From Phocaeicola vulgatus ATCC 8482 (lineage in GTDB: Bacteria > Bacteroidota > Bacteroidia > Bacteroidales > Bacteroidaceae), in NCBI RefSeq assembly GCF_000012825.1, contig NC_009614.1, positions 682,001 through 746,000 of the forward strand: a stretch of DNA of 64,000 nucleotides, given 5' to 3'. The notes below the pieces were generated by a model. It made no database searches. It had not been told where the DNA came from and was given only the letters and a program-made list of their open reading frames with translations. Position 1 is the stretch's first letter. Each line of letters starts with the position of its first letter. The translations under genes and the position numbers were made by a program. Below, piece after piece: positions 1 to 64,000 of this stretch.

Positions 1-1145
1 CCGGCTTTAGGCGGCCAAGTCTCAAAATGAAGCAAAGCATTCAGACTGTCCATCTTATGATACATCTCTGTCCACGGACCAAAAGAGGCCCATACAGAAA
101 TCATGATATGCGCATTCCGCTTGTGTATATAGTCAATCATTTCTTGAGGGCTTTTTATTCTTGGAGTACCATAACGTGCATCCGGATTCTCACCATTCGG
201 AAGATATTTCATGTATTCTTTGTCGCCCATCTTATTAATATAGCGAGGATTCTGGAACTTCATGGAGTTCCAGTTAGAATCACATCCCCAATACTGCCAA
301 TCCTGAATGATTCCATCCAAAGGAACTTTCCGATCACGGTATTCATCAACCACTTCGCACAGTTCATCCGGACTCTTATAACGCTCGCGGCACTGCCAGA
401 ATCCAAGTGTCCACAGCGGATAAAGAGGAGCCTGCCCGGTCAAATCACGGACTCCGGCTATCACGCCGTCCGCATTGCTACCATAAATGAAATAATAGTC
501 GGCACAATCGCCCACTTCAGAATCGAATGACATTTCTTGCGGATTATCCGTAAACATAGTTGGGGAATAATTGTCCCAATAAAGTCCGTAACCTTTCACT
601 GAATGAATAAAAGGAATACAGATACTCATATTCTTGTTACGAAGAAAAAGTTTTTGATTGCGCTGATTCACTTTTCCAGTCTGTTGTTGCCCCAATCCAT
701 AAATCACTTCATCCTTATCTAATAAAAAAGCCTGCCGGACATTGTAAGAAAAAGTACCCGCATCATCAAACGGGGTGAACTGTGTTCCATAATCCTTGTC
801 TTTTAACAACACCCTTCCGGTTGCATCATAGAAATTGATTCCACCTGTAGATGAATTTACCTCTACTTGTAATGCATCCGACTTTAAACGAATATACTCT
901 TTATTCATTGCAAACTCCACAAAGGTCTCCTCAGGCTCTTTCATTACTACAAGGCTCTTCTTGTCATACGAACTTCCCTCCGGTGTCTTATAAACCCGGA
1001 CAATGGATGGAGAATAAAATGCCACTTCAACATCCATACCTTGTACAGTAGTCTTAACTCCTTGCGATATTTTCTGATAGCTCTGTGCCTGGGAAAATAA
1101 TCCCAGACAGAGGAGCAACAAAATTATTGAAATCTTTTTACTCAT
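1..1145 (-). CDS. Glycoside hydrolase family 31 (alpha-xylosidase-like), 3' end cut by window edge
   Basis: The first 381 residues of a secreted GH31 enzyme are visible, running off the left edge. The start is the ATG at 1145, followed by a typical signal peptide ending near SQAQS. Residues about 20-210 form the N-terminal beta-sandwich seen in YicI/BoGH31-type enzymes. The TIM barrel begins at about residue 245 with the family signature FWQCRERYKS and then QDWQYWG. The nucleophile and acid/base aspartates lie outside the window, so activity cannot be judged. The PA14 insertion known from the Bacteroides ovatus xyloglucan GH31 is not present between the WDNYSPT and DYYFIYG motifs. The gene follows the SusC/SusD pair by about 70 bp and is probably the first enzyme of that PUL. 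The family also includes alpha-glucosidases and alpha-galactosidases, so alpha-xylosidase is only the most likely activity. Confidence 0.85.
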   Translation of the reverse strand, partial: MSKKISIILLLLCLGLFSQAQSYQKISQGVKTTVQGMDVEVAFYSPSIVRVYKTPEGSSYDKKSLVVMKEPEETFVEFAMNKEYIRLKSDALQVEVNSSTGGINFYDATGRVLLKDKDYGTQFTPFDDAGTFSYNVRQAFLLDKDEVIYGLGQQQTGKVNQRNQKLFLRNKNMSICIPFIHSVKGYGLYWDNYSPTMFTDNPQEMSFDSEVGDCADYYFIYGSNADGVIAGVRDLTGQAPLYPLWTLGFWQCRERYKSPDELCEVVDEYRDRKVPLDGIIQDWQYWGCDSNWNSMKFQNPRYINKMGDKEYMKYLPNGENPDARYGTPRIKSPQEMIDYIHKRNAHIMISVWASFGPWTEMYHKMDSLNALLHFETWPPKA

Positions 1146-1214
1146 AATTCTTTCTAATTTAATGTAGAAAAGAAAAAACAACCTTTTCATCCTTAAAAAA
1201 ACATCCAATAAATA

Positions 1215-2849
1215 CTATTTAGAATATCCCGGATTCTGTTTCAGATTACTATTGGTCAACAATACTTTATTTGGAATAGGATACAGATTTTTGGTTTCAT
1301 CACTCTTATCATGAGAGAACCAAGCTTTTGTAGTGAAGATGCCAAAACGAATCATGTCCTGACGGCGGCGTCCTTCCTGACAAAACTCCCAACCAAGCTC
1401 ATCAAGGAAACGACCATATTTAATATCCGTTCCTCCATCATGTTCTGTCTTATAACTATCTCTCCGACCATAATCATATACACTTCCTCCCATCAGTTCC
1501 GCGTCTGTAACTTGCGCTTTTTCAGGTTCATTCTTGAAGGCGCGTTCACGTACCTGAGTCACCAAAGCACCTGCTCCCGATTTGCCCAAACGCATCAATG
1601 ACTCCGCTTTCATCATCAATACATCCGCATATCGTAACAACGGCCAGTCATTGCTCAAACGGTTGGTTATACCGGTGGCATATTCAAATTTACCCCAACG
1701 GAACCCATCATCCACATCCGACTGATCAATAGAGGGGACATCTACCGTATAAATCAATGGTTTTCCATCAATACTACGCTTCAAGATTTCACCGGAATAG
1801 GTATATTGCTGACCTTGAATATAGTTATCCTCTAAACGTGCATCATCCTCATCAAAAGAATTAATAAACTGAGGCACTGCGCACACGCCTCCCCAAGGAC
1901 GTGCAGTCAATTGGTAAGTATCTTGATTCTCAGGTGCTAAAGTGTACATATGAAAATCAAAATCATTCCATCCTGTCACATAAATTTCATCAAACGGCAA
2001 TGCAAAGATAATTTCTTTAGAATTCTCATTATGCGTTACAAAAACATCCTTCTGATTATTCTCCAATGCATATTCTCCGGACTTCTCGGCATAATTAATC
2101 ACGATATCACACTCGTCAATACATTTCTGCCATTGAGCAGTACCCGACCAAACTTCAGCATTCAAATACATTTTGGCCAGCAATGTATGAGCCGCCCACT
2201 TATTGAAACGTCCATAATAATAACCTCTCGGCGTTTCGGACAACAAATCCATATTCTCCGTTATTTCTTTCACAATAAAGTCAAAGACCTCTTTACGAGT
2301 AGACTGTTGCGGCAAAGAAGTATCTTTAAAATCTGTCACAATGGGCACATTACCATACAAATCAATCAAAATATAATAATATGAAGCCCTCAGTACTTTC
2401 AATTCGGCAATCAACTTTTCTTTCGTTTCTCCATCCACACTGATCACACCTTCTTCTATCTGAGATAAAATACGGTTACAGGTATTCACACCATTGTACG
2501 TACGTTCCCATCCTTGAAGCACACCGTCATCCTCGGTAGTCCAAGTATGCTGATGCCATCTTTTATAGATATAACCGTCTACCCATCCAATACCATCACG
2601 GGCAGGAAGAACATCTTGATCCGCACACAATTCCTGTGCACGAACCACTCCGTTCCATTGCAGCAACGTTTCACGCCAAGGTATATAAGCGGCATTTACC
2701 AGATAACTGACATCTTCCTCCGTTTTCGGTACGTAATCCTCAGACACTACCTGTCCATAGCTCTCATGCAGTAAATCAGTACAAGCTGTATTTCCCAACA
2801 ATGCGGCTGTCATCAGTCCCATTGTCCATAATTTTATATTTGTTTTCAT
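1215..2849 (-). CDS. SusD/RagB-family glycan-binding lipoprotein
   Basis: This 544-residue protein is an outer-membrane, surface-exposed glycan-binding partner of the SusC-like transporter encoded immediately upstream. I start it at the ATG at 2849. An in-frame TTG six bases upstream is less likely because the ATG directly precedes the signal sequence. The signal peptide ends at a lipobox with Cys23. The protein has the alpha-helical TPR-like SusD fold pattern and the usual C-terminal ending NLKQNPGYSK, which is the closing motif of RagB/SusD proteins. The gap to susC is 21 bp, so both are surely co-transcribed. The bound glycan cannot be read from sequence. Downstream, the GH31 gene suggests an alpha-linked side-chain-bearing plant glycan. 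Confidence 0.93.
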   Translation of the reverse strand: MKTNIKLWTMGLMTAALLGNTACTDLLHESYGQVVSEDYVPKTEEDVSYLVNAAYIPWRETLLQWNGVVRAQELCADQDVLPARDGIGWVDGYIYKRWHQHTWTTEDDGVLQGWERTYNGVNTCNRILSQIEEGVISVDGETKEKLIAELKVLRASYYYILIDLYGNVPIVTDFKDTSLPQQSTRKEVFDFIVKEITENMDLLSETPRGYYYGRFNKWAAHTLLAKMYLNAEVWSGTAQWQKCIDECDIVINYAEKSGEYALENNQKDVFVTHNENSKEIIFALPFDEIYVTGWNDFDFHMYTLAPENQDTYQLTARPWGGVCAVPQFINSFDEDDARLEDNYIQGQQYTYSGEILKRSIDGKPLIYTVDVPSIDQSDVDDGFRWGKFEYATGITNRLSNDWPLLRYADVLMMKAESLMRLGKSGAGALVTQVRERAFKNEPEKAQVTDAELMGGSVYDYGRRDSYKTEHDGGTDIKYGRFLDELGWEFCQEGRRRQDMIRFGIFTTKAWFSHDKSDETKNLYPIPNKVLLTNSNLKQNPGYSK

Positions 2850-2870
2850 CTTCAATTCCTTTTTAGTTCA

Positions 2871-5819
2871 TTAAAATTTCACATTAACGCCGAAAGTAAA
2901 TGAGCGCACACTCGGATATCTGTCACGTGTATCATACCCCGGAGTCAAACCATCTGTTGATACTTCCGGATCAATACCTTTATATCCGGTTATAGTCAAA
3001 GCATTCAATACCGAACCATAAATACGGAGTGACTTTATATATTTACCTACCTGACCGAAGCTATATCCCAAAGTGATATTGTCAATCTTCCAGTAGTCAC
3101 CATCTTCTACATAATAGCTATTGAATTCCGGTTCCACTTCCGGACTCAACGTATGCTTGCCAAATACCAAGTCATTCACAGACTTCAAACGATTTTCAAA
3201 ACGGCTGTTTTTTACATTCTCATAATTCATACGTCCACCATTGATTATCTGGAAACCAAACGCGCCACGCATCGTCACATTCAAGTCGAAGTTTTTATAA
3301 CGAAGAGTATTGTTCCATCCCGCATACCATTTAGGAAGACCGTTACCAATAACATGCTTATCTTCGGGAGCATGAGTAAAATCTTTATAGTTCACCAACT
3401 CACCATTCCTGTCTTCGTAGATCCAACGACCTTCACTGTCCACATCTACTACTTTAAAGCCATAAAAATTACCGATGCTTTCACCTACCTGTACTCTGTG
3501 AGAATCGGCTACCTGACCGGAGTATTCCACTGTACCCGTATTAAAATAGTCATAATCCGACTTAAAGATGCTGCCAGACAAACTGATTAGCTTATTAGAG
3601 TTCAAAGAGAATGTTCCGGTAGTGCTCCATTCAAAATCTTTATTCTGAACAGGAACCACAGTTACCAACACTTCCACACCACGGTTTCTCATTGTACCCC
3701 CATTGGCCATCGTCTTATTATACAAGTTCGGAGGAGTCGGTACTCCATATTCGTATATCAAGCCATCCACATCACGGTTATAATAATCAATAGAACCGGA
3801 CAAACGGCCACCCCATGAAACGAAGTCCAAACCAATATTGGTTTCTTTCTTTTCCTCCCATTTCAAATCAGGATTCGGATTGGATGCCGGAACAATGGTC
3901 TGTACCCAATTCCCATTTACAAAAGCATACGAGCCGTATTTCAACATAGCCACCCCCAGGAAAGGATCTTTAGGCTGTGAACCCGTCACACCATATCCCA
4001 CACGAAGTTTCAAATCATCAAATATCTTCTGATTCTTCATAAATGCTTCTTCGGTAATTCTCCATCCTACAGATATAGATGGGAAAAGCCCCCATGCATT
4101 ATCAGTACCCCATAACTGGCTGGCTCCTTCATAACGAAGAGCTCCCATCAACAAATAACGATTCTTGAACGAATAGGTAGCCCGCCCAAAAAAACCGATC
4201 AAATTTGTAGGAGTTTTCTTTGAGCCGATATTCGCTTTACCGTCTTTCAAAGCAGAACCAATGCCAATATTATGCCATCCGCCAAAATAATCATCCTGAA
4301 AACCATAGTTATCAATCCAAAGCTCTTCAAAGTCTGTTTCATTGTAGCTATAACCACCCAAGACACTAAATTTATGCGCACCGATTTCTTTGTTATATTG
4401 TGCAGTAAGTTCCATCAACTTCTCCATCTTGGTATAAGCACCTACCGAAGACCAACCAGCCAATCCATCACGCAAAGCAGAAATATGGTTCAAAGTTTCA
4501 CCGTAGCCACGGTTCATATTGTCACGAATATAAGAGAATACGGCAGAAAGAGTCAAATCTTTGATAGGATTATAAACAATATTTCCATTGTAACGCAACT
4601 GCGTCTTTTTTACATTTCCTTCAGCCTCATACAACAAAGCCAACGGATTCTCGTATTCGAATTTGCTCACATTCTCATTCCATGTACCATCCTCATTTCT
4701 TACCGGATCAGTCGGGTTTCTACGAGTTGCCTGGCCATATACCCAACCTCTGAAACTACCCCCACTAGTTGTAGATTCCATCTGGTTTTTCTTACCAAAC
4801 AAACCGAATTTCAACTTCAACTTATCATCAAACATACGGTGGGTTACCTCAATACGTCCTTGAAAACTTTCGAAATCCGATTTTTTCATGATCCCTTGAC
4901 GAGAGGCATAGTTCAAGTTGGCAATATAATTAGTCTTTGAATTGCCACCCATCAATGACAAGTTATGAACATGGCTAACCGGTGTACGGCTAATCTCATC
5001 AATCCAATCCGTATCAGCCCCATGGTCCTGGTCAGGATAAAGGGTACGGAACTCATCTGCATTCAGCATATCCAACTTTTTGGCTATAAGAGAAGTACTG
5101 ACGTAGCCATTATACTCCACCTGGTTAATATCCACTCCTTTAGCCTGTTTGGTAGTAATTAAAATCACACCATTCGTACCGCGCGTACCATAAATAGCGG
5201 CAGCAGAACCATCCTTCAGCACGTCCACGCTCTCCACATCTTCGGGAGCCACTGTACCGAGTTCTCCCGGAATTCCGTCAATCAATACCAAAGGAGCTGT
5301 ATTAGCTCCACCAATGGTATTTGTACCACGAAGACGTATCTGAGTACTTCCCGTCGGGTCACCGTTAGGATTGGTAATGGCCAGACCGGCTACTTTTCCT
5401 TGAATCAGCTGTCCCACATCTTTCACGGCTCCTTTTACAAAGTTGTCGGCTTTCACACTAGCTACAGAACTGGTCACATCACCTTTACGCTGTGTACCGT
5501 AACCAATCACCACCACTTCATCCAAGGTTTTGGTATCCTCCTTTAAAACAATCTCTAATGAATTCTTTCCTGCTGTCGGGACTTCCTGAGTGACATAGCC
5601 AATATAAGAAATAACCAACACACTCTTTGCCGGAACATCCAACATAAAGTTTCCATCAAAATCGGTAATGGTTCCCATGGTATTATTGCCTTTTACAACA
5701 ACACTGGCTCCTATGACAGGCTCGCCGGAAGAATCTTTCACCTTACCCGTCACTTTTTGCTGGGCTAAGGCCGTTAATGAAAAGCTTAACAGAGTAAGCA
5801 ACAAAAACAAATGTTTCAT
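2871..5819 (-). CDS. SusC/RagA-family TonB-dependent outer-membrane transporter
   Basis: This 982-residue protein imports oligosaccharides across the outer membrane using TonB energy. The start chosen is the ATG at 5819, which gives a clean signal peptide (MKHLFLLL...ALAQ). Upstream in-frame codons reach 5945 but encode non-signal-like sequence. Order of domains: carboxypeptidase-D regulatory-like beta-sandwich at about residues 22-100, a TonB-box region with DEVVVIGYG near 105, a plug domain to about 230 with the conserved GTRGTNGVILITTK segment, and then the 22-strand barrel ending in an aromatic FGVNVKF terminus. It lacks the STN domain, so it is not the sigma-signalling type. It lies 210 bp downstream of the propeller-AraC regulator gene and directly upstream of its susD. 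Confidence 0.95.
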   Translation of the reverse strand: MKHLFLLLTLLSFSLTALAQQKVTGKVKDSSGEPVIGASVVVKGNNTMGTITDFDGNFMLDVPAKSVLVISYIGYVTQEVPTAGKNSLEIVLKEDTKTLDEVVVIGYGTQRKGDVTSSVASVKADNFVKGAVKDVGQLIQGKVAGLAITNPNGDPTGSTQIRLRGTNTIGGANTAPLVLIDGIPGELGTVAPEDVESVDVLKDGSAAAIYGTRGTNGVILITTKQAKGVDINQVEYNGYVSTSLIAKKLDMLNADEFRTLYPDQDHGADTDWIDEISRTPVSHVHNLSLMGGNSKTNYIANLNYASRQGIMKKSDFESFQGRIEVTHRMFDDKLKLKFGLFGKKNQMESTTSGGSFRGWVYGQATRRNPTDPVRNEDGTWNENVSKFEYENPLALLYEAEGNVKKTQLRYNGNIVYNPIKDLTLSAVFSYIRDNMNRGYGETLNHISALRDGLAGWSSVGAYTKMEKLMELTAQYNKEIGAHKFSVLGGYSYNETDFEELWIDNYGFQDDYFGGWHNIGIGSALKDGKANIGSKKTPTNLIGFFGRATYSFKNRYLLMGALRYEGASQLWGTDNAWGLFPSISVGWRITEEAFMKNQKIFDDLKLRVGYGVTGSQPKDPFLGVAMLKYGSYAFVNGNWVQTIVPASNPNPDLKWEEKKETNIGLDFVSWGGRLSGSIDYYNRDVDGLIYEYGVPTPPNLYNKTMANGGTMRNRGVEVLVTVVPVQNKDFEWSTTGTFSLNSNKLISLSGSIFKSDYDYFNTGTVEYSGQVADSHRVQVGESIGNFYGFKVVDVDSEGRWIYEDRNGELVNYKDFTHAPEDKHVIGNGLPKWYAGWNNTLRYKNFDLNVTMRGAFGFQIINGGRMNYENVKNSRFENRLKSVNDLVFGKHTLSPEVEPEFNSYYVEDGDYWKIDNITLGYSFGQVGKYIKSLRIYGSVLNALTITGYKGIDPEVSTDGLTPGYDTRDRYPSVRSFTFGVNVKF

Positions 5820-5951
5820 TCTATTTAAATTTAAAGTTATACATACCTTTACTGCGGGAATGAATGAAGAAGATGTGTTTTTCTCCCCGTAAAAGGTTGT
5901 GGCAAAAGAATGAAATAGGAAATAGAAATACAGGTGAAGAACCATGCTAAC

Positions 5952-5999
5952 AGGGGATACAAATAGCTCTAGCTATAACTTGACGCATTTGTACCCCCT
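5952..5999 (-). repeat. 13-bp inverted repeat in the leader region of the susC gene
   Basis: Arms 5952-5964 and 5987-5999 are inverted copies matching at 12 of 13 positions (core ATACAAAT/ATTTGTA). A second small dyad (ATAGCT/AGCTAT) lies between them. It is located between the regulator stop codon and the susC start, with no T-run after it on either strand, so an operator or attenuator is more likely than an intrinsic terminator. Confidence 0.5.
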
Positions 6000-6029
6000 A
6001 TTTGCAACAATTAAAGGACAGGAAGATGT

Positions 6030-8849
6030 TTATTCTTCGTGTTGTGATTTCTGGAACTCACTGGGAGTCATTCCAAATTCCTCCTTAAAGCAAGTGGTGA
6101 AATACTTCCGATTAAAATACCCCAACGTAGCGGCAACCTCTGTTACACTTTTGTCTTTATCTTCCAACATGTGTCTGGCATGCTTCATCTTGATGTTCCG
6201 GATAAAATCCAATGGAGTTCGGCCTGTTATGGCTTTCAATTTACGGGTCAAAGTAGAACGGGACATATTCATGGCATCAGCTAGAGCTGTCACATCAAAA
6301 TCAGGCTCAGTAAGGTTATCTTCCACGGCTTTTACCGCTTTCTCCAATAGAAGTTTGTCCAGTTGTACAAACTCAGGTTCAGGCAAATTCACCTTACTAT
6401 CCAAATAAATACGCATTTTAATCATCTCCTTGCTGTCCGCCCACATTTCATTATTCTTACGGTCCACGCGTTTCAGATAAAGATACAGACTATAACCGGA
6501 TACACCCATCACTATCAATACATAGAACAAATACGCCCACCAAGTTTCATAAAAAGCAGGAAGGCGTCGGATAGTCAGTTCAGTTACCTCTTTACTCCAA
6601 AGACCATTTTCATCCGTCGCTTTCACCTGAAAAGTATAAGTGCCCTTACTCAGATGATTATAAAAAGCCGAGTTTTTTCCACCTTCCACATATACCCACG
6701 CTTTGTCCACTCCTATCAACCGATAAGCATAGCGTATTTTTGAAGCATAACGGTGGTTAAGAGAAGAAAAACTAATTTCCAAATTCTGATCATCGGGATG
6801 CAATTCTATCCGGTTAATGGAATTGCTACTCTTTCTATCTCCGAATATCAATGATTCTCCTTGCAACTTTATATCAGTTATCTTGGTCTTCACTGCACTA
6901 GCCTTTCTTTCCAACCCGTTTGATGGAGTAACCATGCAAATACCCGGAATGCCGCCCCAATAAATATTGCCATCTTTTGCTTGACAAACAGCAGTGGGAA
7001 GAAAGCGATGCAACAAGATAGAACCATCCGTGGTAAGATAGGTGCGGAACGAACCGTTACGAGGATTAAATTCTATCAGTTTCTGGTTTGTATCAATCCA
7101 AATATGATTATATGCATCAGCCACTATTTGATTCACCTGATTACCGTTCATACCGCAAGCCTCATTATAACTGACCAACTTATTCTCTGAAGGATCATAA
7201 GAATAGACTCCTCCGTCACAAGTTCCCAACCACAAAATCCAATCGGGAGCAATAGACAGACAAGAGAAATTCTTGTCCAATTTGAAAGAACGAAGTTTTT
7301 CATCCGCCGTTGTCTGAAACAAACCGTTGTCTTGAGTACAAATCCATATCAACCCTTCCTTATTCTCCACGATTCCCATCACATGCCCCACATCGGGATA
7401 AACCTGTTTAATTCTTTTCTGACGGACATCATAACTGCAAAGTCCTTTGTTCAAGCCTATCCACAAGATTCCGTGCGAGTCTTCATACAATTTGGTCACC
7501 GTAGCGTTCGATTCCACCTGCCCGTTCAAATCAATAAGATCCACCAGATACATCTCCATACCCTTACGGATCATACCATAAACCAATCTATTCAAATCTT
7601 TTGCCACCCAAATACCGTTATTAATACGTGCTCGAGTCATCTCTCGTCCGTTATCCAAAGACAACGAAACAAGCTCGGGAAAATCCGAATAGATTTTCAC
7701 TTTATCCTGCTTCAAGTCATATAACACCAACCCGGTTCTTTCTTGCATCATCCACATCATACCGTCTCCGTCATCACACAAAGCCATTACAGCCGGACTG
7801 CGGTTTACTCTGTCCGCCAAAGCGGGCAAGGCATAATCCTTGGTCATATTATCCATCAGATGTACAATGAAACTAGGACGGTCAAAGGCCGACACCCATA
7901 GACATCCCCTCCCTTTCAGAACTTCTACCAACATATGATTAACAGGCAGAAGCCCTGTCTGGAATTTCAATTGTTTTAACGTCTTATCCGGTTGTATTTG
8001 TAAGGACATGAAATCGTGCCCGGTGGTTAACCAGATATACCCCAGTTTATCATCCTGTACCAGACTAAGGATGACCCCATCCTCCTCACCGGCAGCATTG
8101 ACCGGTATTTCAGAATATACAAACATAGAATCTTCAGGAGCCGAAGGGTCAAAACGCACCACACCATCCCCCCAGGTTGCCAACCAGAAGTATTCCTGTT
8201 CATTATCCTGAACCATCACCGTAGGATTTTGTCTTCTCATCTTATCAGGATAAGGAACGAACTCGTCTTTTTCTTTGTCCCAATGATATACCCGGCCATT
8301 CCACACAGAAATAATAATCTCATGGTTGCGGCTCTCACAAAATCCGGAAATAGTAGTTCTTCCGTACTTATTCCGGAGGGGATACTCTTTGACCAACTGT
8401 CCGTTGATGTCATATTTGGCCAATATAGAACGATAGCTCAGCCACATATAGCCGTCACTGGTAGCATATAGATACATCACCGGAATATTCTTCAAACGCT
8501 CCCGGTCCATAGGATGTACACTGTAGTCCGATTTATCAAGAATATACACCCCTTTGTCTGTACCGAACCATATATTCCCCTTCTTATCCTCAGCGATACA
8601 CTCCACCAAATTGTCCTCTAATAATCCCGGAGTTTCAATGTCCGAACGAAACACTTTCACATGATAACCGTCATCACGACATAATCCGTTCACCGTGCCA
8701 TACCACATATATCCTTCGCTGTCTCTGAATACGCGATGAATGGCATTTACCGGCAGCTGGTCAATGGTAGGGATATCTGTAATAGTTATGTTCTGAGAAC
8801 ACACCAAGAAGGAGAGAAAAGATAGTATAAAGGTCAATATATATTTCAT
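6030..8849 (-). CDS. Membrane-spanning propeller sensor with AraC DNA-binding domain, no kinase or receiver
   Basis: This 939-residue protein looks like a hybrid two-component system stripped of its phosphorelay. The ATG at 8849 gives a signal peptide (residues 1-18). Residues about 25-690 carry repeated W-G-x-x-x-G propeller motifs of the regulator-propeller type, and a Y_Y_Y domain follows at about 690-765. One transmembrane helix (about 770-794) leads into a short linker and a C-terminal AraC-type double HTH (about 830-935, with the typical GYFNRKYFTTCFKEEFG motif). No HisKA, HATPase or receiver domain is present and the linker is too short to hide one. I infer a one-component signal path in which periplasmic glycan binding directly alters cytoplasmic DNA binding. 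The next gene downstream, a susC/susD pair, is the likely target. An own promoter lies at 8880-8887. Confidence 0.88.
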   Translation of the reverse strand: MKYILTFILSFLSFLVCSQNITITDIPTIDQLPVNAIHRVFRDSEGYMWYGTVNGLCRDDGYHVKVFRSDIETPGLLEDNLVECIAEDKKGNIWFGTDKGVYILDKSDYSVHPMDRERLKNIPVMYLYATSDGYMWLSYRSILAKYDINGQLVKEYPLRNKYGRTTISGFCESRNHEIIISVWNGRVYHWDKEKDEFVPYPDKMRRQNPTVMVQDNEQEYFWLATWGDGVVRFDPSAPEDSMFVYSEIPVNAAGEEDGVILSLVQDDKLGYIWLTTGHDFMSLQIQPDKTLKQLKFQTGLLPVNHMLVEVLKGRGCLWVSAFDRPSFIVHLMDNMTKDYALPALADRVNRSPAVMALCDDGDGMMWMMQERTGLVLYDLKQDKVKIYSDFPELVSLSLDNGREMTRARINNGIWVAKDLNRLVYGMIRKGMEMYLVDLIDLNGQVESNATVTKLYEDSHGILWIGLNKGLCSYDVRQKRIKQVYPDVGHVMGIVENKEGLIWICTQDNGLFQTTADEKLRSFKLDKNFSCLSIAPDWILWLGTCDGGVYSYDPSENKLVSYNEACGMNGNQVNQIVADAYNHIWIDTNQKLIEFNPRNGSFRTYLTTDGSILLHRFLPTAVCQAKDGNIYWGGIPGICMVTPSNGLERKASAVKTKITDIKLQGESLIFGDRKSSNSINRIELHPDDQNLEISFSSLNHRYASKIRYAYRLIGVDKAWVYVEGGKNSAFYNHLSKGTYTFQVKATDENGLWSKEVTELTIRRLPAFYETWWAYLFYVLIVMGVSGYSLYLYLKRVDRKNNEMWADSKEMIKMRIYLDSKVNLPEPEFVQLDKLLLEKAVKAVEDNLTEPDFDVTALADAMNMSRSTLTRKLKAITGRTPLDFIRNIKMKHARHMLEDKDKSVTEVAATLGYFNRKYFTTCFKEEFGMTPSEFQKSQHEE

Positions 8850-8879
8850 TGTGCTTTCGGTTAGAATCATAGACTGCCA

Positions 8880-8887
8880 CAAAGTTA
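8880..8887 (-). promoter_or_regulatory. Bacteroidetes -7 box (TAACTTTG) for the propeller-AraC regulator
   Basis: TAACTTTG on the minus strand matches TAnnTTTG. A TTTG stands 24 bases upstream, a somewhat long spacer. Transcription would begin about 20-25 bases before the ATG at 8849. Confidence 0.5.
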
Positions 8888-8899
8888 TAAAAAAGAAAC

Positions 8900-8939
8900 C
8901 GGATACTCTAGCAAATTTTAAAATTTGCTAAAGTATCCG
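8900..8939 (-). terminator. Intrinsic terminator of the GH43-GH51-GH35 operon
   Basis: A 40-bp near-perfect palindrome (20-bp arms, one mismatch) lies downstream of the GH35 stop. On the minus strand a T-rich stretch (TTTCTTTTTT) follows at once, as expected for a Rho-independent terminator. It also separates the operon from the next gene's promoter. Confidence 0.8.
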
Positions 8940-9057
8940 ATAATTGCTCCACTCGCAGGTTTCCTTCTTTTGAAGCTTCCTCCTTACATCTGTGTCTTTA
9001 ATTCTTTTCGGTAGCTTCTTCAGCAGTCTGTGTTTCCACCCCTACGGGAAAAGTATA

Positions 9058-11406
9058 TCAATAACCGAAACCGGTTGCTTTTACATACACCTTATAATCT
9101 TTAATCATGCCGGGAGCTCCCTGTTCCGCACGTGGCAGAATACGGAAACCGGTCACGTTATATTCTTTGCCGAGATCTATCACCACCTGATGAGGATAAG
9201 CCGTATTATCTACCGTCTGCCAGAAAGTACTTTCTTGCAGGTCATAAATCTTGTCGGCTGTGCGGTTACCGCTACGGGTTTCCTCGCTGTCGGCATAAAC
9301 AATCTTCCAGTTTTCACGAGAGATTTTCTGTCCTTTCTCATCCAACACATCAAACTCCGCAATGGCGGCAATGTTGGTATTATCAAAAGAAGACAGCCCT
9401 TCCAGACAGAAGTAACGTCCTTTCGTAACAGGAACTTTCACTTCTTGCCAACCGTTACCTGGTTTGAAAGTACCGGCAGATACCGGTGTTTCCTTCTCCA
9501 GTTTGATGGTCTGCCCCTGTTTACGATGCGTTTCAGGAACAGCCACACGAAGCATATCCAGGATAGGTTTGTTCAATCCGACAATGGTTGCCTCTTTCGG
9601 GCCTTTCAAGTCAAGAACGATGATTTCATTCACTCCTTTTTTCAGCCAACAACCCGGCATGAACAGGGTTTGTTGAGGACCGATTTCCCAGAAACGTCCC
9701 ATGGCATGACCGTTCACCCATACCATACCTTTTCCCCAAGACTCCATGTTCAGGAATGTATCAGCCACCTTATCCAAGGTAAAAGTAGCGCGATAGTAGG
9801 CCGGAACACTTTCATCATTTTTCTCTATGCCACAGGCGGCAGACGAGTTCATATCCTGAAAGTTCCGGGAAGATACAAATTCATAATCTACGGGAAGATT
9901 ATAAACAGTCCAGCCTTTCAACGTTTCAGCATTCTTACCGTTCACCAGTTCCACTTTCTCGGTAATTCCCTTGCGGTCGTGAATGGACTTGTCAAAGTTC
10001 ACACGCCCCATGGCTTCCACCAATAAATCAAGCTGTGTACCGGCTTTTAATGCAGGCAGTGTAAGTTCCTGTTCTCCACCACGGCGATCCAGACGCCCCA
10101 ACAGTTTCCCGTCGGCAAAAACCTGTGTCCAGTCATGCTGTTCGGTGATTTTCAGAACGGTTCCCGCTTTCACATCTTCCGGCAAATGGGTACGGTACAG
10201 GATACTTCCCCAGCCTTGGTCAAATTTCTCCATCGGCTGGATTTCCTCTGTCTGCTTCGGTTCGGACAGATTGTCAACCAACGGAGCTATTTGAGTGAAT
10301 TTAATGGCAGGGATTTCCATAACCGGTAAAGCTTCAGGAACTTTAGGCAATGTCTGTCCTTCGTCCAAGTAGTCCTTCAACATATCACGTAAAGCAAAAT
10401 ACTTGTCGGTGGTCCAGCCTGCTTCGCTGATAGGAGCGTCATAGTCATAGCTGCTGCACATAGCCGAGTAAGCCGGATTATTGGCACCACCCCACCAGCC
10501 AAAGGTCGTTCCTCCGTGGGTCATGTACAAACTGAAAGAAATACCTTTGTCCATCATCTCTTTCAGGCCATCCACCATGATTTGTCCGTCACGGGTTTCG
10601 TGCTTGCGCCCCCAGTGATCAAACCATCCGCTCCAGAACTCGCTGCACATCAACGGAGCGTCGGGACGTACTTCTTTCAGTTTGGCAAACTGCTTGTCGA
10701 TATCAGCTCCCGTACCAAAATTTATAGTCCAAAGCAAATCATCCAAACCATTATTCAGGAAATTAGAACTCCAGTCACATTGGAACAAAGGCACTTCAGT
10801 AAAGCCTGCGGCACGTACCGTATCACGGATGGCAGACACATAGGGCTTGTCCGTGCCATACGAACCATATTCGTTTTCCACCTGCACCATGATGATGTTA
10901 CCACCACGGGTAATCTGCAAATCCTGCAACTGCTTGCCCACTTCATGCATAAAGGCTCCCACGTGCTGCATATAGAAAGGATCGAGAGTACGAAGCTGCA
11001 CGCTGTCGTTCTTCAGCAGCCACCAAGGCAGCCCACCCATTTCCCATTCCGCACATACATACGGACCGGGACGCACAATGACGTACATACCATGCTTCTG
11101 AGCCAATTTACAGAAAGCTGCAATATCTTTATTACCTGTAAAATCATACTTACCGGGAGTTTCCTCATGCAAATTCCAAAAGACATACAGACAAAGCGTA
11201 TTCATGCCCAATGCTTTACACATTTCAATACGATGTTCCCAGTATTCACGGGGAATACGCGGATAATGCACCTCTGCCGCTTTGACCACGAACGGTTTCC
11301 CATTCAGCAGAAAGGTATTCTTACCCGCTTCGAATGTCCCGGGCTTATTGCCGGCACATCCTGCCAGCAGCAGGACCGCCAGCAACAAAGTCAGTAATTT
11401 CTTCAT
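9058..11406 (-). CDS. GH35 beta-galactosidase lipoprotein
   Basis: This 782-residue lipoprotein (lipobox LLAGC, Cys17) carries a GH35 catalytic TIM barrel at about residues 25-345. The family acid/base is Glu179 in the NEYGSYG motif, and the nucleophile is Glu256 in CSEFWSGW. Both are intact. The C-terminal half contains the GH35 beta-sandwich domains (about 380-600, with the MGRFWEIGPQQTLF motif) and an F5/8 type C-like region at about 640-780. GH35 enzymes remove terminal beta-galactose, often beta-1,3-linked, which suits trimming of arabinogalactan or of galactosyl side chains. The gene is last in a tight three-gene operon (16 bp from the GH51 gene) and is followed by a strong terminator. 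Confidence 0.93.
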   Translation of the reverse strand: MKKLLTLLLAVLLLAGCAGNKPGTFEAGKNTFLLNGKPFVVKAAEVHYPRIPREYWEHRIEMCKALGMNTLCLYVFWNLHEETPGKYDFTGNKDIAAFCKLAQKHGMYVIVRPGPYVCAEWEMGGLPWWLLKNDSVQLRTLDPFYMQHVGAFMHEVGKQLQDLQITRGGNIIMVQVENEYGSYGTDKPYVSAIRDTVRAAGFTEVPLFQCDWSSNFLNNGLDDLLWTINFGTGADIDKQFAKLKEVRPDAPLMCSEFWSGWFDHWGRKHETRDGQIMVDGLKEMMDKGISFSLYMTHGGTTFGWWGGANNPAYSAMCSSYDYDAPISEAGWTTDKYFALRDMLKDYLDEGQTLPKVPEALPVMEIPAIKFTQIAPLVDNLSEPKQTEEIQPMEKFDQGWGSILYRTHLPEDVKAGTVLKITEQHDWTQVFADGKLLGRLDRRGGEQELTLPALKAGTQLDLLVEAMGRVNFDKSIHDRKGITEKVELVNGKNAETLKGWTVYNLPVDYEFVSSRNFQDMNSSAACGIEKNDESVPAYYRATFTLDKVADTFLNMESWGKGMVWVNGHAMGRFWEIGPQQTLFMPGCWLKKGVNEIIVLDLKGPKEATIVGLNKPILDMLRVAVPETHRKQGQTIKLEKETPVSAGTFKPGNGWQEVKVPVTKGRYFCLEGLSSFDNTNIAAIAEFDVLDEKGQKISRENWKIVYADSEETRSGNRTADKIYDLQESTFWQTVDNTAYPHQVVIDLGKEYNVTGFRILPRAEQGAPGMIKDYKVYVKATGFGY

Positions 11407-11422
11407 GTTTATTTATCTATTG

Positions 11423-13921
11423 TTATTTTTCATTCTTGTTTATCCGGATTACCGTAAATGAATAAGCCGGCAATTCATACCCGAATTTCTCGCTTACCTC
11501 CATTGTACCGGATACAGGACGAACCTGTTGGTCTGTCGGTTTTCCTGCCAAAACCGTCTTTACGGCAGTGGTGTTCATTCCTTCCAAAGACGGGAGCTCC
11601 ACTTGCGCATTCACCGCTACCGGCAGCAGATTCACCAGTTTCACGATCATATCTCCTGTCTTTCCGTCGCGGACTACCGACACACCTATCCGTTTCTTCA
11701 CCGCATCTTGTACATTATCCAAAGTCACGGAAGAAGCGATGTATTCACTGCCCGCATTTTGTCCGTACATCTGCTGCGCATAGTAACCTACGGTGGGTTT
11801 TACCTCCGTATTATTGAAATAAATCAAATCCGGATTCCACTGGGTATGTCCCTCCTTAGCCAGTAACGGAGCGTAAGAAGTCATGGTCACCACATCGGCA
11901 TTACGCTCCACGGAAGTCAGGTACAAGGCCTCGGCCAAAGCTGTTTCTATATTGTTGGGACGTCCCGGCAAATGAGCCGCATACTCTCCCAAATACACTT
12001 TCGCCTTGTTACGGTCATAACGGTCATAGAAATCCTGATTGTTGATAAACCATCCCGGGGTGTTATAATAATGTTCATCCACCATCGGAATACCCATCTT
12101 AGTGGCGAATTTCCAGCCTTCCTCATAATCACTGCCCTCATAGAACGGGCCTACCGTTCCGATAACGGTCACTTCGGGATATTTCTCCTTCACCGCATTG
12201 AAAATCATGGTGAAACGTTCTTCAAAGATATCGGTAATCAAATCCTCGTTACCAATACCGATGTACTTCAGATTGAAAGGTTTGGGATGTCCGGCTTGCG
12301 CACGCTTCTTTCCCCACACGGTCTTCTTCGCATCTCCATTCGCATATTCTATCAAATCCAGTACATCCTGCACGTACTGCGGCATTTCCTCCATCGGGAT
12401 TCCGCCTTGCTGACCGCCGCAACCCAGTTCGCCTACCGAGTGATGACTGCAAGTACCCGAATTCTGACAAGGCACTCCGGCTGCCACTACAGGAACAGGT
12501 TCGGCCCCCATATCCTCGCAGAACAAAAAATATTCATGATATCCCAGACCGCGGGTCTGATGATACCCCCACAAATTGCGCAGAGGCTTGCGTTCCTCCA
12601 ACGCTCCTATAGAGCCTTTCCAATCATAAATATTGTCCACACCATCTCCGTGAGCCACACATCCGCCGGGGAAACGGACAAAACGGGGATGAAGGTCCGC
12701 CAAAGTCTGTGTCAAATCGGCGCGCAGCCCGTTCTTCCTGCCTTTAAATGTATTCTGTGGGAAAAGAGAAACCATATCCAAGGCATACTTCCCAGCCATC
12801 TGCGGACAAACGGACAACACGGCATCCGCAGCATCCGCCGTTGCCGTCAGTACAGCCTTTTGTTTTTTCCACTCTGTAGATGAAACCCGAATAGCAGCCT
12901 GCGCAATTTCCTTGCCATCTTTGGTAGTCAGCCTCACAAGCACTTTTCCACCTTTCGTATCATCCAGCACTTTGGAAAACACAGAGAAGTCATACTTCTC
13001 ACCTTTTTTCACGGCAATACCGTCAAAACCGTTATTCACCAAGGCAGCACCCGGGCGGTGTACCTCTAACACTGCATAGTGAGCATTGTTAGCATGGATG
13101 GGACTGTCCTCACTGACAGACAGTTCCGCATCAGTACCCTGTATACTCCACGCATACGTGCTGTTCCAGTTCTTATCTCTTGCACCGTCTTTGGCAGAAT
13201 ATTCAAAATCACGGTTCTGAACCAGCTCCGCATAAAGTCCACCATCGGCTCCATAATTGATATCCTCAAAGAAAATACCTATCAGATGCTCGCTAATGGG
13301 CTTCACCCGTCCGGTATCCACCCGGATGGTGGCAGCGACCGGTTTCAGTCCGGCAAAGCGGACGGCATCCTGTTCGGTACGCTCATTATTCTGTATATCG
13401 CGGAATTTCTTATGCTCAGCAAAACGAATCAACTGTTCTATATCCGCATAAGGTACTTTCTGCATATAACCGTTCAAGGTATCTTTATCAAGGACAATCT
13501 GCCGGGCAGTGACCAGTCGGGGCACGGCAGGCTTCTCCGCATTGACATATTGTTGGGGAGCCCACTTCAACAAGTCGGAAGAATGGGAAGTACCCCATAC
13601 TTTTCCGCTGGGGGTAAGCTGCCACCGGCAATACCAACGTCCATCTTCCGCTTTTTCCAGAAGAGGTTTAATCATTCTCTTTTCCGCCCCCCAACGCCCG
13701 AAATCACATTTCAGATAGGCAAAGCCGTCGGATACACTCAGCCACTTGTCGCCATCGGGGCTCCATGCGAATTTCAGTCCGCTGCGTCCCTCGTCTTCCG
13801 GATGGGCGTAAGAGAAGATGTAGACCGAATCGGGCTCATTATATACTTTTTCCACGGCAGCACAGACGGATTGGCCTGCTGCCAATGAGGCGATTGCCAG
13901 AGATAATAAGGTCTTTTTCAT
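11423..13921 (-). CDS. GH51 alpha-L-arabinofuranosidase with N-terminal propeller-like extension
   Basis: This 832-residue secreted enzyme releases terminal alpha-L-arabinofuranose. A signal peptide covers residues 1-21. Residues about 25-130 resemble part of a GH43-type propeller (motifs KFAWSPDG and KVWGTSHSSDLLKW) and precede the GH51 body, which starts near residue 200 (HLIGIFFEDINYG). The acid/base is Glu559 in GIGNED, and a nucleophile candidate lies in the DEHYYN motif shortly after. A carbohydrate-binding-like sandwich is inserted near residues 255-385, and the C-terminal beta domain ends in the alpha-arabinofuranosidase pattern AYSFTVIRI. It is longer than the usual ~510-660 residues because of the N-terminal part. 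It sits in the middle of the operon, 27 bp after the double-GH43 gene. Confidence 0.92.
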   Translation of the reverse strand: MKKTLLSLAIASLAAGQSVCAAVEKVYNEPDSVYIFSYAHPEDEGRSGLKFAWSPDGDKWLSVSDGFAYLKCDFGRWGAEKRMIKPLLEKAEDGRWYCRWQLTPSGKVWGTSHSSDLLKWAPQQYVNAEKPAVPRLVTARQIVLDKDTLNGYMQKVPYADIEQLIRFAEHKKFRDIQNNERTEQDAVRFAGLKPVAATIRVDTGRVKPISEHLIGIFFEDINYGADGGLYAELVQNRDFEYSAKDGARDKNWNSTYAWSIQGTDAELSVSEDSPIHANNAHYAVLEVHRPGAALVNNGFDGIAVKKGEKYDFSVFSKVLDDTKGGKVLVRLTTKDGKEIAQAAIRVSSTEWKKQKAVLTATADAADAVLSVCPQMAGKYALDMVSLFPQNTFKGRKNGLRADLTQTLADLHPRFVRFPGGCVAHGDGVDNIYDWKGSIGALEERKPLRNLWGYHQTRGLGYHEYFLFCEDMGAEPVPVVAAGVPCQNSGTCSHHSVGELGCGGQQGGIPMEEMPQYVQDVLDLIEYANGDAKKTVWGKKRAQAGHPKPFNLKYIGIGNEDLITDIFEERFTMIFNAVKEKYPEVTVIGTVGPFYEGSDYEEGWKFATKMGIPMVDEHYYNTPGWFINNQDFYDRYDRNKAKVYLGEYAAHLPGRPNNIETALAEALYLTSVERNADVVTMTSYAPLLAKEGHTQWNPDLIYFNNTEVKPTVGYYAQQMYGQNAGSEYIASSVTLDNVQDAVKKRIGVSVVRDGKTGDMIVKLVNLLPVAVNAQVELPSLEGMNTTAVKTVLAGKPTDQQVRPVSGTMEVSEKFGYELPAYSFTVIRINKNEK

Positions 13922-13948
13922 GGTATATGCTTTATTGTCATGTTTCTT

Positions 13949-15892
13949 TTATAACGTGGGAACAACCTTCCTGATGGTTCCGTCCGGATTAAATTCCATA
14001 CGGTCTATACATACTTCACGATGCACGCCAGGACCCTTCTCACGATCTATAAAGTTCTTATTAATACGATGATATACAATGTACCACTCATCCGTACCCG
14101 GAATTTGTAGGACTGCATTGTGCGCAGGTCCATAGATTTCCTTTGCAGGATCCTGAATCAGTACCACCGGTTTCTTAGCAACCTTTATAGGACCTAGCGG
14201 AGATTTCGACGTACCGTATGCCACATGATAGTTGGGCGAACCGGTATCATCCACCGACCACATAAAGTAGTAAAGACCATTACGATAGAACACATATGCC
14301 GCTTCACGGAAAGCGTAATCTTTCAGACTTCCTCCTTTCGGTGTCAATACGGTCAAGGTATTCTTTTTGATGGAAACCATATCCTCATTCAGTTCGGCGC
14401 CCGCCATATAACCATTGCCCCAGTACAGATAGGATTTTCCCGAAACCGGATCGGTAAACACATCCACATCAATCTGCTGTCCGTGGCCCACGGGAGATTC
14501 AGTAATAATGGGATGTCCCAAGTCTTTGAACGGACCAATGGGTGAATCGGCTACCGCCACCCCAATCTGCTTGCCGCCTCCGGCTACAGGATTACCACTG
14601 AAATAGAAGAAATATTTATACTTTCCATCCACCATTTTCTCTTCAATGCACGGAGCCCATGCGTTTCCATCCGCCCATGCCACCTGATCGGATTTCAAAT
14701 CAAGCATCACCCCTTCATCTTTCCAGTCCTTCAGATTATCCGAAGAGAAGACACTGAAATACCATCCGCCCCATCCGGGCTGTCCGTCGGTGGTGGAATA
14801 GATATAATATTTTTTAGTCTGATGAGAATACAATATCTCGGGGTCAGCATGGAAACCTTGCAGCACGGGATTGTTGGGAATCGTCATATTGCCCATTTCC
14901 TTTGAAGGCCATTTGTCGGTGATGCGCTTCAACTCGGCACGGGTAATGGGGATGATAGTTCCGTGACGCGGATGAAAATTCATCTTCACCTCACTGTCTA
15001 TCACTTTAAAGTTTTTCAAATCGGTCGTTTCAGTAAACTGGTATTTACCTTTCATATAGACATCATACATCAAGATGTATTTATTCTGACCTATCAGTTT
15101 GAAAGTTCCCGCACCTTCCACCGCTTCCGGGGTCTGCTGCTTGTAGTCGGGTTCTTCCTCCCATTGTCCCGAAGTCAGTGAACGGGTAGTTGCTACCCGG
15201 ATGCCGTTTCCATGTCCTTCAGTTTTATAAAACAGGTGGTAGATTCCATCTTTATATACGATATCACCGTCTATGCAAGATTTCTTGTTTTCAGAGATGA
15301 AAAGCGGTTTCGGTTCACCTTCCAGGTCGGTAAATTCTTTATTGGCATAAGCATAATAAATCACATCTGCCCCATCACCATATTTCATTGACCAATAGAC
15401 CAAGTATTTTCCGGCTTCCGCATCGAAGATAGTCTGAGGAGCCCATACCCGTTTCAGTTTTTCCTGTCCGGCATAACGTTTCTGCATATTGATGACAGAA
15501 TGGTTCCAGTTCACCAAGTCTGTAGATTTCAGCAACACCATGGCACGATTGGAATCCCATCCATTGTCAGAAACCATATCGGTAACCACCATATAGAATG
15601 TCTTTCCGTCTTCGCAACGCAGGATATGCGGATCGCGCACACCACCGGTAGAACTGATGATTTTGGAATCAATGACAGGTTTGTTGTCATTCAGTGCCCA
15701 ATAGGTATATCCGTCCGTACTTACCGCATAGCATACGGCTTCCTCGCTGATGTGGTTACCTGTAAAATAGGTAAAGAGATAAGCTATGTAATCTTTTTCG
15801 GCTACATTGTTTTGACTATTGGCAGATTGCTGTGCTCCTGCCAGCCAGGGCACAAGACAAGCCAAAAAGAAAGTAAGGATTTTGTGTTTCAT
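13949..15892 (-). CDS. Double GH43 enzyme (two tandem five-bladed propellers)
   Basis: This 647-residue secreted protein has two complete GH43 catalytic domains. I start it at the ATG at 15892, since codons further upstream encode no signal peptide. The N-terminal GH43 (about 30-335) shows Asp in RDPHIL, Asp in CIDGDIVYKDG and Glu in VEGAGTF. The C-terminal GH43 (about 340-645) shows Asp in HADPEIL, Asp in QIDVDVFTD and Glu in REAAYVFYRNG. All three expected carboxylates are therefore present in each domain. GH43 enzymes here are probably arabinofuranosidases or xylosidases, but the subfamily cannot be assigned by eye. It is the first gene of the GH43-GH51-GH35 operon. Its N-terminal domain resembles the C-terminal domain of the protein at 34942-37398. 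Confidence 0.92.
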   Translation of the reverse strand: MKHKILTFFLACLVPWLAGAQQSANSQNNVAEKDYIAYLFTYFTGNHISEEAVCYAVSTDGYTYWALNDNKPVIDSKIISSTGGVRDPHILRCEDGKTFYMVVTDMVSDNGWDSNRAMVLLKSTDLVNWNHSVINMQKRYAGQEKLKRVWAPQTIFDAEAGKYLVYWSMKYGDGADVIYYAYANKEFTDLEGEPKPLFISENKKSCIDGDIVYKDGIYHLFYKTEGHGNGIRVATTRSLTSGQWEEEPDYKQQTPEAVEGAGTFKLIGQNKYILMYDVYMKGKYQFTETTDLKNFKVIDSEVKMNFHPRHGTIIPITRAELKRITDKWPSKEMGNMTIPNNPVLQGFHADPEILYSHQTKKYYIYSTTDGQPGWGGWYFSVFSSDNLKDWKDEGVMLDLKSDQVAWADGNAWAPCIEEKMVDGKYKYFFYFSGNPVAGGGKQIGVAVADSPIGPFKDLGHPIITESPVGHGQQIDVDVFTDPVSGKSYLYWGNGYMAGAELNEDMVSIKKNTLTVLTPKGGSLKDYAFREAAYVFYRNGLYYFMWSVDDTGSPNYHVAYGTSKSPLGPIKVAKKPVVLIQDPAKEIYGPAHNAVLQIPGTDEWYIVYHRINKNFIDREKGPGVHREVCIDRMEFNPDGTIRKVVPTL

Positions 15893-15919
15893 AATAATTA
15901 GTTCAAAAATTGTTTGATG

Positions 15920-15927
15920 CAAAGATA
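15920..15927 (-). promoter_or_regulatory. -7 box (TATCTTTG) of the GH43-GH51-GH35 operon
   Basis: TATCTTTG on the minus strand fits TAnnTTTG and lies 28 bases upstream of the ATG at 15892. No clear TTG lies at the -33 distance, as is common for activator-dependent promoters. Confidence 0.45.
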
Positions 15928-16020
15928 GAAAATACAATCCTAACGATGGGTATATAAATCTTTCAAAAGAGGGACTTTATTCGGTCAAATGGGGGAAAAT
16001 AGAAGTTTTACATCTTTTTT

Positions 16021-16056
16021 ATCCATTGTAAGAATCCACCGATCCCTACAATGGAT
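16021..16056. repeat. 10-bp perfect inverted repeat between GH30 and the GH43 operon
   Basis: ATCCATTGTA (16021-16030) and TACAATGGAT (16047-16056) flank a 16-base loop, 30 bp past the GH30 stop codon. On the minus strand the bases after it are A-rich rather than T-rich, so it is not a canonical terminator for the GH30 transcript. Confidence 0.5.
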
Positions 16057-16085
16057 ATCAATTTAACGAGGATTATTCCTTGTGA

Positions 16086-17594
16086 TCATTTTGTATAAAA
16101 TGTATTTAGAGAATGGGGCTGCAACGTCACCTCCAAATATTTTCCCGCCAGTTTTACACTCAAATTCTGTTGTTTGCCATTAAAATTCCCCGCCACTACC
16201 AAATACTGATTCTCAGGAGTCAGGAATATAATGACTGGTTGGTTATCCTCCCCCTTTGCCTTGTATTGTAAGATTTTTGATCCTGGAGCCACCATTTTGC
16301 TATAATGCTTTACTGCATAATACTCCGGGGTATAAACAAACGTACGCTTTTCCGAATCCACACGAATCAACGCATTCTGTTTCCATCCCCACGGACTTTC
16401 ACCTTTATCGGTCAAAATACAATTCCAAAAATTATATTCACAACATCCATTCCCTAAATAATGATTTATCAACTCAAATGTATGTTCTGCTGCCTTCCAA
16501 TCAAAACTACCCCAACCGCATTCGCTTTCCGAACAGATATATTCCCATTCGGGATGCTGTTTTCTTATGGAAGGAAGTATTTCACGTCCTTCCCATTGAA
16601 ATCCCATACCACGAATACAATTACATAAAGCCGTATCAGCAAGAATTGTTTCTACATGATCTTGGCGATTCGTATTAAAAGTACCTAAATAAAGCTTCAC
16701 CTCAGGATGCATTTGCCTCAAAGTAGGAGCTAAATATTCTTTATTGAAACGAATCGTACCGGTGGCAGTCCAGGCACAACCAGGATAAGGAGTGTAACTG
16801 TACGCTTCATTCTGATACATTACCATATCAATGGGAATTCCTTGTTCTTTATAGGCATCTATAAACCGACAAAAATAATCTGCATAAGTCTGCAAATAAC
16901 GTGGATCTTGAATCATAAAGTCAGTTGTCGCAAGTTGGCGAGGAAAAACTCCATCACGGGCACCGGTCAACTTCATTTCATTCTCATCAACCTGACCGCC
17001 TGTAGCACCATATAATAAATAATTCTGTTTCTCTGACAAACTATTAAACGGACTACTTAAAACCGGATAATCTCCATTTATTTTCATCCAGCTTGGAGGA
17101 CACCAAGGTGATATCCAAAATGTAAGATTCGGATTATATTTTTGTGCAGCACGTATGAAAGGAATAATAGTCTGTTTATCACGATTAATATTAAAATATC
17201 TCAATTCAAAGTCACCCTCCACTTCGTCACAACTATACCAAGAACGAGCGTAATCATTGGCTCCCATCGAAATTCGTCCACGCGTAATCCGTAAATCACC
17301 TTGCGGAGAAAATATATTATACAATATTTCATCTTGTTCAGTACGAGTTAATAACCCAAGAGCATCCCAACAAAGTTCATTGAAAGTAGTTCCCCAATTC
17401 TTGAAAGCAACACCGTTCTCTGTTCCATCTACCTGTAAAACAGGATTTTGTTCTGATTTTGACTGCAACTTCACTTTTGATTTTTGCCATACATTGCCTT
17501 CGGTACTACTAATCCAAGTCACAGACTGTGCATTTACAATCGTCGCAACAGTCAGTAACAGACCGATACAAAATAAGAATTTATTTTTTTTCAT
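16086..17594 (-). CDS. GH30-family glycosidase
   Basis: This 502-residue secreted enzyme has a signal peptide (1-22), a GH30 (beta/alpha)8 barrel at about 55-430 and the accompanying beta-sandwich, whose C-terminal strand ends HSLNTFYTK. The acid/base is Glu263 in MYQNEAYS. The nucleophile is one of the two glutamates in CSESECGW (Glu356 most likely). The segment TRGRISMGANDYARSWYS is typical of the GH30 subfamilies that include glucosylceramidases, beta-1,6-glucanases and beta-xylosidases. GH30 also contains endo-beta-1,6-galactanases, which would fit an arabinogalactan substrate, but I cannot assign the subfamily. It is the only enzyme in the ECF-sigma-controlled PUL, 105 bp after susD. Confidence 0.88.
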   Translation of the reverse strand: MKKNKFLFCIGLLLTVATIVNAQSVTWISSTEGNVWQKSKVKLQSKSEQNPVLQVDGTENGVAFKNWGTTFNELCWDALGLLTRTEQDEILYNIFSPQGDLRITRGRISMGANDYARSWYSCDEVEGDFELRYFNINRDKQTIIPFIRAAQKYNPNLTFWISPWCPPSWMKINGDYPVLSSPFNSLSEKQNYLLYGATGGQVDENEMKLTGARDGVFPRQLATTDFMIQDPRYLQTYADYFCRFIDAYKEQGIPIDMVMYQNEAYSYTPYPGCAWTATGTIRFNKEYLAPTLRQMHPEVKLYLGTFNTNRQDHVETILADTALCNCIRGMGFQWEGREILPSIRKQHPEWEYICSESECGWGSFDWKAAEHTFELINHYLGNGCCEYNFWNCILTDKGESPWGWKQNALIRVDSEKRTFVYTPEYYAVKHYSKMVAPGSKILQYKAKGEDNQPVIIFLTPENQYLVVAGNFNGKQQNLSVKLAGKYLEVTLQPHSLNTFYTK

Positions 17595-17699
17595 ACTATT
17601 AATGTTCTAATTATTTAAATACAAAAATTATTCAACAATTCGACAACAAGATGTAGATATACATACAAGTTATCGGATAAAAATGAGATTATCAATTTT

Positions 17700-19442
17700 T
17701 TAATTAACAGATGGATAACCTGGATTCTGCTTCAAGTTTGGATTCGTATTCAATGTAGTACGTGAAAGAGGTATCCACATCGTATGATTATCTGGATCCG
17801 GTTCTTTATCCCACCAAGTTCCCGAATTAAAAATCCCGAACCTGCATAAAGTCTGTCTACGTAAACCTTCTCCTAAAAATTCCCGTCCCCATTCATCCAA
17901 TAATTCCTGTTCTGTCAATGCACTCCCATTCTCAGGATACAAACTAGAAGAACCTGCTGGATAATAACGCTTCCGTACATAATTCAGTAATTTTTCCGCT
18001 TCTGCCTTTCTACCCTGATAAAAACGAATTTCTGCCAAATAATAATAAATTTCCGCTAAACGGATCAAAGCATAATCCGATTCTATTTTACCTGCATCAT
18101 CCGAACGATAAATAGGATATTTTATCAAACACCAACCTGAATTCTGATCTCCGTAAGCCATAGCCGATTTTGGAGTTTGGGTTCCACTAGAAGGATTGGG
18201 AGAGAAACTAGCAGGATCTGTATCGCGGAAAATACCTACTTGATCACGAATGTAAAGTTTGTAAGCTCCATTGTCCGAAGTAACATATTCCGTTCCATTT
18301 GCCGTTTCATAAGGTAGGTCGCCATACAAAAACATTCCTTCGCGTTTGCTATTTCCTAAATTTTTATACTTTTTCAGACGCACATCATCAGGATATTTCA
18401 TAAACTTACGGACCGGTTTTCCATTTTCAAAGGAATATTCATTTCCATTTAAATCTAATCCTGGCTGTAATGCATATTTGGGGTTACAATTCCCCCAATC
18501 TGTAAAACCGAAATATTTCGAAGAGAGGAACGGAGCAACCTGCCAAAACATTTCATAATCATAAAGCCAATGCATACCACCAAACGAGGATGGATAACCA
18601 AACAATAATTCATTAGACTTATCGTTATCCCAATCAAACGGCGCATCCCACCTATTATCTATATCATAGAAACCGTATTCACCATCTATAATTTTTTCAC
18701 AGTATTTTTCAGCTTCGACCGTCTTGTCCTCATCAATCCACCAACTGGCGTTCATATACAACCTTACCAATAAGGCAGCACAAGCTCCCAGGGTCCATTG
18801 ACCCTGCTTTAAGCCATTTCCATTATTACTTTCTTTTTTTTGTAACGCAGGCAATGATTCCAACAGCTCTTGTTCAATAAAAGCAAAAGTTTCTTTTGGC
18901 TCTGATTGTGCCGGCAACTCTGTAGTTGGATAATCCGTAACAATTGGTATATTATGTACTAAATCGAATATAGACATATACATCCACGCACGTAAAACAC
19001 GTGTTTGAGAAATAAAATCATCAAACTCTTGCTGTGAAAAGCCAAACTTTGCAGGATTCAGCTTACTTATATCAGAAATACTGGCATTACACTGAATGAT
19101 CCCTCTGTAAGTATCTTCCCAAATTGCATTAACATACCAATCATCAACAGTCCAAGTATGATAATGATAACGGAAATATTCACCGCCATTATACCAATGT
19201 TCCTCTCTTTGCACAGTCATATAATGGTCGGCAGAAAGTTCGCCAAACCAATACATCGCCCTACAACACAACCAATATCCGTGTCCGAAAGGACGTACAA
19301 ACGCCTGAAGAACATTCTCCTTGGTTTGATAGAATCCATCCTGAGGTACAATATCATAAGTAGTTTCCGACAAATCCGTACATCCCACTGATGCCAACAT
19401 TCCTAATCCCAGAAATATATTTTTTAATTTAAACGTTTTCAT
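17700..19442 (-). CDS. SusD/RagB-family lipoprotein of the ECF-sigma PUL
   Basis: This 580-residue surface glycan-binding lipoprotein has a lipobox ending at Cys21 (MLASVGC). TPR-like helices fill the N-terminal half, and the SusD C-terminal closing motif NLKQNPGYPSVN is present. It is encoded 12 bp after the STN-type susC, the standard susC-susD order, so the two should form a pedal-bin transporter complex. It is aromatic-rich (WYNGGEYFRYHYHTW near residue 85), which may be part of the ligand platform. This is a suggestion only. Confidence 0.93.
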   Translation of the reverse strand: MKTFKLKNIFLGLGMLASVGCTDLSETTYDIVPQDGFYQTKENVLQAFVRPFGHGYWLCCRAMYWFGELSADHYMTVQREEHWYNGGEYFRYHYHTWTVDDWYVNAIWEDTYRGIIQCNASISDISKLNPAKFGFSQQEFDDFISQTRVLRAWMYMSIFDLVHNIPIVTDYPTTELPAQSEPKETFAFIEQELLESLPALQKKESNNGNGLKQGQWTLGACAALLVRLYMNASWWIDEDKTVEAEKYCEKIIDGEYGFYDIDNRWDAPFDWDNDKSNELLFGYPSSFGGMHWLYDYEMFWQVAPFLSSKYFGFTDWGNCNPKYALQPGLDLNGNEYSFENGKPVRKFMKYPDDVRLKKYKNLGNSKREGMFLYGDLPYETANGTEYVTSDNGAYKLYIRDQVGIFRDTDPASFSPNPSSGTQTPKSAMAYGDQNSGWCLIKYPIYRSDDAGKIESDYALIRLAEIYYYLAEIRFYQGRKAEAEKLLNYVRKRYYPAGSSSLYPENGSALTEQELLDEWGREFLGEGLRRQTLCRFGIFNSGTWWDKEPDPDNHTMWIPLSRTTLNTNPNLKQNPGYPSVN

Positions 19443-19454
19443 AAAGTAATAAAT

Positions 19455-22400
19455 TTAGAAGTTAAGTTGAATACCAAACAAGAATTGACGTGAAGACGGA
19501 TAATATCCATTCTTACTGTAAGGTAGACCGGGTTCCATACCATTTACACAATATGCATCCTTATCTAGTCCTCTGTGATATCCGCTAATAGTGAACAAAT
19601 TACGTCCTGTAATATAGAAACGTGCCTTTTCAACCCACTTATTATTTATATTCCAAGTATACCCCAATGTAGCGACATCCAACTTCATAAAATCACCATT
19701 ATGTACAAAATAACTGCTATGCACATTTTTTCCTGTAGTAATTTTCCTATTTTCCTTGTAAGCGGACTCCAGCACATTCGTATTCGGAGCTGCATCCTGC
19801 AAGCCATAATACAAATCATGGACATCATAGATCTGATAACCCAAATTACCTCGGAAATACAAATTCAAATCTAAATTTTTGCATCGGAAAGTATGAGTCA
19901 CAGACATTGTAAACTTAGGCAATCCATTACCTACCACCCGTTTATCCTCATCCGTACCTTTATCTATAGGAATCACTTCACCATCTTTAGAGTAAATCAA
20001 CCAACCTCCGTTATCATCCAAACCCGCATACTGGAATGTGTAAAAATTACCAATGCGTTCTCCTTCTTCAATACGTTGCAATACCCCTGGATTTCCTGGG
20101 TACAAGGGAAAATTACTCATCCAATAATACTTAGGACCTTCATAAAACTGATTTGAGAATGAAACAAACTTATTATTTGAAGTAGAGCCCACAAAACTAA
20201 TTGTATAATTAAAATTTTTGCTCTTTACCGCATTCCAATCTAATTCGATTTCAACACCTGTATTTTTCATTGTACCTACATTAACAAATGATTGCGAAGC
20301 ACCATTAGGTGGCAATGCAACATCATAAACTCCCAATAGATCCTGTTGTTTCCGACTATAATAATTTACACTACCATTCAAACGATAATTAAACAGACTG
20401 AAGTCTATTCCTACATTCCAATTTTTACCTTTTTCCCATTTCAAATTAGGATTAGCATTGGAACTGAATCCCCAACCCTTAATATATGTTCCATTATAAT
20501 AAATCAAATCATACGCCTGCATCAGGGCCAATGACTTATAACTATCAAATTCCTGATTACCTGTCACTCCGAAATCACCTCTCAATTTCAAATCACTAAT
20601 CCATTGGATATTTTTTATAAAATCCTCCTCACTGATTCTCCAACCAGCAGAAACGGCTGGAAACGATCCCCATTTGTTACTAACACCAAATTTGGAAGAG
20701 CCTTCATGACGAAGAGAAAATGTAGCAAAATATTTATCTCTAAAATTATAACTCAGACGACCAAAGAAAGCAATTAATTTGGAATCATTCCTGTAAGACC
20801 CCATACCTAGGCGTCCCTCCACTTCACTATTGTAAGTTCCAGCACCCAAGTTGTCAGGTCCTAACAAATCTGAAGCAAAGTTCTTATTCTCAGCATTCAA
20901 TCCGTCATTTACAAAGTATTGATAAGAATATCCTCCCATAAACTTTACATGATGGTTACCAGTGTCATAACCGTAATTTACCAACCATTCCAAAGATTCT
21001 TGTTTATTCTTGTCATATTTACGGCTAGCTTCTCCCTGAAATCCACTTTTGTCTTCTATGGTAGAAATCGAAGGACGAAACCAACTGTAATCGGTTTCTA
21101 TAATCTGCTGAGCCAATGTAATTTGTGTACTTAAATAATGATTCTTATCTCTACACAACAGCGGAAACAAATTCAACTTAAACGTACCATCCCAACTTAA
21201 GATAGTACGCTCACCACCACTTTTCTCCAACTTCAAGATTTCAACCGGATTATTGGTGGAATAAGTAGTTATCTGAGTATATTTACCCGGTTGCTCCGGG
21301 TCCATCACTGGAATAGTGGGATTTATCAACAATGCAGAACGAAAAGTATCATAATCTGCATCCTGATACTTCACTGTGCGCGGAGCCACATTCAGAATGA
21401 CATTGTACAAGTCACTTTTTCCTGTATGATTTAATGACAAACGGGCCCCTACCTGCTGCCTTTCCGAACGCAAGTCTATACCATCTGTATTTTTATAATC
21501 CACTGTTGCTTTATAATTAGTCTTAGTATTACCACCCATAACCTGCAAAGTATGACTATGAGATACAGCCACTTTAGTCAGTTCATCAAACCAATCAGTA
21601 TCAGCGCCATAATCATCTCCCCGTTTCTGTTCTCTAAAATCTGTAGCCGACAATACATTCAACTCTCTGACAGGTGTAGTTATATTCACAAATCCCGAAT
21701 ACGAAGTATGAATTTTTCCATCCATAGTACCTTTTTTGGTAGTAACTACAATCACCCCATTCGATCCACGGGTTCCATAAATGGCCGAAGCTGCCCCATC
21801 TTTCAAGACATCAATAGATCCAATATCATTTTCATTCAAATTATCAAGACTACCGCCTGGTATACCGTCAATTACAATCAGCGGACCCAATCCGGCTGAA
21901 CGCGAGGATACTCCACGTACCTGAATACTGGGTGAAGAATTAGGATCAGAAGGAGTAGAATTCTCTACTGCAAGACCTGAGACCTTTCCCTGAATCTGCA
22001 TGGCAGGATTACCACTCCCAATCTGCAACATATCCTTACCTGATATGTGGGAAACTGCACTAGTCAGTTCCTTCTTTGAAATGGAACCATAACCTATTAC
22101 TACCACTTCATCCAACAGCTCCACATCTTCTTTCATCATAATACGAAGTAACTTTGTATCCTTCAATCTTATCTCCTGTGAAGCATAGCCTATATAGCTT
22201 ACTACTATTACATCTCCTTGCTCAGCGGACAGCGAGAATCTTCCGTTTATATCTGTCACCGTGCCTTGCATATCTCCTTTCAGCATCACAGTAACACCAA
22301 TCAGCGGTTCGCCCAAAACATCGGTCACTACTCCCGTTACCCCCTGTTGCTGCGCTGCCAATGCAACATCACGAGTAAGGATGATATGATTTCCCTCCAT

Positions 22401-22733
22401 TTTATAACCGATGGAAGAGCCGGTCAGCAATATAGGCAGCACCTCGGACACAGGTTTACCATTCACCTGTATGGTTTTACGCATCTTCACGTTCACATCT
22501 TCCTTATATATAAAAAGATAGTCCGTTTGAGACTCTATCTCATTCAATATAGATTCCAACGGGGCATCGCTTCTATTGATAGTTACCCTCGCATTCTGTG
22601 AGTGACTATTTTCGGCCATCAGGCTGAACAGGCAGAAGAACAATAAGAATATTGATATTCGCATAATTCTAAATAATTGTTTTAAATCCGGATTTTCAAG
22701 ATAATAAAGATCCGGCAAAGGAATGTTTTTCAT
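19455..22733 (-). CDS. SusC-family TonB-dependent transducer with N-terminal STN domain
   Basis: This 1092-residue outer-membrane transporter also signals. A hydrophobic signal segment lies at about residues 24-45. The ATG at 22733 gives a 23-residue N-terminal tail, and the internal ATG giving MRISIFLLFF is an alternative start. An STN (secretin/TonB short N-terminal) domain at about 48-105 is the part that contacts a FecR anti-sigma factor in FecA-type systems. It is followed by a CarboxypepD_reg-like domain (about 130-205), TonB box DEVVVIGYG, plug (GTRGSNGVIVVTTK) and barrel ending in FGIQLNF. The sigma factor and FecR genes lie directly upstream. I therefore infer that substrate binding here induces its own operon. 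Confidence 0.94.
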   Translation of the reverse strand: MKNIPLPDLYYLENPDLKQLFRIMRISIFLLFFCLFSLMAENSHSQNARVTINRSDAPLESILNEIESQTDYLFIYKEDVNVKMRKTIQVNGKPVSEVLPILLTGSSIGYKMEGNHIILTRDVALAAQQQGVTGVVTDVLGEPLIGVTVMLKGDMQGTVTDINGRFSLSAEQGDVIVVSYIGYASQEIRLKDTKLLRIMMKEDVELLDEVVVIGYGSISKKELTSAVSHISGKDMLQIGSGNPAMQIQGKVSGLAVENSTPSDPNSSPSIQVRGVSSRSAGLGPLIVIDGIPGGSLDNLNENDIGSIDVLKDGAASAIYGTRGSNGVIVVTTKKGTMDGKIHTSYSGFVNITTPVRELNVLSATDFREQKRGDDYGADTDWFDELTKVAVSHSHTLQVMGGNTKTNYKATVDYKNTDGIDLRSERQQVGARLSLNHTGKSDLYNVILNVAPRTVKYQDADYDTFRSALLINPTIPVMDPEQPGKYTQITTYSTNNPVEILKLEKSGGERTILSWDGTFKLNLFPLLCRDKNHYLSTQITLAQQIIETDYSWFRPSISTIEDKSGFQGEASRKYDKNKQESLEWLVNYGYDTGNHHVKFMGGYSYQYFVNDGLNAENKNFASDLLGPDNLGAGTYNSEVEGRLGMGSYRNDSKLIAFFGRLSYNFRDKYFATFSLRHEGSSKFGVSNKWGSFPAVSAGWRISEEDFIKNIQWISDLKLRGDFGVTGNQEFDSYKSLALMQAYDLIYYNGTYIKGWGFSSNANPNLKWEKGKNWNVGIDFSLFNYRLNGSVNYYSRKQQDLLGVYDVALPPNGASQSFVNVGTMKNTGVEIELDWNAVKSKNFNYTISFVGSTSNNKFVSFSNQFYEGPKYYWMSNFPLYPGNPGVLQRIEEGERIGNFYTFQYAGLDDNGGWLIYSKDGEVIPIDKGTDEDKRVVGNGLPKFTMSVTHTFRCKNLDLNLYFRGNLGYQIYDVHDLYYGLQDAAPNTNVLESAYKENRKITTGKNVHSSYFVHNGDFMKLDVATLGYTWNINNKWVEKARFYITGRNLFTISGYHRGLDKDAYCVNGMEPGLPYSKNGYYPSSRQFLFGIQLNF

Positions 22734-22788
22734 ATCTTTGCAAATGGTTATTAATACGATTTATTAAAAATAATTGTGTTAGTCGGGT

Positions 22789-22813
22789 CGGTGGGTGGTG
22801 CAAACACCCATCG
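22789..22813 (-). repeat. 9-bp inverted repeat in the fecR-susC gap
   Basis: Arms 22789-22797 and 22805-22813 (CGGTGGGTG/CACCCATCG, one G-T pair) with a 7-base loop lie in the 150-bp gap before susC. No T-run follows closely. It could be an attenuating leader hairpin or a processing site that lowers susC expression relative to the regulators. Confidence 0.4.
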
Positions 22814-22883
22814 GCTCTTTAGTTGTTTTTCATTAGGATTGCTTCATAGGCTGATTTTCCATTTTAGAAGGTTAATACATTTC

Positions 22884-23828
22884 TTACTTTATATGAATGA
22901 CGTCATTATCCCGATTTCTTTGATAAGTAAAGGCTACATCGTTTTGCAGAACACGCAGCGCATAGTCCAATCCATCAGAAATCCTGAATTTTCCAGTTAA
23001 TGCAACCTTTGCTATTTCCTTTTTATCCATCTGTATGCTCAGATCATAATATTTCTCCAAATCTTTTATAATATCAGCAAAAGGTTTATTTCTAAAACAA
23101 TATAACCCCTCTTTCCAACGATATACATTATAATCATCAATTTTACTCACCACCAATCGGCCGTCTATCAAAGTCGTTTTCTGATTGGGTACCAAGACGA
23201 CGGAATTTTTGTCATCGTGAGGTAATTTTACCTTTACTTTGCCCTCCATCAAAGACGTTTCGAATATTTTTCGTGCTGAATAAGCTTCCACATTAAATTT
23301 TGTTCCCAATACTTCTACATCCAATGTACTTGTATGTACCACAAACGGACTCTTTTCATTATGAACCACCTCAAAGTAAGCCTCTCCATCTAATATCACC
23401 TCCCGTTTGCCTGTCATAAAAGAAACAGGATATTGCATTTTAGTTCCGGCATTCAGCCAAACGTTTGAACCATCAGGCAAATCGAGGTTCACACGCTGAC
23501 CGGCCGGCACGGTAATGGTCTGCATCGCTAAATACATATCTTCATTATCTTTACCTATTGAAAATAATACAGCCGTCACACTCACCGTTATCACTATTAC
23601 AGAAGCTATTTTCAGGAATTCCCTAATAAAATAGTTCCTCCTGTTCCTCATTCTCTGTATATCAGTCCGTCGGGAATGACCTGCAAGAATCATGGCATTA
23701 AACAGTTTGCGTTCCCTACGCAACAGCCCGGCATTCTCCTCAGAAGCATCAGCCCATTCTTTAACCACTTTCATATCTTCTAAAGAAGCATGACCTTCAA
23801 AAAAACGGTATAACAAATCCTTATCCAT
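22884..23828 (-). CDS. FecR-family anti-sigma factor
   Basis: This 314-residue inner-membrane protein has a cytoplasmic anti-sigma segment (1-70), one transmembrane helix (about 71-92) and a periplasmic FecR domain (about 105-210, with the family motifs PDGSNVWLNAG and GEAYFEV). A C-terminal DUF4974-like part follows (about 245-314, KPFADIIKDLEKYY). In characterized systems the periplasmic part senses the STN domain of the outer-membrane transporter and releases the sigma factor. The gene lies 73 bp after the sigma factor gene and 150 bp before the STN-type susC, which matches this role. Confidence 0.95.
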   Translation of the reverse strand: MDKDLLYRFFEGHASLEDMKVVKEWADASEENAGLLRRERKLFNAMILAGHSRRTDIQRMRNRRNYFIREFLKIASVIVITVSVTAVLFSIGKDNEDMYLAMQTITVPAGQRVNLDLPDGSNVWLNAGTKMQYPVSFMTGKREVILDGEAYFEVVHNEKSPFVVHTSTLDVEVLGTKFNVEAYSARKIFETSLMEGKVKVKLPHDDKNSVVLVPNQKTTLIDGRLVVSKIDDYNVYRWKEGLYCFRNKPFADIIKDLEKYYDLSIQMDKKEIAKVALTGKFRISDGLDYALRVLQNDVAFTYQRNRDNDVIHIK

Positions 23829-23901
23829 AAATACTTTTGTTTTACGTATTTATAGTAATAGCGGATGGGAAAGAACATTCCCTAGTGAAAAACTGTTTTT
23901 T

Positions 23902-24462
23902 TTAATGCAAATAGAAAAAAAGTAAGGATACCGGCAGATAATCCTTCAATGCAAGACGTAACGTCCTGGTAGCTTTCGATATATGAAATTCCACTCCCTT
24001 AGTTGTAATATCCAATAGTTCTGCTATTTCTTTATGGGATTTATTTTCATTACGACTCATCACAAAGATTTTCCGAGTCTGTTCGGGCAAAGCATCCAGT
24101 ATCCTATCAACAATCTCCTGTATTTCCTTTGTAAAAACCTCATAGGGCTCGAAATCTTCCAAAGTCATGATTCTGCCCGACAATTCCCATGCATAGATTC
24201 GGGCTATTTCGTCAGAAGCATCCTGATAAACTTGTTGATGGCGCAAATAGTCAATACACTTATGCTTTATCGTGGTCAAGACATAAGCCGGAATATTAGT
24301 ATCAGCAGACAAACGATCTTTGTTCTCCCAATAGTACATCATTGATTCCACAACAAAATCTTCGGCAACAGCTTCATCATGCACATAAGTACAGGCAAAG
24401 TGGACAAAACGTTGCTGGTAGTCTATAAAGAATTTATTAAATGCATTCAAATCAATGCTCAT
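23902..24462 (-). CDS. ECF-type RNA polymerase sigma factor
   Basis: This 186-residue sigma-70 family protein carries region 2 (about 20-85, with the core-binding stretch EAVAEDFVVESMMYYWEN) and region 4 (about 125-180, with LPEQTRKIF and the HTH SHKEIAELLDITTKGVE). There is no region 1 or 3, as in ECF factors. It is the first gene of the sigma-FecR-SusC-SusD-GH30 unit and probably directs transcription of the susC promoter. Its own promoter is well formed (24503-24532) and vegetative in type. Confidence 0.95.
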   Translation of the reverse strand: MSIDLNAFNKFFIDYQQRFVHFACTYVHDEAVAEDFVVESMMYYWENKDRLSADTNIPAYVLTTIKHKCIDYLRHQQVYQDASDEIARIYAWELSGRIMTLEDFEPYEVFTKEIQEIVDRILDALPEQTRKIFVMSRNENKSHKEIAELLDITTKGVEFHISKATRTLRLALKDYLPVSLLFFYLH

Positions 24463-24502
24463 TGCCTATCAAACCGTATTAAATAAAAGGAGAATAATGG
24501 TA

Positions 24503-24532
24503 CAAATATACACTTTTACTTTTAAAAGCAAA
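24503..24532 (-). promoter_or_regulatory. Vegetative promoter of the ECF sigma gene (TTTG-N18-TATATTTG)
   Basis: On the minus strand TTTG (24529-24532) and TATATTTG (24503-24510) are separated by 18 bases, close to the Bacteroidetes consensus. This places transcription start about 35 bases before the ATG at 24462. Confidence 0.65.
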
Positions 24533-24665
24533 TGAAAGCTACCTCAAATTTTATGCCTCCAACAACGATAGTAATCCACCAAACAAAGAAAATATTCCTC
24601 CAAAGTTTCCCCGCCTTAAATAAAAGCAGTAACTTTATCCAATAATATACTAACATTAGGAAATA

Positions 24666-26873
24666 ATGAACAACCCAGAACTACAGCGTGCCTGGCAAAT
24701 AATAGAGAATACTGGCACCCATCTCTTCCTCACCGGAAAAGCAGGAACCGGAAAAACAACCTTCCTACACAATCTGAAGAAAGAATCTCCCAAACGCACA
24801 GTCATAGTCGCCCCCACCGGAATAGCTGCCATCAATGCGGGAGGCGTTACCATCCACTCCTTTTTCCAACTGCCATTTGCACCTTTCATCCCCGATACCA
24901 CGTTCAATACCGAACAAAAACATTTCCGGTTCAGCAAAGAAAAAATTAACATCATCCGAAGCATGGATCTGCTGATCATTGATGAAATAAGTATGGTGAG
25001 GGCAGATCTGCTGGATGCCATCGACTCCGTACTCCGCCGGTATCGGGACCGATACAAACCCTTTGGAGGCGTACAATTGCTGATGATTGGTGACCTGCAA
25101 CAGCTTGCCCCCGTAGTGAAAGAAACGGAATGGAATATGCTGAGTCACTATTATGATACCTCCTATTTCTTCGGAAGCCGCGCCTTGAAAGAAACCACCT
25201 ACGCCACCATCGAACTGAAACAAGTCTACCGCCAGAACGACCCCTATTTCCTTTCCTTGCTGAACAAAGTCCGGGAGAATAAAGCCGACGAACAGACACT
25301 CGCAGAATTGAACCAAAGATATATTCCCAATTTCCATCCTGTCAAAGAAAAAGGATATATCCAACTCACCACTCACAATTACCAAGCACAACAGATTAAT
25401 GATCACGAGCTTTCACTCATCAAAGAACCGGTTTTCAGTTACAAGGCAGAAGTCACCGGAATTTTTCCTGAATATTCTTATCCTACAGATGAAACATTGA
25501 TGCTGAAAAAAGGAGCGCAAATCATGTTCGTCAAAAATGACCCTTCCCCGGAAAAACGTTATTACAATGGTATGATTGGCGAAATCACTTCTATAGATGA
25601 GGATGGATTTACCGTCCGCACCAAAGAAAAGAATGAAAAAATCATTGTCCAACCCGAGGAATGGACAAACAGCAAATATGTGCTAAATGAAGAAACAAAG
25701 GAAATAACCGAGGAACAAGAAGGAGTCTTCAAGCAATACCCTGTAAAACTGGCATGGGGCATCACTATTCATAAAAGCCAAGGACTGACTTTTGAACACG
25801 CCATTATTGACGCCCGCTCCGCTTTCGCCCACGGACAGGCATACGTTGCCCTGAGCCGATGCAAAACATTGGAAGGGATGGTTCTCAGTTCCCCACTTTC
25901 CGTCAACGCCATTATCAACGATACAATAATCGATGACTATAATCAGTATATAGAAACACATACCCCCAATGAAGAATTACTCCATGCCATGCAACAAACT
26001 TATTTTCTCAATCTCGTTAGCGAGCTATTCGATTTCTCACCGATAGCCCGTTCATTCAATGAGCAAGCCCGACTGATTGACGAACATTTCTACAAGCTCT
26101 TCCCTCAGTTACTGGCAGAATATAAAAAGCAGATACAAATATTTACTACTGAGATAGTGGATGTATCCTATCGTTTTCACAAACAATATGAACGTCTGGT
26201 AACACAATCTACTGATTATAATACGAATAACGACCTACAAATACGCATCATAAAAGGAGCCGCCTATTTTGAACAAAAACTACGCCCTTTCCATAAACTG
26301 GCTGAAGCGACCAATCTTCCCACGGACAATAAAGAACTAAGAAAGAAAACGAACAACACCTTGGAAGAGTTCTTAAACACTTTGACACAGAAACTTTCCT
26401 TGCTACAATATGTAGAAGATAATGGTTTTCACGCCAGTGACTATCTACGTAAAAAAGCGTATATCCTTTTAAGCGAAACCGATAATAAAAACTCCTCAGG
26501 TACAACGGCACACGACAGAAAAGAGCGCACCCCCAGAGAACGCGTATCCAGAGAACGGAAGAGAATTGAAGTTCCCAACGACATACTCCATCCAGAACTT
26601 TATCGGAAAATCACCGAATGGCGTGGAACTAAAGCAAAAGAAACCGGTATGCCGGCCTATGTCATTATCCAGCAAAAAGCTCTGTTGGGAATGGTCAATC
26701 TATTGCCTAATGATGCAGAATCATTGGAAGCTGTCCCTTATTTCGGACGTAAGGGGGTAGAGAATTATGGTTTGGAACTTCTGGGAATTATCCGGAATTA
26801 TATGAAAGAACAAAATCTGCAACGCCCTGAAATAAGAACCGTATTTGTTCCCCGGGAAAATAAAAAAAAATAA
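24666..26873 (+). CDS. PIF1/RecD-like superfamily 1 helicase, truncated by frame change at an A9 tract
   Basis: This 735-residue ATP-dependent DNA helicase has Walker A GKAGTGKTT (residues about 20-30), Walker B LLIIDEISM (about 100) and GDLQQLAP (motif III). The UvrD_C_2-like C-terminal part ends with HKSQGLTFEHA and YVALSRCK (about 370-400). A coiled middle and an HRDC-like domain (about 645-712) follow. The reading frame ends ...ENKKK in a run of nine A (26862-26870), directly followed by TAA. An HTH_40-type domain normally found at the C-terminus of this helicase class continues in the +1 frame up to 27180. With eight A the product would be 837 residues. Either the gene is a frameshift mutant, or slippage at the A-run makes both forms. 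It is the only gene between two PULs. Confidence 0.93.
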   Translation: MNNPELQRAWQIIENTGTHLFLTGKAGTGKTTFLHNLKKESPKRTVIVAPTGIAAINAGGVTIHSFFQLPFAPFIPDTTFNTEQKHFRFSKEKINIIRSMDLLIIDEISMVRADLLDAIDSVLRRYRDRYKPFGGVQLLMIGDLQQLAPVVKETEWNMLSHYYDTSYFFGSRALKETTYATIELKQVYRQNDPYFLSLLNKVRENKADEQTLAELNQRYIPNFHPVKEKGYIQLTTHNYQAQQINDHELSLIKEPVFSYKAEVTGIFPEYSYPTDETLMLKKGAQIMFVKNDPSPEKRYYNGMIGEITSIDEDGFTVRTKEKNEKIIVQPEEWTNSKYVLNEETKEITEEQEGVFKQYPVKLAWGITIHKSQGLTFEHAIIDARSAFAHGQAYVALSRCKTLEGMVLSSPLSVNAIINDTIIDDYNQYIETHTPNEELLHAMQQTYFLNLVSELFDFSPIARSFNEQARLIDEHFYKLFPQLLAEYKKQIQIFTTEIVDVSYRFHKQYERLVTQSTDYNTNNDLQIRIIKGAAYFEQKLRPFHKLAEATNLPTDNKELRKKTNNTLEEFLNTLTQKLSLLQYVEDNGFHASDYLRKKAYILLSETDNKNSSGTTAHDRKERTPRERVSRERKRIEVPNDILHPELYRKITEWRGTKAKETGMPAYVIIQQKALLGMVNLLPNDAESLEAVPYFGRKGVENYGLELLGIIRNYMKEQNLQRPEIRTVFVPRENKKK

Positions 26874-27180
26874 AGAAGACACCAAAAAGGTCAGTTTCAG
26901 ATTATTTAAAGAAGGGATGAAGGTAAAGGAAATCGCTGAATTCCGGGAATTGACTACCGGTACCATCAGCAACCACCTTTTACACTATGTCCGGACCGGA
27001 GATATCAAACTACAAGAATTAGTCGACCAAGAAAAAATAAATTATATTACAGCTCATCTCCAGAAATTCTCCTCTCTGCCACAAGGAGTGAAGGAAATAA
27101 AAGAAAAGTTAGGCGAATATACTTCTTACGATGAAATACGTTTTGTCTTTGAAGCATATAAAAAACATATACCGGCATAA
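26845..27180 (+). pseudogene. Out-of-frame C-terminal HTH_40 domain of the helicase
   Basis: From about 26870 to 27180 the +1 frame encodes roughly 100 residues with a helix-turn-helix pattern (FRLFKEGMKVKEIAEFRELT, then TGTISNHLLHYV) and a tail like that of HTH_40 domains in RecQ- and PIF1-type helicases. No good start codon or ribosome site precedes it. The frame opens at 26845 only via TTG inside the helicase gene. It therefore looks like the severed end of the upstream protein rather than an independent gene. It could still be translated by transcriptional slippage or ribosomal frameshift at the A9 run. Confidence 0.7.
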
Positions 27181-27205
27181 ATTTCACTCATATTGAAGTT
27201 GCAAA

Positions 27206-27268
27206 AAGTAAGTGCACTTCATGAAACAAGTAAGTATACTTAAAATGACGAAGTAAGTACACTTACTT
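27206..27268. repeat. Three tandem 14-bp dyads AAGTAAGTNNACTT, period 22-23 bp
   Basis: Copies at 27206-27219, 27228-27241 and 27251-27264 share AAGTAAGTNNACTT. Each contains a palindrome (AAGTGCACTT, AAGTATACTT) or near-palindrome (AAGTACACTT). The third extends to the 18-bp dyad AAGTAAGTACACTTACTT. Spacing is 22 and 23 bp, two helical turns, so a protein could bind all three on one DNA face. They start 26 bp after the helicase-HTH frame ends. Confidence 0.75.
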
Positions 27269-27614
27269 GTTTTGCTACATAAAAGTGACTATCCGGATGA
27301 GAAAGATGATAAGGAGATTTGTGAATAGATGAAATAATAGTGAATGGTTAACAAGAAAAAGGAGGGGAAAGGAAGAGTCTTTCATAAACCGATTAGGAAA
27401 AATGATCCTTGAAACTGATATTTAACATCTTTATCTCATTGAATCATGTTATTTGTTTTTTTGAGCAATATGCGATATTCCATTTATAAGGAACGTACAA
27501 AATAACATGCATTCTCTCTTAAAATCGCCACCATGAGTGTTTCATAGCCTGTAATTTATTAAGAATAACAAAAAAAAATAAAAGAAAAGATAGCGTTATA
27601 TTCTTATAAAATAA

Positions 27615-27622
27615 TACATTTG
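27615..27622 (+). promoter_or_regulatory. -7 box (TACATTTG) upstream of the plus-strand susC
   Basis: TACATTTG fits TAnnTTTG and ends 69 bp before the ATG at 27692. No good -33 TTG is seen, as expected for an activator-dependent PUL promoter. Confidence 0.5.
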
Positions 27623-27691
27623 CAGCAACTGAAATAGAAAGGGAATAAGATCCCTAAACCAAACTATTTACTAATTTAACCTTATTAATCT

Positions 27692-30600
27692 ATGCAATTC
27701 TACCAGAAAAGAAGGGAAAATTGTGTAAAGACACACGTAATTTTGAAAAAAGCCTCTTTTTATGCGTGTCTTACACTATTTGCCGGAATGGCTTTCCCAA
27801 TGCCTTTGTGGGCTTCGCAGTCAACTGCCATCGTGCAACAGCATGTCAAACAAATTACGGGTATCGTAAATGATACAAGCGGAGCTCCTGTAATCGGTGC
27901 CAATGTAGTAGAAGTGGGAAGCACCAACGGTACTATTACAGATGTGGATGGCAAATTCACATTAAATGTATCCGTAGGGGCTAAACTGAAAGTTTCGTAT
28001 ATCGGTTACAACGACCAACAAATTACCGTAGGCAACAGCAACAGTTACACCATTATCTTGAAAGAAGATACAGAATCTTTAGATGAAGTGGTAGTAGTAG
28101 GATACGGTACTCAAAAAAAAGTAAATCTGACAGGTTCTGTGGCAACCATCTCATCCGATAAGCTAGTCAACCGCACCAGTGCCAATGTCACCAACATGCT
28201 GGCAGGACAAATGCCAGGTGTCACCATTATCCAAAATACCGGCCAGCCGGGAGCTGATGCCGGAGTACTGCGTGTGCGTGGTCTAGGAACTATGGGAGAT
28301 GCCAGTGCCATGGTTGTGGTGGATGGTGTAGAATCTACCATGAGCAGCGTGGACCCCAACGATATTGAAAACATCTCTATATTAAAAGATGCAGCCGCCT
28401 CAGCCATTTATGGTGTACGTGCTGCCAATGGCGTTATCCTTATCACAACCAAAAAGGGAACCAAAGGACGTACCATTGTATCATACGATGGATATGTAGG
28501 CTGGCAAAGTGCCTCACGTATGCCCAAATTTTTGGATTCTTACAATTATGCAGTGCTGATGAATGAAGCTTACACCAATGACGGTTTGAAAGGTCCGTAT
28601 GACGAAACAGCCCTACAAAAGTTCAAAGACGGAAGTGATCCCGACTTTTATCCCAATTCCGACTGGCTGGGTACGCTATTAAGTGAAAACGGCCTGTTCA
28701 ACAACCATCACTTGAGTATCAAAGGCGGTGGAGACAAAGTAACTTACTCGCTGGCATTCAACTATCATGATAAAGACGGATTGATAGTCAATACCAACTA
28801 CAACAAGTTCAATGTACGTGCCAACATTGACGCTCAGATAAACAGTCGTCTGAAACTGACTACAAATATGGCGGTATACCGCAGTAATATGACTGCTCCG
28901 GCGGCAGGTATCAGCAACCTGATGCACTATGCTTTCCGTGAGACTCCGGTTACTCCCATCCAATTGAGCAACGGCAACTATGCTTTATTCAAAAACGAGC
29001 ACAACTCCGTAGCCTATGCACGTGAAGGAGGAACCTACAAAGAGATAAACAGCAATTTCCAAGGTAACGTAGGAATGGAACTGGACATCATAGACGGACT
29101 GAAACTGAGAGGAGTCGCCGCCTCGACTTTCAACCTGACCGACAATCCCACCCACGTAAATACCATGACATTCTATCAGGCAGGTTCAGACACACCGGTA
29201 AAGAAAACCACTAACTCCATCACAGAATATGACATCAAAAGTATGGAACTGAACTTGCAAGCTTATCTGGACTATAATAAAACCTTCGGCAAACACACAA
29301 TAGGAGCCTTATTAGGTTACTCACAAATTTATAAACAGACACGCTATCTGCAAGCTTACCGTAAGAACCTGCCCAACTCCAACTCACTGGACCAGATCAA
29401 CGCCGGTGAAGTGACAGGACAGACAACATACGGTACAGAAATAGAATACGCCCTCCGCTCAGCTTTCGGACGCGTGAATTATTCATACGATGACCGCTAT
29501 CTGCTAGAAGCCAACCTGCGTTATGACGGCACTTCACGCTTCCCCAAGAACAACCGCTTCGGCGCATTCCCCTCTTTCTCCATCGGATGGAGAATATCGG
29601 AAGAAGAGTTCTTCAAAGCCGATTGGGTGGATAATTTGAAACTACGTGCATCATGGGGATTGCTAGGTAATCAGGAAACCGTAAACTCGGACAACAGTTC
29701 TAACTATTATCCGTATCAGAACACCTATCTGTTCGGTTATGACTATAGTTTCGGCAACACTTTGACTCCGGGTATTTCCATTTCCAACCCGATGGCTAAC
29801 CAAGATATTACGTGGGAGAAAACCGATCAATGGAACGTAGGTGTGGACGCCGCTTTTTTGGGCAATAAACTGACATTGGGCGCAGACTGGTTCCGCAAGG
29901 AAACACGGGACATATTACTGCAACTTCCAGTTCCCAACATGATGGGAGTCAGCGCTCCGATGCAAAATGCCGGCGTAGTGCGTAATACCGGTATCGAACT
30001 GCAACTGGGACATAACAACCGTATCAATGATTGGAGCTATTCTATCGGAGCCAATTTCAGCTATGTAACTACCAAAATCATGGATTTGAAAGGCGGTGAC
30101 ACACCGGGGCAATCCGTAGGCGACCCACTGTGGGCATATTACGGCTACGTATGCGACGGCATCTTCCAAAACGAAGAAGAGATCAAGAATCATCCTACAC
30201 AGAGCATGGGTACTCCGGTTCCGGGTGACTTAAAATACCGTGACCTGAACGGAGACAAAGTAGTAGACAGCAAAGACCGGCAAGTATTGGGTTCTTACTT
30301 CCCGAAAATCAACTTCGGTCTGAATCTTTCAGTTCAATATAAAGACTTCGACCTAAGTGCACTGCTGCAAGGTGCAGCTGATGTAAAGAGTGCTCCTGTA
30401 GCCGAAATCAGATATGCCTTCTACAATGGCGGTAAAGTAACGGAACAGCATCTGGACCGTTGGACTCCGGAAAACCCGAATGCCACTTATCCCCGATTAT
30501 CCATGAGTGACTCCAAAAACCGCGTGACTTCCAGTTTCTGGATGCAGGATGCCTCTTATGCCAAGCTGAGAAACCTGCAAGTAGGTTACAGCCTGCCCAA

Positions 30601-30763
30601 ACAGCTGATATCCAAATACGGAATCAGCCGTTTGAGAGTGTATTGCAGTATCGACAATCTCTTTATGATTTCCGGCTTCGACGGTGTAGACCCCGAAGCC
30701 ATCAGCGGCAACTATTATCCATTGACCCGAAATTATTCCTTCGGTCTGAATGTAACATTCTAA
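27692..30763 (+). CDS. SusC/RagA-family TonB-dependent transporter (plus-strand pair)
   Basis: This 1023-residue outer-membrane importer starts at the ATG at 27692. A long signal peptide with a positively charged front ends near PLWASQ. Next come the CarboxypepD_reg-like domain (about 52-130), TonB box DEVVVVGYG, plug (IYGVRAANGVILITTKKG) and barrel ending FGLNVTF. No STN domain is present. It is encoded 12 bp before its susD and shares that transcript. No regulator or enzyme is adjacent on the same strand, so control must come from elsewhere, perhaps the HTCS at 42801. Antisense reading frames inside are shadows. Confidence 0.95.
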   Translation: MQFYQKRRENCVKTHVILKKASFYACLTLFAGMAFPMPLWASQSTAIVQQHVKQITGIVNDTSGAPVIGANVVEVGSTNGTITDVDGKFTLNVSVGAKLKVSYIGYNDQQITVGNSNSYTIILKEDTESLDEVVVVGYGTQKKVNLTGSVATISSDKLVNRTSANVTNMLAGQMPGVTIIQNTGQPGADAGVLRVRGLGTMGDASAMVVVDGVESTMSSVDPNDIENISILKDAAASAIYGVRAANGVILITTKKGTKGRTIVSYDGYVGWQSASRMPKFLDSYNYAVLMNEAYTNDGLKGPYDETALQKFKDGSDPDFYPNSDWLGTLLSENGLFNNHHLSIKGGGDKVTYSLAFNYHDKDGLIVNTNYNKFNVRANIDAQINSRLKLTTNMAVYRSNMTAPAAGISNLMHYAFRETPVTPIQLSNGNYALFKNEHNSVAYAREGGTYKEINSNFQGNVGMELDIIDGLKLRGVAASTFNLTDNPTHVNTMTFYQAGSDTPVKKTTNSITEYDIKSMELNLQAYLDYNKTFGKHTIGALLGYSQIYKQTRYLQAYRKNLPNSNSLDQINAGEVTGQTTYGTEIEYALRSAFGRVNYSYDDRYLLEANLRYDGTSRFPKNNRFGAFPSFSIGWRISEEEFFKADWVDNLKLRASWGLLGNQETVNSDNSSNYYPYQNTYLFGYDYSFGNTLTPGISISNPMANQDITWEKTDQWNVGVDAAFLGNKLTLGADWFRKETRDILLQLPVPNMMGVSAPMQNAGVVRNTGIELQLGHNNRINDWSYSIGANFSYVTTKIMDLKGGDTPGQSVGDPLWAYYGYVCDGIFQNEEEIKNHPTQSMGTPVPGDLKYRDLNGDKVVDSKDRQVLGSYFPKINFGLNLSVQYKDFDLSALLQGAADVKSAPVAEIRYAFYNGGKVTEQHLDRWTPENPNATYPRLSMSDSKNRVTSSFWMQDASYAKLRNLQVGYSLPKQLISKYGISRLRVYCSIDNLFMISGFDGVDPEAISGNYYPLTRNYSFGLNVTF

Positions 30764-30775
30764 ACACTGACAACT

Positions 30776-32329
30776 ATGAGACTAAAATATAACTTTATAG
30801 GATTAATATTGGCATGCGGCCTTGGTCTGAGCTCTTGCAATGACAGTTTTCTGGACAGAAATCCTAAAGACCAATTATCCGATGCATCTTTCTGGAAAAA
30901 CGCAGAAGATGCCCAGAAATTTGCAACCGGAATTTTTCTGTATCTGATAGAACCGGAAAACCATACTATCATGACAGACTGCTACACAGATAATGCTATT
31001 CCTGTACATGTCACAGCCGAACAGGGACAGTTGTCTGCTGGTACGGCAACTTCCAGCAACCCACATTTCCTACAATTATGGAAAAATGCCTATCAATGCA
31101 TCCGCAGATGCCTGGTATTTTACGAGCATATAGGCGATGTGCCGATGGATGAAAAAGAAAAAGCGCAACTGACAGCCGAAGTACAGTTTCTCGAAGCTTT
31201 CTCATACGCTAACATATTAAAATATATGGGTGGCGCCTCCCTGCTGGATCATCCGTTGGAACTGAACGAGAAACTTCCTTCACGCAGTTCTGAAGAGGAG
31301 ACTTATAATCATATAGTAGGATTATTGGATAAAGCAGCAGCCAGCTTGCCCGATATCCGCAGCAACAGTGACCACGGAAAACCGAGTGCCGGAGCCTGCT
31401 ACGCACTGAAAGCCAGAGTTGCTTTCTACGCACACAAATATGATGTGGCGGAAGCTGCCGCACGCAAAGTAATGGGCATGAATGTGTATGGACTGTATGA
31501 TAACTATGGTGACTTGTTCCAACCTGTAGCAGAGTTATGTAACGAAATCATCTTTGATCGCGAATATCTGGAAAACCCGAAAAACTCTAATGAAGGCAGT
31601 TATATAGGACAGTTCTTCGCTCCCGTCATGATGGGAGGATGGGAAGCTTTATCACCTACTCAAGACTTGATAGACTCCTATCCATGCAAAGATGGCAAAT
31701 CAATCAAAGAGTCTCCTTTCTATAATCCGGAAGACCCGTTTGCCGACCGTGACCCCCGTCTAGGCTTCTCAGTACTGTGGAACGGGTCACAAATAGCAGG
31801 AAAGACTTTCAACCTGAACAATATGGGAGATGGCAGCCATACCCGTACAGGATATAGCATGAAAAAGTATATCAATCCGGACAATGACGGTATCAATAAT
31901 TATGACTGGACCAACTTTATCTATATCCGCTATGCAGAAGTGCTGCTGACCTTCGCCGAGGCTCGTAACGAAAATCTGTCTGCTCCGGATACGGAAGTAT
32001 ATGATGCGGTCAATCAAATCCGTCAGCGTCCCAGCGTAAATCTTCCTCCTCTGCCTTCCGGCTTGTCCAAAGATCAAATGCGCGAAGCTATCCGTTTGGA
32101 ACGTCGTTTGGAATTTGCTTTCGAGGGAATGCACCTGTTTGATACCCGTAGCTATAAAACAACTGAAAAGGATGTTACTAAACCAGTATACGGGGTAAAT
32201 GCAAAAGGAGAAAGCATTTTTATTGAAACCCGCAAGTTCAATACCAACCGTGACTATCTGTGGGCTATCCCCTTGGAAGAGGTAGACCTGGCTCAGGGTG
32301 CACTGAAACAGAATCCGGGTTGGGATTAA
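30776..32329 (+). CDS. SusD/RagB-family lipoprotein (plus-strand pair)
   Basis: This 517-residue surface glycan-binding lipoprotein has its lipobox at LSSC (Cys21), directly followed by NDSFLDRNPKDQ, the characteristic SusD start of the mature protein. The C-terminal half carries the conserved segment YIRYAEVLLTFAEARNE and the closing motif ALKQNPGWD. It is the second gene of the two-gene plus-strand operon. A hairpin terminator follows at 32343. Confidence 0.95.
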   Translation: MRLKYNFIGLILACGLGLSSCNDSFLDRNPKDQLSDASFWKNAEDAQKFATGIFLYLIEPENHTIMTDCYTDNAIPVHVTAEQGQLSAGTATSSNPHFLQLWKNAYQCIRRCLVFYEHIGDVPMDEKEKAQLTAEVQFLEAFSYANILKYMGGASLLDHPLELNEKLPSRSSEEETYNHIVGLLDKAAASLPDIRSNSDHGKPSAGACYALKARVAFYAHKYDVAEAAARKVMGMNVYGLYDNYGDLFQPVAELCNEIIFDREYLENPKNSNEGSYIGQFFAPVMMGGWEALSPTQDLIDSYPCKDGKSIKESPFYNPEDPFADRDPRLGFSVLWNGSQIAGKTFNLNNMGDGSHTRTGYSMKKYINPDNDGINNYDWTNFIYIRYAEVLLTFAEARNENLSAPDTEVYDAVNQIRQRPSVNLPPLPSGLSKDQMREAIRLERRLEFAFEGMHLFDTRSYKTTEKDVTKPVYGVNAKGESIFIETRKFNTNRDYLWAIPLEEVDLAQGALKQNPGWD

Positions 32330-32342
32330 CCCGGTCATTTAT

Positions 32343-32376
32343 TTGGAGGGACAGACTCATAAAGCTGTCCTTCCAA
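32343..32376 (+). terminator. Hairpin terminator between convergent susD and GH43 genes
   Basis: TTGGAGGGACAG (32343-32354) pairs with CTGTCCTTCCAA (32365-32376) in a 12-bp stem with one G-T pair and a 10-base loop, 14 bp after the susD stop. A moderately T-rich stretch follows. It may act in both directions because the genes converge. Confidence 0.65.
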
Positions 32377-32448
32377 CTCTTTCTACACATCTCTTTTCAT
32401 TGAAAGCAAAAGTAATTACCTTTCCTCTCGAAAAAAGATAAAGCACTT

Positions 32449-33450
32449 TCAAGGAATATATGGTTTTCCCACCACCAATTTATCTCCGGAAAAATCGACT
32501 TCAAACAAGCGAGGAGTACGAATATAACGTCCGTTTACATCCTTATGACTATGTACAGACATCAACCATTTACCGTCCAAGGTCTGAAACAACATCCCAT
32601 GACCGAAATTGGGAGGAGTAATCGGGTCTTTCTCCTGTATCCATGGTCCATCCAAGGTTCCGCTTTCAGAATAAGCCACTCCCTGAGTGTACACATTATA
32701 AATCCAACTAGTCCAAATCATACCGAGTCTACCTGTTCCTGTACGGAATAGATACGGACCGTCAGTGACTTTATTCGGTTTGTCCTTGCCATCCGCATCT
32801 TTTTCACGGCTCCACGGCGATTCGCTGGCACGGAACAGCAATTTCCCTTCGCCTATGGTTCCACTTAAGTCAGGCTTCAGTTCTATTTTCTCTATCGTAC
32901 CGTCCAAGGCTTGCAACCATTCATAACAATATACCATATAAGGCTTTCCGTCCTTATCCACCCAGAAAGTCCCATCCAAGGTTAGTTTATCAGCAGGCAG
33001 GTAAGTGGAATCCTTCATCGGAACGTAAGGTCCGTCCGGGTTATCGCTCACCAAAACATGACTGGCACGGCGCTCTATTACATTCCCTTGTACCGTATCA
33101 ATCTTCACCGCCTGATTGGTGAAAGTGGCAAAATAATAATACTTGCCCTTATACGGATGTAACTCGGCAGCCCAAATCATTGGTTTCGGTCCCATCCACG
33201 AACCGGAATCAGTCTTTGCCACATGAAACGGTCCTTCCCAAAGTTTCAAATCCTTGCTTTTCCAAAGCATACCGCCGGTTCCGGTCATATAATACATAGC
33301 CGTCTTCCTGTCTGCCAAAATGCAAGGGTCACTCAGTACAATAGAATCCAAAGGCACTTCCTTCCGTCTTTCCTGCTGACGTTCTTGGCAAGCAGACACC
33401 AGCCACGAAAGAGAAAAACCTAACAACAAAAACAATCCAATCTTTTTCAT
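32449..33450 (-). CDS. GH43-family lipoprotein glycosidase
   Basis: This 333-residue single-domain GH43 protein is lipid-anchored (lipobox LVSAC, Cys21). The five-bladed propeller starts with the catalytic base Asp in VLSDPCILAD. The pKa-modulating Asp is probably in TLDGTFWVDKDGKPYMVY. The usual general-acid motif (E-G-P) reads VTDGPYLFR here, and a Glu lies earlier in RASESPW, so the acid is not certain by eye. Arabinofuranosidase or xylosidase activity is plausible. It is separately transcribed: a -7 box precedes it and a terminator insulates it from the upstream operon. Confidence 0.88.
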   Translation of the reverse strand: MKKIGLFLLLGFSLSWLVSACQERQQERRKEVPLDSIVLSDPCILADRKTAMYYMTGTGGMLWKSKDLKLWEGPFHVAKTDSGSWMGPKPMIWAAELHPYKGKYYYFATFTNQAVKIDTVQGNVIERRASHVLVSDNPDGPYVPMKDSTYLPADKLTLDGTFWVDKDGKPYMVYCYEWLQALDGTIEKIELKPDLSGTIGEGKLLFRASESPWSREKDADGKDKPNKVTDGPYLFRTGTGRLGMIWTSWIYNVYTQGVAYSESGTLDGPWIQEKDPITPPNFGHGMLFQTLDGKWLMSVHSHKDVNGRYIRTPRLFEVDFSGDKLVVGKPYIP

Positions 33451-33486
33451 GCATATTCTATTTTAAGTTTCACAAATTCGACATTA

Positions 33487-33494
33487 CAAATATA
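33487..33494 (-). promoter_or_regulatory. -7 box (TATATTTG) of the GH43 lipoprotein gene
   Basis: TATATTTG on the minus strand, 37 bases before the ATG at 33450 and just downstream of a terminator hairpin, which supports an independent transcript. Confidence 0.5.
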
Positions 33495-33521
33495 CGAACC
33501 TAGAAAGGTAATGAAAACAGA

Positions 33522-33550
33522 AAGGCACATTTCCTCACGAAATATGCCTT
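33522..33550 (-). terminator. Hairpin terminator of the GH43_24 operon
   Basis: AAGGCACATTTC and GAAATATGCCTT form a 12-bp stem with one mismatch and a 5-base loop. On the minus strand a T-rich stretch (CTGTTTTC) follows. It lies about 225 bp past the stop at 33775. Confidence 0.5.
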
Positions 33551-33774
33551 CAATTCTAACTTAACCTAACCTAAAATTCTATTATCACATCACAGTATGT
33601 TAACCTTCTTCCTAAAAACCTATCTTTAATACCTATTATCTCTTTTTACCGATAGCAAAGATAAAAAATCTGATTGACAACCATAGGGGTAAAATCGAGC
33701 AAGATGGATGCAATAATCAGTCAAGAACAGACTATTGCACTATTTTCCATCCTTCAGACTATTTTCAACAGGGA

Positions 33775-34917
33775 TTACTGAAAGAAATCCAGTGTCCAGT
33801 TGTCCATCCACTCCACGTATGGAATTCCTTCCTTGAATTGAACAGGTAACCAAATGTAACGGGCATCACTGGGATGCTCCGGACGCCAGATATCCGCCAT
33901 AAATATAAAGGCGTCTTTCTTCCCCCCCACTTTCAGAATATAAGTGCTCTGTCCGCCAAACGTAAGTTCCGACTTAGGTCCCACACAAGGGTTGGGATGC
34001 TGAGACCACGGTCCGAAGATGGAAGAAGACGAGAACATACGAGCCTCATTGGGAGCCCAACCGGTACAACCGGAAGTGATCATCCAGTAGGTTCCGTCTT
34101 TTTTGAAGATAGCAGGTGCCTCATTGTGTCCTGCCGGAGCCACACGCACATAATTCCCTGTGTGTGAAAGATAGTCATCGCTCAATTCCGCTATTTGGAG
34201 TGTGAGGTTTTCTTCGGAAGAGTAAATATGGTAGGCTTTACCATCCTCATCTACATAAAGAGTCATATCGCGAGACATCTGTCCGCCATCCAAATCACGC
34301 TTTACTATCAAGCCTTTGTTCACAGCATCCGTCCATTCGGGAGTCCACCATTTTTCATAATTCTTGGCATTCAGAGTATCCAGCACTGCAACAGCCTGTC
34401 CGTCCATATCAACAGGCAGCTTACCAGCATTGACACGTCCCGAACGGATGAAACGGTAAGGACCGGCAGGAGTATCACTGACTGCTACCCCGGCACGGGC
34501 GGCTGCATAACCTTTTCCTTTCAATTCCAGATGGAACCACATCACAAACTTCCCTGTTTTCGCATTATATATCACTTTAGGACGTTCCAATATACATCCA
34601 CGCGCTATGTCGCTGCTGTCGTTATCAACAACAGAAAGCGCTACGCCTTCGTTCTTCCAGTCAGTAAGATTCCGAGAAGAATAGCACATTACTCCCACCA
34701 TGGCACTGCTGGTAGTATCGCATTTATTCTCACCGAACCAATAGTATGTTCCATCATGGTACATTACTCCGCCCCCATGGGCATTGATATGCTCTCCGTT
34801 GTTATCAGGCCATATCTCACCTGAACGAATGGGTTGCAACGGTTCATTGCTGCATCCGCAAAAGAAAATCAAAGCTGTGCACAACTCACACAAGCTGTTT
34901 CTCAGTTTACTCATCAT
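33775..34917 (-). CDS. GH43_24-like exo-beta-1,3-galactanase lipoprotein
   Basis: This 380-residue protein with a lipoprotein-type leader (cysteines near 20-22) matches the pattern of GH43 subfamily 24. That subfamily cleaves the beta-1,3-galactan backbone of arabinogalactan from the non-reducing end. Diagnostic segments are AHGGGVMYHDGTYYWFGE near residue 45, then ERPKVIYNAKTGKFVMWFH with Glu111, and NEAPAIFKKDGTYWMITS with Glu266. The ending GWAPNEARMF is also typical. This subfamily characteristically lacks the usual GH43 catalytic Asp base, and a Gln in GGQSTYIL may replace it, as reported for the Phanerochaete enzyme. The gene follows the three-domain GH43 gene by 24 bp. This is the strongest single clue to the substrate of the locus. 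Confidence 0.88.
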   Translation of the reverse strand: MMSKLRNSLCELCTALIFFCGCSNEPLQPIRSGEIWPDNNGEHINAHGGGVMYHDGTYYWFGENKCDTTSSAMVGVMCYSSRNLTDWKNEGVALSVVDNDSSDIARGCILERPKVIYNAKTGKFVMWFHLELKGKGYAAARAGVAVSDTPAGPYRFIRSGRVNAGKLPVDMDGQAVAVLDTLNAKNYEKWWTPEWTDAVNKGLIVKRDLDGGQMSRDMTLYVDEDGKAYHIYSSEENLTLQIAELSDDYLSHTGNYVRVAPAGHNEAPAIFKKDGTYWMITSGCTGWAPNEARMFSSSSIFGPWSQHPNPCVGPKSELTFGGQSTYILKVGGKKDAFIFMADIWRPEHPSDARYIWLPVQFKEGIPYVEWMDNWTLDFFQ

Positions 34918-34941
34918 GAATTATTTTATATAAAATGTTTC

Positions 34942-37398
34942 TTATTCAGATGGAAGCAAAGCATCGTAAGACATCCCCCAATGTTCTGCCAGGCGTTCCG
35001 CTTCCTGGCGGGTAAGATGAATGATTGCCCCATGTTTGGGAGAAGTAAAGTTAGTAGTCCTCATCACTCCTTGGTTAAACTGTCCCAAAGGAGTGAAATG
35101 TACGAAGTCGGAAGTTTCACTGAATCCGAAATTATGAACCTTCTGCCCGTACACATCATACATCAACACCCATCTATCCTCACCAATGCGTTTCCACAAG
35201 TTCGGAGCTTCGCACGCCGTGGGTTCAGGATCATACCAACGGGCATTATACTCGTAATCACTGTTTACCCTATCCGAAACAGCCTGCTTGATACCGGCGC
35301 CCCCATCGTGCGAAACGTAAAACATGTGATATTTATCTTCTATACGGGTAATATCCGCATCGATAGCAGAAATCTTCTCATCGGGATATTGAAAAAGAAG
35401 CTGAGGTAAAGTTTCCAACTTATCAAAGTCGTCATTGACATATACATAATAAAGTTTGTTCGCTTCATTCTTAAAGCGCATGGTGAAATACATCATCAAC
35501 TTTCCTTTTTTATCATCATAGGTCACTTCAGGAGCCCAAGCGCAACCTACCTCACTGTAAGCAGCAGATAATTTGTCAAAGCGCAGATTAGTACGCTTCC
35601 AGTGAATCAGATCCCAAGATTTCATCAATACCAGCCCCCGGTTGTTACCCCATCCGTACTCTTTTCCATCGCGTTCCCATTCTGTATCACGATATCCGTC
35701 ACGCTGCGCATAAATATGCAAATCGGTCATCGACAGATAGAATGCTCCATCCGGACCACGGAAGATATGCGGATCGCGGATACCTTTCTGTTCAGCTATC
35801 GTATCTCCGGCTATGACGGGCTTTCCTTCGTTCAAGGCGGTAAAAGTGTAGCCGTCGGGACTGATTGCCATGTGAAGTCCATGGTCCTCGTCTTTGTGGA
35901 AGACCATCAGATAGGCGCTCATATCTTTCTCTCGCGGAACTGCATTCCGATAACGGAAGCGGCTGAAACCCGAACTTCCTTTTCCAGCGGAAAACAGACC
36001 AACACGCAAAGCATAAAAACCACCATAATTATTGTGATGCAAGGAGGAAACATCCATATCACTGGCAAGGACAGTCCATTCTTCCCCGTCTTTACTCACC
36101 TCGACGGACAGACGGTTACCGCAATTGTGCAGTCTGGCAAAGAAATGTTTCCCAATACGATTGGGAAGTTCCGTCTTGTGCTCCGCATTCCGGTAAATAT
36201 AGAATCTCTTTCCATCGGAAACGACTCCGGCATAAGCCTTTTCATTATAATACAGGATAAGCCCGGCCACATTTCCATTCCCTGTCCGGATTTCCACTTG
36301 TGTTTCGTAATTTTTGTCTTCAGCGGTGGTCAACAACACCCGTCCGTCGGCAGGAGTCCGACCTTTGGCCTTCATCCATAAGATATCCTCCTTGAAAGTC
36401 AGGGATTTGGGAGCATATTCTTTCCAAAAAGTCCACTGAAGTCCCAATTGAGGACCTTTGAAATCATCGGACAGTTCCAATCCATGTTTGATTTCCTGCT
36501 CCGGAGTGACAGGGGTAGCGGCAGATACGGTACGATACCAGCCGTCTTCCGTCCATTCTATCGGTTCAATCAAGGTGGAGCGTCCTAATGTATGATAGCC
36601 ATTGGCATATGCATGATAAACAATCCACCAGTTGCCGTTCACATCATCTATCAACGTGCCGTGGCCTTTAGACCACCAACTATCCGTTGCACTATATGTA
36701 TGCACAATGGGATTGTAAGGTGAATTCTCCCAGGGGCCGGTCACACTTTTTGAACGGGCTGATACAACCATGTGGCTGGTTGCGGGTCCTGCGGTTCCTC
36801 CTTGAGCAGAAGTGAGATAATAGTAGCCATTGTGTTCATTCAGTTTCGGGGACTCCAGACACATGCATTCCGTATCCCAATGATCAGGATATTTCCATCC
36901 GTCATATACTTTCTTCTTCTCCCCAACGGTAGCAAGTCCGTCTTCTGTTAACCGGATCACCTCCCCTTTATCCACATAAAGATAGCGATTTCCCTCCCTA
37001 TCCACGACATGACCAGGGTCAATTCCTCCTACCTTCAAGTCTACGGGAAGACTCCACGGCCCACGAATATCTTTCGCCCACATCACCCAATTGGTTCCTG
37101 CGGCAGGATAATAAATATAATAAGTATCTTTGTATTTCAACAAATCAGGTGCCATGGCAGAGCCTTCATATTGAGGCATGACACGACATAACGGCTCCCA
37201 GTTCATTAAATCCTGCGAGTGCCAGATTAAGAATCCGGGAGCGTAATAGAAAGGAGAATGAGTCATGTAGTAATCCTTGCCGTCACGCATAATGGAAGGG
37301 TCAGGATAATCACCCGGAAGAATCACTTTAGGATAAGTCTGTGCATTCATCTGCAAAAATGACAAAAGCAATAAAAGAGATAATAAAAGTCGCATCAT
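34942..37398 (-). CDS. Three-domain GH43 / beta-sandwich / GH43 enzyme
   Basis: This 818-residue secreted protein has a signal peptide (1-19), a first GH43 propeller at about 20-300 (base Asp in DYPDPSIM, Asp in GGIDPGHVVD, Glu in CLESPKLNEHNGYYYL) and a concanavalin-A-like sandwich at about 305-485, usual in beta-xylosidase/arabinofuranosidase GH43 enzymes. A second GH43 propeller lies at about 490-810 (Asp in RDPHIF, Asp in AIDADITRIEDKYHMFY, Glu in ACEAPNLWK). All expected carboxylates are visible. The second propeller is similar to the N-terminal domain of the double GH43 at 13949-15892. It heads a two-gene operon with the GH43_24-like gene and likely removes arabinose or xylose side chains. 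Confidence 0.92.
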   Translation of the reverse strand: MMRLLLSLLLLLSFLQMNAQTYPKVILPGDYPDPSIMRDGKDYYMTHSPFYYAPGFLIWHSQDLMNWEPLCRVMPQYEGSAMAPDLLKYKDTYYIYYPAAGTNWVMWAKDIRGPWSLPVDLKVGGIDPGHVVDREGNRYLYVDKGEVIRLTEDGLATVGEKKKVYDGWKYPDHWDTECMCLESPKLNEHNGYYYLTSAQGGTAGPATSHMVVSARSKSVTGPWENSPYNPIVHTYSATDSWWSKGHGTLIDDVNGNWWIVYHAYANGYHTLGRSTLIEPIEWTEDGWYRTVSAATPVTPEQEIKHGLELSDDFKGPQLGLQWTFWKEYAPKSLTFKEDILWMKAKGRTPADGRVLLTTAEDKNYETQVEIRTGNGNVAGLILYYNEKAYAGVVSDGKRFYIYRNAEHKTELPNRIGKHFFARLHNCGNRLSVEVSKDGEEWTVLASDMDVSSLHHNNYGGFYALRVGLFSAGKGSSGFSRFRYRNAVPREKDMSAYLMVFHKDEDHGLHMAISPDGYTFTALNEGKPVIAGDTIAEQKGIRDPHIFRGPDGAFYLSMTDLHIYAQRDGYRDTEWERDGKEYGWGNNRGLVLMKSWDLIHWKRTNLRFDKLSAAYSEVGCAWAPEVTYDDKKGKLMMYFTMRFKNEANKLYYVYVNDDFDKLETLPQLLFQYPDEKISAIDADITRIEDKYHMFYVSHDGGAGIKQAVSDRVNSDYEYNARWYDPEPTACEAPNLWKRIGEDRWVLMYDVYGQKVHNFGFSETSDFVHFTPLGQFNQGVMRTTNFTSPKHGAIIHLTRQEAERLAEHWGMSYDALLPSE

Positions 37399-37465
37399 AG
37401 TATTTTATGGGGTTATTCATTACCTGTCATCGAGTTCCAACCCGATACAGCTGTTTTTTATTCCT

Positions 37466-37473
37466 CAAAAATA
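37466..37473 (-). promoter_or_regulatory. Possible -7 box (TATTTTTG) of the GH43 operon
   Basis: TATTTTTG on the minus strand fits TAnnTTTG, 68 bases before the ATG at 37398. No matching -33 element is seen. Confidence 0.35.
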
Positions 37474-37600
37474 CATATTCTGCTAATAAAAAAGGGGGTA
37501 TAATTCGTGCAAAATAGGACAGAAATCAGCCAAAAGCCGCTTTTTATTCTTTCTAAAGAAATAAATCACGTCGGATTTACCAAACTAGAGGAAATAAAAT

Positions 37601-37630
37601 AAGGGCACTCTCTTTAAGAGATATGCCCTT
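37601..37630 (-). terminator. Hairpin terminator after the susC/susD operon
   Basis: AAGGGCA and TGCCCTT, extended by CTCT/AGAG, form a hairpin about 50 bp past the susD stop at 37683. On the minus strand it is followed by ATTTTATTT. Confidence 0.6.
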
Positions 37631-37682
37631 CATGCTCTTTCAATATTTTATATATCTATCTTCTTACTTATATCCGACAGAA

Positions 37683-39374
37683 TCAATAACCCGGATTCTG
37701 TTTCAAATCTCCGTCTTTGTTCAATTGAATCTCGGTGAGAGGTATCGGAAGCAGTGTATGGATATTGGCATCAAAACCTGTAATCACCTTATTGCTTGGT
37801 GCGGCAGGTTCCATATCCCCATTCAGTTTGATACGTTCGGCCAACGTATTGGTCCGGACTAAAGTCATACGACGGTTCTCCTCACTAATCAATTCACGGG
37901 CACGTTCATCCAAAATGAAGTCAATGTCAATCTGATCAGCCGTTACTTTACCAGCACCCGGAGCCACCGCACGATAGTCTTTAAAGGCACGGTCGCGCAA
38001 CACATTGATGTCATCAGCCGCCCCCTGTGTATTCCCCTGACGGAAACGAGCCTCTGCACGGAGCAAGTAAGTTTCTCCCAAACGCATCACAGGCCAGTCC
38101 TTCACTACAGCATAACCAAAATCATCGGTTTCATCATAAGCCCCCCATTTAGTGGGATGAGGATAAAATACGTTCAATGAATCTCCCTCGTGAGGGATGA
38201 CCTGGTCGCCCGTTTTTAATGTCACATTTCTTATACCTTTGTCTTTATCCACCAAGAACCCTTTAGCATCAATACCAACTTCTTTTGAAAAACCGGGCTT
38301 GTTATACCACATTACACGACGGATATTATAATTAGAATTACGGATATCACCTTTCTCATACAATCCGTATTTCACAAAATTGCTGATACGCAAACGGCCA
38401 TTACCACGACCGCCTATGGAATCCGCATTCACCATACCATCCAGTTTATGGAAAGCAGGAACCCAGTTACGACGTTGTTGCGGATTATCAATTGTACCGC
38501 CATTCACATCACGGTTATACTCCATTTCGAAAGTCCAGATAGCCTCCATATTCCCCTGTGAACGACGCTGATTCCCCCAACGGAACATATCATGATAATA
38601 ATCACCCGGCTCGGCCGCATATTTACCATATCTTGCTGAAATCAGTTCATATTTACCACCTGTTATAATAGGCGTCACCGCATCTTCCGCCTTCTTGAAA
38701 TAGGAAGCATCACGCATACCCATCCGAAGATAGGCTTCTCCTGCCAACTGTCTTGCCATGTCCTGATTTATACGGCTTTCATTTTTGGCAGCTCCCACTA
38801 CCGGAAGATTAGACATGGCATAAACCAAGTCAGAATCAATGACTCCATCCACCTCGGCAACCGCATTACGGGTATAATCTGTACGCGGAATACTAGTAGA
38901 TTCTGTCACTAAAGGTACATCTCCCCATAATGTCACCAACATATTGTATGCATAAGCACGAAAAAACATGGCTTCGGCTGTTGCCGCCGCATCACCGCCT
39001 TCAGCTTGTGAAGCGATAATCTGATTCGCACTATTAATGAGCTCATATAATTTTTCCCAAAGGAAACTTACCCCTGCATTCTCTGCATTCAATTCCTGAT
39101 ATCTGTAAAAAGGAACCTCTACCCCCTGAGTGTCACCGGGAGCACCTACATCCGTACCTACCTGCCAGCATCCTACAAATCCCTGCTGACTGGACATTCC
39201 CCATATAGCAGCATATTGACGGTGCAGACCTACCAATTTCGCATTTACATCTGATACTTCCGGACCATAACTAGAGTACATTTTCTCATCCAGAAAACTA
39301 TCGCTGCATGATGTAGTTCCAATAACAAATGCCGATGCAGCAAAAGTTGTTAATAATATATTTCTAAATTTCAT
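37683..39374 (-). CDS. SusD/RagB-family lipoprotein (HTCS-linked pair)
   Basis: This 563-residue surface glycan-binding lipoprotein has its lipobox at GTTSC (Cys23), with SDSFLDEKMYSSYG following. The mid region carries the SusD segment MFFRAYAYNMLVTLWGDVPLV, and the C-terminus closes with DLKQNPGY. It lies 13 bp after its susC partner, and a hairpin terminator follows at 37601. The link to the divergent HTCS suggests induction by an arabinogalactan or arabinan fragment. Confidence 0.94.
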   Translation of the reverse strand: MKFRNILLTTFAASAFVIGTTSCSDSFLDEKMYSSYGPEVSDVNAKLVGLHRQYAAIWGMSSQQGFVGCWQVGTDVGAPGDTQGVEVPFYRYQELNAENAGVSFLWEKLYELINSANQIIASQAEGGDAAATAEAMFFRAYAYNMLVTLWGDVPLVTESTSIPRTDYTRNAVAEVDGVIDSDLVYAMSNLPVVGAAKNESRINQDMARQLAGEAYLRMGMRDASYFKKAEDAVTPIITGGKYELISARYGKYAAEPGDYYHDMFRWGNQRRSQGNMEAIWTFEMEYNRDVNGGTIDNPQQRRNWVPAFHKLDGMVNADSIGGRGNGRLRISNFVKYGLYEKGDIRNSNYNIRRVMWYNKPGFSKEVGIDAKGFLVDKDKGIRNVTLKTGDQVIPHEGDSLNVFYPHPTKWGAYDETDDFGYAVVKDWPVMRLGETYLLRAEARFRQGNTQGAADDINVLRDRAFKDYRAVAPGAGKVTADQIDIDFILDERARELISEENRRMTLVRTNTLAERIKLNGDMEPAAPSNKVITGFDANIHTLLPIPLTEIQLNKDGDLKQNPGY

Positions 39375-39387
39375 AGTTCTTTGTTTT

Positions 39388-42300
39388 TTAGAATGTTAAA
39401 TTAACTCCAAATACACAACTCTTAGTCATCGGGTAGTTACTGCTGTCATATACAGTTTCACCTCTTGTACTATCCCATGAACTATTACCACGAGCTACCT
39501 GACGAGCTTCAGGATCCCAACCTACCCAATCCGTGAAAGTAAACAGGTTACGTCCGCTCACATAAAGCTGCAAACCACCGATACCCATCTTCTGAATCAT
39601 GCGCTGTGGGAAAGTATAACTTAATGTGATGTCTTTGATACGTGTATAACTGGCATCACAAGGGAAACCATATCCATGTTTGTTTGAGTTCTTACGCAAT
39701 GAACGCCATTCGTTACTCTTGTTTTCCGGAGTCCAATAACCTATTTCAGTAGTGGTATTACGACGTCCCATTTCATCACCTGCCATACCGATCAATGAAT
39801 TGTTCTTTTTCAATCCTTGTGTAGTCTGGATAAAGATACTCAATGTAAAATCCTTATAAGTGAACGTATTCGTCAGACCACCAATCCATTTCGGTGTTGT
39901 CTGCCCTTTGATGGTACGGTCATTGTCATCAATCTTGCCATCAGGTACTCCGTCAGGGCCACTGATATCCGCCAACTTCACATCACCAGCTTCTGCAATC
40001 GGGTCCCAATTCAAATGGTCGCCACGGGCTATCTCATCTTCCTGCCAGATTCCAACCATTGTATAATCATAAATCACGCCTATCGGATGTCCAAGGAACC
40101 AACGGTTACCCAAGTCGTTCTGTCCGTCTCCATAAAGGTCTTTTATCTCATTCTTATTCCATGAAAATACCAAATTGGAACTCCAGGTAAAATCGCCTGA
40201 AACAATATTACGGGAATTCAGTGTCAATTCCACACCTTTATTAGCTGTTTCACCCATATTGGAGTACACGGTATTGTAACCAGTTACTTTAGGTAAATTA
40301 CGTTTCAGAAGCAAATCGTTGGTCTTTGAGAAATAGACATCAATATTACCTGTCAAACGGTTATTCCAAAGTCCGAAGTCCAGACCGACATTGAAACTCT
40401 TTGTGGTTTCCCAAGTCAGATCCGCATTCCCCATCAAATCATTGGGCCATAAACCTGCATTCGAAGCTCCGCCTAAAGCCAACATGCCTGAATCCATCTT
40501 CACACGTGACTGATATACTCCGATGGCCTCATTACCCGCTTTACCATAAGACGCACGCAGCTTTAATGTGTTCAACCAATTACTGGAAGATTCCATAAAT
40601 GATTCACGGGCAATATTCCAACCTAAAGCGACAGAAGGGAATACACCGTATTTGTTATTATCACCGAAAACAGAAGAACCGTCCCGACGCACTGTAAATG
40701 TAAACAAGTAACGGCTGTCATAAGAATAATTAATTCGTCCCATTTGTGAAACAGTAGTATAAAGGTCGGTATATGAAGCTACGCTAGGTGTTTCCGCACT
40801 ACCCATGTTATGCCACTGCTGGTCGTCATTAATAAATTTGCTGGCCATAGCTTGCGAACGTTGATATTTCTTACGTGAAGCGGCATACAAAGCTGTCAAA
40901 TCCAAATGATGCTTTCCTAAATCACGATTATAAGCAAGGATATTCTCTATGGTATAACTTTGTGTTTCTTCATTCTTTATTTCAGCATAACCGGTCTTAT
41001 TATTCACCGACTTACCTTCATAATTATTATAACGTTTGGGCATATATGCATAACCACCATTGAATTTATAGGTCAATCCTTTAAGAGGAGAAATCAACTT
41101 TCCGAAATCAATCTCGGCATAACCGTTTATATTGATATTCCACTGACGACGCTCGGGATTAGTAGTAGTCCACATCAACGGATTGGTAAACAAAGTTTCA
41201 CTGTACATCGGATTAATGCAATAGCTGCCGTCTTCTTCATACATTTTTGCATAAGGAGACATAGCCTCAGCCATCAGAAAGTTAACACGTCCACCGTCAC
41301 GGTTATGAGATACTATATAGGAATTAGTTCCCACCTTCATATAATCAGTCACATTCATATCAATATTCGTACGAATAGAGTAACGTTTGTAGTTGAACCC
41401 TTTCAACACACCTTTCTGACTCATATAGTCGGCAGAAACGTAATACTTCACATTATCCGCCCCACCGCCGATACTTACGTTATGGTCTTGGATGATACCA
41501 GTTTGCGATACAGCATCAATCCAATCATTCTCTATACCATTGGCCTGATTTTCCGCTTCGTATGCATTCTTCACATAATCATTGTACATGGTTTCTCCGG
41601 GGTTCTGTGACACATAATCTCTATAACGTTGAGTGATTTGCGCACCATCACAGAAATCTAGTTTATGAGAAAAATCCTCCACTCCGAAATATCCGTTATA
41701 ACGAATAGTCGGCTTGCCGGAAGTACCACGCTTAGTAGTAATCAAAATAACACCATTCGCACCGTTTGTACCATAAATGGCAGTGGCCGAAGCATCCTTC
41801 AAAATTTCCATGGATTCAATATCATTCGGATTGATATCATTCAATGTACCTCCCGACTTGCTGATAGGCACACCGTCCACAACAATATATGGCCCGGAAT
41901 TAGCATTGATGGAATTCTGACCACGCACCAAAGCATCCGGTGCATCGCCCGGAATGGAAGATGTTTGTGTAATAGTAACACCTGCCGCCGCACCTTGAAC
42001 AGCTTGTAATACATTCGTCACCGGAAGTTTTCCCAGACGCTCCTTCCCTACTGAAGTAACAGAACCGGTCACATCTGATTTCTTCTGCACACCATAACCG
42101 ACTACCACCACTTCCTCCAACGTTTCTGTATCCTCTTGCAAAATAATGTTAAGTGATTTTCCCGGAATAACTTTCATCTCTTGATTCTTATATCCTATAT
42201 AAGAAATAACCAATGTAGCTCCTGGAGCCACATTCAATGTAAAATTACCATCGAAATCAGTAATTGTACCATTGGTAGTACCTTTCTCTAAAATACTGGC

Positions 42301-42489
42301 ACCAATAACCGGTTCCCCTACCGGATCTTTAATCGTACCTGATACGGATTGTTTCTGTTGCTGGACAGTTTGTACGGCAGTTACAATTTCTTCGGCCATC
42401 ACACTGAACGGCTGAGTCGCAACGAAACCTGTGCAAAGCAATAAGGCTGTCAAAGCCTTTCGATTTTTTAAGAACGAGTTTGATTTCAT
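39388..42489 (-). CDS. SusC/RagA-family TonB-dependent transporter (HTCS-linked pair)
   Basis: This 1033-residue outer-membrane importer starts at the ATG at 42489. The signal peptide ends near SVMAEE. A CarboxypepD_reg-like domain spans about 48-125, followed by TonB box EEVVVVGYG, plug (IYGTNGANGVILITTKRG) and the barrel closing with FGVNLTF. No STN domain. It is divergent from the HTCS gene across 311 bp. A full promoter with an adjacent direct repeat sits at 42633-42700, a typical arrangement for HTCS activation. Confidence 0.95.
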   Translation of the reverse strand: MKSNSFLKNRKALTALLLCTGFVATQPFSVMAEEIVTAVQTVQQQKQSVSGTIKDPVGEPVIGASILEKGTTNGTITDFDGNFTLNVAPGATLVISYIGYKNQEMKVIPGKSLNIILQEDTETLEEVVVVGYGVQKKSDVTGSVTSVGKERLGKLPVTNVLQAVQGAAAGVTITQTSSIPGDAPDALVRGQNSINANSGPYIVVDGVPISKSGGTLNDINPNDIESMEILKDASATAIYGTNGANGVILITTKRGTSGKPTIRYNGYFGVEDFSHKLDFCDGAQITQRYRDYVSQNPGETMYNDYVKNAYEAENQANGIENDWIDAVSQTGIIQDHNVSIGGGADNVKYYVSADYMSQKGVLKGFNYKRYSIRTNIDMNVTDYMKVGTNSYIVSHNRDGGRVNFLMAEAMSPYAKMYEEDGSYCINPMYSETLFTNPLMWTTTNPERRQWNININGYAEIDFGKLISPLKGLTYKFNGGYAYMPKRYNNYEGKSVNNKTGYAEIKNEETQSYTIENILAYNRDLGKHHLDLTALYAASRKKYQRSQAMASKFINDDQQWHNMGSAETPSVASYTDLYTTVSQMGRINYSYDSRYLFTFTVRRDGSSVFGDNNKYGVFPSVALGWNIARESFMESSSNWLNTLKLRASYGKAGNEAIGVYQSRVKMDSGMLALGGASNAGLWPNDLMGNADLTWETTKSFNVGLDFGLWNNRLTGNIDVYFSKTNDLLLKRNLPKVTGYNTVYSNMGETANKGVELTLNSRNIVSGDFTWSSNLVFSWNKNEIKDLYGDGQNDLGNRWFLGHPIGVIYDYTMVGIWQEDEIARGDHLNWDPIAEAGDVKLADISGPDGVPDGKIDDNDRTIKGQTTPKWIGGLTNTFTYKDFTLSIFIQTTQGLKKNNSLIGMAGDEMGRRNTTTEIGYWTPENKSNEWRSLRKNSNKHGYGFPCDASYTRIKDITLSYTFPQRMIQKMGIGGLQLYVSGRNLFTFTDWVGWDPEARQVARGNSSWDSTRGETVYDSSNYPMTKSCVFGVNLTF

Positions 42490-42632
42490 CGTTTTTCTTT
42501 TATTAGATTATTACAAGGTGATTAATTATTCACTTTATCACTAGAAGATTTTTTTCCTAAAAGACATCCTCTTCGATAAAATTGGTTAACTTTATGTCTT
42601 CATAAGCATCAAACGGGTTTATTTTTCTTCTG

Positions 42633-42661
42633 CAAATATAAAAGGTGTTATCAAACACAAA
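42633..42661 (-). promoter_or_regulatory. susC promoter (TTTG-N17-TATATTTG)
   Basis: On the minus strand TTTG (42658-42661) is followed after 17 bases by TATATTTG (42633-42640), close to the Bacteroidetes consensus. Transcription would start near 42625. Confidence 0.65.
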
Positions 42662-42666
42662 TGAAT

Positions 42667-42700
42667 AAAAACCGTTCACGAAACATAGAAAAATCGTTCA
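42667..42700 (-). promoter_or_regulatory. Direct repeat TGAACGRTTTTT x2, likely HTCS operator
   Basis: TGAACGGTTTTT (42667-42678) and TGAACGATTTTT (42689-42700), read on the minus strand, repeat in the same orientation with a 22-bp period. They end 5 bases upstream of the -33 element. AraC-type activators commonly bind direct repeats at two-turn spacing next to the -33 region. Confidence 0.6.
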
Positions 42701-42770
42701 TAACGAGTTTTTAATAGCCTATTGCCGAATTCTTAACCCTCCGTCAGCATGTCATATCAAAGATTTATGC

Positions 42771-42778
42771 TAATTTTG
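42771..42778 (+). promoter_or_regulatory. -7 box (TAATTTTG) of the HTCS gene
   Basis: TAATTTTG fits TAnnTTTG and ends 22 bases before the HTCS ATG, giving a short leader. Confidence 0.5.
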
Positions 42779-42800
42779 CCATACACAAATTAATATCCTC

Positions 42801-45800
42801 ATGAAAAACATATCGTTCATTATTACTTTATTTTTTATCGTCTCACTTTCAAGCCTTGAGAAAATATCAGCGCAGCCCTATACCATTAAACGCCTGGGAA
42901 TGGAAGACGGACTATCCAGCAACTACACACAAAAAATTATCCAAGACCAAAAAGGATATATCTGGGTAGCGACCTCATCAGGACTCAACCGGTTCGACGG
43001 ACAAAAATTCATTCTTTATGGACAAGACAATCATAAGACAGAGCAAAACTGGATCAACAGTCTGCTAGCCGACCCCACGAATGATAACGTATGGGTTGGA
43101 ACTGATCAAGGGCTATTTTATTTTGACTATCCTACCGGAAGCATGATGCCCCATGCCACTCCGCTAAGTCACTTGGACAAAAACATCACGGGGCTGACCG
43201 CTGCTACCGACTCCGGTATATGGATTACCCATCATACTGCAGGAGTTATACATTGGTCTGCACAAGACACCACCTGCTATACCCCACAGACGGTACTGGG
43301 ATTAAAAGGCCCTTTCCAGACAGCTGTCGATGACGGAAACGGTAACCTATACATCGGCCACAGTGACAAAGGGTTGAGTATCATTTCAATAAAAAACAAC
43401 TTTTGCAAGAACTATCGGCATATCCCCGGAAATCAAAATAGTCTGCCCGACAACAGCGTAAACGTCATTTATAAGGATAAAAGCCATAATATCTGGTTAG
43501 GCACCAATAACGGACTAGTACTATTCAACCCTCAAAAAGAAAGTTTCACCACTTTCAGACAGATGGAGGATAATGAACACTCCCTGTTAGGTAACCAAGT
43601 AGCCGATATCAAACAAATGAATGACGGCACGTTATGGATTTCCACCTATCTGGGCGGGGTCAGCATCTTCAACCTACTCGAGAATACGTTCACCCCTCCA
43701 GCACAAGCCATCTTTACCCGTATCACAGCCAGCAATGACGGACACGGTTTGTCTAGTCCCAATGCACAAAGCATCATACAGGATTCTTTCGGCAACATAT
43801 GGATAGGCAACTATCGGGGAGGAATTGACTTTATCAGTCATACCCAACCCCTGTTCAATACCATCACTTACAAAACAGAAAAGTATGGTCATAACTGCAA
43901 CAAACAAGTCTGGGGGCTATGGGCAGACAACAACCGACAAATATGGTTGGGTGGAGAAGGCGAATTAGGTATTTACAAAGAAGGGAAAGAAATAGAAATC
44001 ATCCCCCTAAACCAATGTCGTCTAAACAAACAAACACATATCAGCGTCATCCATCAGGACAAACATGGCGACTTGTGGCTGGGTACCCACAAACATGGTG
44101 TAGCCATCTATCATCCTGACACCAAACGCATAACCTGTATCGGAGATGATAAAGATGGAAGCCTGGACATCCTATGCTTCTACGAAGATACAGACGGAAA
44201 AATATGGATAGGTACCCAAAGTGGACTTTATTCCGCCTACAACCGGGAGCTGACACAAGAAGATAAAATTAACAGACTATTGACCAATAAAGGAATAAGA
44301 AGCATCCTAAGGGACAAGAACGGCAAACTATGGATAGGAGCCAAAGGATTGTTTCTGTTCGATGACAAAGGACAACTGTTCCAGGAACTGACAACAGAGC
44401 AAAGTTTCCCCATACGCTCCGTCAATTATTTGATGGAGGATTCGCGTAAACGAATCTGGGTAGGAACCAATGACGGAATCCTGGTTTTCCGAGATGCCAG
44501 CCATCTGGAAGATTATTCCCATTATGGGACGAAAGAAGGACTGCAAAACACCAATGTACGCGCCATACAGGAAGACCATGACGGAACCATCTGGCTCAGT
44601 ACCAATGCCGGTATTTCACGATTGGACGAAAAGACAAAGACTTTCTACAATTACAACCACTATGACGGAGTACCCATGGGAGACTTTATGGACGGATCTA
44701 CCTGCATTTCCACTGACGGAATCCTCTATTTCGGTTCACAAGGCGGAGCCTGTTACTTTACTCCCGGTGAAGTCAACTCTATCCGTAAACCGGCACCGGT
44801 CACCATCACACAATTTTCTATTTACGACAAACAGACAGAAAGCAAAGATACAGAGCATCCCCTTCCTCTCACCGATGCCAACATACAGCTCCCCTATAAT
44901 CAAAATACATTCAAGATTTCATTCAATGTACTAGACTATGCCATCAGCTCACAAGTAGAGTTTTCTTACATTCTGGAAGGATTGGAAAACACTTGGTACA
45001 ACACACAAGGCGAAAAGCAAATCATTTTCAGAAATATTCCACCCGGACATTATACCTTTAAAGTAAAAACACGTTTAAGGAATCAGGAATGGGAAAAGGA
45101 CGAAGCTACACTGCATATCCGCATCACCCCTCCATTCTGGTTGAGCTGGTATGCTAAACTAATTTACGCCTTGCTGATAATACTGATCATTTACGGAGTG
45201 TCACGTTTTTATAAACGCAAACTGGACTTAGAGAGTTCACTGGAAGTGGAGCGCAAGCAAAGTCTGAACAAACAAGAACTGAATGAAGAACGCCTGCGCT
45301 TCTACACCAACATCACCCATGAACTGCGTACTCCGCTCACGCTGATTCTAGGTCCATTGGAAGACCTGTTGAGTGATGCCACCCTGTCTCCCAAACACGC
45401 CAACAAAATCAGCATCATTCATGATAGCGCCACCCGTCTGCTGAATCTGATAAACCGCATACTGGAATTCCGCAAGACCGAGACCCAGAACCGTAAATTA
45501 TCTGTGGCCAAGGGAGATCTGGGACAATTGGTACAGGAAGTGGGATTACGTTACAAAGAGCTGAATCCCAATAACAAAGTAAATTATCATATTCATATCG
45601 AAACAGAAGATACGGAAATCTTCTATGACGCGGACATGATCACCATCATACTGGACAACCTGATGAGCAATGCTGCCAAATATACTTCCGAGGGAGATAT
45701 CACCTTATCACTCCGTTCAGTAGAAGAGAACCAGATAAAATACACGGAAATCAGTGTCAGTGATACCGGTCATGGCATTGACGCCGAAGCGTTACCACAC

Positions 45801-46823
45801 ATTTTCGATCGCTATTATCAGGCAAAAAGCAAATATCAGGCATCGGGTTCGGGAATCGGGCTCGCTCTGGTCAAAGGTTTGAGTGAGTTACACGAAGGAA
45901 TCCTGAAAGTAGAAAGCACAGTGGATACGGGAACCACATTCACGCTGCGCCTGCTCACCGAGAATACGTATCCCAACGCTATCCATGCCCAACATGATAT
46001 GGAAAAGAAGCCGATGGATGCAGAGGAAACCACCATTACCGATACACCAACCGAAAATCATCCCATTGTACTGGTGGTAGAGGACAATGCCGACATACGG
46101 GAATACATCCGGAGCTCTTTTACAGATATCTATGAAGTAATCACTGCCAAGGATGGCAAAGAAGGCTGGGAACTGGCACAGGCACGAATTCCCAACATCA
46201 TTGTCAGTGATATCATGATGCCGGTCATGGACGGTATCGAACTTTGCAAGCGAATAAAAGAGGATATGCGCACCAGCCATATCCCTGTAATCTTACTGAC
46301 GGCTAAAGATTCTTTACAAGACAAGGAAGAAGGATATGCATCCGGAGCAGATTCCTATCTTACCAAACCGTTCAGTGCCAAGTTACTGCACAGTCGCATC
46401 AACAATCTGTTGGAAACCCGTAAGAAAATAGCCTCTTTGCTGGCACTGGCCGATATACAGCCCAAACAGGAAAGTGCCGTGAGTTCGTTAAACAAACTGG
46501 ATAATGAATTCTTGCAGAAAATCACGCAAATAATCGAAGAGAATCTAGAAATGGAAAAGATGGATATCGCTTTCATTGCCGACAAGATGTGCATGAGTCA
46601 CTCTACCCTTTACCGCAAGATAAAAGGACTGACAGATATGTCCGCCAACGAATTTATCCGTAAGGTAAAAATGCGCAAGGGAGTGGAACTGCTGATGTCC
46701 GGACAATATACTATTTCAGAAATAGCCTATATGATAGGATTCAGCAGTGTGGCCTATTTCCGCCAATGTTTCAAGGACGAATACGGAATGTCGCCTTCGG
46801 ATTATGTGAAACAAAAACAGTAG
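42801..46823 (+). CDS. Hybrid two-component system sensor/regulator (HTCS)
   Basis: This 1340-residue inner-membrane protein combines sensor kinase and response regulator. A signal segment (1-25) precedes a periplasmic propeller region of two sets of repeats (about 30-690, motifs such as WVGTDQGLFYF) and a Y_Y_Y domain (about 710-775). One transmembrane helix follows (about 778-802), then HisKA with phospho-acceptor His840 (ITHELRTPL), HATPase (about 940-1050; N-box DNLMSNAAKY, G-box GSGIGLAL), a receiver domain with Asp1137 (VSDIMMPVMDG), and a C-terminal AraC HTH (about 1235-1338). All key residues are present, so it should be functional. It is divergent from susC/susD at 37683-42489, its probable main target, and may also control the nearby GH43 genes. 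Confidence 0.96.
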   Translation: MKNISFIITLFFIVSLSSLEKISAQPYTIKRLGMEDGLSSNYTQKIIQDQKGYIWVATSSGLNRFDGQKFILYGQDNHKTEQNWINSLLADPTNDNVWVGTDQGLFYFDYPTGSMMPHATPLSHLDKNITGLTAATDSGIWITHHTAGVIHWSAQDTTCYTPQTVLGLKGPFQTAVDDGNGNLYIGHSDKGLSIISIKNNFCKNYRHIPGNQNSLPDNSVNVIYKDKSHNIWLGTNNGLVLFNPQKESFTTFRQMEDNEHSLLGNQVADIKQMNDGTLWISTYLGGVSIFNLLENTFTPPAQAIFTRITASNDGHGLSSPNAQSIIQDSFGNIWIGNYRGGIDFISHTQPLFNTITYKTEKYGHNCNKQVWGLWADNNRQIWLGGEGELGIYKEGKEIEIIPLNQCRLNKQTHISVIHQDKHGDLWLGTHKHGVAIYHPDTKRITCIGDDKDGSLDILCFYEDTDGKIWIGTQSGLYSAYNRELTQEDKINRLLTNKGIRSILRDKNGKLWIGAKGLFLFDDKGQLFQELTTEQSFPIRSVNYLMEDSRKRIWVGTNDGILVFRDASHLEDYSHYGTKEGLQNTNVRAIQEDHDGTIWLSTNAGISRLDEKTKTFYNYNHYDGVPMGDFMDGSTCISTDGILYFGSQGGACYFTPGEVNSIRKPAPVTITQFSIYDKQTESKDTEHPLPLTDANIQLPYNQNTFKISFNVLDYAISSQVEFSYILEGLENTWYNTQGEKQIIFRNIPPGHYTFKVKTRLRNQEWEKDEATLHIRITPPFWLSWYAKLIYALLIILIIYGVSRFYKRKLDLESSLEVERKQSLNKQELNEERLRFYTNITHELRTPLTLILGPLEDLLSDATLSPKHANKISIIHDSATRLLNLINRILEFRKTETQNRKLSVAKGDLGQLVQEVGLRYKELNPNNKVNYHIHIETEDTEIFYDADMITIILDNLMSNAAKYTSEGDITLSLRSVEENQIKYTEISVSDTGHGIDAEALPHIFDRYYQAKSKYQASGSGIGLALVKGLSELHEGILKVESTVDTGTTFTLRLLTENTYPNAIHAQHDMEKKPMDAEETTITDTPTENHPIVLVVEDNADIREYIRSSFTDIYEVITAKDGKEGWELAQARIPNIIVSDIMMPVMDGIELCKRIKEDMRTSHIPVILLTAKDSLQDKEEGYASGADSYLTKPFSAKLLHSRINNLLETRKKIASLLALADIQPKQESAVSSLNKLDNEFLQKITQIIEENLEMEKMDIAFIADKMCMSHSTLYRKIKGLTDMSANEFIRKVKMRKGVELLMSGQYTISEIAYMIGFSSVAYFRQCFKDEYGMSPSDYVKQKQ

Positions 46824-46891
46824 ACTCCCTGGCGGATTCTGATCATTGCTTGGTATCATCCTGAGCAGTTCTTCTTTAGAGTTTTATATTT

Positions 46892-46937
46892 CTGCTACCA
46901 CCCTTCCTGCTGAAATGCCGATGAAAAGTGGTAGCAG
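46892..46937. repeat. Inverted repeat CTGCTACCAC/GTGGTAGCAG between convergent genes
   Basis: Perfect 10-bp arms (46892-46901, 46928-46937) with a 26-base loop. The pairing can extend outward via AGAGTTTTATATT and AATATAAAGCTC with a bulge. It lies between the convergent HTCS and DUF3810 genes and may act as a terminator, although no T-run follows. Confidence 0.5.
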
Positions 46938-47031
46938 TGGAGCAACAATATAAAGCTCGTTTGTTGTAGAACTCTTGGATCAAGTTATAACTGTCACAAT
47001 CGAATTCAAGTCCAGCCTGAACATTCTGTTT

Positions 47032-48072
47032 CTATTTTTCTTCCAAAGAAAGCAGTATCCCGATCACTTCCGCATAATTCTTTCTACCGGAAGGAATGTT
47101 GTTACCCTTTAAAAACAGGTTATAAATTTTATTCTGCACTTCACCCAACAGGGTACTATAACGCTCATGCCAATACATACGTTTATATTCATAATCCTTC
47201 ACCACTTCGGGACGGATCGTCTTAATCCATTCACGGAATTCCTCTTCCGTCAACACAGAAGATGCATTGACCAGCACATAGGGCAACAGACCGAAATAGG
47301 CACTATAACGCACCGCCGGCCGCTTTGAAGAGCGACAAACCCTGTAAGCCCAATAATTCGCTTCCGCCTCATTACTTACCCCCAACAGGTGAGACAGTTC
47401 ATGGGCATACGTAAATGGCAATTGTACAGGAAGCAATTCTTCATTCAATTGCGACTCCGCAAAAAAAGGTCCCATATATCCCAATACCCCCACACCCGAA
47501 TAAAACGGATTGAACCACACTTGCTTGGGATGCTGATAATCCCGGGGAAGAGCCAAACCATACATAGACGGAACCTGCCGGTAAATCTCCTTTATCTCCT
47601 GCCGCATCCTTTCAGGGTCCGTTTTCACCTCAGCCGTATAGGACTGATTCAGACTATCTGTATAGGAAGCAAGGAAACGATGGAAAGCCTGTTCATCGTA
47701 ACCGGCAGGCTCCACCTCCATCCGCCGGTAAATATCGTAACGGAAATAATTCAAGCCCCATCCCAGATAAAACCAGATATAGACCCATGCCAGCAACTCC
47801 ACTTCCCTGCCCACAATAAATCTCCAGCTTTTCTTCTTCCGGCGTTTAAGAAAAGGATAAATAATCATCCATAAAATGATTACGACCACCAGCGCCTCCT
47901 CCAAGGAAAAAGGGAAAACAGAAGCTATAGCGGACAACGCCGCCGACAGCCACGGATAGATATGACGGGCATACCCTTCGGCCATGACGGGAAAAAAACG
48001 GCAAAGTACAATGCACAGAAGAAGCAATGCAAGTACTATATATCTCAGAATAGGGAGAAGTTTTGTTTTCAT
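47032..48072 (-). CDS. DUF3810 membrane protein with zinc-metallopeptidase-like HExxH motif
   Basis: This 346-residue protein has three hydrophobic segments near the N-terminus (about 7-27, 38-72 and 90-106) and a large soluble C-terminal part. The motif AHELSHLLGVSNEAEAN (about residues 226-242) contains HExxH and a downstream Glu as in gluzincin-type peptidases. Family members are widespread in Bacteroidetes but I know of no established function, and proteolysis is only inferred. A TAGCTTTG box lies six bases upstream of the ATG, which would give a nearly leaderless mRNA. It is not obviously part of the PUL. Confidence 0.85.
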   Translation of the reverse strand: MKTKLLPILRYIVLALLLLCIVLCRFFPVMAEGYARHIYPWLSAALSAIASVFPFSLEEALVVVIILWMIIYPFLKRRKKKSWRFIVGREVELLAWVYIWFYLGWGLNYFRYDIYRRMEVEPAGYDEQAFHRFLASYTDSLNQSYTAEVKTDPERMRQEIKEIYRQVPSMYGLALPRDYQHPKQVWFNPFYSGVGVLGYMGPFFAESQLNEELLPVQLPFTYAHELSHLLGVSNEAEANYWAYRVCRSSKRPAVRYSAYFGLLPYVLVNASSVLTEEEFREWIKTIRPEVVKDYEYKRMYWHERYSTLLGEVQNKIYNLFLKGNNIPSGRKNYAEVIGILLSLEEK

Positions 48073-48077
48073 GGATG

Positions 48078-48085
48078 CAAAGCTA
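48078..48085 (-). promoter_or_regulatory. -7 box (TAGCTTTG) immediately before the DUF3810 start
   Basis: TAGCTTTG on the minus strand ends 5 bases from the ATG. Transcription would start at or beside the start codon, suggesting a leaderless or very short-leader transcript. Confidence 0.4.
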
Positions 48086-48140
48086 CTATCTTTTTGCCAT
48101 TTTCAGATACAGATGACACAAAGCTTTTATTTTTTAAACA

Positions 48141-48200
48141 CGAACAACGCAGATGATACGGATAAGTATAAAAACAACTTCGTATCATCTGCGGCGTTCG
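48141..48200. repeat. 60-bp hairpin with 20-bp arms after the GH105 gene
   Basis: Arms 48141-48160 and 48181-48200 match at 18 of 20 positions (core GCAGATGATACG/CGTATCATCTGC) around a 20-base loop, 13 bp past the GH105-DUF2264 stop. It can serve as that gene's terminator. The form also resembles dispersed intergenic palindromes of bacterial chromosomes. Confidence 0.7.
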
Positions 48201-48213
48201 GATTTAAAAGCAA

Positions 48214-50532
48214 TCAGAATAAATCCCAAGTGCGTATATCATCACTCCAGTGATGGTCTTTCGGGAAAGGCTGTCCGCCCCATGCCTTGGCTTGTGTGCA
48301 AGGTTGTGCGGCATCTGTCCAGAACGGATGTGCGGCAGGAAGCCCCAGCGGAAGGAACGCCAGTGATGTCATGTAAAGACTGCCGTTATTGGTGTACCAA
48401 TCCGCCACATTGGGCTGACGGCCTGCAAAACCGATGGTCAGGAAGCCCGCCTCATTGAAGTTCTCGGTGTTGTCATACATCCGGTGCATCACAGAAGTCA
48501 GTGCGGCACGCGCCTGTCCGTTGCTCACCCCTTCGGGCAACTGCTGATACCAAGCCATCAGCGCCAAGGGTTGCATAGTGGCCAAACGATAAGGAATGGA
48601 ACGGCCGAATACCGGGAAAGTACCCTCAGGAGAAATCAAGCGTTCCAGTACAAGACTGAATTTCCTGGCACGTTTCAAGGCGCGGTCATAATATTTTTTA
48701 TAATGAATACGAGTGTATTTCCCTGCATCCTTCATGCCCTGCAACGTTTCCAGATACATGGGATGGAAGACATAACTGCTATAATAGTCGAAAGCGAAAG
48801 AAGGGCCGTCCGCATACCAGCCATCTCCCGTGTACCATTCCTCCACCTTGCGGATAGCCGAATTGATACGGTATTCGTCACATTCCGCTCCTGCCTTTGC
48901 CAGGAAACTCTCGATGGTAGAAGAAAACAGCAACCAGTTGGTGTAAGGCGGGTCCACACGGCGCAACTGGGTAAATTCTTCAAAATAACGTTTCTTGGTT
49001 GTGTCATCCAAAGGCATCCAAAGCTGGTCGTAAGCACGTAGAAAACTTTCGGCCACGTATGCCGCATCCACCAAGGCCTGTCCGTGTCCTCTCCACAACA
49101 GATAGTCGGGATTGGCAGGGTCCACCGCATTGGCATAGCTTTTCAATGCCCATTCACGGAGTTGCTTGCGCATCTGTCCCTCTTCCGTATCATCATCGGG
49201 AAGTGTCAGCCAGGGAGCGACACCTGCCATAAGGCGTCCGAAAGTTTCCATATAAGTCACCCCTTTGTTACGTCCATCCCAATTAGGGCTCACCTCTACC
49301 AGCATATTCTTTTTCAGATTACCTTCCGCCATATTGCTCAGTACGGGAGCTGCCATCTTATAAAGCAAATTGCACCAGTAGGCGCGATCCTGATTTTCAG
49401 GAGCTTCCAGATAACGGACATATTCACAAGCAGCCAACAGAAAAGCACCTACCCCGAAATTAGCTTCAGAATCAGCATCGACTACTTGTCCCGGAATGGC
49501 CTTCTCACCAATCGGCTGTACGTAACCAATCTTGCCATTCTTCTGCAAAGCAGTCTTTGTCAAATAGTTCCATGCTTTATCTATCACCGGTTTGTACACA
49601 GCCTCATCCAGATAGCCATTATTGATTCCCCAAAGGAAACCGTAAGTAAAGAAAGCCGTTCCGCTGGTTTCCGGTCCCGGAGCATGAGTGGGATCCATCA
49701 TGCTACGGGTCCAATAGCCTTCCGGTTGCTGGATGGCTGCGACTGCTTCGGCCAGTTTCACATACTTGTTTACGAAAAAAGAACGATGCTCGTAATCAGC
49801 GGGAAGATCTTTCAGCACCTTCGCCAGTCCGGCAAGCACCCATCCGTCACCACGTGCCCAAAAGTCCTTCTTTCCGCTGGAAGTCTTGTGTTTAGGATAA
49901 ACATATTTGGCATCCCGATAATACAGGCCGGTTTCCCGGTCGAGCATGATACTGTCCGAATATACAATATATTCATACAATTTATCCAAATAGAGATGAT
50001 TACCCGTCACCTTATACAGTTTGGTCATGACAGGCATTACCATATACAGACCGTCGCTCCACCACCAGTAATCATGATTGGGTGTACTCATCTCATACTC
50101 CATCACTTCGCGGGCACGGGCTATCTTATAGTTGTCCGGAAGAATAGTATAAAGGTCGATATATGTCTGAAAACAAACCTGATAATCTCCGAACAATACA
50201 TATTCATCACTCTCACCGTAAGAATATTTCCATTTAGACTTATCCTTTTCCTTGGCTCCCTTCCATTCATTGTGTATAGCCCAGGCTTCAGAATATGCAC
50301 GGTAGTTTTCATTACCGGTCAGAAAGTATGCCTCCATGTTTCCGGTGTGGTAAGCGGCATTGTCCCAAAACGAACGGACTTCGGGCTTGTTATGCGTTTG
50401 CCAATAAGTGTTTACCTTGTCTATAATCCCCCGTACTTCCTTGGCTTCGGAAGAAGGTTTGGCGGCAACCTGCATGGAAAGCAGCAAGGTACCTGCACAA
50501 ACAAGGGTTTGTTTCAATAATTTGTTCATCAT
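48214..50532 (-). CDS. GH105 unsaturated uronyl hydrolase fused to DUF2264
   Basis: This 772-residue secreted protein (signal peptide 1-24) joins two (alpha/alpha)6-type domains. Residues about 30-370 are GH105: YWWWSDGLYMVMPV with Asp160, WARGDGW near 225, and GPETSGTAFFTYG. GH105 hydrolyses the Delta-4,5-unsaturated glucuronic or galacturonic acid left by polysaccharide lyases. Residues about 375-770 are DUF2264, of unproven function, with motifs LLWRGHGQALVDAAY and YADGPSFAFDYYSSYV. It lies 88 bp downstream of the BNR-propeller gene and is probably co-transcribed. In arabinogalactan PULs, GH105 enzymes act on the glucuronate caps of side chains. The ATG-ATG pair leaves the exact start one codon uncertain. 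Confidence 0.92.
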   Translation of the reverse strand: MMNKLLKQTLVCAGTLLLSMQVAAKPSSEAKEVRGIIDKVNTYWQTHNKPEVRSFWDNAAYHTGNMEAYFLTGNENYRAYSEAWAIHNEWKGAKEKDKSKWKYSYGESDEYVLFGDYQVCFQTYIDLYTILPDNYKIARAREVMEYEMSTPNHDYWWWSDGLYMVMPVMTKLYKVTGNHLYLDKLYEYIVYSDSIMLDRETGLYYRDAKYVYPKHKTSSGKKDFWARGDGWVLAGLAKVLKDLPADYEHRSFFVNKYVKLAEAVAAIQQPEGYWTRSMMDPTHAPGPETSGTAFFTYGFLWGINNGYLDEAVYKPVIDKAWNYLTKTALQKNGKIGYVQPIGEKAIPGQVVDADSEANFGVGAFLLAACEYVRYLEAPENQDRAYWCNLLYKMAAPVLSNMAEGNLKKNMLVEVSPNWDGRNKGVTYMETFGRLMAGVAPWLTLPDDDTEEGQMRKQLREWALKSYANAVDPANPDYLLWRGHGQALVDAAYVAESFLRAYDQLWMPLDDTTKKRYFEEFTQLRRVDPPYTNWLLFSSTIESFLAKAGAECDEYRINSAIRKVEEWYTGDGWYADGPSFAFDYYSSYVFHPMYLETLQGMKDAGKYTRIHYKKYYDRALKRARKFSLVLERLISPEGTFPVFGRSIPYRLATMQPLALMAWYQQLPEGVSNGQARAALTSVMHRMYDNTENFNEAGFLTIGFAGRQPNVADWYTNNGSLYMTSLAFLPLGLPAAHPFWTDAAQPCTQAKAWGGQPFPKDHHWSDDIRTWDLF

Positions 50533-50547
50533 ATTAATAATTTATCA

Positions 50548-50609
50548 ATTTGCCAATTTACTAATGTGTTAATGTGCTTGCGCTATATGCCGCATGGTCA
50601 TTGGCAAAT
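50548..50609. repeat. Inverted repeat in the BNR-GH105 gap
   Basis: ATTTGCCAAT (50548-50557) and ATTGGCAAAT (50600-50609) are perfect 10-bp arms. A nested AATGTGCT and an AGCACATT beyond the right arm add a second possible pairing. No T-run follows, so it is an intercistronic mRNA structure candidate. Confidence 0.45.
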
Positions 50610-50620
50610 CAGCACATTAT

Positions 50621-51895
50621 TTACAATTCCAACACATAAACCATTTGCGGTTCTGTTTCCACCTGCTTCTCGCCATCTCCCTGTCGGGTATCCTGTACAT
50701 AAATATGAAGTTGTTTCTTCATTTTCCATAACTCCGTGTCATGACTGGGTTCCCACGCATTTACGGCAAAATCCGTCAGGTCTTTCACGTGCCATTCACC
50801 AAACTGTATGTCTTTGGTATAGTACATGGAAACTTTGCTTCCACGCTCCTGGTCACGGAACAGATAGTACACTTCTCCATTGTCCACCACCATCCGGGGA
50901 CGGGACATGGGAATCATCTTGGTTCCTCCCCCTTTGAGCGAGAAAGGGGCCTTGCGTTCGGAAACCTGTCGGTTGTGCCAGTTCACGCCATCATGCCAAA
51001 CGATGCGGTATTGGGGAACATCACTATCGGGATTGCGCCAGTAGGTAGCGATGTACGGATGACCTCCGGCATCCGTACTCATACTGGTCTGGTTTATCAG
51101 TTCGGCATTCTGAGGAATACGGCAGGCATATTCGGCATTGCCCAGGCGGATAGGAAGCTCATACTTCTGTCCGTTGGTCTTATACCAGGTTCTACCTCCG
51201 TCAAAAGAACGGGCGTAGCATAAGTCATGGTTGGTTTCCACATGCCAGGTTTCACGCCACACCCAGGAAAGATGGATGGTTCCTGATTGGTCCACATACA
51301 ACTGCCAATAGGCATTCCGCTCGTTTTCTCCATCTACAAGGACATCCTGCACACGCTCCCACTTACGGGATTTCACATCATATCGGTTCATTACCATATT
51401 TCCTCTTCCGGAAGCGCCCGAGCGATATACAAAAAGCAAACCGCCATCAGCCAACAAATGAAATTCAGGATAGGTCACATCTTCTTCTTCGTTGCCTATC
51501 ATCGGCTCTTTATCTCCCAAAACAAGTGTATCGGGGGCAATGCTGCGGCAATAGTTCAGTTTATGTCCGTGGTGGTCAAAAGAAAGATGAAGATAGCCGT
51601 CGCCGTCCACCATCATACTGATAATGTTATGTGCATCTTTTACATGTCCTTTGTATTGGGTACGGTGCAAAATCCATTCCCCAGTGCCCAGACGGCGTTT
51701 GCCTAACATCAGCCATCCTTCAGCGTCATAATAAGAAATGTATTGTGTGTTTCCATGCGTCACAATGGAGTTATTACGGAATACAGTAGTATTTACCGAA
51801 GTACTGCTAAAGCCTTTCCCCACTTCAACCAGACGTTGGGCACGAACAGAAAAAGCCACACAGCATAATGCGATTAGTAGAAATAAGTTCCTCAT
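50621..51895 (-). CDS. BNR-repeat seven-bladed propeller, GH145/PL42-type (rhamnose-glucuronate cap enzyme)
   Basis: This 424-residue secreted protein (signal peptide 1-19) belongs to the BNR_4-like propellers that include GH145 alpha-L-rhamnosidases and PL42 L-rhamnose-alpha-1,4-D-glucuronate lyases acting on arabinogalactan side chains. The lyase-type motif DAHNIISM...SFDHHGH (His108, His109, His111) is present. His47 in IVTHGN falls near the position reported for the catalytic His of the B. thetaiotaomicron GH145 enzyme, which is Gln in many relatives. Without an alignment I cannot say whether it acts as hydrolase or lyase. The adjacent GH105, which removes unsaturated glucuronate, favours a lyase. 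A -7 box lies at 51918-51925. Confidence 0.82.
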   Translation of the reverse strand: MRNLFLLIALCCVAFSVRAQRLVEVGKGFSSTSVNTTVFRNNSIVTHGNTQYISYYDAEGWLMLGKRRLGTGEWILHRTQYKGHVKDAHNIISMMVDGDGYLHLSFDHHGHKLNYCRSIAPDTLVLGDKEPMIGNEEEDVTYPEFHLLADGGLLFVYRSGASGRGNMVMNRYDVKSRKWERVQDVLVDGENERNAYWQLYVDQSGTIHLSWVWRETWHVETNHDLCYARSFDGGRTWYKTNGQKYELPIRLGNAEYACRIPQNAELINQTSMSTDAGGHPYIATYWRNPDSDVPQYRIVWHDGVNWHNRQVSERKAPFSLKGGGTKMIPMSRPRMVVDNGEVYYLFRDQERGSKVSMYYTKDIQFGEWHVKDLTDFAVNAWEPSHDTELWKMKKQLHIYVQDTRQGDGEKQVETEPQMVYVLEL

Positions 51896-51917
51896 AGCAA
51901 TTCTATTGATAACATTG

Positions 51918-51925
51918 CAAAAGTA
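51918..51925 (-). promoter_or_regulatory. -7 box (TACTTTTG) of the BNR-GH105 operon
   Basis: TACTTTTG on the minus strand, 23 bases before the ATG at 51895; fits TAnnTTTG without a clear -33 element. Confidence 0.45.
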
Positions 51926-52137
51926 ACTGATTTCTGTAATAACACGGGATAATAATTCGGCAGGAAGGAGTCAGAAAACGGTCAAAACCGATTATTATAT
52001 CTATTTTAAAGAAAAATTCAGAGAAATAATAAAGAAGAAAGATTCTATGATTACATTTACCATAGAGGCAGACTATGTGAAGGATCATTTCCCAAAGGAT
52101 CTTTGCCATTCATGTTTCCATGCAGCATATATAGAAA

Positions 52138-52225
52138 TCCCACCTGGGTGGAATGGGCATTTCACCCAGGTGAGAGCGTAGTTCCACCTTTGTGAAATGG
52201 CAGTTCCACCCAGGTGGGACAATAT
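52138..52225. repeat. Four tandem 22-bp units each with a 16-bp dyad (TTCCACCCAGGTGGGA type)
   Basis: Units begin at 52138, 52160, 52182 and 52204, exactly 22 bp apart. Their 16-bp cores are TCCCACCTGGGTGGAA, TTTCACCCAGGTGAGA, TTCCACCTTTGTGAAA and TTCCACCCAGGTGGGA, all variants of TTCCACCnnGGTGGRA. The first and last are inverted copies of each other. The 6-bp linkers differ (TGGGCA, GCGTAG, TGGCAG), so selection appears to act on the dyads and their spacing. Confidence 0.8.
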
Positions 52226-52317
52226 ACCTATACAGGTGCAAACAGCACATTTAATAGTTACTTTGGACTTTTGACACATTCATCCTCCTACTGTGAATGA
52301 AACTGCCAACCGGTTAA

Positions 52318-53616
52318 CTATAATATTTCCTGAAGCTGGCCCAACTTCATACTGTTGGAACCTTTAATCAGAATATAATATCCTTTCGGCTTATATCTTT
52401 CCAACGACTCTTTCAATGCAACCACATCTTTAAAATGTTCAAAGGACGGAATCACTTTGCCAAACTCCTCTCCTGCCAAAAGTACCCGGTCAAATTTACA
52501 TTCATCCAGATAATCCGCAATCTTCTGATGTTCCTCATGACTGGTTTCTCCCAGTTCTTTCATATCACCCAGAATAACCATTTTATGAGCGACATTCATC
52601 AACCGGAAATTCTCCAAAGCCGCCATCATACTGGTAGGATTCGCATTGTATGCATCAACTATCAGTTTATTATCCGTGGTTTCTGTCAATTGCGAACGGT
52701 TATTATGAGGAACATACGCCTCCAGTGCCTCACAAATCTGCCGGGACGGTACACTGAAGAACCGGCCTACCGTAATGGCGGCCAATGCATTCTTCATGTT
52801 ATAACTGCCGATAAGGTGGGTATTCACCTCGAACTTCTGTCCCTCGTGTTCCCACTCAAACGAAAGAAACGGAGCACAAGCGCCCAGCTTGCCGCTGATA
52901 TAAAGTCCCTCTCCTCCTTCCATACCATAACAAATACGGGTAAGGCCCTGAGAGATAGCTGTGAGATACTCATTGTCCTTGTCTATGAAAATAATATGCT
53001 TGCCATTGTAACGCAGATGCTCATACAACTCACCTTTAGTCTTGATGACCCCTTCAAAAGACCCGAAGCCTTCCAAATGCGCCTTACCCACATTAGTGAT
53101 CATACCGTAATCCGGTTCTACAATACGGGTCAGTGCCTTGATTTCACCCGGATGGTTCGCTCCCATCTCGATGACAGCCAGTTCATGCTCGGGAGTCAGC
53201 CTCAGCAAAGTCAGAGGAACACCGATATGGTTATTCAAGTTACCCTGTGTATAAAGCACTTCATATCTTTTTTGCAGCACTGAGGCTATCAATTCCTTGG
53301 TAGTAGTCTTCCCATTGGTTCCCGTGATGCCGATGATTCGGGTACCCATTTTATGCCGGTGATAATTAGCCAGTTCCTGCAATGCTTTCAAGCAATCGTC
53401 TACTAACAAGATACGCGGATGCCCATCGGCGGCATATTCTTTTTCATCTACTACGGCATACTGGCAACCTTTTTCCAGCGCCTGAAGCGCGTATGCATTT
53501 CCATTGAATGTTTCCCCTTTCAGAGCTATGAACATAGAGCCCTCAGGGCAGTTACGGCTGTCGGTAGTTACCTTGCCGCATTCCGTAAAACACTTATATA
53601 AAGCTGAAATATCCAT
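52318..53616 (-). CDS. murF: UDP-N-acetylmuramoyl-tripeptide--D-alanyl-D-alanine ligase
   Basis: This 432-residue cytoplasmic Mur ligase adds D-Ala-D-Ala to the UDP-MurNAc-tripeptide, the last soluble step of peptidoglycan precursor synthesis. The start is the ATG at 53616 (MDISALYK), 11 codons inside the longest frame, since this matches the usual start of the family. The N-terminal substrate domain (about 1-85) has the VTTDSRNCP and FIALKGETFNG motifs. The ATP-binding P-loop GITGTNGKTTTKE follows near residue 100. The central domain includes NLNNHIGVPLTLL and IEMGANHPGEI, and the C-terminal domain has VDAYNANPTSM. It is divergent from folP with a TATCTTTG box in between. Core gene marking the right border of the PUL region. 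Confidence 0.97.
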   Translation of the reverse strand: MDISALYKCFTECGKVTTDSRNCPEGSMFIALKGETFNGNAYALQALEKGCQYAVVDEKEYAADGHPRILLVDDCLKALQELANYHRHKMGTRIIGITGTNGKTTTKELIASVLQKRYEVLYTQGNLNNHIGVPLTLLRLTPEHELAVIEMGANHPGEIKALTRIVEPDYGMITNVGKAHLEGFGSFEGVIKTKGELYEHLRYNGKHIIFIDKDNEYLTAISQGLTRICYGMEGGEGLYISGKLGACAPFLSFEWEHEGQKFEVNTHLIGSYNMKNALAAITVGRFFSVPSRQICEALEAYVPHNNRSQLTETTDNKLIVDAYNANPTSMMAALENFRLMNVAHKMVILGDMKELGETSHEEHQKIADYLDECKFDRVLLAGEEFGKVIPSFEHFKDVVALKESLERYKPKGYYILIKGSNSMKLGQLQEIL

Positions 53617-53646
53617 CTTTCGCTTTGCTTTTAAATTAAGTTGCAA

Positions 53647-53654
53647 CAAAGATA
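53647..53654 (-). promoter_or_regulatory. -7 box (TATCTTTG) of murF
   Basis: TATCTTTG on the minus strand, 31 bases before the ATG at 53616. It supports that start over the longer frame. Confidence 0.5.
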
Positions 53655-53699
53655 ACTGAAAAATAGTTCATGAAATAACAAAAACTCAAGAATTGTGCG

Positions 53700-53707
53700 T
53701 ACTTTTG
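53700..53707 (+). promoter_or_regulatory. -7 box (TACTTTTG) of folP-cdaA
   Basis: TACTTTTG on the plus strand, 27 bases before the folP ATG. It fits TAnnTTTG and is divergent from the murF box 45 bp away. Confidence 0.5.
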
Positions 53708-53734
53708 TACGACCTAAATGACAAGCCGTAAACA

Positions 53735-54592
53735 ATGGAAACCAAAACCGTCAAATATATTAATGTTAATGGGAAACTGATGGATCTCTCCCATCCGCAA
53801 GTAATGGGAATCCTGAATGTGACACCCGATTCTTTCTATGCCGGCAGCCGGCAGCAAACGGAAAAAGATATTATCAACCGTACCTCCCAAATAATAGAAG
53901 AAGGAGCTTCCATCATTGATATAGGTGCCTATTCCTCACGTCCCAATGCCGAGCACATCAGCCCCGAGGAAGAGATGCGCCGTCTGCGTACCGGACTGGA
54001 AATCATCAATCGCTATCATCCCGGTTGTGTGGTGTCCGTGGACACTTTCCGTGCGGATGTAGCCCAGATGTGTGTAGAGGAGTACGGAGTGGCAATCATC
54101 AATGACATTGCCGCCGGAGAAATGGACCCGCAGATGTTCGACATGATTGCCAGGCTGGGAGTACCTTATATTATTATGCATATGCAAGGCACGCCGCAAA
54201 ATATGCAAATGAATCCGCATTATGACAATCTGTTGAAAGAAGTCTTTCTCTATTTCTCGGAAAAAGTACAGAAATTACGCGACTTAGGAGTAAAAGATAT
54301 TATTCTGGATCCTGGTTTCGGTTTCGGAAAAACAGTGGAACATAATTACCAGTTGATGAATCATTTGGAAGAATTCAGCCTGTTCGAACTACCGTTACTG
54401 GTCGGCATATCACGTAAATCAATGATTTACAAGCTACTAGGCGGAACCCCTGATGATGCCTTGAACGGAACAACAGTGCTGGATACCATTTCCCTACTAA
54501 AAGGAGCGGATATTCTCAGAGTGCACGATGTAAAAGCTGCTGTAGAAACCGTGAAGATAGTACAGAAGATGAAAGACTCTGCTGCCTTTTAA
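53735..54592 (+). CDS. folP: Dihydropteroate synthase
   Basis: This 285-residue cytoplasmic TIM-barrel enzyme condenses p-aminobenzoate with dihydropterin pyrophosphate in folate synthesis and is the sulfonamide target. Family motifs are MGILNVTPDSF (about 24-34), IDIGAYSSRPNA, VSVDTF, INDIAAG, MHMQGTP, DPGFGFGKT and VGISRKSM, then RVHDV at the end. All are intact and in order, and length is normal. It is followed after 31 bp by the diadenylate cyclase gene on the same strand, an arrangement frequently seen in Bacteroidetes. Confidence 0.97.
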   Translation: METKTVKYINVNGKLMDLSHPQVMGILNVTPDSFYAGSRQQTEKDIINRTSQIIEEGASIIDIGAYSSRPNAEHISPEEEMRRLRTGLEIINRYHPGCVVSVDTFRADVAQMCVEEYGVAIINDIAAGEMDPQMFDMIARLGVPYIIMHMQGTPQNMQMNPHYDNLLKEVFLYFSEKVQKLRDLGVKDIILDPGFGFGKTVEHNYQLMNHLEEFSLFELPLLVGISRKSMIYKLLGGTPDDALNGTTVLDTISLLKGADILRVHDVKAAVETVKIVQKMKDSAAF

Positions 54593-54623
54593 TTCTTAAT
54601 TTTCAATTTTTAATTCTAGAAAG

Positions 54624-55388
54624 ATGTTTATTGATTTTAGTATAAAAGACCTCATCGATATCCTGCTGGTAGCCTATCTGCTTTATCAGACTTACCGTCT
54701 GATGAAAGATTCGGGTTCTATCAATATCTTCATCGGTATCCTGGTATTTATAGGTATCTGGCTGATTGTATCTCAGGTTTTGGAAATGAAACTGCTAGGG
54801 TCTATCTTCGATAAATTAGTCAGTGTAGGTGTCCTAGCCCTGATTATTCTTTTTCAGGATGATATACGCCGGTTCCTTGTCACACTGGGCTCGCATAAAC
54901 AGTTGGGACGTTTTTTCCGCTTCCTGACGGGAAACAAGCAGGAAAAGACGGAAAAAGCGGATATTATGCCGATTGTACTTGCCTGTATGAGCATGAGCAA
55001 AGGGAAGGTGGGGGCACTGATTGTCATCGAAAAAAGTGTACCTCTGAATGACATCATCCGTACAGGAGAAATTATCAACGCCAATGTGAACCAACGACTG
55101 ATAGAAAATATTTTCTTCAAAAACAGTCCATTACATGACGGAGCCATGATTATCCGCCATAAACGGATAGAAGCAGCCGGTTGTATTCTCCCGGTATCTC
55201 ACGACTTGAATATCCCTAAAGAATTGGGATTAAGGCATCGGGCTGCCATGGGCGTATCGCAGGAAACAGATGCATTGGCCATTATCGTTTCAGAAGAAAC
55301 AGGTGGCATATCCGTGGCTTATAAAGGACAATTCCATCTCAGACTGACTGCAGAAGAGCTGGAACGTATTCTGACAAAAGAAGACTAA
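54624..55388 (+). CDS. cdaA: Diadenylate cyclase (CdaA-type, c-di-AMP synthase)
   Basis: This 254-residue membrane protein makes c-di-AMP from two ATP. Hydrophobic segments at about 10-25, 33-52 and 60-78 form the N-terminal membrane part. The DAC domain (about 100-240) carries DGAMII and RHRAAMG, the DGA and RHR catalytic signatures. The single-domain arrangement with N-terminal helices matches CdaA/DacA rather than DisA. Co-transcription with folP is likely (31-bp gap). In other bacteria c-di-AMP controls potassium and cell-wall homeostasis. Confidence 0.95.
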   Translation: MFIDFSIKDLIDILLVAYLLYQTYRLMKDSGSINIFIGILVFIGIWLIVSQVLEMKLLGSIFDKLVSVGVLALIILFQDDIRRFLVTLGSHKQLGRFFRFLTGNKQEKTEKADIMPIVLACMSMSKGKVGALIVIEKSVPLNDIIRTGEIINANVNQRLIENIFFKNSPLHDGAMIIRHKRIEAAGCILPVSHDLNIPKELGLRHRAAMGVSQETDALAIIVSEETGGISVAYKGQFHLRLTAEELERILTKED

Positions 55389-55465
55389 TAACCTATCCGG
55401 ATTTTTACTCCACTGATTATCAATCTTAAACATAGAAATTCAACCTAGGCAACCAGTAATAAAGA

Positions 55466-56476
55466 TCAATTCAGCATCAAACTCATATAAGGATGCTCCG
55501 CTTCCAGTAACAACCGGGTAAAACCATCCAACGTATAAGTGTGATATTTTTTTTCCGGTACTCTCTCACGAAAACAGAAACCATCCCGTACCGTATAATA
55601 GCCGTTATTCTCCTGAATCGCTTCATCTCCCTCAATATGTATATAAAGTTCGGATGCCGGATACTTATGGGCGAAAACCTTCAACAACTCCTCTGCACGG
55701 ATAACTCTTGCCATCCCCAAAAACAAAGTATCGGCAGACGACGGAATGAAATAATCCATACGCTGTACCTTATATATATGGGCCGCTTCATACAATAAAG
55801 TATCCTGCACCGCATCCGTATCTGCCAGCAATTCCTTTATATATAATGTATCATCCCCCATTACCGTAAATGCCATCCCCACTATTTTATCCGCTTCCCA
55901 GGCAACCAGCAATTTGCCATTACCCAGTCTTAAATCGGCCATAATAACCAGAAAATCTTCTTTAGGATGCTGAATGCAACTCCTGCGTCCATGCATACGG
56001 GAATCAAAATAATGATAATGTTCCACACCGGGAAATTCGCATACCTCTATCCGGCAACCGGGCGCAGGGCATAATCTGTCTACCCTTACCTGCTCAACCG
56101 CATACCCAAAAACTGGAGCATATCCCGACCTGGCATAATAACCGAACAACCATTCCTCTGCAGGAATCAACGAAGCCAGCAAAACTCCATCTTCATACAT
56201 ACACCGATGTGTTTCCTTCAGTAGGCGTTTCATGGCTCCATGCTTCCTGTAATCCGGATGCGTACAAGCACCCGATATATACGAAGTAGAAATCACCTCA
56301 TCACAAAAAGTCATAGGATAAGGTATCATCTGCAATGCGGAAATAATCTTTCCGTCTTCACGAATCACCCTGTTCACTTCATCCTTATATCTCATCTTGA
56401 AATATAAGTCGGTAAACTCATCGCTATCATTGAAGCAGAGTTTCCATAATGTTTTCACTTCATCCTTTGTGGTCAT
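55466..56476 (-). CDS. GNAT-family N-acetyltransferase (Eis-like)
   Basis: This 336-residue protein has an N-terminal GNAT domain (about 1-140), with the acetyl-CoA-binding stretch ACTHPDYRKHGAMKRLL near residue 70 and ASLIPAEEWLFGYYARSGY after it. A second, more divergent half with a similar fold (about 150-300) follows. The two-part layout and length recall Eis-type acetyltransferases, but the substrate is unknown. Its start overlaps the end of the upstream DUF2156 gene by 17 bp, so the two are translationally coupled and probably work together. Confidence 0.85.
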   Translation of the reverse strand: MTTKDEVKTLWKLCFNDSDEFTDLYFKMRYKDEVNRVIREDGKIISALQMIPYPMTFCDEVISTSYISGACTHPDYRKHGAMKRLLKETHRCMYEDGVLLASLIPAEEWLFGYYARSGYAPVFGYAVEQVRVDRLCPAPGCRIEVCEFPGVEHYHYFDSRMHGRRSCIQHPKEDFLVIMADLRLGNGKLLVAWEADKIVGMAFTVMGDDTLYIKELLADTDAVQDTLLYEAAHIYKVQRMDYFIPSSADTLFLGMARVIRAEELLKVFAHKYPASELYIHIEGDEAIQENNGYYTVRDGFCFRERVPEKKYHTYTLDGFTRLLLEAEHPYMSLMLN

Positions 56477-57362
56477 TGAGCTCTGCTATACATTTCTCGA
56501 GTAAAATAACGGGCTGATAAGAAAGTTTTGCTTTGCGCAAACCTTCCAGACCAAGGTCTTCCTCGCGGTTTACATATATATATTGTTCGTCAATATGATT
56601 TGCATATTCATAGTTAATCATGGCATACGACCCTTCTATTCCCGTATCCGCCTTTTCAACACAAGTATCCCATGTTTCATGATTGATGGGAGCACCGTAT
56701 GTAAAAGCGGCAATCTTCCCGTTGACATGAAGCACGCCGCCCGTCAAACCCAACGCCTCCATATGGTTCAAGGCATATGTCATGGACTTACGTTCTGCCC
56801 CCAATGCCAATTGTTCCTCGCAGTTATTGGCACGACACCATTCCTCTTCCAGCTTCAAACATTCGGGAACCAGATCTGGAGTCAACGGTTTGTATTCATA
56901 ATCAGGATACTGCTTCTTGAACTTGTTGATATGATTACGTTTGGCTTGAAACTTCTTTCCTTTCAAGGTTGCCAGGTCAGTACGCAAGTAGATATAATCA
57001 AAGTAATCCCGGTCTTCTGTAAAAGTGAAACGTCCGGGCATCGCCGCCTCTATGTCCGCTTTCATCCCCACGCATACCCCCAGCATACGCAATTTTGCCC
57101 CCATCTCTTCAGCATCCTTTATCAATGCTTCAAGAACTGGTTTCACATCTCCAGTTCCGACGGGCATCATGTAGGCCAATTCTTCTCCCGCATAGAAACG
57201 CAGCAACAGGTAATTATCCATCACGGCATATTTAGTCTGGTACAGGAAAATCCAACTACACAGATTGGCAAACGACAAGTCGCAATTACGACGCAAACTG
57301 CCTAAGGTAAAGGACTGTATCAAGTCTTTATCCGCTAAAGTTATATCTTTAAATTCTATCAT
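56460..57362 (-). CDS. DUF2156 protein (LPG-synthase C-terminal domain, GNAT-like fold)
   Basis: This 300-residue protein starts at the ATG at 57362 (MIEFKDIT); the longer frame begins with unlikely sequence. It shows the phosphatidylglycerol lysyltransferase C-terminal/DUF2156 pattern: RRNCDLSFANLCSW near residue 25, FQAKRNHINKFKKQYPDYEY near 145-165, and AAFTYGAPINHETWDTCVEKAD. No transmembrane helices are present, so it lacks the flippase half of MprF. Such stand-alone proteins may transfer aminoacyl groups to small molecules or lipids, but the function is not established. It overlaps the next gene by 17 bp. Confidence 0.82.
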   Translation of the reverse strand: MIEFKDITLADKDLIQSFTLGSLRRNCDLSFANLCSWIFLYQTKYAVMDNYLLLRFYAGEELAYMMPVGTGDVKPVLEALIKDAEEMGAKLRMLGVCVGMKADIEAAMPGRFTFTEDRDYFDYIYLRTDLATLKGKKFQAKRNHINKFKKQYPDYEYKPLTPDLVPECLKLEEEWCRANNCEEQLALGAERKSMTYALNHMEALGLTGGVLHVNGKIAAFTYGAPINHETWDTCVEKADTGIEGSYAMINYEYANHIDEQYIYVNREEDLGLEGLRKAKLSYQPVILLEKCIAELNDHKG

Positions 57363-57585
57363 AAAATATGGGTTGCTTGTTTTCTCACCACAAATCACAG
57401 AATCTTCATTTCATTCAAAGTGACAATAGTTATCAGACTGCTGTAAGAATGCTCTGTTACTACTAAATGCGGATAGACTTTTTATAAGCAATGCTCACCC
57501 CAATGACCATACCTATTGAAAATCAAATCAATCCTCTATAATCTGTGATGATTTTCTATATATAACAAAGATAACAGCTTTTTTG

Positions 57586-58281
57586 TTAAATCACACCTAA
57601 TAATCTAAGAATTGTCGGTGTGAAAATCGCTGTCATAATTCCGTTCAAAGTCAATCCCAGACTAGCGTATGCTCCATATTTCCCACTGATTTCCATTGCT
57701 GTAGAAGTACCTACCGCATGAGTAGCCGTACCCATAGAAAGACCTTGCGCAATAGGACTCCCCACATGACCTACCCGAAGTACCTTGAAACCGAACACCG
57801 CCCCGAACAGACCGACTACCACCACAACAGCGGCCGTCAAAGACGGAATTCCTCCCGTGGCTTTCGAAACCTCCATAGCGATAGGAGTAGTCACAGATTT
57901 AGGAGCCAATGAACAAATAATCTCCGGAGTGGCTCCCAGCAATTTGGCAATGACCACCACGGCCACCAATCCCACCAAACAACCTGCCAACTGTGAAATG
58001 ACAATAGGAAGCAACTGTTTCTTTATCATCTCCAACTGCAAATAAAGTGGCACGCCCAACGCTACCACCGCTGGTTTCAACCAAAATTCAATCAGGTGAC
58101 CTCCTTCATTATATGTTTCATAACTGATGCCGGTAAATTTCAAAAACAGAATCAACACGGCAATGGTAAGCAGGATCGGGTTTAACACCACCCATCCAGT
58201 CTTTTTCTGCAAGACACGTGACAAAAAAAACACCCCGAAGGTGAATGCCAGCAAAAAGAACTTATTTTCTAAATATTCCAT
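57586..58281 (-). CDS. lrgB: LrgB-family membrane protein
   Basis: This 231-residue inner-membrane protein has about seven hydrophobic segments and the LrgB/CidB signature LAPKSVTTPIAMEVS, plus GTATHAVGTS near the end. It pairs with LrgA encoded just upstream (20-bp overlap). LrgAB proteins are described as antiholin-like, and in several bacteria and plants as exporters or importers of pyruvate or glycolate-type metabolites. The neighbouring pta-ackA pathway makes a metabolic role attractive, but this is inference. Confidence 0.93.
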   Translation of the reverse strand: MEYLENKFFLLAFTFGVFFLSRVLQKKTGWVVLNPILLTIAVLILFLKFTGISYETYNEGGHLIEFWLKPAVVALGVPLYLQLEMIKKQLLPIVISQLAGCLVGLVAVVVIAKLLGATPEIICSLAPKSVTTPIAMEVSKATGGIPSLTAAVVVVVGLFGAVFGFKVLRVGHVGSPIAQGLSMGTATHAVGTSTAMEISGKYGAYASLGLTLNGIMTAIFTPTILRLLGVI

Positions 58282-58615
58282 TTGATTTTCTAACTAATTG
58301 GTGAACCCATCCTGTTACGACCAGTACCAAAACCGTACTGACCACTGTCGCAATTACTATCGGCCAAAACTGTGCTTCAATGACATCAAAATAAAGCATC
58401 AGTGCCACACCGGGCGGAACGAAGAAAAAGCCCAGATTAGCAACCAAGAAATCGGACAGCCCCTGCACCCATTGCAGTTTTATCCAACCCAATTTGAGAA
58501 AAAGGGTGAGCAACAGCATTCCTATAATACTGGACGGCAGCTTGATACCCGTCAAAAAAACAATCAATTCACCCAAAGCCAAACAGCCAAATAAAATGGC
58601 GCACTGACGAATCAT
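58262..58615 (-). CDS. lrgA: LrgA/CidA-family membrane protein
   Basis: This 117-residue protein has four hydrophobic segments and the CidA/LrgA family pattern KLPSSIIGMLLLTLFL followed by FFVPPGVALM. It is the first gene of the lrgAB pair and overlaps lrgB by 20 bp, indicating coupled translation. A TAACTTTG box (58653-58660) precedes it, and the intergenic region is shared with the divergent pta-ackA operon. Confidence 0.93.
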   Translation of the reverse strand: MIRQCAILFGCLALGELIVFLTGIKLPSSIIGMLLLTLFLKLGWIKLQWVQGLSDFLVANLGFFFVPPGVALMLYFDVIEAQFWPIVIATVVSTVLVLVVTGWVHQLVRKSNGIFRK

Positions 58616-58652
58616 ACCTTATAAATTTATTAAATACTTATTGAAAACTGCG

Positions 58653-58660
58653 CAAAGTTA
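58653..58660 (-). promoter_or_regulatory. -7 box (TAACTTTG) of lrgAB
   Basis: TAACTTTG on the minus strand, 38 bases before the lrgA ATG, with a TTG 22 bases upstream. Confidence 0.5.
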
Positions 58661-58728
58661 AGGAAACATCCCGTTTGGTGTTCAATAACATACACTTTTA
58701 GCATACTTTAAACCAAAAATAATATTGA

Positions 58729-58767
58729 TTTTGCAATGTAGATATTGCAAAATTAGCTAATTTTGCA
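58729..58767 (+). promoter_or_regulatory. Overlapping dyads at the pta-ackA promoter, likely operator
   Basis: A perfect 22-bp palindrome spans 58746-58767 (core GCAAAATTAGCTAATTTTGC) and contains the -7 box TAATTTTG (58758-58765). A second dyad, TTTTGCAAT (58729-58737) with ATTGCAAAA (58744-58752), shares its right arm with the first. Three copies of the TTTTGCA/TGCAAAA half-site therefore cover the promoter, a layout expected for a repressor or switch binding site. Confidence 0.65.
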
Positions 58768-58817
58768 TCGTGAAAAACAACACTCGTCTTTAGAACGTAC
58801 ATAATTAATATATTATC

Positions 58818-59831
58818 ATGGATTTAATTTCTCAAATCGTTGAGCGCGCGAAAGCAAACAAACAGCGCATTGTTCTTCCGGAAGGAACTGAAGAACGTAC
58901 TTTAAAAGCTGCCAACCAAATATTGACAGACGGTGTTGCCGACCTTATTTTATTGGGAAACCCCGATGAAATCATGAGCCTGGCTAAACAATGGGGGTTA
59001 GGGAACATCGGTAAAGCCACTATTATCGATCCCACAGACCACCCGAAAAAAGAAGAGTATGCACAATTGCTGTGCGAACTCCGCAAGAAAAAAGGTATGA
59101 CCATCGAAGAGGCCCGCAAACTGGTTGTCGATCCGCTGTATCTAGGATGTCTCATTATCAAGGCTGGTGATGCCGACGGACAGTTGGCCGGCGCACGCAA
59201 CACAACAGGTAACGTACTTCGTCCCGCTTTACAGATTATCAAGACTACTCCGGGTATCACTTGCGTATCCGGTGCCATGCTGTTGCTGACTCATGCTCCC
59301 GAATACGGAAATAACGGTGTAATCGTAATGGGTGACGTTGCTGTAACCCCGGTACCGGATGCCAACCAACTGGCTCAAATTGCAGTTTGTACCGCTCAGA
59401 CCGCCAAAGCTGTTGCCGGAATTGATCCTCGCGTAGCTATGTTAAGTTTTTCAACCAAGGGTTCTGCCAAACATGAAGTGGTAGATAAAGTGGTGGAAGC
59501 TTTGGCAATCGCTAAGGAAATGGCTCCCGATTTGAAGATTGACGGTGAACTGCAAGCTGATGCAGCTTTGGTTCCGCACATCGGTGCAAGCAAAGCCCCG
59601 GGATCAGAAATTGCAGGTAAGGCAAACGTATTGGTTGTTCCTTGTCTGGAAGTAGGTAATATTTCTTATAAATTAGTAGAACGTCTGGGACACGCTACCG
59701 CTATCGGCCCGATCCTGCAAGGTATCGCTCGTCCGGTGAATGACCTGTCACGCGGTTGCTCTATCGACGATGTTTATAAGATGATTGCCATTACTGCCAA
59801 TCAAGCAATTGCCGCTAAAGAAAACAAATAA
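58818..59831 (+). CDS. pta: Phosphate acetyltransferase
   Basis: This 337-residue cytoplasmic enzyme converts acetyl-CoA and phosphate to acetyl phosphate, the first step of acetate production. It is the short form without the N-terminal DRTGG extension. Conserved segments are RIVLPEGTEERTLKAA (about 18-33), ADGQLAGARNTTGNVLRPALQ (about 118-138, given as markers at positions only) and the C-terminal ATAIGPILQGIARPVNDLSRG area. The start follows from the promoter region and family alignment of the N-terminus. It is 25 bp upstream of ackA and co-transcribed. Confidence 0.97.
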   Translation: MDLISQIVERAKANKQRIVLPEGTEERTLKAANQILTDGVADLILLGNPDEIMSLAKQWGLGNIGKATIIDPTDHPKKEEYAQLLCELRKKKGMTIEEARKLVVDPLYLGCLIIKAGDADGQLAGARNTTGNVLRPALQIIKTTPGITCVSGAMLLLTHAPEYGNNGVIVMGDVAVTPVPDANQLAQIAVCTAQTAKAVAGIDPRVAMLSFSTKGSAKHEVVDKVVEALAIAKEMAPDLKIDGELQADAALVPHIGASKAPGSEIAGKANVLVVPCLEVGNISYKLVERLGHATAIGPILQGIARPVNDLSRGCSIDDVYKMIAITANQAIAAKENK

Positions 59832-59856
59832 TCATTCTCCAAAAAACAACAACATC

Positions 59857-61053
59857 ATGAAAATATTAGTGCTCAATTGCGGTAGTTCTTCTATTAAATA
59901 TAAATTATTTGATATGACTACCAAAGAAGTCCTGGCACAGGGCGGTATAGAAAAAATAGGCTTGGTAGGCTCTTTCCTGAAACTGACTTTGCCCAACGGT
60001 GAAAAGAAAATATTAGAAAAAGACATCCCAGAACATACCGCAGGTATCGAGTTCATTCTGAATACATTGGTGAGCCCGGAATATGGCGCAATCAAGTCAT
60101 TGGATGAAATCAACGCAGTAGGTCACCGTATGGTACATGGCGGAGAACGTTTCAGCGAATCCGTATTGCTGAATAAAGAAGTACTGGATGCTTTTATCGC
60201 TTGCAACGATTTAGCCCCGCTTCATAACCCGGCTAACCTGAAAGGTGTGAATGCTGTTTCTGCCATTCTGCCCAACGTTCCCCAAGTAGGTGTATTTGAT
60301 ACGGCATTCCATCAAACAATGCCCGACTATGCATATATGTATGCCATTCCATACGAACTGTATGAAAAATACGGTGTGCGCCGTTATGGCTTCCATGGAA
60401 CTTCTCATCGCTATGTTTCACAACGTGTATGCGAATTCCTTGGCGTTGATCCGAAAGGAAAGAAAATTATCACTTGCCACATCGGTAACGGTGGTTCCAT
60501 TTCAGCTATCAAAGATGGTAAATGTATAGACACCAGTATGGGGCTGACCCCATTGGAAGGTCTTGTAATGGGAACTCGTAGTGGTGACATCGATGCAGGC
60601 GCCGTTACTTTCATCATGGAAAAAGAAGGATTAAATGCAACCGGCGTATCCAACTTACTAAACAAGAAGAGTGGTGTATTAGGCGTTTCAGGTGTATCCA
60701 GCGATATGCGCGAACTGGAAGCCGCTGTTGCCGCCGGAAATCCGAAAGCTATTTTGGCTGAAAAGATGTATTTCTACCGCATCAAGAAATATATTGGTGC
60801 ATACGCTGCCGCTCTAGGTGGTGTAGACATCATCCTGTTCACTGGCGGTGTAGGTGAAAATCAAGCCAATTGCCGTTCTGAAGTTTGTGAAGGTTTGGAA
60901 TTCATGGGTGTGAAGATTGACCTTGAAAAGAACAAGGTTCGTGGAGAAGAAGCTATTATTTCTGCCGATGACTCCAAAGTGACAGTAGCTGTTATCCCAA
61001 CTGATGAAGAGCTGATGATTGCCAGCGATACTCTGGCTATTCTGAATAAGTAA
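59857..61053 (+). CDS. ackA: Acetate kinase
   Basis: This 398-residue ASKHA-fold enzyme makes ATP and acetate from acetyl phosphate, the main substrate-level phosphorylation step of fermentative Bacteroides. The ATG at 59857 gives the family N-terminus MKILVLNCGSSSIKYKLF. A longer in-frame extension into pta is rejected because it would overlap pta and is not conserved-looking. Motifs: HRMVHGG (near 87), FDTAFHQTMP (near 147), YGFHGTSHRYV (near 175), HIGNGGSI, and FTGGVGEN near 325. The operon ends at a hairpin terminator at 61086. Confidence 0.98.
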   Translation: MKILVLNCGSSSIKYKLFDMTTKEVLAQGGIEKIGLVGSFLKLTLPNGEKKILEKDIPEHTAGIEFILNTLVSPEYGAIKSLDEINAVGHRMVHGGERFSESVLLNKEVLDAFIACNDLAPLHNPANLKGVNAVSAILPNVPQVGVFDTAFHQTMPDYAYMYAIPYELYEKYGVRRYGFHGTSHRYVSQRVCEFLGVDPKGKKIITCHIGNGGSISAIKDGKCIDTSMGLTPLEGLVMGTRSGDIDAGAVTFIMEKEGLNATGVSNLLNKKSGVLGVSGVSSDMRELEAAVAAGNPKAILAEKMYFYRIKKYIGAYAAALGGVDIILFTGGVGENQANCRSEVCEGLEFMGVKIDLEKNKVRGEEAIISADDSKVTVAVIPTDEELMIASDTLAILNK

Positions 61054-61085
61054 TTTTATTGTTTGGTTAAATATATAAATTATAG

Positions 61086-61120
61086 AAGGCTGCTACGCGT
61101 GATGCATAGTAGCCTTTTTT
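61086..61120 (+). terminator. Intrinsic terminator of pta-ackA
   Basis: AAGGCTGCTA (61086-61095) pairs with TAGTAGCCTT (61107-61116) with one G-T pair, followed by a run of T. It abuts the lpxH stop codon from the opposite strand and may serve both converging transcripts. Confidence 0.8.
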
Positions 61121-61886
61121 AGGAATATTGACTTTCTCCCTCAACATACTGCTCAAGGAACATATTTTCACCATCAAATACAGCATACGAAAAATCTTGT
61201 ATCCAGTCACCAAGAATCAACATACGTGAAGTACGGCTCAGCATCAAGTCTAGCATAATGTGGCGATGACCATAAATAAAATAATTGATATCCGGATGGT
61301 CTTTAAGGTAATTTTTAGTAAACAAGACCAACGGTTCCTTATCCTCTCCCATATACTCGGGTTCCTTACCGCCTTCACGCTTCAGACGGCTATGCTTGGC
61401 CCATTCCAAGCCAAGTTCTATGCTCCAACGGGGATGTATGGTAGAAAACAGCGTTTGTAAAGTGGTACTATGAAACATGGAACGCAACAATTTGAACTTG
61501 GCATCTTTATCTCCCAATCCGTCCCCATGCGCCAAGAAAAACTCCTTCCCATAAATCTCACAGGTCAACGGCTGACGATGAATAGTTACCCCGCACTCTT
61601 TTTCCAAATAATCACCACACCAGATGTCATGATTACCGATAAAGAAATGCACCTCCACTCCCAAATCGGTCAACTCGGAAATCTTCCCCAAGAAACGAGT
61701 ATAGCCTTTCGGCACTACCAGTTTGAACTCGTACCAAAAGTCGAATATATCTCCCAACAGGTACACTGCTGCAGCATTATGTTTTATACTATCCAGAAAA
61801 TTCACCAAACGGCGCTCCTGTGTCCGCCCGTGTGCTATGGCACGAGAACCTAAATGTGCATCGGAAAGGAAATATACGTTCTTCAT
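61119..61886 (-). CDS. lpxH: UDP-2,3-diacylglucosamine diphosphatase
   Basis: This 255-residue metallophosphoesterase hydrolyses UDP-2,3-diacylglucosamine to lipid X in lipid A synthesis, at the inner membrane's cytoplasmic face. The five metal-binding motifs are visible: SDAHLGS (about 8-14), GDIFDFWYE (about 45-53), GNHDIW (near 85), AHGDGLGD (near 120) and YGHRH (near 208). The sequence belongs to the LpxH-like group typical of Bacteroidetes. It converges on the pta-ackA operon, sharing its terminator. Confidence 0.92.
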   Translation of the reverse strand: MKNVYFLSDAHLGSRAIAHGRTQERRLVNFLDSIKHNAAAVYLLGDIFDFWYEFKLVVPKGYTRFLGKISELTDLGVEVHFFIGNHDIWCGDYLEKECGVTIHRQPLTCEIYGKEFFLAHGDGLGDKDAKFKLLRSMFHSTTLQTLFSTIHPRWSIELGLEWAKHSRLKREGGKEPEYMGEDKEPLVLFTKNYLKDHPDINYFIYGHRHIMLDLMLSRTSRMLILGDWIQDFSYAVFDGENMFLEQYVEGESQYS

Positions 61887-62017
61887 AATCTTACTAAATT
61901 AAATACCTCATAAATTAAAAATCCGAGAATAGAGAATTAAAAAACAACACCTTGTCCAATAACTTAGACATATTGGCAATTCTTATTTTCCAATTTTAAT
62001 TCTCAACTTTCAATTTA

Positions 62018-62338
62018 TCAGAGGAAACCCAATTCCAATTTAGCTTCTTCACTCATCATATCTTTATCCCATTCGGGTTCAAAAACCAAGTTCACGACCG
62101 ATGAAGTAACTCCTTCCACAGAGTCGACTTTCTGACGGACATCCTCCATAATAAAATCAGCAGCAGGACAATTGGGGGCAGTCAATGTCATATCTAACAC
62201 TACTTCTCCATCATCTTGCAAATCAATTTTATATATCAAGCCTAAATCGTATATATTCACCGGAATCTCGGGATCATATACGGTTTTCAACATGGCTATA
62301 ATCTTCTCTTCTGTTTTTAAACGGGTATCTGCATCCAT
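62018..62338 (-). CDS. MIP18/DUF59-family Fe-S cluster assembly factor (SufT/PaaD-like)
   Basis: This 106-residue protein is a single DUF59 domain with the hallmark DPEIPVNIYDLGLIY (residues about 22-36) and TLTAPNCPAADFI with the reactive Cys near 57. The C-terminal tail has FEPEWDKDMMSEEAK as in related Bacteroidetes proteins. Members help mature Fe-S proteins, usually alongside SUF components that are not in this window. It is 36 bp downstream of radC and may be co-transcribed. Confidence 0.92.
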   Translation of the reverse strand: MDADTRLKTEEKIIAMLKTVYDPEIPVNIYDLGLIYKIDLQDDGEVVLDMTLTAPNCPAADFIMEDVRQKVDSVEGVTSSVVNLVFEPEWDKDMMSEEAKLELGFL

Positions 62339-62374
62339 ATCTCTCGTTGTTTTAATTGCAAATTTAATGATTTT

Positions 62375-63064
62375 CTATATTTTTCCTTCATCAGCATAGC
62401 TATAAAATTTGCCATCCGTTAAAATAACATGATCTATCAGTCTTATGTTCATTACTTTTGCCGCCTTGTCAAGATGTTCCGTCAACCGATCATCCTCTGT
62501 ACTAGGTCGCATACTGCCGGAAGGATGGTTGTGACAAAGTGCCATGGCAACGGCCCGTTTCAACAATGCTTCCCTCAATACACAACGGACATCTACCGCT
62601 GTAGAGACCAGGCCTCCGGAACTTATCTTTATACAGTCAATTACTTTGGAAGCTTGATTCAACAACAAGACCCAGCATTCCTCTGTAGGCAAATCACACA
62701 TCAACGGATAAAAATATTGATAAACATCACGGGAGCTGAGAATGACCTTACGTTCTTTTCCTTCTTCCTCCTTTCGGCGCTTTCCCAATTCGGAAGCCGC
62801 CAAAATGGTGATAGCTTTGGCAGGACCTATTCCTTTATAGTGACACAGTTCATCTACGGTAGTTTTGCCCAATTCATTCAAACTATTATGATAATCACTC
62901 AACACTTTACGCATTAACTCCACAGCAGAATCCTCCGTATTTCCCGAACCTATCAGAATAGCAAGCAACTCAGCATCCGAAAGTGTCCCCACTCCATGCA
63001 ACATCATCTTTTCACGAGGACGATCTTCTTCCGCCCATTGGTTTATGGTTAGTTTTTCTGCCAT
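62375..63064 (-). CDS. radC: RadC-family JAB/MPN-domain protein
   Basis: This 229-residue protein has an N-terminal helix-hairpin-helix-like part (about 1-95; PREKMMLHGVGTLSDAELLA and YKGIGPAKAI) and a C-terminal JAB1/MPN metalloprotein domain (about 105-228) with the zinc motif HNHPSGSMRPSTED near residue 180 and an upstream Glu. Despite the name, a role in DNA repair is doubtful in the literature. Length is normal. It follows the truncated glycosyltransferase gene by 73 bp. Confidence 0.95.
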   Translation of the reverse strand: MAEKLTINQWAEEDRPREKMMLHGVGTLSDAELLAILIGSGNTEDSAVELMRKVLSDYHNSLNELGKTTVDELCHYKGIGPAKAITILAASELGKRRKEEEGKERKVILSSRDVYQYFYPLMCDLPTEECWVLLLNQASKVIDCIKISSGGLVSTAVDVRCVLREALLKRAVAMALCHNHPSGSMRPSTEDDRLTEHLDKAAKVMNIRLIDHVILTDGKFYSYADEGKI

Positions 63065-63137
63065 CTTTCTTTATTTTTCCCCGCCATAAAGACGCATAAA
63101 AAGTCCATCACTTTTAATACCTCTTCATGGTAAAATT

Positions 63138-64000
63138 CTATTTATAAAAATTCTTCTCAAATGCGGCAAATTCGTTTTTCCCCAACACACAGCGTTTCCA
63201 CCAGGCCCGCAGGAAACCAGTTCCATAGCCAATCAACTGAATAAAAGAAGCAAGGATGGATAATAATCCTATTTTGAAACTTTTATTTCGCAATGTGGAG
63301 TCTACACAAATGATAAGAGCAAAAAGCAGCAGCAAAGACAAACTCCAGCTACAAACCAACGAACATAACAACAGGAATACAATTCCTATAGTAAAAAGTG
63401 CCGGTAACAAATGTACAACTTTCAATGATTCAGGATACTTTTTATACAGATTGATACGGGCAATACCCGAATTATGCACTTGCTTGAAAAACTTCTTCAA
63501 ATCGGTACGACGCTTGTGCCACACCCATGCTTCAGGGAACAACCGACAAGCATATCCCCCTTGAAAGATACGGATACTGAAATCAATATCTTCTCCAAAA
63601 CGCATCTTAGAAAATCCTCCCAACGCTTTATATACCTCAGCCCGTACCCCCATATTAAAACTACGGGGATAGAATTTATCCATTTTTTTCTTCCCTCCAC
63701 GGATACCTCCGGTAGTAAAAAACGAAGTCATGGCATAATTTATTGCTTTCTGTATATTGGTAAACGAATCATGAGCACGGTCAGGACCACCAAAAGCATC
63801 TGCCTTCTGCCGTTGAAGCTCTGACTCGACAGCCGCCAAATACCCTTCAGGCAAAATGCAATCAGAATCCAATATGATAAGATATTCTCCATGCCCCCGT
63901 TCCGCTCCATAATTGCGGGTCTGCCCGGGACCGGAATTGGATTTGAAATAATAACATATATCCAACCGGTCAGCGTAATTATCTACCACTTCCTTGCACG
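63138..64000 (-). CDS. Family 2 glycosyltransferase, 5' end beyond window
   Basis: The visible C-terminal part (at least 287 codons) belongs to a membrane-associated GT2 transferase. It includes the nucleotide-sugar region with LDSDCILPEG (the DxD-like motif), a Gly-Asp-Asp-like acceptor segment GEDIDFSIRIFQGGY and a QxxRW-like stretch (WVWHKRRTDLKKFFKQ). Two to three hydrophobic helices near the end suggest membrane anchoring. The gene continues past the right edge, so the true start is not seen; the GTG near 63989 is internal. The acceptor is unknown. Confidence 0.85.
   Translation of the reverse strand, partial: CKEVVDNYADRLDICYYFKSNSGPGQTRNYGAERGHGEYLIILDSDCILPEGYLAAVESELQRQKADAFGGPDRAHDSFTNIQKAINYAMTSFFTTGGIRGGKKKMDKFYPRSFNMGVRAEVYKALGGFSKMRFGEDIDFSIRIFQGGYACRLFPEAWVWHKRRTDLKKFFKQVHNSGIARINLYKKYPESLKVVHLLPALFTIGIVFLLLCSLVCSWSLSLLLLFALIICVDSTLRNKSFKIGLLSILASFIQLIGYGTGFLRAWWKRCVLGKNEFAAFEKNFYK

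Follow-up and report, generated by a model that had tools for sequence, protein, structure and literature searches.

The helicase locus

The window analysed here is a 64,000-nucleotide stretch of the Phocaeicola vulgatus ATCC 8482 genome and belongs to a single contig of 5,163,189 bases. It contains a gene for a PIF1-like helicase (Table 1) that, with neighbours named by eye from their translations, appears to stand alone between two SusC/SusD-like loci. In the 735-residue product, Pfam places a PIF1 domain at residues 12–192 (101.7 bits) and an HRDC domain at residues 644–709 (54.7 bits), both above cut-off; the nearest solved structures found by sequence search are 5ftb and 5fhd. The initial annotation described a helicase frame that ends at a run of nine A's followed by TAA, with an HTH_40 tail left open in the +1 frame. 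Both features are borne out, the former by the sequence and its open reading frames, the latter by frame translation and Pfam. HTH_40 lies not in the helicase frame but in the +1 frame beyond the TAA, where it is matched in the frame spanning 26845–27180 with 83.2 bits against a cut-off of 27. No solved structure was matched by the sequence of this tail, the best E value being 0.79.

Table 1. Features of the helicase gene, in window coordinates
Feature	Position	Strand	Basis
PIF1-like helicase ORF, 735 aa, C-terminal ...PRENKKK-stop	24666..26873	+	ORF and Pfam
A9 tract	26862..26870	+	Read from the sequence
TAA stop arising from the frame change	26871..26873	+	Read from the sequence
HTH_40 tail, +1 frame, 102 codons plus stop, without internal stop	26872..27180	+	Frame and Pfam
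First ATG of the tail frame, putative re-initiation site	26917..26919	+	Read from the sequence

Run length and reading frame

Translation of the locus with run lengths from 6 to 12 revealed that only runs of 8 (837 residues) and 11 (838 residues) join the helicase and HTH_40 frames. With 6, 9 or 12 A's, translation stops at the TAA; with 7 or 10, it enters the third frame and comes to a dead end at 750–751 residues without HTH_40. A single added A, giving a run of 10, thus leads to the 751-residue dead end, and HTH_40 is reached only by the loss of one base or the gain of two. The 837-residue protein that had been predicted for a run of eight is confirmed by this translation and by the unbroken frame of the nearest relative.

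The nearest relatives

Among 61 genomes of the genus that were searched, three, the window's own included, carry a match at 92–100% protein identity. Eight more encode a helicase of 52–54% identity that ends at about 700 residues, past the HRDC domain, and the remaining genomes hold weaker helicase relatives only. The closest gene, 97% identical at the DNA level and found in a genome (G008) that is presumably P. dorei, has eight A's at the tract and an intact 837-residue frame. The next, 89% identical and from P. sartorii (G027, contig NZ_BAKM01000024.1), has an interrupted 8-base stretch in this position and an intact frame of 834 residues. Pfam finds HTH_40 in frame with the helicase in both. 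The comparison of tract length among relatives that the initial annotation had proposed therefore shows the A-tract to be unconserved. No second genome of the species turned up in the plasmid, phage, viral-contig and genome collections, several of which may omit records that closely resemble the window's genome.

Compared with the nearest relative's gene (L003), synonymous divergence is uneven: it is 0.12 at codons 1–640 and drops at the 3′ end (window positions 26600–27180) to values of 0.03 and 0.02, while the stretch 25000–25199 holds 18 differences. Judged from these sequences, the pattern looks like mosaic exchange between these two species.

HTH_40 tails across related helicases

A survey of loci with a helicase match yielded 233, of which 207 are non-redundant. 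The sample is not random, since loci were chosen by their likeness to the window's helicase, and counts refer to the matches listed; 45 of the 60 added rows reach query residue 709 or beyond and 15 end earlier. HRDC and HTH_40 occur together at 29 of the 207 loci (window included), HRDC only at 78, HTH_40 only at 62 and neither at 38, the last being mostly remoter helicases of about 660 residues, plus cut sequences. For ten relatives, Pfam agrees with the survey: six have HTH_40, four lack it and nine have HRDC. HTH_40 normally ends helicases of this class, according to the initial annotation; this is true of the two closest relatives but not overall, as the domain is present in only 29 of the 107 HRDC-bearing sequences, window included, and absent from 78. 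For two tail-less sequences, L035 and L205, fewer than 70 bases are available past the stop, so absence of the tail there means absence in frame only.

In 90 of the 91 tailed sequences, HTH_40 shares both reading frame and ORF with the helicase; the window is the sole exception. A conserved programmed frameshift was rejected on this ground, the split being confined to the window. Near the junction, A8 occurs in four of the 28 other sequences with both HRDC and HTH_40 (L003, L056, L170 and L177), in all cases in frame, and no longer run was seen. From its sequence, the lysine-rich linker is a plausible place for slippage. The other tail-less relatives do not break off at an A-run, which leaves slippage undemonstrated as a common route of tail loss.

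One further helicase relative, L214 (G071:C30:48188-50329), was reported by the search as an open frame of 1265 residues with one TGA inside the match; its ORF as determined here ends at 711 residues.

We placed presence and absence of the tail on a FastTree tree of 167 helicase cores, from which the HRDC and tail columns had been removed and row L058 and the cut row L083 excluded. The tree requires at least 15 changes between presence and absence of HTH_40, and at least 10 among its 106 HRDC-bearing rows; these counts do not separate gain from loss, and they come from a tree in which 53 of 164 inner branches are weakly supported and long-branch warnings were raised. Tailed L144 stands beside tail-less L142 and L143, and tailed L151 beside tail-less L156, each with 98–99% local support. 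The architecture of the 735-residue product is thus one that many of the relatives use.

Substitutions in the tail

With G027 as outgroup, the window lineage acquired five nonsynonymous and no synonymous changes in the tail, compared with 7 and 22 in the remainder of the gene (Fisher p 0.003). The tail of the sister lineage has no nonsynonymous and one synonymous change, against which the window's 5:0 gives p 0.17. Against the long-term ratio of the tail between the two relatives (22 nonsynonymous, 18 synonymous), p is about 0.05, and about 0.07 by hand arithmetic with alternative boundaries (26 and 18). Across 39 pairs with intact tails, the nonsynonymous share ranges from 0.10 to 0.63, compared with five of six for the window and its sister; 36 of these control pairs consist of Flavobacterium-type helicases that lack HRDC, and the pairs are not independent. 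Small as the counts are, the substitutions are a weak sign of relaxed constraint on the tail.

In one Flavobacterium helicase (L099), the HTH_40 tail differs from close relatives with a dN of about 0.27, compared with 0.03 for the body, which would fit an exchange of the tail.

A-runs in the window and the genome

The window shows no excess of A8: 10 matches were counted against 11.5 expected, and 64 of 100 shuffles reach 10. Runs of nine or more A's number 84 in the genome, two of them within the window. Placed relative to mechanical ORFs of 90 residues or more, 30 lie inside an ORF, 11 fall at the start of one, 6 at the end of one and 37 outside any. At two of the six ORF ends another frame is open for 60 codons, the shortest that the split test detects: the helicase locus and one other place, which was rejected as a second split because, with names assigned by eye, it reads as two adjacent genes.

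These runs bear on whether the ninth A is an error of sequencing, cloning or assembly, or a mutation confined to the sequenced culture. The difference is indeed one base in a homopolymer, and the nearest relatives are intact. There is, however, no sign of a general homopolymer fault among the 84 runs, since only at the helicase locus does a domain run on in another frame, and the 5:0 changes in the tail hint, weakly, at an earlier loss of constraint. We consider such an error unlikely.

A distant helicase of the same genome (L268, 41% identical, ORF of 669 residues) has a coding-strand A9 of its own, at G000:C1:2583599-2583607, with its frame unbroken. The longest A-run found in the genome, 17 A's at G000:C1:371468-371484 (L238), overlaps no ORF of 90 residues or more.

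A proposal of two helicase forms from one gene

RNA polymerase slippage, or reversible replication slippage, on the A9 tract could yield a minority of tailed helicase from one gene. Pfam still recognises the open tail frame as HTH_40, and a run of nine would suffice for slippage, as it does in Thermus thermophilus dnaX, where nine A's give about half short product (PMC1088944). As described there, dnaX resembles the helicase gene in having a sense-strand A9 late in a gene of DNA metabolism and forms that differ C-terminally; in dnaX, however, it is the long form that the templated run specifies, whereas in the helicase it is the short one, and the tract is not common to the helicase's relatives. 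Citrobacter rodentium tssM1 (PMC4256274) is, like the helicase gene, a prematurely interrupted gene with poly-A by the stop and a C-terminal domain open in another frame, and is rescued at about 20%. Its run, however, is A11, added A's restore its frame and both forms have been shown, whereas the helicase run is A9 and one added A leaves its two frames apart. As in slipped-strand phase-variable genes (contingency loci), the length of a coding homopolymer sets the frame; unlike in those, the helicase tract is unconserved between species, with one genome of the species compared.

The arithmetic of the frames argues against this proposal. In E. coli and Buchnera transcriptomes, insertions dominate in homopolymer runs, 80% of insertions are single-base, and deletions within runs are rare in E. 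coli (PMC5574713). A single inserted A leads to the 751-residue dead end and HTH_40 needs −1 or +2, so the site is badly placed for designed slippage. A −1 slip of the ribosome would enter the same dead-end frame, and a dnaX-like −1 ribosomal frameshift was rejected because the tail occupies the +1 frame. Programmed slippage sites are expected to be conserved (PMC3711429); neither the split nor the A-tract is conserved among the relatives. The 70 nt directly downstream fold no better than shuffled sequences (z +1.0); a 123-nt downstream stretch is mildly stable (z −1.8, with 9 of 200 shuffles as good). No Rfam match at the gathering threshold was found in 24000–28000. The suggestion in the initial annotation that the locus makes two helicase forms, or switches between them, thus finds no support: the out-of-frame layout is unique among 91 sequences, the tract is unconserved and a single inserted A ends blindly. 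Slips of +2 or −1 may let through some tailed protein, but we consider the making of two forms from the one gene unlikely.

In a bolder version, which we regard as quite improbable, the A9 tract would be a young on/off switch of the helicase tail, with replication or transcription slippage giving cells of this species a mixture of tailed and tail-less forms, as the first stage of a recurrent loss of the tail in Bacteroidaceae. The tail-less helicase–HRDC relatives in this family (for example L034, L142, L143 and L156) share the PIF1–HRDC architecture of the 735-residue product, but they have no downstream HTH_40 remnant in the stretch available, whereas the window's remnant is present and open. 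If isolates were to switch between eight and nine A's, they would provide a natural pair for probing the function of the HTH_40 tail.

The tail might also be produced on its own, as a small HTH protein acting in trans, through re-initiation at the ATG of the tail frame, 43 bases past the helicase stop. A start at this ATG would omit the beginning of the HTH_40 match, and no separate or out-of-frame downstream HTH_40 was found among the relatives surveyed, which makes this highly improbable.

A probable truncating one-base expansion

The frame and its relatives are most readily explained by a simple mutation, which the initial annotation had named as a plain alternative and which is favoured here: both nearest relatives are in frame with eight bases, and the split is unique to the window. 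We consider it likely, from the sequence comparison, that an expansion from eight to nine A's truncated the PIF1-like helicase in this genome and removed a dispensable HTH_40 domain. Replication slippage in the A-run, which encodes the lysine-rich linker joining HRDC and HTH_40, would have inserted one A; this would bring the TAA into frame and give a helicase–HRDC product of 735 residues, presumably expressed. Loss of the tail would be tolerated because many relatives naturally use the tail-less architecture, and the out-of-frame tail would be a recent remnant. Some observations speak against this reading. The tail is still free of stops and scores 83.2 bits for HTH_40, which is not below the 80.7 bits of the nearest relative's tail; the 5:0 substitution count is small; and the other tail losses lack an A-run where the sequence breaks off. 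If truncation is the right reading, the locus possibly captures an early stage of an HTH_40 loss that seems to have been repeated across helicases.

No title on this helicase locus was found among the literature matches listed, part of which were off subject. An origin of the gene from a mobile element was rejected, as searches of plasmids and phages gave nothing closely matching the gene and those of viral contigs gave no relative; distant helicase relatives are carried by 28 plasmid records.
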